The notes below the pieces were generated by a model, which had not been told where the DNA came from, did no database searches, and was given only the letters and a program-made list of their open reading frames with translations. The position numbers were made by a program, and so were the translations under genes. From Chitinophagaceae bacterium (GTDB lineage Bacteria > Bacteroidota > Bacteroidia > Chitinophagales > Chitinophagaceae), in assembly GCA_021299175.1 (NCBI GenBank), contig JAJTFY010000027.1, positions 1 to 32,178 of the forward strand: a stretch of 32,178 bases of DNA. Reading direction: 5' to 3'. Shown here one piece after another: positions 1-32,178 of this stretch (the first letter of the stretch is position 1; each line of letters begins with the position of its first letter).

Positions 1-2
1 AC

Positions 3-683
3 CTTGGCAATATCAGTTCCTGGAAGCTTGATCTTGGAGATGGAAGGCAGGTGAGTAATCCATCCCCCTACAGGCATCGTTATGTTTCCCCCAAAACCTA
101 TACGGCATCCCTGGCGGTCACCAGTAAAGAAGGATGTGGTTCATTGCCTTTCAACAGGTCCGTCATCATCAACCCACCACCCGCCATCAATGCTGGAACG
201 GATAAGTACATCAAGAAAGGGAATGCATTGACATTGGATGCCAGTATTTCCAACCCAGCGTTACATTCATTCAGCTGGACGCCTGCTCTATACCTTGACA
301 AACCCAATACCCAAAATCCCATCTGCAAGCCTGACGCAAACATCACCTATATTGTATATGCCATCAATACCCAAACCCTTTGCAGCGGGTCTGATACCGT
401 TAAAGTCTTTCTTCTTTCTGATGTAGAGATTCCCAATACGTTTACTCCGCATGGAGATGGTATCAACGATACATGGGACATCCGTTTCCTCGACCAGTAC
501 AGGAATGCACAGTTAGACATCTACAACACTGCAGGTCAGGTCATCTTCAGGTCATATGGATACAAGGCTGCATGGGATGGGAAAAGGAATGGAGGAAAGA
601 TGCCGGATGGAACATATTATTATGTGATTGATCTTGGTGACGGAAGCAAGCGAATGACCGGATATGTCACCATTCTAAGATAA
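3..683 (+). CDS. Secreted PKD / T9SS type B sorting-domain protein, 5' end outside window
   Basis: The reading frame is open from base 3 with no convincing start codon; the GTG at 51 lies inside a PKD-like repeat (WKLDLGDGRQV before it, then SPKTYTASLAV), so the true start lies left of the window. Visible are the end of a PKD domain, a linker beginning INAGTDKYIKKG, and from about base 423 a complete gliding-motility-associated C-terminal domain (FTPHGDGINDTW, then GTYYYVIDLGDG, ending in YVTILR). That domain is the type B signal for export through the type IX secretion system, so the protein is expected outside the outer membrane. The last ~150 residues are closely similar to the end of the next gene, which begins 10 bases downstream on the same strand, indicating tandem duplication and probable co-transcription. 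The N-terminal function is unknown because it is not in the window. Confidence 0.88.
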   Translation, partial: LGNISSWKLDLGDGRQVSNPSPYRHRYVSPKTYTASLAVTSKEGCGSLPFNRSVIINPPPAINAGTDKYIKKGNALTLDASISNPALHSFSWTPALYLDKPNTQNPICKPDANITYIVYAINTQTLCSGSDTVKVFLLSDVEIPNTFTPHGDGINDTWDIRFLDQYRNAQLDIYNTAGQVIFRSYGYKAAWDGKRNGGKMPDGTYYYVIDLGDGSKRMTGYVTILR

Positions 684-693
684 CCACTGATCA

Positions 694-3471
694 ATGCAGA
701 TGGATCGCAGAATTTTCCTGATCATGTTTTTGCTGATGCAGTTTGGCATGGCCTTGTTTGCACAAGACCGGTCCAACCGAGGCAAGGAGTTTTGGCTGGG
801 CTATGGTCACAATGTGATGTTCAATGCCAATGCCGGCAACAACAGCCAGACCCTTGTATTGTACATCTCCACTGTCTTGCCGGCAACCGTTGTGGTTTCC
901 ATACCCGGCAATGGTTGGAGCCAAACGGTGGTTGTTCCTGCCAACAGTGTGGATGCATCAGTGGTCATTCCCAAGGCGGGTCTGCAGGATGCAAGGTTAA
1001 CGGGTGAAGGAATTTTCAACAGGGCCATTCATGTGAAGGCCGATGTGCCGGTTGTATTGAACGCACACCAGTACGGACTGAATTCTTCCGGTGCCATGAT
1101 GGTCATGCCCACGGAAACCTATGGATACAATTACTATTCCATCAATTGCAAACAGGTATCCAATGTAGATTATAGCCATTCCTGGTTTTATGTCGTTGCA
1201 CCGGAAGACAACACGAGAATTGAAATCATCCCTTCGGGCACAACTGAAAATGGTCGCCCAGCTGGTCAGCCATTCACTGTCGATCTCAAAAGGGGTGAGG
1301 TCTTCAATGTGTTCGGTAAACGCCTTCGTTATGACAGTGGTGTAGACATGACTGGAAGCAAGATTCTTTCTGTTGCGGGCAGCGATGGACTTTGCCATCC
1401 AGTGGCTGTTTTTTCAGGATCTAGCAGAAATACCCTTTGTTTTGGAAACGGAGGAGATATCATGCAACAACAGGTTTTTCCATCCAATACCTGGGGTACT
1501 CGCTACCTTACCTATCATACTTTGGCCAATGCCAACTCCGATCTGATAACACCATTCCTGAATATTTACCGGGTAGTCGTACAGGATCCTTCCACCATTG
1601 TGAAAAGAAATGGAACAGTGATGACGGGGTTGATCAATAATTTCTACTATGAATTTTCCAGCAATTCGGGTGATTACATTGAGTCTGACAAACCCATACT
1701 TGTTGCACAGTTTATGCCTTCCTCCAACGCATGTGCAAGCGATGCCACCAATCCTTATGGAGACCCGGAAATGTTTTATTTAAGCCCCATTGAGCAAGGC
1801 ATTAAGCATGTTACTTTCTATAAAACCAGGAATCAATACATTGACTTCAATTATGTGAGCCTTCTGCTTCCTGCTGCAGGAATTTCCTCTTTGCGGGTGG
1901 ATGGGAAAACGGCGGACCCGCTCAACATCATTCCACATCCCATCAGAAATGAATATGTTGTTGCTGTTGTCCGGTTGCTGGGTGCCGCAGGCCAGCACAG
2001 TGTTTCATGCGACAGCACATTCAATGGGATGGTCTTTGGTTTGGGATATTATGAAAGTTATGGCTACAATGTTGGCACCCTGGTAAACAACCTGAATGCC
2101 TATGCCAGCATAAAAAATACCAAAAGCATTTTGCCGGGTGTAGATTCATTTACTTGCATCAATACGCCATTCAAAGCCAGCATCAAAGTGGCCTACAAGC
2201 TCAACAGGATACATTGGAAATTCAGCAAGACAACAGGACTTAACATCAAGACAGATTCCATCATTAACAATCCTATTCCGGTAGATTCCACCCTGGTTTT
2301 TGGCAGAAAGTATTATGGTTACAGCGTTGCAGCTGATCTCAGATTTTCTGGTGCGGGCAATTATAGTATTCCAGTTACCTATGCATCTTCGGATCTTGAC
2401 AATTGCAGCAAGACAGAAGATACTGTCATTCATGTTCAGGTGAAAGAAGGTCCCAAGCCTGCTATCACTGCGCCAGGTGTAGTTTGCATGGGTAAAGAAG
2501 CCAGTTTCACAGGATCCAACAATACCCAAGGTTTTAATGTGGTTTCCCACCAATGGGATTTTCCAGATGGAAGTCAGAGCAATGCCAGGAGTGTAAAGAA
2601 AATCTTCACGGTTGCCGGAAATAAAACCATTCGATATGCGGTAATCACCGACAATGGATGTACGGCTGATACAGCCACCACCGTGATGGTTGTAGACCTG
2701 TCTGCAGTGGCGGTAACCAGGAATGGCAAGCCTTGTGTTGACAGTGCCATTCAGTTCGTTTCATCCATTCCATCGGGATCAAATGCAGGCGCAACCTGGT
2801 TTTGGGATTTTGGCGATGGGCAGCGGTTCAGCAGCAAGACCAGCCACAGGGCTTTGCATGCATATAAAAAAGCAATGACTGGTTTTTCTGTCCGGCATTG
2901 GATTGCATTCGACCAGGGCTGCACCAGTGATACGGTGTCGCATGCCATATCATCCATTAACAACGCACCCATGATCAATGCCGGTCCTGATCGGTACATC
3001 AAGAAAGGCAATGCTGCCCCTTTGGAGGCAAGCATTCCCAATCCAAGCCAGTACCAGTTTGTCTGGAGCCCATCCACTTATTTAGACCAGCTCAATTTGC
3101 TCAATCCTTTGTGCAAGCCCGAGCTTGATATCAACTATGTTGTGCAGGCCATCGACAAGCAAACCCTTTGTGCCGCCAGGGATACAGTGCAAGTAATTGT
3201 ATTGTCAGCTGTTGACATTCCCAACACGTTCACACCCAATGGTGATGGCATCAATGATACATGGAAGATTCAGTTTCTCGCACAGTATAAAAATTGCACC
3301 ATGGAAGTCTACAATACTTCCGGACAAATCATCTTTCAGTCTGAAGGCTATGCAGTTGCTTGGGATGGAAACAGGAATGGTGTTCCAATGCCTACTGGTA
3401 CTTATTATTACGTGATCGATCTTGGAGATGGTAGCAAAAGAAGAACTGGGTATGTCACCATATTGCGTTAA
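694..3471 (+). CDS. T9SS-exported protein with IgGFc-binding-type N-terminal domain and PKD repeats
   Basis: 925 residues. A signal peptide covers about residues 1-24 (hydrophobic FLIMFLLMQFGMALF, then AQ). Residues ~28-470 resemble the IgGFc-binding protein N-terminal domain family (GKEFWLGYG near the start; the repeated pattern of a metaphor for display proteins with beta-rich repeats such as VVLNAHQYG and FMPSSNACASDATNPYGDPE). Two PKD-like domains follow, marked by WDFPDG near residue 620 and WFWDFGDG near 702. A linker (INAGPDRYIKKG, ~761) leads to the type B T9SS sorting domain at 840-925 (FTPNGDGINDTW, GTYYYVIDLGDG, YVTILR). Likely a surface-attached or released adhesin-like protein; a ligand cannot be predicted and IgG binding should not be assumed from the family name. 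The ATG at 694 is 10 bases after the previous stop; ATG 700 is an alternative. Confidence 0.9.
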   Translation: MQMDRRIFLIMFLLMQFGMALFAQDRSNRGKEFWLGYGHNVMFNANAGNNSQTLVLYISTVLPATVVVSIPGNGWSQTVVVPANSVDASVVIPKAGLQDARLTGEGIFNRAIHVKADVPVVLNAHQYGLNSSGAMMVMPTETYGYNYYSINCKQVSNVDYSHSWFYVVAPEDNTRIEIIPSGTTENGRPAGQPFTVDLKRGEVFNVFGKRLRYDSGVDMTGSKILSVAGSDGLCHPVAVFSGSSRNTLCFGNGGDIMQQQVFPSNTWGTRYLTYHTLANANSDLITPFLNIYRVVVQDPSTIVKRNGTVMTGLINNFYYEFSSNSGDYIESDKPILVAQFMPSSNACASDATNPYGDPEMFYLSPIEQGIKHVTFYKTRNQYIDFNYVSLLLPAAGISSLRVDGKTADPLNIIPHPIRNEYVVAVVRLLGAAGQHSVSCDSTFNGMVFGLGYYESYGYNVGTLVNNLNAYASIKNTKSILPGVDSFTCINTPFKASIKVAYKLNRIHWKFSKTTGLNIKTDSIINNPIPVDSTLVFGRKYYGYSVAADLRFSGAGNYSIPVTYASSDLDNCSKTEDTVIHVQVKEGPKPAITAPGVVCMGKEASFTGSNNTQGFNVVSHQWDFPDGSQSNARSVKKIFTVAGNKTIRYAVITDNGCTADTATTVMVVDLSAVAVTRNGKPCVDSAIQFVSSIPSGSNAGATWFWDFGDGQRFSSKTSHRALHAYKKAMTGFSVRHWIAFDQGCTSDTVSHAISSINNAPMINAGPDRYIKKGNAAPLEASIPNPSQYQFVWSPSTYLDQLNLLNPLCKPELDINYVVQAIDKQTLCAARDTVQVIVLSAVDIPNTFTPNGDGINDTWKIQFLAQYKNCTMEVYNTSGQIIFQSEGYAVAWDGNRNGVPMPTGTYYYVIDLGDGSKRRTGYVTILR

Positions 3472-3474
3472 AAA

Positions 3475-3502
3475 GAGCGCCGCGGGATTTCCCGCGGCGC
3501 TC
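3475..3502 (-). terminator. Strong GC-rich hairpin terminator, U-tract on the minus strand
   Basis: A perfect 12-bp stem (GAGCGCCGCGGG at 3475-3486 with CCCGCGGCGCTC at 3491-3502) closes a 4-base loop. Read on the - strand the hairpin is followed by TTTTT (3474-3470), the classic intrinsic terminator form; on the + strand it is followed by GTAATAAAAATC, which is not U-rich. It therefore best serves the SusC-SusD-DUF4397-fasciclin unit ending at 3551, while the hairpin may also protect or weakly terminate the + strand gene ending at 3471. Confidence 0.85.
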
Positions 3503-3550
3503 GTAATAAAAATCAACCTTGTTATTCAAATCAATAACTCAGGAAGGATG

Positions 3551-4411
3551 CTAATGTTCTTGCGGCAGTTCCTGTTGTTGAGCGGTAGCTTCCCCTGAAG
3601 ATAAACCTTGCATGGTAGAAGGTGAAAAACCATCTTTGAAGTCATTGTTAAACAATCGTGCGCCGTTGAACATATGAAAACGAACAATTCGGGTAGCATC
3701 TGTTACCGAAATGGTATTGATGGTAGTTGTAGCATTGAAAGGAGCGCCCAGTGCTGATAAAGCAGCATCTGTGGGAGCCAATACTGTGAAAGTACCACTG
3801 CTCAACTGAGCCCATTGTGATGCTCTGTTCAATAAGGCGATGAAAAGAGTATGTTGACCAGTTTTTTGCAAAATAGACTGGATAGTTCCTCTTAATTGTG
3901 GTGGAGTATTAACTCTGTTGATGACATGGATGACACCATTGCTGAGAAGATTATCGCCACTGGTGATCTGAGAACCATTCACAAAAAAATCATTCCCTTT
4001 CTGTCCCATAAATGCCAGGGTTCCACCCAACTGGGTTGACCGGGAAACAGAAAAATTGGCAATCATCTCTTTCGTCAATACGGGAATGGGTGGATTATTC
4101 GTAGAAGAAAGAATATGATACATTATCATATAACTCGCAGCACCTGGCGTCATGCGGTTCAGAGAGTCGGCAGTTATACCGGCAGCGGTAAAAGCATCAT
4201 TTGTAGGCGCTAACCAACTAAAGGGTCCAGGGCCTTTCTTGTAATCCGCCAGCTGGGCTTTTTCTATAGCCGCGTTAAAGGTACTCAAGTTAGGCTGTTT
4301 GGAAAGATAGGTATCCAAGTCGGGTAATTCCAACGCAACTTCTTCTTTCTTGCAGGAAGAAAAGCTGAGGGCTGCTGCGCAAAATAAGAGTGTTATATTA
4401 AATAATTTCAT
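3551..4411 (-). CDS. Fasciclin (FAS1) domain lipoprotein with truncated second domain
   Basis: 286 residues. A lipoprotein signal ends at Cys20 (FSSC, then KKEE), so it is expected to be membrane-anchored in the envelope. The first FAS1 domain, about 30-170, is complete: it has the FSWLAPTNDAF box and the closing NGVIHVINRV box. A second FAS1 domain begins near 178 (TFTVLAPTDAAL box) but stops after FNNDFKDGFSPSTMQG with an unrelated Gln-rich tail, about 40 residues before the expected closing NGVIHVID-like box. Neither alternative frame restores that box, so the end is either lost or diverged. It is the last gene of a SusC-SusD-DUF4397-FAS1 unit, 11 bases after the previous stop and just before a strong terminator. 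FAS1 domains usually mediate adhesion or ligand binding; the ligand here is unknown. Confidence 0.88.
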   Translation of the reverse strand: MKLFNITLLFCAAALSFSSCKKEEVALELPDLDTYLSKQPNLSTFNAAIEKAQLADYKKGPGPFSWLAPTNDAFTAAGITADSLNRMTPGAASYMIMYHILSSTNNPPIPVLTKEMIANFSVSRSTQLGGTLAFMGQKGNDFFVNGSQITSGDNLLSNGVIHVINRVNTPPQLRGTIQSILQKTGQHTLFIALLNRASQWAQLSSGTFTVLAPTDAALSALGAPFNATTTINTISVTDATRIVRFHMFNGARLFNNDFKDGFSPSTMQGLSSGEATAQQQELPQEH

Positions 4412-4422
4412 GACGGGCGGAT

Positions 4423-5199
4423 TTACTGGTTAACAATTTGAAATGAAACCCCTGGTGTAAAAGTCGTACCCCAGATACCGCCCGTAATAACGGTAGTCGC
4501 TCTTCGATTTGAAGAGTTTCCGGTAAGCGGGGTAAAGGGGGTACCTACTATCTCCCCGTTAGATGTTCTCACCAGTCTGTAACGGAGAAATGCATTCACT
4601 GGATTTGTTGGGATTTTGATAAAATCAGTAGCATTACCAAAGGCAACATTTCTGAACAACGTATCTCTGGTTACTAGTGAAGCGGTAGAGGAGTCAATGC
4701 GAATCAGTGTTAATCCAGGTGATTTACCGCTGGCATTGATAAAACGAAGCCGGGTAAATCCACTGTCTGAAAATGATCCTGGATTATCCATAAATGAAAG
4801 AAGGCTTCTGGTGGAACCCGTATCGGCAAGAACGGTTGTGTAATACTGCCCACTCGTAGTTACCATATTCCCGGAAAACAATACCACAGAGTCATTGGTG
4901 GTACCCGTATTTGGTAGCGACAATTTCAAGGCTCCATTTTGTGCAACAGCTGCGTACTCCGAAATACCAGAGTTGGTTGGGAAAATCCCTCCGGCTCCTG
5001 ATGTAAAATTCCCGTTGATCTTTTTGTCATTTACTTTGATCATTACGGATGGTGTTCCGGGAGATAGCAAAACAAATCTTACGTATGCCATTCCGCTTGG
5101 TAAATCATATTCGGTAGCCCTTAGTGCTGATTTTTGACATGAACTCATGCCATAGACTACCAGAGCAGCACTTACCATGTAGATTAAATATTTTTTCAT
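4423..5199 (-). CDS. DUF4397-type lipoprotein
   Basis: About 258 residues from the preferred start MKKYLIYM (an upstream ATG at 5208 adds MDC). The lipoprotein signal ends at Cys21 (YGMSSC). The body resembles the DUF4397 family: two beta-sandwich-like halves, with VRFVLLSPGTPSVMIKVND near residue 40 and the related TRLRFINASGKSPGLTL near 150. This pattern of a small-molecule or structural surface protein has no assigned reaction. It lies between SusD (gap 20 bases from the preferred start) and the fasciclin protein (gap 11 bases), so it is probably displayed together with the SusCD complex. The family call is moderately sure; the function is unknown. Confidence 0.8.
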   Translation of the reverse strand: MKKYLIYMVSAALVVYGMSSCQKSALRATEYDLPSGMAYVRFVLLSPGTPSVMIKVNDKKINGNFTSGAGGIFPTNSGISEYAAVAQNGALKLSLPNTGTTNDSVVLFSGNMVTTSGQYYTTVLADTGSTRSLLSFMDNPGSFSDSGFTRLRFINASGKSPGLTLIRIDSSTASLVTRDTLFRNVAFGNATDFIKIPTNPVNAFLRYRLVRTSNGEIVGTPFTPLTGNSSNRRATTVITGGIWGTTFTPGVSFQIVNQ

Positions 5200-5219
5200 A
5201 CAATCCATCTTTAATTTGA

Positions 5220-6872
5220 TTAAGGTTGACTAAACCACATTTCCAGCGTGTGATAATTAGTGTTCAAAGCACCGATTTTTCTCAACGCTTCCCGGTTCCA
5301 GTCGAACTCAGAAAAGTTCGTTGGCCATACCCGGTAAGCCATGTTCGGACCACCATTAAAGGCAGAAAAAATGGTGATGGTTTGAAATCCATTGAATACT
5401 GGCAACCCCGTTGCAGGATCCACATCATAATAGTGGAATCGGCGCATATCACTCCATTGCTCTATGAAATTCCAGCCCCAATTGGCTATAAATTTCTGTT
5501 GCATAATATCTGTCAGATTAAGTGCGGCAGCATTTTGTTTTACAGCGGCAGAGGCTAGATATCTATTGCGCTCTGTTGTACTGATAGGTAGAAAATTCGC
5601 AACACCAACATTATTTAGATTTACAAAATCAAAATGCGCACTAATACCATTGATGTATGCAGTATAAGCTGTAACTCTGTCTCCTTTTCTTAAAGCAGCT
5701 TCAGCTTTAATAAATTGCATTTCGCTGTAACTCATAATAGGCAATGCTGCATTGTTGCGAAAGACGAACTTTCCAATGGTCCTGTCAGAAAAGTTATTAA
5801 TGGCAGGATTGGCGATGGCACTATCACCCCAAACGGTAGCAGTAGCACGACGAAAGGCGGGAGTTCCCGCAGTGCCTATAGAATATCCAACCGACGGTAA
5901 TAAGAAACGATAACCACCATTCATTTCTGTCATGTTCGGTGAGATAAAGCTGGTATCTGGACTCACGGACAACATGCCTCTTATTCTTGGATCGCGGTTA
6001 GCAGGGGCAGCACTTCCTCGCAAAATTGTGCCATCCAGTAATTGAACAATGAACCTCGACTGGCGGCGAACGGAGAAGTTATCACGGGCAGGACCGAGCG
6101 GACTGCTGTCATCATTTCTAGTTGCACTGTGTGGGATGGATACATTGTCTGCATTTGAAGCAAGACTCAGGTCAACGTACTTGATTACAGAATCGGCCTT
6201 GTAATCTGCTTTATTCGTGAGACGATGGTAGTTGCGAGCCATCAATCCATATACGAAGCGAATCCAACGTTCGCGGTTGCCTTGGAACATGATATCACCA
6301 CGTGCCAATTGCGTCTGGTTGACCTTACCATCTGTTCTGTTCAAAAAAGACAAGGCACGTCTGCAAATAGAGTCTATTCCTCTATAAACTGTTTCCTGGT
6401 TATCATAATCAAAGTAAACACGGTTGGGTTCCCATGCCTGACGGAAAACGATATCACTATGCATATCAGTGAGGTGTTGGAATCCCCAGGCTCGAAGAGC
6501 GAAAGCAACGCCTACATAGTCCCACTGCTCATTTTTTGTTCCTTCCTGAATGATCAGGTTGATAGAAGGTCCTTGCACTTGATAAACATCCCTCCAACCC
6601 TGGTTTCCAGTGCCTGAGCCACCCTGGTTAGCATTGTGGATGTCATTGGTTTCTTGTACACCCGTATTGGACCAGAATTGGATAAAGGCTCCAGTAGCAC
6701 GACCATCGAAGCCCAATGTTCTAGACATAACCGCCTGTGTTGGGGAGAGAAGTGCTGGTAATGAAGGTACATTGGGTGATGCAGGGTCAGAATTGATGTC
6801 CAGGTATTTTTTACAACCCGCCATACCTGCTGCCAGCATCACCAGACAAAATATATGTATTGACTTTTTCAT
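5220..6872 (-). CDS. SusD/RagB-family outer-membrane nutrient-binding lipoprotein
   Basis: 550 residues from MKKSIHIF; the frame extends upstream to 6914 but those residues overlap the end of the SusC gene and lack a signal. The lipoprotein signal ends at Cys20 (GMAGC, followed by KKYLDINSDPASPN, typical of SusD proteins, close to the SusD-like_2 subgroup). The TPR-rich body includes WRDVYQVQGPSINLII and ALRAWGFQHLTDMHSDI, and the C-terminal region has QQKFIANWGWNFIEQWSDMR. SusD proteins cap a SusC TonB-dependent channel and capture oligosaccharides, peptides or other large nutrients. It starts 20 bases after the SusC stop. The gene looks intact although its SusC partner is frame-broken, so the pair may not work as sequenced. 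Substrate cannot be inferred. Confidence 0.93.
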   Translation of the reverse strand: MKKSIHIFCLVMLAAGMAGCKKYLDINSDPASPNVPSLPALLSPTQAVMSRTLGFDGRATGAFIQFWSNTGVQETNDIHNANQGGSGTGNQGWRDVYQVQGPSINLIIQEGTKNEQWDYVGVAFALRAWGFQHLTDMHSDIVFRQAWEPNRVYFDYDNQETVYRGIDSICRRALSFLNRTDGKVNQTQLARGDIMFQGNRERWIRFVYGLMARNYHRLTNKADYKADSVIKYVDLSLASNADNVSIPHSATRNDDSSPLGPARDNFSVRRQSRFIVQLLDGTILRGSAAPANRDPRIRGMLSVSPDTSFISPNMTEMNGGYRFLLPSVGYSIGTAGTPAFRRATATVWGDSAIANPAINNFSDRTIGKFVFRNNAALPIMSYSEMQFIKAEAALRKGDRVTAYTAYINGISAHFDFVNLNNVGVANFLPISTTERNRYLASAAVKQNAAALNLTDIMQQKFIANWGWNFIEQWSDMRRFHYYDVDPATGLPVFNGFQTITIFSAFNGGPNMAYRVWPTNFSEFDWNREALRKIGALNTNYHTLEMWFSQP

Positions 6873-6891
6873 GTTATACAGAGTTTTAGCG

Positions 6892-8427
6892 TTAGAATTG
6901 AGCACGTATGCCAAAGTTGATTCCTACGGGTGTGGCAATGTTTCCATAATCCATTCCTACACCGCCAATACCACCTCTAGAACCAGCATTATTGGCATTC
7001 GCTGCCGGATCAGCCCCGCGGTAGTTGGTTAGGATGAACAAATCGGTACCCGTAAAGAATACAGAGGCACTCTTGAAAAGGTTGTTGCGTTTTATCAGTT
7101 TACTTGGCAGTCGATAACTCAACGTTACGTCTCTCAGACGAACCCAATTGATATCACGCTCAATGAAATCCTCTTCAGCCACACCCAATGAATAAAATTC
7201 ACTCCGGGCGAAGGGAGTTAACACAATAGTGTTTTGAGTAGGCTTAGCCGTATTCTCCAGGCCATCTTGCAATACTCCTCTAATAACACGAGGTGTTTCT
7301 CTATCAAGGGTACGAACGCTTGCTCCGCGGGAATAAAGGAACCATTCAGTTCCGTTGAAAATATCACCTCCTTTACGGATATCTAGGTTAAAAGATAAGT
7401 TCCAGTCACTCAGGAAGGTGAAACTATTGATCAGACCCATATTCCAGTCCGATTGACGACTTCCTATCCTGATATAATCAGAAACACGAATGGGTAAACC
7501 GGAGGTCGGACTAATCAAAACATCTCCGCGGGTATTTCTCAGGAAGCGGGTAGCAGCAAGATCGAAGATAGAACCTCCTTTGGTAGCTATATTCCGTATA
7601 CCGGCAATCCAGGTATCAGAATTATAAAAGAACGGAAGGTCGGAAGGCATTCGTAAAATTTCGTTTCGATTGCGTGCCCAGTTAACCGTAACATCCCAAG
7701 TGAAATTTTTGCTTTTGATGGGAGCTCCTGTGATTTGCATTTCTATACCACGGTTCTCCACATCTCCACCATTGATCCATTTCAGAATGGCACCAGACGC
7801 ATAACTCAAACGAGGGTTCAGCAGCTGATCAACGGTTTTATTAGAGTAATAAGTCAGATCCATGCCCAGTCTTCCCTTAAAGAATTTAGCTTCCAAACCA
7901 GTCTCAAATTGTTGGCTGAATTCAGCGCGCAATTGAGGGTTACCCTGTGTAACGAAAGGGGAAAAACCACCACCGGTAAAAGTTGATTGAGCAAAGCGAT
8001 TGGAGGTTACATAAGGTGTTCTCGGGTCACGACCTGTGGTAGCATAGTTGATACGGTATTTCAGGTAACTGATTTCTTTAGGTAATTTGAGAATATCACT
8101 AAGAATGAAACTCGATCCTGCTGTCCAATAGAAGTAGTAGGGCTTGGCTGGATCCCAGTTGGTAGGATCAACCAGACGACTTGAGCCATCCATACGTCCT
8201 GCCAATGAAAAGTTGAGGAAGTTTTTATAACTGGCATTGTAGTTAATAAATGCCCCAAGGCGGTTGTTGTTTTCTGCAGTTGTGATGGATCCGATTGAAA
8301 TAGGATCTGCATTGTTCAGGCTCACAAACTCCGGATCAAAAAGGCGTTCACCCCGGGTACCATTCACTTCATATTTTCTGGAATCAAAGGTGAAGGCGGC
8401 CGTAATGATGTTATTTACATTACCGAT
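6892..8427 (-). pseudogene. SusC-like TonB-dependent receptor, C-terminal beta-barrel part (frame-shifted from N-terminal part)
   Basis: This frame opens after a stop at 8430-8428 and reads NNIITAAFTFDSRKYEVNG, then ~500 residues of typical SusC barrel (GRMDGSSRLVDP, TSNRFAQSTFTGGGFSPF, SYASGAILKWINGGDVENRG) ending in a terminal Phe (GINFGIRAQF), as expected for an outer-membrane barrel recognised by BamA. It has no start codon of its own at a sensible place: an apparent start near 8367 is an internal GTG. It continues the protein encoded at 8415-9905, whose frame ends in a stop at 8415; the two frames differ by one base and overlap by about 13 bases. Residues before NNIITAAF that other SusC proteins carry between the two conserved blocks may be missing, so the lesion may be a small deletion rather than a single-base slip. 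Confidence 0.85.
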
Positions 8428-9905
8428 TTACTTTGCGGGTGGGTGAACCAGGTTCCCAAGTCTGTGTAGAAATCAATGCCCATCAAGGCTGTTAAGTTCA
8501 GCCATTTGTAAGGATCGTAGCCAACTTGAATATTACCCATCAGGCGGTCATTCTGATCAAAATTCTTGTTCTTGTTAATGTCCCAGAATGGATTGTCATC
8601 CTCCGCAAGTTGAAGGAAATTGCCATTTACGGAACGGCGATTCCCATTGGCATCCAGATAATTACGGGCATCATCATCCACTGGCCAGGTTAGAAGACTG
8701 AGGAGGAAGCCCCCTGCCCCTTTAGAGGCCTTGGTGGTTTTAGAGGAGATGTAGGTAAATGAATTGGTGATATTGAATTTAGGACTCAGCTTAAATGTTG
8801 TATTGAGTCGAAAATTATAACGATCGAATCCTGTATTTCGCACCATACCTTCGTTATTAAAGGTGCTGGCAGTAAAGCGATAAGTGCTCATGTCTGTTCC
8901 ACCTTCAAAGGCCAGGTTATGTTGCTGGGTTTGGCCAGTACGAAAAAAATTACTCAGGTTATCAAAAGTCTGAGCATCTTTAGGAATTCGGTTACCAAAA
9001 AAAGTACGCTGGGTATTATTGGTAATACCGCCGAAACCCTGGTCATAAACGTTTTGGATTTCAGGCAGGCGTGTTACTTTTTCAAAACGAAAAGAGTTAT
9101 TATAACTAACAGAGGCTTTTCCTTTTTTACCTTTTTTGGTAGTAATGATGATGGCGCCATTCGCTCCATCTGAACCATAAAGTGCTGTAGCTTCAGGACC
9201 TTTCAATACTGTAACAGCCTCTATATCTTCTGGGTTGATATCCATCGCACGGTTACCAAAATCGTTGCTCCTGTTCGCCATATTAATACTTCCGGAAGCA
9301 GGTAATCTGTCTTGCATTTCAAAAGAACTGTTGTCGATGATCAGTCCATCTACAACGAAGAGAGGCTGATTGTTACCATCAATTGAAGTAGGGCCCCGCA
9401 ACACAATAGTCGCAGATGCACCAGGCATACCAGTTGTGGCTGTTATCATTGCACCGGGAATACGACCCGCCAATGAGTTGATGAAGTTGTCACGGCGGGT
9501 GGAGGCGATTTCGTCACCGCTCACCGATAAGGCTTGATAAGTTAATTCCCGTTTGCTCTTTTTTATATTATAAGCTGTTACCACTACATCGGTCAGGCTT
9601 TTGTCGGAAGCAACCATACGGATGCTTACCTTGTCTTCGTCTCCGACAGTGATTTCTTTCGCTACATATCCCACGTAATTAAAAACAAGCATGTGGCCTT
9701 TTTGAGCAGCGATCGAGTAATATCCAGCATTGTTGGCAGCCACTTTTTTTCCAGTGTTTTTGTTGGTAACGGTAACTCCCACCAGTGGAGAACCATCATC
9801 GTCAGATACGATGCTTCCTGAAATAGTTTTTTCCTGTGCCATCACCATGGTATGCAACAACAAGGGAAGCATGATCAGCCATGTGATTCTTTTGATTTGT
9901 CTCAT
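8415..9905 (-). pseudogene. SusC-like TonB-dependent receptor, N-terminal regulatory and plug domains (prematurely stopped)
   Basis: 496 residues: signal peptide (LIMLPLLLHTMVMAQ, ~1-23), a carboxypeptidase-regulatory-like domain (~27-105, SGSIVSDDDGSPLVGVTV), then the TonB-dependent plug (~115-250) with the SusC hallmarks LFVVDGLIIDNSS and GPEATALYGSDGANGAIIIT, and the first barrel strands. It stops after GIDFYTDLGTWFTHPQSKSVM, in the middle of the barrel, and the rest lies in another frame at 6892-8427. Without that half it cannot form a channel. The gene follows a near-consensus Bacteroidota promoter and heads the SusC-SusD-DUF4397-FAS1 unit. SusC proteins pump nutrients bound by SusD across the outer membrane using TonB/ExbBD energy. 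Whether the break is biological or an assembly error is unresolved. Confidence 0.88.
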
Positions 9906-10010
9906 AAACGTTTTTTTTTGTCTTTGAAAGACCTTGGTTTACTATGTAAAGAGGTATATGGTATGCCTTTTTGGGTTTTTGGCTTGTAGCAGTCGGGCTT
10001 AAATTGACCC

Positions 10011-10042
10011 GAAAGGTATTAATTATGGGGGAACTGGACAAA
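10011..10042 (-). promoter_or_regulatory. Candidate promoter of the SusC-SusD unit
   Basis: On the - strand TTTG (10042-10039) is followed, after 20 bases, by TACCTTTC (10018-10011), one base off the Bacteroidota -7 consensus TAnnTTTG with a suitable -33 TTTG. It lies ~105 bases upstream of the SusC ATG (9905), implying a long leader. Assigned by motif only. Confidence 0.45.
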
Positions 10043-10059
10043 TTCAGGGCTAAAAACCA

Positions 10060-10592
10060 TCAGTTTTTGAGCCCTTTCGCAGTTCCGCTCCAGTCAGGAT
10101 CCGCCGCTCCAATCCAGTTTCCTGAAGCATGATATTGTATGGCGTGCACCCTGCCAAACTGGGCGGGTGATTTTACTTCTTCCAGCTTGATGCCCGATTG
10201 CCTGAGCAGTTCCTTCCGGCTGAAAGGGCCTGTTCAAGGGGCATGCCATGGTCGATCACCCGGCTGATGACCTGGACAATGGCAGGTACTATCCTTGCTC
10301 CGCCAGCAGCACCCAGTGCCAGAAATGGTTTGCCATCTTTCAGGATGATGATCGGTGAGATATGCGATGATGCTCTTTCGCCTGCCTTCATTTGTCCAAG
10401 GTAGGGACCCATGGTTGTAGCCAAAACAAAACCGTTTTTCTTTGAAGCAACTTTTGATCCCATGAGTGGCCCCACCGACTGGGTGATGGAAACCATGTTG
10501 CCATTCTGGTCACTGGCCACCAGATGGGTAGTATGGCCATTGCTATGGTCTGCGGTGGTGGTATTTTTGGGAAGGATCATTGTTTTGGGCAA
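10060..10592 (-). pseudogene. ggt: Gamma-glutamyltransferase, catalytic small-subunit part (broken twice)
   Basis: Continuation of the GGT encoded at 10577-11638, in a different frame. It reads PKTMILPKNTTTADHSNG, then HTTHLVASDQNGNMVSITQ: the first Thr of HTTH matches the autocatalytic nucleophile that becomes the N-terminus of the GGT small subunit. It continues through GAAGGARIVPAIVQVIS to LEQALSAG and hits a stop at 10173. A second frame then supplies the proper C-terminus: RKELLRQSGIKLEEVKSP, FGRVHAIQYHASGNWIGAADPD, ending at TGA 10060-10062. The switch lies near 10195-10210. Comparison with the family from memory suggests that a stretch following the LEQAL-A-PR segment is absent, so this second lesion may be a deletion. 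As sequenced no active enzyme can be made. Confidence 0.87.
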
Positions 10593-10678
10593 ACTGTCTT
10601 TCCACCTCCATTGCTATGGTCTGCGGTGGTGGTATTTTTGGGAAGGATCATTGTTTTGGGCAAACTGTCTTTCCACCT
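10537..10678. repeat. Exact 71-bp tandem duplication inside ggt
   Basis: Two identical, directly adjoining 71-base copies: 10537-10607 and 10608-10678, each beginning CCATTGCTATGGTCTGCGG and ending GTCTTTCCACCT. 71 is not a multiple of three, so the second copy shifts the ggt reading frame; both resulting open frames encode PKTMILPKNTTTADHSNG. Removing one copy restores continuity between the two main ggt fragments. It may be a recent slippage or recombination event, or an artefact of joining two contigs without trimming their overlap. Confidence 0.97.
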
Positions 10679-11638
10679 GTTTACAGCATAGCGGGCAACG
10701 ACCAGGCTATCTTCTTTTGTTTTCAGGAGCGGTCGGTCTTCGTATGCCTTGTGGTGTGCGGCTGCATGGTACTGGAGGTAATCCCTTTCAGAAACCTTGG
10801 AAAGATCAACCTGTTCCAGCATTTGAAGCATTTCAATCACGATGGCACCATAGCAGGGCAGGCCTGTTCCAATGATTTCGTATCCCCTGTAACTTCCCCT
10901 GACGATTTTTGCCTCTTCGGCCTGGTAGTTTTTCATGTCAGCAAGGGTCAAGAAACCACCACCTTGTTTGATTTCTTCCGTCAGCGAATAGGCAATTCCT
11001 CCGTTGTAAAAAGATTTTCCCTTGTCGCGCGCAATGGTTTTAAGCGTTTTTGCCAATGCAGGTTGTTTGAACAACGATCCGCCGGCAAACACGGTATCTT
11101 TTTGGAGAAAATGGGCTACGGTTCCTTCAAATTTTCTCAATTCCTTGATCTCTATCGATTCTCTTTTTGACTCTTCGCTAAGGAGCATGTGCCCCTTGGA
11201 AGCAGCTGCTATGGCGGGTTCTATCACCTGCTTCAGCGGCAGCTTGCCATATTGCTGGTGGAGTTGTACAATGCCTTTTACCATCCCTGGTACACCAATG
11301 GTGCCATATCCATGCTCCGCTTCTTTTTCTTTTTTGATGTATCCGGCCGGCACCTGCGTGGTGGCATCCAGGCCCTTAACCCCTTGCCCTGGTACAAAAT
11401 AAATGGCCTGCAACCGTCCGCCCAATCCACTCATGCTGGGTTCCACTACCGAAAGCATGAAAGAAGATGCTGCAATGGCATCAAAGGCATTTCCTCCTTG
11501 TTTGAGCATGAGCAATCCGGCTTCTGTAGCCATAGGATGTGCAGTGGCAACCATGGCAGCGGATGAAGTGTCCTGTTTTTGCTGTGAAAAAGCGAGGCTT
11601 GCAATCAGGAGAAACAGGAATGGCAACAATTGCTTCAT
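10577..11638 (-). pseudogene. ggt: Gamma-glutamyltransferase, large-subunit part (frame-shifted by duplication)
   Basis: From the preferred start MKQLLPFLF (11638; an in-frame start at 11668 adds ten residues before the signal). Signal peptide ~1-18 (FLFLLIASLAFS), then the GGT large subunit: MVATAHPMATEAGLLMLKQG, GNAFDAIAASSFMLSVVEPS, GLGGRLQAIYF, GTIGVPGMVKGI. It runs through one copy of the 71-bp duplication and then reads out of frame to GGKTVCPKQ and a stop at 10577. GGTs are periplasmic enzymes that hydrolyse or transfer the gamma-glutamyl group of glutathione and related peptides, usually to recover amino acids. The processing site and nucleophile are in the downstream fragment, so this piece alone is inactive. 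An exact -7 element lies 28 bases upstream. Confidence 0.9.
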
Positions 11639-11665
11639 ACGTTGGGTTTGCAGTAAATTAAAGGA

Positions 11666-11673
11666 CAAAAATA
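11666..11673 (-). promoter_or_regulatory. -7 promoter element of ggt
   Basis: TATTTTTG on the - strand matches the Bacteroidota TAnnTTTG consensus exactly and lies 28 bases before the preferred ggt ATG. A -33 element is not obvious. It sits just after the GH3 stop, suggesting ggt is transcribed from its own promoter. Confidence 0.5.
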
Positions 11674-11694
11674 GACAATTTCTATCCTCGGTGT

Positions 11695-12483
11695 TTACTT
11701 GTATTGCAATCCCTCATCGTACCAGAAAAGACCATACTGCTTACCTTTCAGATAACCGGGCACATCTGAAAGTTGTTGCTGCGCTTGATCTTCAGAGATA
11801 GGAGTGGTAAAGGGCATCTTCCCGCTGGGTTTGAATTTGCCTGTGATGATGTCGAGCAGGGCATCAGTAGTGGTGCCAAATGTGGCCAGTACTCCTGCGA
11901 AATGCTTTTTCGTTTGCTCATTGTAGATCTCGTCAATCACCCATGGATTGGTATAGTTCACCGCCAGTATGGTTGGTTTTTTAGCAGCCAGTGCATTGAT
12001 GTAATTGATGTCAACTGCATTTTTGGATAGCGACAAATAAATCGGTGAACCATTTGATTCAAAAAGCGACTTTGACCCGGGAGTAATCCAAACCAGGATC
12101 ATGTCTGCTTCCTCAGGCGTTTTTACAAACTCGATGTCATGGTTGTTTTTCAATGGCTGGAAAACATTGCTTGCGGAGGGTGCTCCCCTTTTTTGGAAAT
12201 AGGTTTCAAAATAAACCTTTGTCTTTTGTTTGATGGGAAGTGCCTTGTTTTCATTCCGAAGCAAAACAATGGATTTGCGCATGGCCAAATCTGCCTTGGC
12301 TTGCAGGGCTGGATTGCCTACAAAAGCCACTGCCTTGTTTTCATCCACGTATGGATTTTCAAAAAGGCCCAGCTCAAATTTTTCCATGAGCAGTCGGTAT
12401 ACTGAGTTGTCTACGAGCTTGATGTCAACCATGCCAGATTTCACCGTTTCCAACAGTGGCGTAGGGTCTGCAGAGCCTGAGTA
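11695..12483 (-). pseudogene. Glycoside hydrolase family 3, C-terminal domain (frame-shifted from N-terminal part)
   Basis: Second part of the GH3 enzyme at 12441-13673, one frame away. The homologous frame is recognisable from YSGSADPTPLLETVKSGMVD onward, i.e. before the first available ATG, showing that it is a continuation and not an independent gene. It contains the GH3 C-terminal alpha/beta sandwich: the segment SIVLLRNENKALPIK, the region DMILVWITPGS, and the carboxy end KGKQYGLFWYDEGLQYK. In two-domain GH3 enzymes this domain supplies part of the active-site wall and often the acid/base residue, so its loss should inactivate the enzyme. The C-terminus is followed within 22 bases by the ggt promoter element. 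Confidence 0.85.
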
Positions 12484-13673
12484 TCTGCACCCCAGGGCAT
12501 CATTTCAATAGGCCCGGTATCCGAGTTGATGATGCCTTTGAAACCAAGGCTGTCACGGAGCAATCCAGTAATCACCGGCTTGTTGTAGGCATACGCAATT
12601 TCTTCATATTGGGTGCCCTGAGGGATAGAGTAGTAGGGCATGATGGCAGAGGTGCCGGCTTTGATGGCAGCTTTAAAAGGGATCAAATTGTTCTGAAACA
12701 TTTTACCAGGAAAATGTTCGTACTTCCCCCAGGAAAAATGCGGATCCTGTCCACCAACCCCCGCTCCGCCACCTGGAAAATGTTTGGTGGTCAGTGCAAC
12801 GGAGCTGGACGAAAGTTTTGTTCCTTGAAAACCAGTGACAATCTCATGCATCATTTTGCCAACCCATTCCGCATTCTCGCCAAAGGTTCCTTCAACCCTT
12901 TGCCACCTTGGTTCGGTGGCCAAATCAGCCATGTACATATATCCCTTCCTCAGCCCGACCGCGGCCCATTCCTGTCTTGCAATGTCTGCAAATTCATGGA
13001 TCAGCTTCAGGTCTCTTGTGGCAGAGAGCCCCAGTTCTCCGGGCCAGGTTGAAAAGCTGGTGGTGCCCACGCTCAGTCCTATGGAGGCATCTTTGGTGAT
13101 ATGATTTCTTGGATTGGAGGCGATGATGGCTGGAATGCCCAGTCCGTCTGCTTCACAAAGGGCCTGCAATTTGTTGGCCCAAGCTGCTGTGATGGCTGTA
13201 CTTGCATTGGCCCGCAGGATGAAATGCCGGAGATGAAACTGTGTAACCCCTTTGGTAGTGCCTGCGGACATCATCATGGGAAAAGGCAATGGTTTTCTGG
13301 TAAACATGTTCATGCTTTGCACCTGGTCTTCTTCATTGAAATCGCTGCTGATGGAATCTGTTGATCTTTGCGCTTCAAAAGACCGATCGTTTTTGAGTCT
13401 TGTGGTGCTGATGAGCATGAAACCGACTTTCTGTTCAATAGACATTTGTGACAGGAGGTTCTTCGCCCTTGCATCATTGGAAAGCCTCCAATCCTCGTAT
13501 GCGTCAAGCTTTCCGTTCCTGTTCAGGTCCTTGAATTGCAGATTCCCAACATTGATGAGCTTTGCAGAACGATGTCCCAGAAAAGGTTGTTTTTTATCTG
13601 GGGATGTTTGTGCTACAGCATCTTGCATTGCAAAAGCAACCAACATGGTCATCAAAAAGCCTGCATTGTTCAT
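12441..13673 (-). pseudogene. Glycoside hydrolase family 3, N-terminal catalytic barrel (prematurely stopped)
   Basis: Preferred start is the ATG at 13673 (MNNAGFLMTMLVAFAMQ, a signal peptide ending near DAVAQ); ATG 13721 is an alternative. The frame extends to 13976 but those residues overlap the divergent cupin gene and look non-coding. The GH3 TIM barrel is clear: LLSQMSIEQKVGFML, GLGIPAIIASNPRN, TKHFPGGGAGVGGQDP, and GFKGIINSDTGPIEMMPWG, where the Asp of NSD is the expected nucleophile. After PWGADT the frame turns to QALQTLRHCWKR and stops. Family members normally have a short helix (an ERY-K-AL-AG-D type segment) between the PWG and SGS blocks; here those blocks nearly abut, so about 15-20 codons appear deleted with frame loss. 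Likely beta-glucosidase-type; substrate not determinable. Confidence 0.86.
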
Positions 13674-13817
13674 GGTGAAAAATTTGATGAATAAAAATAA
13701 CATAAATCCTTTTCTGCCCATGGTCAAACTTCTAAAACGATTTCGCGTATTTTGATTAACTTTTGAATGGATATGAGTGGATTGCAATCCAATATTGTTC
13801 AACATCATCAAAGCCAA

Positions 13818-14558
13818 ATGAAAAAAATCATTGTTACAACTGTTCTTCTTTTCCAAACTGTTTTGTTGTTTGCCCAAGCCCAGATCCAGACAAAGGTGTA
13901 CAAGTGGAGCAGCGGAAAAACAGCCATGTTTGAAGGTGCTGGCGCGATTTTCTCCAAACAGGTCCTGAAAGGCCATGCCATTGCTGGAGGAAAAAAATTA
14001 AAGTTCAACACAGGCGCTGGTGGAGACGAACTTTTTTTCATCATCAAGTATGGTCCTGTGCATGTAGAATTGAATGGCGTTTCACATGACCTTGACAAAG
14101 GCTCTGTTGTTTTTCTTTTGCCCGGAGATGATGTTGTATTTCAGAACAAGCGCAAGGATGATGTTGAAATCTATGAAATGCAAATGGCATCAACCAATCC
14201 AGAACTTGCCAGGGGAAAAGCCGCTGGACCTTCTTTTGTGATGGATTGGTTTGATATGAATTTTAAACCACACGACAGGGGTGGCGTTAGACAATTATTT
14301 GACAGGAAAATTGTGATGTCGCCAAGGTTTGACATTCATATCACCACGTTGAATCCTGGTCTGAGCAGCCATCCGCCGCATACCCACAAAACAGAAGAAA
14401 TCATCCTGATGATTGATGGTGAAGGGGAGATGGTGCTCGGATCATCAAAACAAAAGATCATTACTGGTGATGCCGCCTGGGTGGAATCCAATATCCCACA
14501 CAACATCACCAACATTGCTAAAAGACCTGCTGTGTATTTTGCCATTCAGTGGAACTAA
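13818..14558 (+). CDS. Secreted bicupin protein
   Basis: About 246 residues from MKKIIVTTV; an upstream in-frame ATG at 13767 would place 17 non-hydrophobic residues before the signal, so 13818 is preferred. A signal peptide (VLLFQTVLLFAQA) indicates export to the periplasm. Two cupin folds follow: the first (LKFNTGAGGDELFFIIKYG, GSVVFLLPGDDVVF) lacks clear metal ligands; the second has HPPHTHKTEEIILMIDGEGE and GDAAWVESNIPHNITN, giving the His-x-His, Glu, His set of a metal-binding cupin. The layout resembles bicupin aminohydrolases or sugar-acid cupins such as ureidoglycine aminohydrolase, but a secreted form makes a carbohydrate-related role more plausible; the reaction is unknown. It is divergent from GH3 and 9 bases upstream of the CE6-type esterase, so the two are probably co-transcribed. 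Confidence 0.85.
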   Translation: MKKIIVTTVLLFQTVLLFAQAQIQTKVYKWSSGKTAMFEGAGAIFSKQVLKGHAIAGGKKLKFNTGAGGDELFFIIKYGPVHVELNGVSHDLDKGSVVFLLPGDDVVFQNKRKDDVEIYEMQMASTNPELARGKAAGPSFVMDWFDMNFKPHDRGGVRQLFDRKIVMSPRFDIHITTLNPGLSSHPPHTHKTEEIILMIDGEGEMVLGSSKQKIITGDAAWVESNIPHNITNIAKRPAVYFAIQWN

Positions 14559-14567
14559 ACGATCAAC

Positions 14568-15335
14568 ATGAAATATATTTTTTCACTACTGTTTTTGTTC
14601 ACCATCAGTTCCATGTCTGCACAAGACAAGAAAAAAACTTGGGTCTTCATCCTGGCCGGACAATCCAACATGGCAGGCCGCGGTGTCGTTGAAGCAGAAG
14701 ACACCATCACCCATCCAAGGATCAAAACCATAGACAAGAATGGTAACATCATCCTGGCAAAAGAGCCCTTGCATTTTTATGAACCGACCATGGCAGGTTT
14801 GGATTGCGGCCTTTCATTTGCAAAGGCCCTGATCAATGATATACCGGATGATGTCAGCATCCTCCTCATCCCTGCTGCGGTTGGGGGAAGCAATATCCGC
14901 CAGTGGTTGGGCGATTCTGTTCATCGTGGTGTAAAATTGTTGAGCAATTTCAAAGAGAAAACTGCCCTTGCCAAACAATACGGCACTATCAAGGGAATAC
15001 TCTGGCACCAGGGTGAAGGTGATGCCAATGAAAAAGGCATGCCGGTGTACAAGGAAAACATGCAAAAACTGTTTGGCATTTTTAGGGCCGAAGCTGGAAA
15101 AAAGAAATTGCCCATCCTGCTGGGTGAACTGGGGGCATTCAATATCAATGCTGCCAAGCAGTTCAAGCAAATCAATCAGATCATTGGGGAGTATGCATCA
15201 ATGGACAAAAATACCGCGGTCATTGCTACCAGTGATTTAAACCACAAGGGGGATAACCTTCATTTCAATGCAGCAGGGCAACGTGAGATGGGAAAAAGGT
15301 ATGCCGCCGCCATGTTGAAATTTGGCTTGCGTTGA
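14568..15335 (+). CDS. Secreted carbohydrate acetylesterase (CE6 / sialate O-acetylesterase-like SGNH hydrolase)
   Basis: 255 residues. Signal peptide ~1-19 (FSLLFLFTISSMSAQ). The SASA/CE6 fold is shown by the first block FILAGQSNMAGRG with nucleophile Ser33, the substrate-contact block ILWHQGEGD (146-152) and the final block GDNLHFNAAGQREMG, whose Asp229 and His232 complete the triad. Relatives remove acetyl groups from xylan or other acetylated sugars, or from sialic acid. Length is normal and no residue is missing. It follows the bicupin gene by 9 bases and converges on the DUF1338 gene with a 29-base gap. The neighbouring broken GH3 suggests a small glycan-processing cluster. Confidence 0.9.
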   Translation: MKYIFSLLFLFTISSMSAQDKKKTWVFILAGQSNMAGRGVVEAEDTITHPRIKTIDKNGNIILAKEPLHFYEPTMAGLDCGLSFAKALINDIPDDVSILLIPAAVGGSNIRQWLGDSVHRGVKLLSNFKEKTALAKQYGTIKGILWHQGEGDANEKGMPVYKENMQKLFGIFRAEAGKKKLPILLGELGAFNINAAKQFKQINQIIGEYASMDKNTAVIATSDLNHKGDNLHFNAAGQREMGKRYAAAMLKFGLR

Positions 15336-15364
15336 ATCGGAAATAATTGAATCTTATTTCAATC

Positions 15365-16276
15365 TTATTGAACGTTTTTGTTGATCTGCTCAACAAAGGT
15401 ACTTTCAAAAATCTTGTCTGCATTGCTGGTTTCGAAACCATCGCGAAAATGCTTCCTTTGCAGTTGTTCTTTTGCAATGGTTTCAAATGCAGGCAATACC
15501 CTTCGCTCAGCAAATTCAACATAACTGCCTGCAATGGGATGCGTTTCATTGTTGTCGAATGCCGCTTCAATGATTTGTGCAACGGTTGAACTCTGCAGCA
15601 GCAGGCTATCTCCACTTACCTTGGTTTTTCCTCCAGCATCATTGAGTTGAATACCAATAGATTCAAGGAAATGGTTGAATTGATCTAGGGTATTATATCC
15701 CTCTTTCAATTGGTGAACACTGATGGTATAGTGGTTCAAATAATAACGATTGTAAATGACCCAGGAGGCGTATTCTGATTCTTGTAAAAGCTTCAGGTAG
15801 TCGCTCAGTTTCGGCAGTCGCCACAATGGGGTATGCAAAAATGTGGACACTGCATGGGGGTCGTTCAGGTCTATCGCATCAAGAGGATCAACCTTGACTT
15901 CTTTGGTATAGGAAAGGATGATGGTCTGTGCTTCTTCCGAAAGTTCTTCCACTTTCAGTTCGCTGATAAAGATCCTGGGAAACTCCGGTGATGGTGGTGA
16001 AAACCAGTAAGCATCAAGCTTTTTGCCTTCGAACCTGAAATAATCTTTCTTCTCATAACCGTAATGGCAGAAGATTTTTTCAAGTGATTGTATGCCCAAC
16101 AGTGGAACACCAATTGTTCTGAAGGCGATGTGATCATTTTCAATGTCGGAACGGTTTTGGATGATGCCTTTGTCGAGCATGCCTTTGATGATTTTTTCAA
16201 CGTCAGGAACCCTTTCGCTGTATTGTTTCATCAGGCCTTCCATGATGATGGCCAATCCTTCAAGCTTGTTTTTCAT
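15365..16276 (-). CDS. DUF1338 / HglS-type 2-oxoadipate dioxygenase-decarboxylase
   Basis: 303 residues, no signal, cytoplasmic. It belongs to the DUF1338 family, whose characterised member HglS of Pseudomonas putida is a non-haem iron enzyme converting 2-oxoadipate to D-2-hydroxyglutarate in lysine breakdown. Visible family blocks: NDHIAFRT with His49 and Arg53, RIFISELKVEELS (101-113), LNHYTISVHQL with His182, and GSYVEFAERRVLP with Glu254; I infer His49, His182 and Glu254 as the iron ligands. It is shorter than HglS (about 460 residues), in line with the compact plant and Bacteroidota branch. It starts 21 bases after the MFS transporter stop, so they are likely co-transcribed. A D-2-hydroxyglutarate-oxidising enzyme candidate lies at 19205-22135. 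Confidence 0.85.
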   Translation of the reverse strand: MKNKLEGLAIIMEGLMKQYSERVPDVEKIIKGMLDKGIIQNRSDIENDHIAFRTIGVPLLGIQSLEKIFCHYGYEKKDYFRFEGKKLDAYWFSPPSPEFPRIFISELKVEELSEEAQTIILSYTKEVKVDPLDAIDLNDPHAVSTFLHTPLWRLPKLSDYLKLLQESEYASWVIYNRYYLNHYTISVHQLKEGYNTLDQFNHFLESIGIQLNDAGGKTKVSGDSLLLQSSTVAQIIEAAFDNNETHPIAGSYVEFAERRVLPAFETIAKEQLQRKHFRDGFETSNADKIFESTFVEQINKNVQ

Positions 16277-16297
16277 CTTACCACTATTGTTGTAAAG

Positions 16298-17527
16298 TTA
16301 ATGAAAAGCAGGCTGCGGTTTCATCCTGAACAAAATGAAAAAGGCAGAAAGCAGGGTAAGGATTCCGATCAGGATAATTGAAGTATTGATTCCCAATTGG
16401 TCTGCGGTGATGCCGGTGATGACTGCACCAATGGCATATCCGCTGTCTCGCCAAAACCGGAAAATGCCCAGGCTTTTTCCCCTATCCAATGCATGGGTAT
16501 TGTCGCTTATTGTTGCAAGAAAGGTAGGATAGACAAGGGCTGTGCCAATGCCCAGTGCAGTGCTGATCAACACCATTTCAGTATAGCTGTTTGCCGCTGT
16601 CAACAAAATGATGGCGATGGCTTGCACAAGCATCCCCCAAAACAACAGCATTTTTTTGGAGAACAGGTCGGCCAGTTTACCCGTGATGATTTGGCTCAGC
16701 CCCCATACTGCAGGGTATATGGATGTGATGATGCCAATGTCTACCAGTCCGAAATTTTTCCTGATCAGGATGATGGGAAGCAGACCCCAGATCATGCCAT
16801 CATTGAGGTTGTTGATCAGCCCGGCCTGGGTAACAGCACCCAGTTGTCTGTTTTTCCAACTGGTCTGGATGAAAATATTTTTCAATCGGGGTATTTGATC
16901 AAAATGGACGGCTTCTGTTTGCACGAAGGCAGCTGTATCCCTGACCAATACAATGCTCAAAATGAGTCCGATGATACTGACACCGAGGCCAAGGTAGAAG
17001 GGGTATGGAAAAATCCCATAACGATCAGCAATGAAAGCCGTGAAAAAAGCCATGAGCGCGACAGCCACATAGCCAGCAAACTCATTCAAACCCATGGCGA
17101 ATCCCCGGTTTTTTTGCCCTACCAGGTCTATTTTCATGGCCACTGTACTGGACCAGGTAAAACCCTGGTGAATGCCCAGCAATACATTGGCAAATACAAT
17201 CCAGGACCAGCTTGGTGCATAGATAAAGATCAGCGGAACGGGGAATGCGATGATCCATCCGAGTACCAGTATTTTTTTTCTGCTGTATTTTGCTGCAAGG
17301 AATCCTGAGAAATAATTGGCAATGGCTTTTGATATGCCAAAAATCATAATGAAAGAGAGCAATACTGATGTTGAGGCGATGTTGAATTTGGCTGCCGCAA
17401 ACTCCGGAAGGATAGAACGCTCAATACCGATCATGGCGCCAACAAAGGCGTTGACGATGATCAGCAACACAAACTGTTGAAGGTTCTCTTTTAATCCAAG
17501 TTGAACAGGGCGATCAGAATGGCGCAT
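16298..17527 (-). CDS. MFS transporter
   Basis: 409 residues with about 12 hydrophobic segments. The cytoplasmic loop between helices 2 and 3 (SGFLAAKYSRKKILVLGW) has the charged MFS signature, and its counterpart in the second half is TGKLADLFSKKMLLFWG, the expected internal repeat. Family: major facilitator inner-membrane transporter; the direction and substrate cannot be told from sequence. The DUF1338 gene follows 21 bases later, suggesting transport linked to 2-oxoadipate or lysine-related metabolism, though this is inference. Upstream is a Crp-like palindrome at 17562-17577. The long + strand open frame opposite this gene is a shadow. Confidence 0.88.
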   Translation of the reverse strand: MRHSDRPVQLGLKENLQQFVLLIIVNAFVGAMIGIERSILPEFAAAKFNIASTSVLLSFIMIFGISKAIANYFSGFLAAKYSRKKILVLGWIIAFPVPLIFIYAPSWSWIVFANVLLGIHQGFTWSSTVAMKIDLVGQKNRGFAMGLNEFAGYVAVALMAFFTAFIADRYGIFPYPFYLGLGVSIIGLILSIVLVRDTAAFVQTEAVHFDQIPRLKNIFIQTSWKNRQLGAVTQAGLINNLNDGMIWGLLPIILIRKNFGLVDIGIITSIYPAVWGLSQIITGKLADLFSKKMLLFWGMLVQAIAIILLTAANSYTEMVLISTALGIGTALVYPTFLATISDNTHALDRGKSLGIFRFWRDSGYAIGAVITGITADQLGINTSIILIGILTLLSAFFILFRMKPQPAFH

Positions 17528-17561
17528 TGCAACAAAGTAAATCTATTTCAACTGCTGTGAA

Positions 17562-17577
17562 GGTGACAAGGGTCACA
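17562..17577 (-). promoter_or_regulatory. Crp-like palindrome between MFS and GNAT genes
   Basis: On the - strand the sequence is TGTGA-CCCTTG-TCACC, matching the Crp/Fnr-family half-sites TGTGA-N6-TCACA at nine of ten positions. It lies 35 bases before the MFS start and ~75 bases from the -7 element of the divergent GNAT gene. Motif evidence only; no regulator is encoded in the window. Confidence 0.3.
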
Positions 17578-17652
17578 TCCTTTAATGGTTTTTTGTATTC
17601 AAACAGCATAAAAATAATGATCAAATAAGCGGGAAGCCGCTGCTGCATCATC

Positions 17653-17660
17653 TAAATTTG
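17653..17660 (+). promoter_or_regulatory. -7 promoter element upstream of the GNAT gene
   Basis: TAAATTTG is an exact match to the Bacteroidota TAnnTTTG element, 85 bases before the ATG at 17745. No clear -33 box is seen. It would give a leader of roughly 80 bases. Confidence 0.4.
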
Positions 17661-17744
17661 CATTTCATCAATCCGGTTTTAATATCTACGCAGAAAACAA
17701 TTGTCAATACCCAAAATCATTGCGTTGATGTTCAACCCAACAGC

Positions 17745-18446
17745 ATGCATACACAACATATATTGGACAATCCCGTCTGGGAGGCATTGACAACAGAGGA
17801 CAAACGATTCAATATCGGTAAGCCTTCACCAGCATATTTTCCGGAGGATGTTTCACCCTTTGTGGGAATGGAACATTGGCATGAAGAGGATCTTATCAGG
17901 ATGGAAAACATGTTGCCGGCAGAAAGGAGTTTCTCCGTTATGATTGCTAGGGAAGTCAGTTTACCTTCAACTTTTGATATTCTTTTTACAACGCCTTTGT
18001 ACCAGATGATCTGCACACATCTGCAGCCGATTGCTCAGGCAGGCTCAACCATAGAGCATTTGGGCGAAGCGGATGTTCCAGCCATGTTGGCCTTGACTGC
18101 ACTGACAAAACCGGGTCCTTTTTTGCAGCGCACCATTGAATTTGGGAATTATGTTGGTATCTACGAGCATGGCGAATTGCTGGCCATGGCTGGGGAGCGA
18201 TTGCACCTCAGGGGTTATACAGAACTGAGTGCCGTTTGCACCCACCCTGATCATCTGGGCAAAGGTTATGCAGCACAGCTCATGACCTATGCCTGCGAGC
18301 GCATCATAAAAAAAGGAAATATTCCTTTTCTGCATGTGAAAACGGATAACCTCCGGGCCATCAGAAAATATGAGCAGCTTGGCTTTACGAAGCGGGCTGG
18401 TTTCTATTTTGCTGTTATAAGAAAAAGGGCCATCTCAGGATCCTAA
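17745..18446 (+). CDS. GNAT-family N-acetyltransferase (FR47-like)
   Basis: 233 residues from MHTQHILDN. The frame is open back to 17658, but only through a TTG with no start features and overlapping the promoter element, so ATG 17745 is preferred. The C-terminal half is the acetyl-CoA-binding fold: LSAVCTHPDHLGKGYAAQLM contains the R/Q-x-x-G-x-G/A-type pyrophosphate loop (HLGKGYAA), followed by FLHVKTDNLRAIRKYEQLGF, the usual Asn-x-x-Ala-x-x-x-Tyr-x-x-x-GF motif 4. The N-terminal half (SFSVMIAREVSLPST) is divergent as in FR47-like members. It acetylates an unknown amine; it is cytoplasmic and probably monocistronic or joined to the small peptide gene 49 bases downstream. Confidence 0.87.
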   Translation: MHTQHILDNPVWEALTTEDKRFNIGKPSPAYFPEDVSPFVGMEHWHEEDLIRMENMLPAERSFSVMIAREVSLPSTFDILFTTPLYQMICTHLQPIAQAGSTIEHLGEADVPAMLALTALTKPGPFLQRTIEFGNYVGIYEHGELLAMAGERLHLRGYTELSAVCTHPDHLGKGYAAQLMTYACERIIKKGNIPFLHVKTDNLRAIRKYEQLGFTKRAGFYFAVIRKRAISGS

Positions 18447-18495
18447 AATCCCTGGTTCAGATAATTTAGCGTAATTTGCAGTACAACTTTTTACC

Positions 18496-18660
18496 ATGGG
18501 CTTTCACATCAATCCTAAAATAGCTGCAAAAAGCAAGACGGCTACCACCAAGAGCAATACGCAGGGCGGATCCTCAAAGTTCATTACCAAGCCAACCAGC
18601 ACCAAATCTGCAGGCGCGGCCAAAAAACCTGTGAAAACGGGTGGTTCAAGGGGAAGCTGA
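18496..18660 (+). CDS. Small basic Lys/Ala/Ser/Thr-rich protein, 54 residues
   Basis: Starts MGFHINPKIAAKSK and ends VKTGGSRGS. Almost all other residues are Lys, Ala, Ser, Thr, Gly or Pro, without acidic residues, so it is very basic and probably unstructured, in the style of histone-H1-like or nucleic-acid-binding tails. No signal or membrane segment. The ATG is preceded by TAATTTG, a near -7 element, about 25 bases upstream. Function unknown; it could be a DNA/RNA-binding accessory protein. An antisense open frame covers the same bases but has unlikely composition. Being short, it could be spurious, though the ordered composition argues for a real gene. Confidence 0.55.
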   Translation: MGFHINPKIAAKSKTATTKSNTQGGSSKFITKPTSTKSAGAAKKPVKTGGSRGS

Positions 18661-18670
18661 TCAGGTTGTA

Positions 18671-19102
18671 TCAGTGCCCCAATAGCTTCATTCCCACTTC
18701 TCCAAGGAAGGTAAATATCGCGCAGCGGGCAATGACCCCTATGCAGCAATAAAACACAAGTTTATTGACGGGAACATTGAATCCCACTCCTACGCCAATG
18801 CTGATCGGGCCGCCCACTGTCATGGTGCCGATCACCCCCAAGCCAATCACGCCGTATTTTTCCCAAACTTTCAAGACAAAACCGCTTTTGGGTTTTTCCT
18901 CTTTTTTGGCCTTTCTGTATTTTCCGACGAGGCGCTGGATCAGGGATCCAAGGTAGGCTGCCACGAAAACGCCAATCAAACCGCCAGCAGTGCTTGAAAG
19001 GAAAATAATCAACGGAGATAGCTGAAAGGCAAACCCAGCAGGGATTGCAGCGTAGACTTCAAAGGTGGCCAACCCTATAATTGTCAGAATTTTAAAGACC
19101 AT
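18671..19102 (-). CDS. Small integral membrane protein (putative small multidrug-export family)
   Basis: 143 residues with about four hydrophobic segments: FKILTIIGLATFEVYAAIPA, LIIFLSSTAGGLIGVFVAAY, YGVIGLGVIGTMTVGGPISIG and VFYCCIGVIARCAIFTFLG, separated by a Lys/Glu-rich cytoplasmic loop (KYRKAKKEEKPKS). The glycine-rich block resembles the small multidrug-export (COG2426/Sm_multidrug_ex) proteins, whose name is historical and whose transport role is not well proven. It ends 10 bases from the small peptide's stop on the opposite strand and is divergent from the FAD dehydrogenase gene. Membrane location is sure, function unsure. Confidence 0.7.
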   Translation of the reverse strand: MVFKILTIIGLATFEVYAAIPAGFAFQLSPLIIFLSSTAGGLIGVFVAAYLGSLIQRLVGKYRKAKKEEKPKSGFVLKVWEKYGVIGLGVIGTMTVGGPISIGVGVGFNVPVNKLVFYCCIGVIARCAIFTFLGEVGMKLLGH

Positions 19103-19190
19103 GGTTGGTTTTTCTTGAATTGCGAAGCTAGCATGAAAAAAGCCATGAAAAGGTTAAATAAGCCCACTGCAGCAAACAGGAATTTATTGG

Positions 19191-19198
19191 TAATTTTG
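19191..19198 (+). promoter_or_regulatory. -7 promoter element of the FAD/Fe-S dehydrogenase
   Basis: TAATTTTG matches TAnnTTTG exactly and ends only 6 bases before the ATG at 19205. Transcription would begin at or next to the start codon, giving a leaderless or nearly leaderless mRNA if ATG 19205 or 19208 is used. Confidence 0.5.
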
Positions 19199-19204
19199 CA
19201 TTTC

Positions 19205-22135
19205 ATGATGGATGCAATGAAGGATAAGTTGAAAAGGCTGGCAGGACTGCTAGAGGGCGATCTTTTTCTCGATGATACGATGCGCACCCTTTATGCAACG
19301 GATGCATCTGCCTACCGGGAAATGCCCCTGGCAGTAGCCATTCCCCAACACCAGGATGACATCAGCCAACTCATTGCATTTGCCAACGAAACAAAAACAT
19401 CACTGATTCCAAGGACAGCGGGCACTTCACTTGCAGGACAGGTGGTGGGCAACGGCATCATCGTGGATGTGTCAAAACATTTCAACAAGATCCTTGAATT
19501 GAACAAGGAAGAGGGATGGGTAAGGGTGCAACCCGGTGTGATCAGGGATGAATTGAATTTGTTTCTCAAGCCCTATGGATTGTTTTTCGGTCCGGAAACA
19601 TCTACTGCCAACCGTGCGATGATTGGCGGGATGGTGGGCAACAATTCCTGTGGCTCCAACTCCGTGGTCTACCGCAGTACCAGAGAGCATTTGCTGGAAG
19701 TGAAGGCTTTTTTGAGTGATGGTACCGAGGCTGTTTTTTCAACCCTTTCTACGGATGAATTTCACGAAAAATGTGAACTCAACTCACTGGAAGGCAATAT
19801 TTACAAATCGATACGATCGATCCTGGGCAATTACGATAACCAGGTAGAGATCAGGAAAGAGTTTCCCAAGGAATCAGTAGAGAGAAGGAATACCGGTTAC
19901 GCCATTGACTTGTTGGTGGAAACAGAGCCCTTCACTGCCGGTGGCCCAGCATTTAATTTTTGTTCACTGATTGCTGGATCTGAAGGAACACTGGCTTTCA
20001 TTACAGAGATCAAGCTCAATGTAGTGCCTGCGCCCCCAAAAGAAACAGGCTTGCTCTGTGTGCATTTCAACAGCATCGATGAGTCTTTGCATGCCAACCT
20101 GATTGGTCTCAAATACAGGCCCAGTGCCAGTGAACTGATTGATCATTATATCCTTGAATGCACAAAGGGAAACATTGAGCAGAGCAAAAACAGGTTTTTT
20201 GTGCAGGGAGATCCGGGTGCCATTCTTGTGATTGAATTCACCAGGGAAACAAGGGAGGAAATCCTCGCCATCACCCAACAAATTGAAGCAGACATGCGGG
20301 CTGCAGGGTTGGGATATCATTTTCCTGTGCTCTTTGGTGCGGACACAAAAAAGATTTGGACTTTGCGTAAAGCAGGCCTGGGATTGCTGAGCAATCTGCC
20401 TGGTGATGAAAAAGCAGTTCCCGTGATTGAAGACACTGCTGTCGATGTGGAAGACCTGCCGGAGTATATCCGTGAGTTCAATGCCATCCTTGAAAAGCAT
20501 GGGTTGTATGCAGTGCACTATGCGCATGCAGGATCCGGCGAGCTTCACCTTCGTCCCATCATCAACCTGAAAACGGTGGAAGGAAACCAACTGTTCAGGA
20601 CCATTGCAGAAGAAGTGGCTACCCTGGTAAAAAAATACAATGGGTCATTGAGTGGTGAGCATGGTGATGGAAGATTGCGCGGTGAGTTCATCAAGCAGAT
20701 GGTGGGCGAGAAAAACTATGGATTGTTGAAGCAGGTAAAAAATGCCTGGGATCCGCAACATATTTTCAATCCCAACAAGATTGTAGATACGCCGCCCATG
20801 AACACCATGTTGCGGTACGAACCTGGTCAGTTTACGCCGGAGTTCAAAACAATTTTCCGATTTCATCAGCAAGACATTTTGCAGCATGCCGAACAATGCA
20901 ATGGTTCAGGAGATTGCAGAAAAACACATTTATCCGGTGGAACCATGTGTCCTTCCTACATGGCGACACGCGATGAGAAAGATACAACCCGTGCCCGTGC
21001 CAATATCCTGCGGGAATTCCTGACACATTCTGACAAGCAGAACAGGTATGACCACAAGGAAATCTATGATGTGATGAGCCTTTGTTTGAGCTGCAAGGCT
21101 TGCAAGAGCGAATGCCCTTCGAATGTGGACATGGCCAAACTGAAGGCTGAATTCCTGCAGCATTATTATGATGCCAATGGGGTTCCGTTCCGCTCCATGT
21201 TGATTGCCAATTTTACAGCAGCAGCAAAACTGGGGTCCATTGCTCCTTCTTTGTATAATTTTTTGATGGACAATCCTTTGACCGGCGCTATCATCAAAAA
21301 ACTATCTGGCTTTGCCCTGAAAAGATCGATGCCGCACTTGTCCAAACAAACGCTGCGCAGTTGGTTCAACAAACACCAGCATGTGCAAGCGCTTGCGAAC
21401 CATTCCAAAAAAGTATACCTGTTTTGTGATGAGTTCACCAATTACAACGATGCGCATATTGGCATCAAAGCGGTTCAGTTGTTGAATGCACTTGGATATG
21501 AGGTCCTGATGCCGGCACATGGGGAAAGTGGAAGAACCTGGCTCTCTAAGGGTTTGGTGCGAAAGGCCAAGATCATTGCCAACAAAAACATTGCCTTGTT
21601 CAGCCCCTTGTTAACAGAGGCCATACCATTGATTGGTATCGAGCCTTCTGCGATACTAACCTTCAGGGATGAATACCCAGACCTGGCTTCAGACGAAAAC
21701 CTTGATGCGGCAAAGGCCCTTGCAAAGCATACATTTTTTATTGATGAATTCCTTGCCCGTGAAATGGACAATGGCAACATCAGCAAGGATCAATTCTCTC
21801 CGGCGAAGCGTTCCATTGTTTTGCATGGCCACTGCCAGCAAAAAGCAGTGGGTTCATTGGCGGATTCTGTTAAAGTGCTCTCTTTCCCTTCAAACCATAC
21901 TGTGGAGACTATTCCTTCAGGATGCTGCGGCATGGCAGGGTCTTTTGGCTATGAGAAAGAGCATTATGATGTTTCCATGAATATTGGAGAGTTGGTATTG
22001 TTCCCTTCAGTAAGGAAGAACATGTCCTCTTGCACCGTTGCGGCTCCTGGCACGAGTTGCCGCCACCAGATCAAGGATGGCACTGGTGCAAAAGCACTGC
22101 ATACAGTTGAGGTATTGTTTGAGGCGTTGGTTTGA
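19205..22135 (+). CDS. FAD/Fe-S D-2-hydroxyacid dehydrogenase (YdiJ / D-2-hydroxyglutarate dehydrogenase-like)
   Basis: About 976 residues from ATG 19205 (ATGs at 19208 and 19217 are alternatives); upstream in-frame codons to 19115 overlap the promoter and the divergent gene. The N-terminal half is a PCMH-type FAD-binding oxidase: LIPRTAGTSLAGQVVG, GPETSTANRAMIGGMVGNNS, CGSNSVVYRSTREH, with the C-terminal cap block HYAHAGSGELHLRP and LSGEHGDGRLRGEF. Next come two ferredoxin-like cysteine clusters (CNGSGDCRKT...MCPSYMATRDE and CLSCKACKSECPSNVD) and a CCG domain (LHGHCQQKAV, SGCCGMAGSFGYEKE). This fused GlcD-plus-GlcF layout matches YdiJ-type enzymes, including D-2-hydroxyglutarate dehydrogenases; D-lactate or glycolate are alternative substrates. 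Electrons would pass through the Fe-S centres to an acceptor. It may consume the product of the HglS-type enzyme nearby. Confidence 0.9.
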   Translation: MMDAMKDKLKRLAGLLEGDLFLDDTMRTLYATDASAYREMPLAVAIPQHQDDISQLIAFANETKTSLIPRTAGTSLAGQVVGNGIIVDVSKHFNKILELNKEEGWVRVQPGVIRDELNLFLKPYGLFFGPETSTANRAMIGGMVGNNSCGSNSVVYRSTREHLLEVKAFLSDGTEAVFSTLSTDEFHEKCELNSLEGNIYKSIRSILGNYDNQVEIRKEFPKESVERRNTGYAIDLLVETEPFTAGGPAFNFCSLIAGSEGTLAFITEIKLNVVPAPPKETGLLCVHFNSIDESLHANLIGLKYRPSASELIDHYILECTKGNIEQSKNRFFVQGDPGAILVIEFTRETREEILAITQQIEADMRAAGLGYHFPVLFGADTKKIWTLRKAGLGLLSNLPGDEKAVPVIEDTAVDVEDLPEYIREFNAILEKHGLYAVHYAHAGSGELHLRPIINLKTVEGNQLFRTIAEEVATLVKKYNGSLSGEHGDGRLRGEFIKQMVGEKNYGLLKQVKNAWDPQHIFNPNKIVDTPPMNTMLRYEPGQFTPEFKTIFRFHQQDILQHAEQCNGSGDCRKTHLSGGTMCPSYMATRDEKDTTRARANILREFLTHSDKQNRYDHKEIYDVMSLCLSCKACKSECPSNVDMAKLKAEFLQHYYDANGVPFRSMLIANFTAAAKLGSIAPSLYNFLMDNPLTGAIIKKLSGFALKRSMPHLSKQTLRSWFNKHQHVQALANHSKKVYLFCDEFTNYNDAHIGIKAVQLLNALGYEVLMPAHGESGRTWLSKGLVRKAKIIANKNIALFSPLLTEAIPLIGIEPSAILTFRDEYPDLASDENLDAAKALAKHTFFIDEFLAREMDNGNISKDQFSPAKRSIVLHGHCQQKAVGSLADSVKVLSFPSNHTVETIPSGCCGMAGSFGYEKEHYDVSMNIGELVLFPSVRKNMSSCTVAAPGTSCRHQIKDGTGAKALHTVEVLFEALV

Positions 22136-22199
22136 GAAAAACTCGCACAACTTGGGTGATGGCATAAGATCTCGTTTTCTTTCTTCAAAATTATTTAGT

Positions 22200-22219
22200 T
22201 ATCTTTGACGTTAGTAACG
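22200..22219 (+). promoter_or_regulatory. Promoter element and possible operator of higBA
   Basis: TATCTTTG (22200-22207) is an exact -7 element 24 bases before the HigB ATG. Immediately after it is the small palindrome CGTTA-G-TAACG (22209-22219), placed at the transcription start where HigA or HigBA could bind to autorepress. The palindrome is short and may be chance. Confidence 0.4.
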
Positions 22220-22231
22220 CATTAGAATAGT

Positions 22232-22513
22232 ATGATTATTTCTTTTGGTGACAAGGATACCCATAAAATATGGGATGGTGAGAGAGTCAAAAGTTTTTCA
22301 ACAGATATTCAAGATGTCGCAAGGAGGAAACTCAGGATGTTGAATAGCTCGCAAGACATCAATGACTTGATGGTACCTCCATCAAATAGACTTGAAAAAC
22401 TGAAAGGGAAATTGAAGGAATTTTATTCCATTCGTATAAATAACCAATGGAGAATTATTTTTAAATGGAACAATGGCAATGCGGAACTCGTTGAAATCAT
22501 TGATTACCATTAA
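22232..22513 (+). CDS. higB: HigB-type toxin (RelE superfamily mRNA interferase)
   Basis: 93 residues. Family blocks: ISFGDKDTHKIWDGERVKSF, then IQDVARRKLRMLNSSQDIND LMVPPSNRLEKLKG (broken here for length), and the end FYSIRINNQWRIIFKWNN followed by ELVEIIDYH, the typical HigB/RelE C-terminus carrying the Arg and His residues used for ribosome-dependent mRNA cleavage. Length is normal. It precedes its antitoxin by 10 bases; toxin-first order is the HigBA hallmark. Toxin acts in the cytoplasm on translated mRNA. The pair looks intact. Confidence 0.92.
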   Translation: MIISFGDKDTHKIWDGERVKSFSTDIQDVARRKLRMLNSSQDINDLMVPPSNRLEKLKGKLKEFYSIRINNQWRIIFKWNNGNAELVEIIDYH

Positions 22514-22523
22514 ATCTTAAGAT

Positions 22524-22823
22524 ATGAGCAAGTTAAAAAATATTCATCCCGGTGAAATTCTTCTTGAAGAGTTTCTTCTCCCTTTGGAAATTACTGCTTA
22601 CCGGCTATCCAAAGATATTGGCATTCCTCAAACGCGGGTTTCTGAAATCATTAAGGGTAATCGGCGCATTACCGCCGACACTGCTTTGCGGCTTTCTATC
22701 TACTTTGGCAATAGTGCTAAATTCTGGTTAGGATTGCAGGATGACTTTGACATTGAAGAGGAAGTGACACTAAAGAAAACTGCATTCAAGGCAATCAAAC
22801 ACTATGCAAAAAAAGCAGCTTAA
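22524..22823 (+). CDS. higA: HigA-type antitoxin (XRE/HTH DNA-binding)
   Basis: 99 residues. The opening KLKNIHPGEILLEEFLLPLE is the standard HigA start; the helix-turn-helix follows as AYRLSKDIGIPQTRVSEIIKGNRRITADTALRLS (residues ~25-60, shown in pieces: recognition helix around QTRVSEIIKGN), then FGNSAKFWLGLQDDFDIE. A basic tail (KAIKHYAKKAA) ends the protein. HigA neutralises HigB by direct binding and represses the shared promoter. An AlkB-like gene begins 20 bases after the stop on the same strand. Confidence 0.93.
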   Translation: MSKLKNIHPGEILLEEFLLPLEITAYRLSKDIGIPQTRVSEIIKGNRRITADTALRLSIYFGNSAKFWLGLQDDFDIEEEVTLKKTAFKAIKHYAKKAA

Positions 22824-22843
22824 TTGAAGTGCTGTAGAATTTT

Positions 22844-23455
22844 ATGCTAGACCTCTTTGGTTTTTCCAATGATCCTGCTGTCAATCTCCTTCCATGCGAT
22901 GGCGAAGTTCATTATTATGGCAGGTTGATGACGCCAGCACAAGCGAACGATTATTATAATGAGCTGATGTCTAATATTGCTTGGGAAAATGACCAAGCCA
23001 TCATTTTTGGAAAGCGCATCATCACCAAACGCAAAGTGGCCTGGTATGGCGATCAACCTTTTCAATACACGTATTCAAAGATCACCAAGGGAGCATTGTC
23101 TTGGACCCCTGCTTTGAAGCAGCTCAAGGACATGGCAGAGAAGGAGAGCGGAGAATCCTACAACTCTTGCCTCTTGAATCTTTACCATACCGGCGAAGAG
23201 GGAATGGCCTGGCACAGCGATGGAGAAAAGGATCTCAAAAAAAATGGCGCCATTGCATCACTCAGTTTTGGTGCAGAAAGAAAATTTGCATTCAAACATA
23301 AAAAATCAGCAGAACTGGTGAATGTATTCCTTGAACATGGAAGCCTTTTGGTCATGAAAGGCGAAACCCAAACCCACTGGCTGCATCGGCTTCCCCCCAC
23401 TACAAAAATACATTCGCCAAGGATCAACCTTACTTTCAGGACCATTGTAGAATGA
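22844..23455 (+). CDS. AlkB-like 2-oxoglutarate/Fe(II) dioxygenase
   Basis: 203 residues. The iron site is His124-x-Asp126 in MAWHSDGE and His181 in HWLHRLP; Arg193 and Arg199 in PRINLTFR bind 2-oxoglutarate and substrate. The segment YNSCLLNLYHTGEEG and the aromatic wall KVAWYGDQPFQYTYS resemble ALKBH2/3-like DNA-repair members, which remove 1-methyladenine and 3-methylcytosine by oxidative demethylation in the cytoplasm. Length and motifs are complete. It follows higA by 20 bases on the same strand and could be read through from the higBA promoter, but an independent promoter was not found or excluded. The stop at 23455 is 7 bases from the converging DUF2339 gene. Confidence 0.92.
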   Translation: MLDLFGFSNDPAVNLLPCDGEVHYYGRLMTPAQANDYYNELMSNIAWENDQAIIFGKRIITKRKVAWYGDQPFQYTYSKITKGALSWTPALKQLKDMAEKESGESYNSCLLNLYHTGEEGMAWHSDGEKDLKKNGAIASLSFGAERKFAFKHKKSAELVNVFLEHGSLLVMKGETQTHWLHRLPPTTKIHSPRINLTFRTIVE

Positions 23456-23462
23456 TCTGCTA

Positions 23463-25718
23463 TCAGCTTTTGTCAACAATCGTTTCCGCTTCGTTTCCAA
23501 AAATGGAGTCCTTGAATTTGTTGTAAAGGAACGATGCTATGAGCATGATAACACCCAATACAATCAGGACAACAGTTTTGGAAATGGTGGGGAGGGAAGA
23601 CAGGTCGTAGAACAGCACTTTGCAAAGGGTGATGCCAAACAGGATGATTCCACCCATCCTGATGTGTTTGAGTTTTTTACGTATGCCGGTGATGATCAAG
23701 GCAAGGGCATATACAGCAAAGATGATGCTGAGCCCGAGTTTGTATTGCTTTGAATATCCTCCAATATCCATCCAATGGATGAACTCATTGCAGAGCAATA
23801 CCAATAAGGTTGAATTGAAAACAAGGGCGATTAATTTTGTTATGTTGGCGGAAGCCAAAAATGTTTTCAGGTTGGATGCAATTCCCAAAACCAAAGCAGC
23901 AATGAGCATGAAGTATCCATACCGGATGCCCAACATTGAAATAATGTTTACGCTTTTGTTTTTAATGTAGAGATCCCTAAGGATGCCGATTTCCGGCAAT
24001 CCACCGATCACTGCTATGAACAAAGCATACAGCCCCACAATAGCCAGTATGGTGGCCAAATGCTTTTCCTTGAAATATTGCCAATTGAGCCATAGCCAGA
24101 AGCTCAGGTATCCAATGCTGAATCCTTGCAATGACAGCAGTTTAAAGCTGTTCAATGCTTCTGATGCATGGTTAATCATATAAACTGTCCAGGCCAGATC
24201 AATTTCTTGTACAATACAGCCATAGGTCAGCAGGATAAAAGCCAGGGGTACAGCTACAGTCAATACTGATTTGACAAGGCCCTGTTTATCAATCGAATGT
24301 TTGATGGACAAGCTGCTGATGACGCCAAAGCAAATACAAACAAAAAGGGAACTCAGGAAATTGGCATTGAGAAAGGATTTTGTAGCAATGGAAATGGTGG
24401 TATCAGTTGCGTAATCTTGTTTCCAATCGATGAGTAAACTGCCCAGTGTCAAAAAGAGCAATGCAATGGACAGGATCAGGTATGCCTCGCGTTTTTTTGT
24501 AAGGCCAGTATAACATAAAAAAACTGCTTCAATGGCCCACAAGACAGTAATGGTATTGCCCTCAAAATGAATTGGGATGGACACGGTAAAGAATGTCAGA
24601 CCAAGGCCCAGTATGAACAGGGTTACGCTTTCATCCGCGAGTTTCAACCATTTGATTCTTTCGCCGATCACCAGGTGAATCAGGGCATTCCCCAGTGTGA
24701 AAAGGGTGAGGTAATGCTCATTGTCAAATGCATTGTTGATCAGGTAATATCCCAGGAGAAAGAAGGCGACTGCATTGATGAGCAGGATGCTGATCTCAGT
24801 CAATGCGTACAATTCTTTTTTGAAGATTTTGTTGACAAGAAATGCTGTGTAAAAAATGATAAAGTTGACAAGTAAAAAAATGATATTGGAAGAAAATCCT
24901 GTTGCAAGGTTTTTGGCATTGAGAAAAGAGAAAGCGAAAATGAACCAGCTGAATCCAAATGCGAATTCGTAAATCAGCTTCCAATCCCGCTTGAAGGAAA
25001 GAAACAAGAGCCCGATGTTGATGATGGACAGATATCCATACAAGAGGGGTAGGTTTTCATTGCCTGTACTCAAGAGAAAAGGAATGGCATAGGCTCCCAC
25101 CTGCCCAAGCAGGGCAATGATTTTCCTGTTGTACCAGATCGACATGCTCACAACAAAGGCTGTTGTAAACAGCATCAATCCAAATGCGACGGGTTGGGGA
25201 AAGAGATGATAAAAGCTGTGCGCGATATACGTGATGAAATAGATGATGGAGATTGATCCACTCATCAATACCGCGCTATAGTCAATGTATTTTGCTTTCA
25301 GGCGATAAGCCAACAGACACAATACAGCGGCAACACTATACCCGAGAATGATCCGCGTAGTTGCACTGATCAGTTCTTTTTCAATGGCATATTTTGCACC
25401 AATAAATACACCAACAACCGTAACAAGAATCCCTATTTTGTTGATGATATTGCTGCCGATCAGGTTTTCCAACTGATCTTTCCGAAAACTGTTTGTGGCT
25501 GTAGGGACTTGTTTTTTGGCGGGGGGAACAAATGAAGTGGATCTCCGAACGAACGGCACTTCAGTCTGGGGTGAGGCTGCATCTTTTTGCAGAGAGGCCT
25601 TGAGTGATTGGAGTTCGGTAAGGACAGCATTCAAGGTTTCTGTTGTTCTGATTTGTTCAACATTCAATTGTTTGAAGCTGTTTTCCAAATTTTCGATGCG
25701 CTGGTTGATGTTTTCCAT
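23463..25718 (-). CDS. DUF2339 large multi-pass membrane protein
   Basis: 751 residues. Residues ~1-45 form a coiled-coil-like region (INQRIENLENSFKQLNVEQ), followed by a Pro/Ser/Thr-rich linker (~48-78) and then, from about 90, roughly 20 or more hydrophobic segments to the end (for example INKIGILVTVVGVFIGAKYA and the end LIVLGVIMLIASFLYNKF). This architecture of an N-terminal coiled coil plus very many helices matches DUF2339 (predicted membrane protein, COG5373). No reaction is known. It is inner-membrane, transcribed alone, convergent with alkB-like gene and 95 bases downstream of nothing obvious: its 5' side faces the sulfatase 3' end. Confidence 0.87.
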   Translation of the reverse strand: MENINQRIENLENSFKQLNVEQIRTTETLNAVLTELQSLKASLQKDAASPQTEVPFVRRSTSFVPPAKKQVPTATNSFRKDQLENLIGSNIINKIGILVTVVGVFIGAKYAIEKELISATTRIILGYSVAAVLCLLAYRLKAKYIDYSAVLMSGSISIIYFITYIAHSFYHLFPQPVAFGLMLFTTAFVVSMSIWYNRKIIALLGQVGAYAIPFLLSTGNENLPLLYGYLSIINIGLLFLSFKRDWKLIYEFAFGFSWFIFAFSFLNAKNLATGFSSNIIFLLVNFIIFYTAFLVNKIFKKELYALTEISILLINAVAFFLLGYYLINNAFDNEHYLTLFTLGNALIHLVIGERIKWLKLADESVTLFILGLGLTFFTVSIPIHFEGNTITVLWAIEAVFLCYTGLTKKREAYLILSIALLFLTLGSLLIDWKQDYATDTTISIATKSFLNANFLSSLFVCICFGVISSLSIKHSIDKQGLVKSVLTVAVPLAFILLTYGCIVQEIDLAWTVYMINHASEALNSFKLLSLQGFSIGYLSFWLWLNWQYFKEKHLATILAIVGLYALFIAVIGGLPEIGILRDLYIKNKSVNIISMLGIRYGYFMLIAALVLGIASNLKTFLASANITKLIALVFNSTLLVLLCNEFIHWMDIGGYSKQYKLGLSIIFAVYALALIITGIRKKLKHIRMGGIILFGITLCKVLFYDLSSLPTISKTVVLIVLGVIMLIASFLYNKFKDSIFGNEAETIVDKS

Positions 25719-25812
25719 TGTACTCTGGTTTAAAGGTGCTGTTTTTTATCCATCGCTTACGACTCATTTATAGGTAAATAATGATTTGTTGTGAAAAATC
25801 ACTATTGAAATG

Positions 25813-27321
25813 TTACTTTTCAATTGATCTTGTTTGTTTCAACAGCTCCGCCAATTCTTTCACTTTTTCAGGATGTTCGGCAGCAAGATTTTTCTTTTCT
25901 CCAATATCCGATTTCAGGTTATAGAGTTGTGCCGATGGACTGTTTCCCATTTCAATATTGGTGAGGACTGCAATGGCAGCTTCATTGCTGGGTTCAATGT
26001 ATTTCCACTCACCTTTGGTCACGGATAGGGTTCGCATTCCTTGCTTCACCATGGTCTTTCTTCCTTGCAGTGATTTTCCCAGCAAGGCATCAAGCAGGTT
26101 TTCGCTGTCTGTCGCATCATCTGAGGGAACCTTGGCTTTGAGCATGGAAGCAAATGATGCAATAAAATCAAGTTGTGATACCATGGCATCAGATACCCCG
26201 GGTTTGATCATGGCAGGCCAACTCACAAGAAAAGGCACGCGGGTGCCCGCTTCAAATGCGCTGTATTTTCCGCCCCTGAGTGGCCCCCATGGTGTATGAC
26301 CATTCAATGCAGTGACGGCTTCGTCTTCGTATCCATCATCCAACACAGGTCCATTGTCACTGGTCAGGATGATCATGGTATTGTTGTCGATGCCCAGTTG
26401 CTGCAACTTGTTCAGGACCTGACCAACGGTCCAATCAATCTGCAGGATGGCGTCTCCACGCAAGCCCAATCCGCTTTTTCCTCTGAACATGGTGGAAGGC
26501 ATGCGGGGAACATGGGGTTCCGTCAGGGAATAAAAAAGGAAGAAAGGTTTTGTCTTGTTTTCCTCGATGAATCCGAGAGACTTTGACAAGAAAGTCAGTG
26601 GGAGTTCTTCATCGGTCCACCTGGCTTTTGTTCCACCGGTCATGAAACCAATCCTGCCAATGCCATTGACAATGGTATTGTTGTGGCCATGGTTGGGTGA
26701 GGCTTTCAATTTAAGCAGTTCAGGATTCTCCGACCCTGTTGGATCATTGCCTATTTTCTTTTTATAATCAACCTGAATGGGATCAGATGGATCTGCAGCT
26801 ACTACATGATGGTTCTCTACAAAGACTGTTGGCACTCGATCTGCAGTGGCAGGAAAGATGAATGAATAGTCGAAGCCCACTTCATTCGGACCGGGTTTGA
26901 TTTCAGCGTTCCAGTTTTTTTGTACTTCATTGCCAAGCCCTAAATGCCATTTGCCCACCAAGGCTGTTTGGTAGGAAGATTTTTTAAAAAGGGATGCCAG
27001 GCTGGTTTTATCAGTAGGAATGATGAGTGCAGCATCGCCTTGTAAAATACCTGTTCCTGTTTTTCTCCAGGGATACACTCCTGTCATCAATGCATACCGA
27101 GAAGGCGTGCAACTTGCAGAGGTGGCATGTCCGTTGGTGAACCTGATTCCTCTTTTTGCAAGCCTATCCATGTTGGGCGTTTTTATCTTTGTAGCTCCGT
27201 AACAACCCAGGTCTCCATAACCAAGATCATCTGCATAAATGATGATCACATTCGGGCGCTGTTGTGCAGAGAGGTTAATGCAAAAAAGGAGGAGGGCGCA
27301 GAGGGTTTGAATACTTTTCAT
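25813..27321 (-). CDS. Secreted family S1 sulfatase
   Basis: 502 residues. Signal peptide ~1-20 (FCINLSAQ). The S1 formylglycine sulfatase core is present: metal ligands Asp31-Asp32 in IIYADDLGYGDLG, the maturation motif S-C71-T-P-S-R in ATSASCTPSRYALMTG (Cys71 must be converted to formylglycine by FGE), the GKWHLG block and TSDNGP with the second metal-ligand pair. Relatives cleave sulfate esters from polysaccharides or arylsulfates in the periplasm or outside. No sulfatase-maturating enzyme is in the window. It is monocistronic here, divergent from the LLM oxidoreductase; substrate unknown, possibly sulfated glycans. Confidence 0.92.
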   Translation of the reverse strand: MKSIQTLCALLLFCINLSAQQRPNVIIIYADDLGYGDLGCYGATKIKTPNMDRLAKRGIRFTNGHATSASCTPSRYALMTGVYPWRKTGTGILQGDAALIIPTDKTSLASLFKKSSYQTALVGKWHLGLGNEVQKNWNAEIKPGPNEVGFDYSFIFPATADRVPTVFVENHHVVAADPSDPIQVDYKKKIGNDPTGSENPELLKLKASPNHGHNNTIVNGIGRIGFMTGGTKARWTDEELPLTFLSKSLGFIEENKTKPFFLFYSLTEPHVPRMPSTMFRGKSGLGLRGDAILQIDWTVGQVLNKLQQLGIDNNTMIILTSDNGPVLDDGYEDEAVTALNGHTPWGPLRGGKYSAFEAGTRVPFLVSWPAMIKPGVSDAMVSQLDFIASFASMLKAKVPSDDATDSENLLDALLGKSLQGRKTMVKQGMRTLSVTKGEWKYIEPSNEAAIAVLTNIEMGNSPSAQLYNLKSDIGEKKNLAAEHPEKVKELAELLKQTRSIEK

Positions 27322-27408
27322 GCTGGAAGCTTTGTACTTTAAGTTATTATTTCTGAGGGTTCTGTTGAAATAAATCTCTTTAAAGGTATGGCTAAACGCC
27401 GTTAATTT

Positions 27409-27416
27409 TACCTTTG
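27409..27416 (+). promoter_or_regulatory. -7 promoter element of the LLM oxidoreductase
   Basis: TACCTTTG, an exact TAnnTTTG match, lies 43 bases before the ATG at 27460 in the divergent gap to the sulfatase. Motif evidence only. Confidence 0.5.
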
Positions 27417-27459
27417 TGCCTTAAACAATAAGCCATGTTTCATGGCATAAAACCGAGAG

Positions 27460-28479
27460 ATGGAAATAGGAATTGACAGTTTTGCGGCGATGATGAGTGG
27501 CAATGAAGAGAATGCCATCAGCGATGCCTTGGCCATGGAGCAGTTGTTGGACAGAATCGCTTTTGCTGACCAGGTAGGGCTTGATTATTTTGGCATTGGG
27601 GAGCACCACAGAAAAGGTTTTCTCGACTCTGCACCAACGCTTATTCTAGCGGCAGCCGCTGCCCAAACAAAAAATATCCGGCTGGGAACGGCGGTTACTG
27701 TGTTGAGCGCTGCGGACCCCGTGCGTGTCTTCCAACAACATGCCACGCTGGACTTGATATCAGGGGGAAGGGCTGAGATGGTGGCAGGACGGGGATCCTT
27801 TATTGACGCCTATCCCTTGTTTGGATTGGATCTCAATGACTACGATGCATTGTTCATAGAAAAACTCGATTTGCTCTTGAAGATTAGGGACAATGAAACC
27901 ATCAGTTGGTCGGGAAAGTTTCGCCCTGCGCTGAAGAACCAATCCATTTATCCAAGGCCGGTGCAAGATCCGTTTCCCGTTTGGTTGGGTGTCGGTGGAA
28001 CACCTTCATCTTTTGTAAGGGCTGGTATGCTTGGACTTCCATTGATGGTCGCCATCATCGGTGGAGAGACGCATCGCTTCAGGCCGCTGGTTGATTTGTA
28101 CCGAGAAGCAGGCAAAAAAGCCGGTCATCCTGCGGAGCAACTCAAAGTGGGTCTGCATTCACTGGGGTATATTGGCGAAACCACGGAACAGGCCTTCGAA
28201 TCCTTTTATCCTGGCTATGCTGCGGCAATGACCAAGATTGGAAAAGAGCGGGGATGGCCACCCACCACCAGGGCACATTTTGAGGCGCAGGCTGGCCCAA
28301 CTGGCGCATTGCTGGTAGGCAGCGCCGAAGATGTTGCAGCGAAAATCCTTCGCCATGCACAAGCATTGGGTGGGATTTCCAGGGTTACTTTCCAGCTGGA
28401 TACGGCTGAATTGCCCCATGAGAAAATAAAGGCATCTATTGGGTTAATGGGTACAAGGTTGAAGCATTTGCTTGCATGA
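27460..28479 (+). CDS. LLM-class (luciferase-like) flavin-dependent oxidoreductase
   Basis: 339 residues, no signal, cytoplasmic. The bacterial-luciferase fold is indicated by FADQVGLDYFGIGEHHRKGF near the start, the flavin block LGTAVTVLSAADPVRVFQQH, and DLISGGRAEMVAGRGSF. The middle block IYPRPVQDPFPVWLGVGGT and the late LLVGSAEDVAAKI are also standard. These enzymes use FMNH2 for oxygenation or act as F420/FMN reductases; the reaction cannot be assigned. Its stop overlaps an ATG at 28476 which opens the frame of the next gene, but that gene probably starts later at 28521. The two may be co-transcribed. Confidence 0.9.
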   Translation: MEIGIDSFAAMMSGNEENAISDALAMEQLLDRIAFADQVGLDYFGIGEHHRKGFLDSAPTLILAAAAAQTKNIRLGTAVTVLSAADPVRVFQQHATLDLISGGRAEMVAGRGSFIDAYPLFGLDLNDYDALFIEKLDLLLKIRDNETISWSGKFRPALKNQSIYPRPVQDPFPVWLGVGGTPSSFVRAGMLGLPLMVAIIGGETHRFRPLVDLYREAGKKAGHPAEQLKVGLHSLGYIGETTEQAFESFYPGYAAAMTKIGKERGWPPTTRAHFEAQAGPTGALLVGSAEDVAAKILRHAQALGGISRVTFQLDTAELPHEKIKASIGLMGTRLKHLLA

Positions 28480-28520
28480 TCAGAGGTGAATTTTGTATAT
28501 TTAGTGAACATCATTATTCC

Positions 28521-28955
28521 ATGAAAAAAATATTTCCCCTTTTTCTGCTCTCCTTCTTTTTGCTGAATTGTACTAAAAAGGAGGCAACCTTGACTGAACA
28601 GGAAGTTTATGCGGTATTGGATAAATTTGATCAAGGATGGGAACAAAAAAATGCTGATTTGGTAGACTCTGTTTTGTCTGAGCACTATGTCTATTATACC
28701 CAGTCTGGACAACCTTTTGACCGCAAAAACATCATTGCTACCGCGGGGTCAGATGTCTATCAATTGCAAACCATGAACCGCGAACATTTGACCCTGCAGA
28801 TTGAGGGGAATACGGCCGTGGTGAACACCATCTGGAAGGGGAAAGGGTTCTACCATGGTGAACAGTTCAACGACAAACAGCGCTGCAGTGTAACCATTGT
28901 AAAACACAATGGGGTGGTCAGGATCCTTGCGGAGCATTGTACGCCCATCAAGTAG
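28521..28955 (+). CDS. NTF2-like (SnoaL/DUF4440) lipoprotein
   Basis: 144 residues from MKKIFPLFLL; an ATG at 28476 in the same frame would put 15 unlikely residues before the signal. The lipoprotein signal ends at Cys17 (FLLNC, TKKEA). The rest reads as one NTF2-like cone: VYAVLDKFDQGWEQKNADLV, then ALL-beta strands with LTLQIEGNTAVVNTIWKG, and the end GVVRILAEHCTPIK, close to DUF4440. Such envelope-anchored members have no firm function; they may bind small ligands or act as minor hydrolases. The stop is 7 bases from the converging chitinase gene. Confidence 0.8.
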   Translation: MKKIFPLFLLSFFLLNCTKKEATLTEQEVYAVLDKFDQGWEQKNADLVDSVLSEHYVYYTQSGQPFDRKNIIATAGSDVYQLQTMNREHLTLQIEGNTAVVNTIWKGKGFYHGEQFNDKQRCSVTIVKHNGVVRILAEHCTPIK

Positions 28956-28962
28956 AGGACAG

Positions 28963-30057
28963 CTATCGCCCTTTCAGGGTTTTGTTGATGGTATCAACCA
29001 ATCCATCGTTGGCTGTATCATGTCCGAGTTGCCAGAACATGATACCTCCCAATTTTCGCTGCATGACATATCTTGTTTTAGCTGCAATGGATTGTTTGTT
29101 GTCAAAAGTGGCGAATGATTTGTCTTTGGCATTGTAAGCAAATGGCGCCTGGGCCTTTTCGTCCCAGTACATGGTATAGCCACTGTTCTCGGAGATGCGC
29201 GTTGGAAACTGATTGTATCCTATAAAATGTTTGAAGGTTCCCTTTTGGTAAAGCCCATTGTTTTCAGGGGATACTCCTTCCCAGGTGCGGGCGTAAAATG
29301 CAGCACCTACGATCAGTTTTTTTGAAGGGATGCCCATGTTGAGCAAACTGCTTACACAATTATCGGTTGATTCCTTCTGTTTGTCAGTGCTGTACAAGGC
29401 GGTATGGTGGCCTGTTACGCTAGAATATCCTCCAACCAGATCATAGGTCATCAGGTTCACGTAATCAATGATTGGCATGATGGCTTTCCAATCCACCGAC
29501 TGATCAATGAATTTTTGAAAACCGCCTGCCGCAAATGTAATCGTGCTTTTTTTACCCAATTCCTTGCGCAGAAGCCTGATGAGTTCAGTAAAGTTTTGTT
29601 TGTCTTCTGGAACAAAACGATGCCCTGGAAATCCTTGAATGGTGGGATATTCCCAGTCCAGGTCAATGCCATCGGACCCAAAATAATCCGTCAGGGATTT
29701 CACGGATCGCACAAAATCCTCCCTGCCTTTTTCAGTACCGAACACCTCGGAGCAAGGGGCACATCCACCCCATCCACCCAGGGACAACAATACTTTCAGG
29801 TCCTTGTTTTGTTTTTTCATGGCCACCATCTTCTGGATCAGGAGCGTGTCTTTTTCCCCGCGAAGTTTCAGGTCATTGCCATTGAGTCGTCCAAAGCAAT
29901 AAATGATATGCGTGAAGTTTTTGGCATTGAAACTGTCAATTGCAGCAAGGCCTCCTGAGTAGTATGCGATGACTGCTTTTTTTTGTGCTGATGTTGTCTG
30001 TGGTTTTGTGAAACCCAGTATCAACAAAAGACAAAGGCTGGTTATTCTGTATGGCAT
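28963..30057 (-). CDS. Secreted GH18 chitinase
   Basis: 364 residues. Signal peptide ~1-24 (LCLLLILGF, cleavage near TTSAQ). One GH18 barrel: AVIAYYSGG at strand 1, VLLSLGGWGG (89-98), the catalytic motif D129-GI-D132-L-D134-W-E136 in DGIDLDWEYP with Glu136 as acid/base, and YVNLMTYDLVGG and the final strand GGIMFWQLGHD. It hydrolyses beta-1,4-GlcNAc links of chitin with substrate-assisted retention. No carbohydrate-binding domain or T9SS tag is seen, so it is probably periplasmic or outer-membrane released by another route. An exact -7 element lies 24 bases before the ATG. Confidence 0.93.
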   Translation of the reverse strand: MPYRITSLCLLLILGFTKPQTTSAQKKAVIAYYSGGLAAIDSFNAKNFTHIIYCFGRLNGNDLKLRGEKDTLLIQKMVAMKKQNKDLKVLLSLGGWGGCAPCSEVFGTEKGREDFVRSVKSLTDYFGSDGIDLDWEYPTIQGFPGHRFVPEDKQNFTELIRLLRKELGKKSTITFAAGGFQKFIDQSVDWKAIMPIIDYVNLMTYDLVGGYSSVTGHHTALYSTDKQKESTDNCVSSLLNMGIPSKKLIVGAAFYARTWEGVSPENNGLYQKGTFKHFIGYNQFPTRISENSGYTMYWDEKAQAPFAYNAKDKSFATFDNKQSIAAKTRYVMQRKLGGIMFWQLGHDTANDGLVDTINKTLKGR

Positions 30058-30080
30058 GATTGAAAAGTAGTTGAGAAGCT

Positions 30081-30088
30081 CAAATCTA
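30081..30088 (-). promoter_or_regulatory. -7 promoter element of the chitinase gene
   Basis: TAGATTTG on the - strand is an exact TAnnTTTG match, 24 bases before the ATG at 30057. A -33 element is not clear. Confidence 0.5.
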
Positions 30089-30131
30089 AATAAATTAACG
30101 ATGCACTCTTGAAATTAAAGTGTTCTATCAT

Positions 30132-30378
30132 TCAAATAGGTTCATATAATTCCCCTCCTGGTCAGGAGGGGTGGCACGAAGTAGGCCGCACCGAAGGTGC
30201 GGTCGGATTCGTGCCGGGGTGGTGGAGGTATATTTCCAAAAAAGCTAGAGGGAAGAAAATCCAGAAGGGAACATAAATGAAGTGTGAATTCCACCACCCC
30301 GCCTCGTCCGATTCACTTCGTTCATCGGTCTCGGCACCCCTCCTGGTCAGGAGGGGTGTTTTTTGTAAACCTATTTGA
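30132..30378. repeat. 247-bp nested inverted-repeat element (MITE- or REP-pair-like)
   Basis: This fills most of the 337-base gap between chitinase and TSUP genes. Ends: TCAAATAGGTT (30132-30142) and its perfect complement AACCTATTTGA (30368-30378). Inside are two copies of the near-palindrome CCCCTCCTGGTCAGGAGGGG (30152-30171 and 30337-30356); a long stem GGCACGAA (30173-30180)/TTCGTGCC (30208-30215) enclosing CCGCACC-GAA-GGTGCGG (30186-30202); and an 11-base pair GGGGTGGTGGA (30216-30226)/TCCACCACCCC (30290-30300) around an AT-rich core with no gene. The two halves are thus diverged inverted copies of one ~75-base structured unit. No coding capacity. A genome-wide dispersed repeat or non-autonomous element is likely; flanking target duplications are not evident. 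Confidence 0.8.
30335..30363 (+). terminator. Hairpin plus T-tract inside the repeat element
   Basis: The right head palindrome extends to an 11-bp stem, CACCCCTCCTG/CAGGAGGGGTG, with a 2-base centre, followed on the + strand by TTTTTT. It has the form of an intrinsic terminator but lies upstream of the TSUP gene, so it would block transcription from the left, or act as an attenuator if transcription starts within the repeat. Confidence 0.45.
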
Positions 30379-30394
30379 GGAAAAGTCATAAACT

Positions 30395-31135
30395 GTGTCT
30401 CAAAGTACAACACAATGGTTGCTGATCCTCCTGGCTTCCTTCATCATTGGCCTTACCAAGGCTGGTCTCAAAGGGGTGGACATGCTCAGCGTAACGCTGA
30501 TGGCCATTGTGTTTGGCAGCAAGACCTCAACAGGGATTGTCTTGCCATTGCTCTGCCTTGCCGATATCGCAGCCGTTGCCTACTACAACCGACATGCAGA
30601 GTGGAAACACTTTAAAAAACTCACACCCTGGATGGTGGTGGGTATTTTGCTCGGGGTTTATTTAGGGCGCGATATGGACGAGGCCATTTTCAGAAAAATC
30701 ATGGCCATCATCATTTTGGTCACCATCGTCATCGTCTTGGTGATGGAGTATAGGAAATCAAAAGAGGTTCCCAGCCATCCCATGTTTGTTGTTACAACCG
30801 GACTGGCAGCAGGTTTCACCACGATGATCGGCAACCTGGCAGGAGCATTTTCCAACCTGTATTTCCTGGCCATGCGGGTGGACAAGAACAGTTTTATCGG
30901 AACTGGGGCCTGGATATTCCTGATCATCAATCTTTTCAAGTTGCCGCTGCAGATCTTCTTTTGGAAAAACATCACTGTCCAAAGCCTGAAAGTCGATGCC
31001 ATGTTGGTTCCAACCCTTGCCATTGGCTTCGTCGCAGGCATCTTCATCGTCGGGAAGATAAGGGATGAACAATACCGAAAGGTGGTGTTGATTCTCACAC
31101 TTGCTGGCTCAATAATTATGTTGATTCGACAGTAA
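30395..31135 (+). CDS. TauE/SafE-family (TSUP) membrane transporter
   Basis: 246 residues from a GTG start (VSQSTTQWLL); an in-frame stop (TAA) lies just upstream and no ATG precedes, while GAGG is placed 16 bases before. About eight hydrophobic segments in two repeated halves: LLASFIIGLTKAGLKGVDML opens the first and VTTGLAAGFTTMIGNLAGAF the second, both with the small-residue patterns of the TSUP family. Members export sulfite or organosulfonates or carry other anions across the inner membrane; this one is not assigned. A neighbouring sulfatase makes sulfur metabolism possible, but they are 3 kb apart. The 247-bp repeat ends 16 bases before the start. Confidence 0.88.
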   Translation: MSQSTTQWLLILLASFIIGLTKAGLKGVDMLSVTLMAIVFGSKTSTGIVLPLLCLADIAAVAYYNRHAEWKHFKKLTPWMVVGILLGVYLGRDMDEAIFRKIMAIIILVTIVIVLVMEYRKSKEVPSHPMFVVTTGLAAGFTTMIGNLAGAFSNLYFLAMRVDKNSFIGTGAWIFLIINLFKLPLQIFFWKNITVQSLKVDAMLVPTLAIGFVAGIFIVGKIRDEQYRKVVLILTLAGSIIMLIRQ

Positions 31136-31179
31136 GAATAAGTCAATCAATTTTCTAATCCATCATCAAATCATTCCAC

Positions 31180-31587
31180 ATGCATACCATCACCGTAAAA
31201 GCCACCATCAATTCGTCTATCAATACTGTTTGGGATTTCTGGACCAAGCCGGAACACATCATGCAATGGAACAACGCCAGTCCTGATTGGCATTGTCCCT
31301 CAGCCAGCAACGACCTCAGGGTTGATGGGGAGTTTCATTACATCATGGCTGCCAAAGATGGCAGCGTTAATTTTGATTTTTGGGGAACCTATGTAAAGGT
31401 TGAACCCTATCAAGCCTTGGAAATGTATTTGGGAGATGGAAGAAACCTGAAAGTTGAATTCAATGAAATCGATGGTGCAGTGAACGTCACAGAAATCTTT
31501 GAACCAGAGGAAGTCAATCCATTGGAATTGCAAGAAGCCGGATGGCAGTCCATCCTCAACAACTTCAAGCACTATGTTGAAGGATGA
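31180..31587 (+). CDS. SRPBCC / AHSA1-family protein
   Basis: 135 residues, cytoplasmic. Opens TITVKATINSSINTVWDFWT, followed by PEHIMQWNNASPDWHCP, the typical START-like/AHSA1 beginning, and ends LQEAGWQSILNNFKHYVEG, the long C-terminal helix. The central strands (FHYIMAAKDG, FWGTYVKVEP) complete the helix-grip fold. Members bind hydrophobic ligands or act as Hsp90-activator-like proteins; function here is unknown. It lies 44 bases after the TSUP gene on the same strand and converges with the peptidase gene. Confidence 0.9.
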   Translation: MHTITVKATINSSINTVWDFWTKPEHIMQWNNASPDWHCPSASNDLRVDGEFHYIMAAKDGSVNFDFWGTYVKVEPYQALEMYLGDGRNLKVEFNEIDGAVNVTEIFEPEEVNPLELQEAGWQSILNNFKHYVEG

Positions 31588-31625
31588 TAAGCCATTTGCT
31601 TTCTTCATCCTAAAAAGCCAAAAGC

Positions 31626-32178
31626 TTATTTTGAAGTGATCACCTGCCCGTAAAAAGCAATCATCCTGTTCAAATCAGCAATGCCGATTCTCTCGTCAAT
31701 GCCATGAAAACCTTTGGCATCCTGCATGGGAGTGAAATTCAGTACTGCTTCACTGAAGCCCCTGAAATAGCGCGAGTCTGTAGCGCCAATCATCAGATAA
31801 GGCGATACCAATGCTGATGGAACAAGGCTGTTGGCAATCCCTTCAAGCCTCTTGAATGCCGGGTGATCGGTGGGCGTAGTTGCCGAAGGCTCCATGAGCG
31901 AAATGGTTTGTTTTTTTACCATCACGCGCTCATCATTGATGGCTTTTTTTACAAAGTTGACCACATCTTCACTGGTTTCACCGGGAAGAATGCGGCTGTT
32001 GAAGGTTGCTTTGGCAATGGATGGAATGACATTGTCCTTGATCCCTGCCTTGACAATGGTGGGCACAATCGTGGTATGCACCATCGCATTGGTTTGTTTG
32101 TTTTCTTCCAACTTGCTGATCACCTTTCCCTTAAAGAGCCACATGTTGGACATTACCATGCGCGTGAAGAATGATTGG
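31626..32178 (-). CDS. M20-family peptidase (carboxypeptidase S / PM20D1-like), 5' end outside window
   Basis: The frame is open to the right edge; residues before the internal Met at 32159 (QSFFTR) are coding, so the true start lies beyond the window. The visible ~184 residues cover the dimerisation domain (NAMVHTTIVPTIVKAGIKDN, FNSRILPGETSEDVVNFV) and the return of the catalytic domain with GATDSRYF and FHGIDERIGIADLNRMI, whose His is the expected zinc ligand near the C-terminus. M20 enzymes use two zinc ions to cleave peptides or N-acyl amino acids. The order of motifs best fits the carboxypeptidase S/PM20D1 subgroup. A signal peptide, if any, is not in the window. Confidence 0.9.
   Translation of the reverse strand, partial: QSFFTRMVMSNMWLFKGKVISKLEENKQTNAMVHTTIVPTIVKAGIKDNVIPSIAKATFNSRILPGETSEDVVNFVKKAINDERVMVKKQTISLMEPSATTPTDHPAFKRLEGIANSLVPSALVSPYLMIGATDSRYFRGFSEAVLNFTPMQDAKGFHGIDERIGIADLNRMIAFYGQVITSK

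Follow-up and report, generated by a model that had tools for sequence, protein, structure and literature searches.

Frame breaks in three consecutive genes of a Chitinophagaceae draft genome are very probably scars of genome assembly

Introduction

Spurious pseudogenes that originate from genome assembly have been documented by Cooley and Wright (2024, PMC11017572), whose account puts frame breaks down to assembler, platform and coverage rather than to evolution, and rests on tallies of frameshifts and of internal stops among the assemblies of RefSeq. The lesions described below are alike in their attribution and unlike in their form, being mostly sharp losses of 52-101 bp together with one exact duplication. 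A second related fault is found at overlapping or negative-gap contig joins (PMC5368935), where overlapping contig ends are mishandled in scaffolding; that study treats gaps placed within overlaps and the calling of variants close to contig ends, whereas in the present genome there are no runs of N and the genes are shortened or doubled. Finally, Kastor (PMC12007338) detects assembly-fragmented genes by comparison with relatives, as was done here, and is directed at long-read assemblies.

The window, that is, the whole stretch of 32,178 nucleotides analysed here, is contig C50 of a draft genome of a Chitinophagaceae bacterium (2.27 Mb in 164 contigs, stated completeness 98.2%) that was probably assembled from a metagenome. 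An earlier note had described four frame breaks in three consecutive minus-strand genes of this window (susC-like, ggt and GH3), and held that the sequence alone did not separate a local assembly fault, a recent loss of selection and a recombination-prone stretch. This was a fair judgement, and the relatives and the rest of the genome do separate these options: with high confidence, the four breaks can be put down to errors of assembly rather than to biology.

Materials and Methods

In all, 639,099 bases of the genome were analysed, the remaining 72% lying outside the analysis. Large indels were sought in eight stretches (137,755 bases) by comparison with up to six same-genus genomes, at least two of which covered 126,604 bases (21,160 of 32,178 in the window). 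Besides the window, four stretches were picked blind, for size (L110, L111, L113 and L121), and three for flags of an ab initio frame-break scan (L115, L116 and L126). A scar was defined as an indel of at least 20 bp present only in this genome and of the same size against every covering genome. A further set of 40 contigs (402,592 bases) was submitted to the frame scan and to Pfam. Selection was assessed by branch-wise counts of nonsynonymous and synonymous changes (N/S) in GH3 and ggt, the latter without its last fragment, with 12 other genes of the window as controls. The frame scan includes a reverse-strand background, an earlier form lacking it having been replaced after giving many antisense false positives.

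Not a single N was found in the 639,099 bases, and none marks any join. As N occurs in just one of the 295 sequences examined, gap runs that had been stripped would look the same as joins of zero length.

Results

Four breaks in the window

All four breaks are present in the sequence, and each of them involves many bases (-55, -73, +71 and about -85), where the earlier note had suspected changes of more than one base in at least three. One of its positions, 10195-10210, needs a small correction, the junction being at 10213-10214. The broken genes and their scars, all on the minus strand, are as follows.

12444..13976, minus strand: GH3 N-terminal fragment (listed open reading frame), with PF00933 (Glyco_hydro_3) over residues 294-491, profile positions 68-256 of 316.
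12483..12484, minus strand: GH3 scar, 55 bp absent relative to 5/5 covering genomes, with a single best placement.
11695..12483, minus strand: GH3 C-terminal fragment, with PF01915 (Glyco_hydro_3_C).
10577..11638, minus strand: first fragment of ggt (gamma-glutamyltransferase), with PF01019 at profile positions 3-276 of 512 and TIGR00066 at 2-299 of 518.
10537..10678, minus strand: exact 71-bp tandem duplication in ggt, 2.00 copies (10678-10608 and 10607-10537).
10173..10607, minus strand: middle fragment of ggt, with PF01019 at profile positions 318-451.
10213..10214, minus strand: ggt scar, 73 bp absent relative to 5/5 covering genomes.
10060..10213, minus strand: last fragment of ggt, about 50 codons, recognised by frame and alignment, with no Pfam match on its own.
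8415..9905, minus strand: N-terminal fragment of a SusC-like TonB-dependent receptor, with PF13715 (carboxypeptidase-regulatory) and PF07715 (plug).
8423..8432 (about 8427), minus strand: susC scar, placed only approximately, with a loss of about 85 bp (28 codons and a change of frame).
6892..8427, minus strand: SusC-like C-terminal (beta-barrel) fragment, with PF00593; its homologues are uninterrupted.

The start of ggt was set by eye at the ATG at 11638, the list of open reading frames having a TTG at 11668, and the true start of GH3 is probably further in than that of the listed frame. The gene-by-gene comparison with relatives that the earlier note had called for found the breaks absent there and the genes uninterrupted. 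The 71-bp unit of ggt is single-copy in 5/5 covering same-genus genomes. At the susC break, 28 residues are absent that are present in 12/12 homologous loci (nine genomes, about 40% identical), and from these missing residues and the change of frame it follows that about 85 bp were lost. The breaks also share their frame sense, as had been claimed: -55, -73 and +71 leave the same remainder modulo 3, and susC agrees by frame. The adjoining SusD and DUF4397 genes are open frames, in keeping with the earlier description of intact neighbours, and so is the fasciclin gene beside the broken genes. In the rest of the window, no other indel of at least 20 bp confined to this genome was found across the covering relatives (two or more of which span 21,160 of the 32,178 bases), and no exact tandem repeat of at least 25 bp was found elsewhere in the window. 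The four breaks are not due to chance.

The SusC-like gene (6892-9905) is a divergent allele. DNA similarity to the relatives, which amounts to about 77-94% across ggt, GH3 and the gene that follows, ends at about 9835, and the homologues listed for the SusC-like protein within the genus are mostly 34-44% identical, with 53% over one 163-residue stretch. This suggests, on sequence comparison, that the SusC locus was replaced or is diverging fast beside a conserved ggt.

Two repeats were also observed. Between genes, at positions 30118-30380 of the window, lies an element of about 250 bp whose ends form imperfect inverted repeats and each carry a 22-bp motif (CCCCTCCTGGTCAGGAGGGGTG). Matches to parts of it occur on both strands in many of the relatives' contigs, and a piece lies upstream of the GH3 gene in G030; it may represent a small non-autonomous mobile element, or else a paired repeat resembling terminators. 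The contig end formed by positions 1-48 of L111 (contig C5) is a short dispersed repeat, with many short matches in the relatives' contigs.

Scars on other contigs and in core genes

The fault is not confined to the window. Eight large indels present only in this genome were found in the 126,604 covered bases, and all eight lie within genes by homology, namely ggt (twice), GH3, glpK, sprA, an SDR gene, nuoB and nuoC. The 80 kb sampled blind yielded one scar and the 25.6 kb sampled for flags yielded four. Relatives' DNA reveals scars on four contigs beyond the window (C10, C15, C21 and C25), and domain matches point to more. The lesions outside the window are listed below.

L121: glpK, 52 bp missing relative to 4/4 covering genomes.
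L116: sprA, 101 bp missing relative to 6/6 covering genomes.
L116: SDR gene, 70 bp missing relative to 4/4 covering genomes.
L126: nuoB, 100 bp missing relative to 4/4 covering genomes.
L126, 411 bp from the nuoB scar: nuoC, 97 bp missing relative to 4/4 covering genomes.
L115 (contig C9), about 5656: waaA (lipid IV(A) Kdo transferase, a core gene), 8-bp frame-changing insertion of ambiguous placement.
cox1 (cytochrome oxidase subunit I): two frames, about 200 bp missing relative to one relative, the only one compared.
ftsK: two frames by domains only, split between the alpha and motor domains, the second part from FtsK_SpoIIIE position 34.
pheT: frame change within the B5 domain by domains only, the second part from position 24 of 67.

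The protein profiles show holes matching the deletions, from 739 to 773 of 2319 in SprA and from 64 to 99 of 180 in NuoB. Against solved PheRS beta chains, the match of the first pheT part stops at about residue 401 and that of the second starts at about residue 441; the gene also runs off the contig end. These domain matches suggest that ftsK and pheT are split like the other scarred genes. A DUF5703 protein is split across two frames by Pfam, and an aldose epimerase likewise, its second part falling below the Pfam cut-off.

Another 17 large indels were not confined to this genome in all covering genomes, and 15 of them lie outside its own open reading frames of at least 120 codons. Two do not: one in L126, where this genome and G004 differ by 44 bp, and the stretch 13694-13727 upstream of GH3, which belongs to the listed frame but probably precedes the true start. 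The same script places only five of the eight scars inside an open reading frame and assigns two of the five to the opposite strand, as the frames are cut by the scars themselves; this yardstick is thus uneven, and the scars were placed in genes by homology. One further candidate was rejected at 28954-28962 of the window, where the spacer separating two convergent genes falls about 51 bp short of its length in 4/6 relatives but is equally short in G004; this is natural variation.

The ab initio scan gave 20 candidates at LLR of at least 8 in the 639,099 bases of this genome and two in five relatives (G002, G030, G017, G004 and G013; 421,709 bases). These figures show an excess only roughly and give no rate, since some of the 20 resemble neighbouring genes, the model was trained on this genome, which possibly lowered the control count, and there is homology among some of the control loci. 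The scan misses two known scars, the ggt duplication and nuoB. In the second set (40 contigs) there were 12 candidates at the same threshold, and the fragment pairs of all but L325 were scanned with Pfam. Three of these 11 pairs have one family over both fragments (cox1, DUF5703 and aldose epimerase), and in two (pheT and ftsK) a domain starts late in the second fragment. L309, L304, L327, L329 and L298:971 offer no clear-cut Pfam picture. L334 resembles two neighbouring genes by Pfam; L331 also resembles neighbouring genes, and so does L122, which has two anthranilate-type domains and which we take to be trpG/trpD. Two probable breaks of the common frame sense were also seen, at about 962 of L124 (contig C18), with a weak SusC-like match and no Pfam family, and at about 5277 of L125 (contig C20), in an ABC transporter.

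Selection on the broken genes

If pseudogenisation were true and very recent, brought about by short deletions with almost blunt ends and by one duplication, the flanking codons would still look selected, and that is how they look. On the branch of this genome (partner G030, outgroup G013) N/S is 9/71 in the broken genes and 52/282 in the controls, which lends no support to the recent loss of selection that had been proposed. Under the rule that those of four other genomes present at a site agree, N/S became 5/33 and 19/83, and with G013 as partner 7/30 and 24/115. The partner's own branch gave 3/37 (G030) and 2/22 (G013) in the broken genes. In the G013 comparison, 7/30 against 2/22 is a slight excess in small numbers, which favours pseudogenisation and counts against assembly scars, yet the branch of this genome does not stand tellingly above its own controls. 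On the whole, there is no clear sign of relaxed selection in the broken genes, and the gene fragments remain open frames.

The other contigs also speak against pseudogenisation. Similar lesions in nuoB, nuoC and cox1 and, by domains, in pheT and ftsK would require a joint loss that is most unlikely, and the position of all eight large indels within genes argues in the same direction. Phenylalanyl-tRNA synthetase (PheT) is essential. For this reason, unless the remaining 72% of the genome contains intact copies, the lesions would not all be true ones in a living cell. Pseudogenisation is accordingly improbable, although it is the strongest of the alternatives to assembly scars.

Junctions, codon phase and frame sense

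The nine placed junctions can be shifted by only 0-2 bp without losing matches, and there are almost no direct repeats or microhomology at them; at the cox1 junction up to 7 bp of ambiguity is possible. Deletion by slippage between direct repeats was rejected on this ground, blunt end joining being still compatible. A local stretch prone to recombination or breakage, perhaps with non-homologous end joining, would agree with these nearly blunt junctions, with four lesions inside 4.1 kb and with an adjoining susC that is a divergent allele beside conserved flanks. Equal lesions on other contigs speak against it, and these, together with the 0-2 bp of ambiguity, leave the earlier proposal of a recombination-prone stretch unsupported; the codon-phase pattern described next, if real, is also unexpected from DNA damage. 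We regard such a stretch as very improbable, more so than pseudogenisation. Programmed frameshifting or bypassing, with genes functional across the breaks, would suit four breaks of one frame sense and is contradicted already by conserved coding sequence of which 55, 73 and about 85 bp are missing and 71 bp are doubled, so that it hardly deserves consideration.

A single best place exists at six of the nine junctions, and in four of these six (GH3, the ggt duplication, glpK and nuoC) the left flank ends on codon position 2 and the right flank opens on position 1. The sprA junction goes from 3 to 3 and that of the SDR gene from 1 to 3, its 2-to-1 place being one match worse. Among the tied placements, those of the 73-bp ggt loss (10214 or 10213, phase 1 or 2) and of nuoB include 2-to-1, and that of waaA excludes it. 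The chance of 4/6 at 2-to-1 is 0.0019 if the nine phase pairs are equal, for an idea formed after the fact on the same data.

The frame sense is common to 8/9 lesions including susC (two-sided 0.039) and, when waaA (same sense) and cox1 (opposite sense) are added, to 9/11 (0.065), several lesions having been found through their frame shift. In independent contigs, 8/12 candidates show this bias (one-sided 0.19), which is not significant.

Discussion

Scars of genome assembly account best for the four breaks, and the assembly fault suspected before is strongly supported, only that it is not local, since four other contigs carry such scars and domain matches add others. The genome displays three marks of spurious pseudogenes: genes broken here are uninterrupted in the relatives, at eight large indels, core as well as dispensable genes are affected (nuoB, nuoC and cox1 by DNA, pheT and ftsK by domains), and the broken genes show no clear relaxation of selection. 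The high stated completeness (98.2%) and the zero N at the joins count against this reading. As for the mechanism, contigs were probably joined end to end where the assembler failed to resolve the sequence. Bases between contig ends would then be lost, leaving a sharp deletion (52-101 bp, and about 200 bp in cox1), and overlapping contig ends left unmerged would yield an exact tandem duplication (71 bp). Such joining would explain the near-blunt junctions and the exactly two copies of the duplication.

It could be conjectured that the contig ends were set by co-occurring strains that differ at third codon positions. The junction phases suggest, weakly and after the fact, that contigs end at such variants. 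More generally, it is conceivable, though rather doubtful, that scars in metagenome-derived genomes of mixed strains bear a codon-phase signature, their ends stopping immediately before third-position variants and resuming directly after them, an idea for which we claim no novelty. If this holds, lost pieces would measure 3n+1, unmerged overlaps 3n+2, and the false frameshifts would all have one sense; if it were general, the phase of a junction would help to distinguish assembly scars from true lesions even where no reads exist, and so serve as a check on other metagenome-assembled genomes.

The breaks are biologically ordinary and no new system is involved. The stated completeness gave no hint of the fault, and no gene loss should be read from this genome: GH3, ggt, susC, glpK, sprA, nuoB, nuoC, cox1 and probably ftsK and pheT are not to be called pseudogenes.
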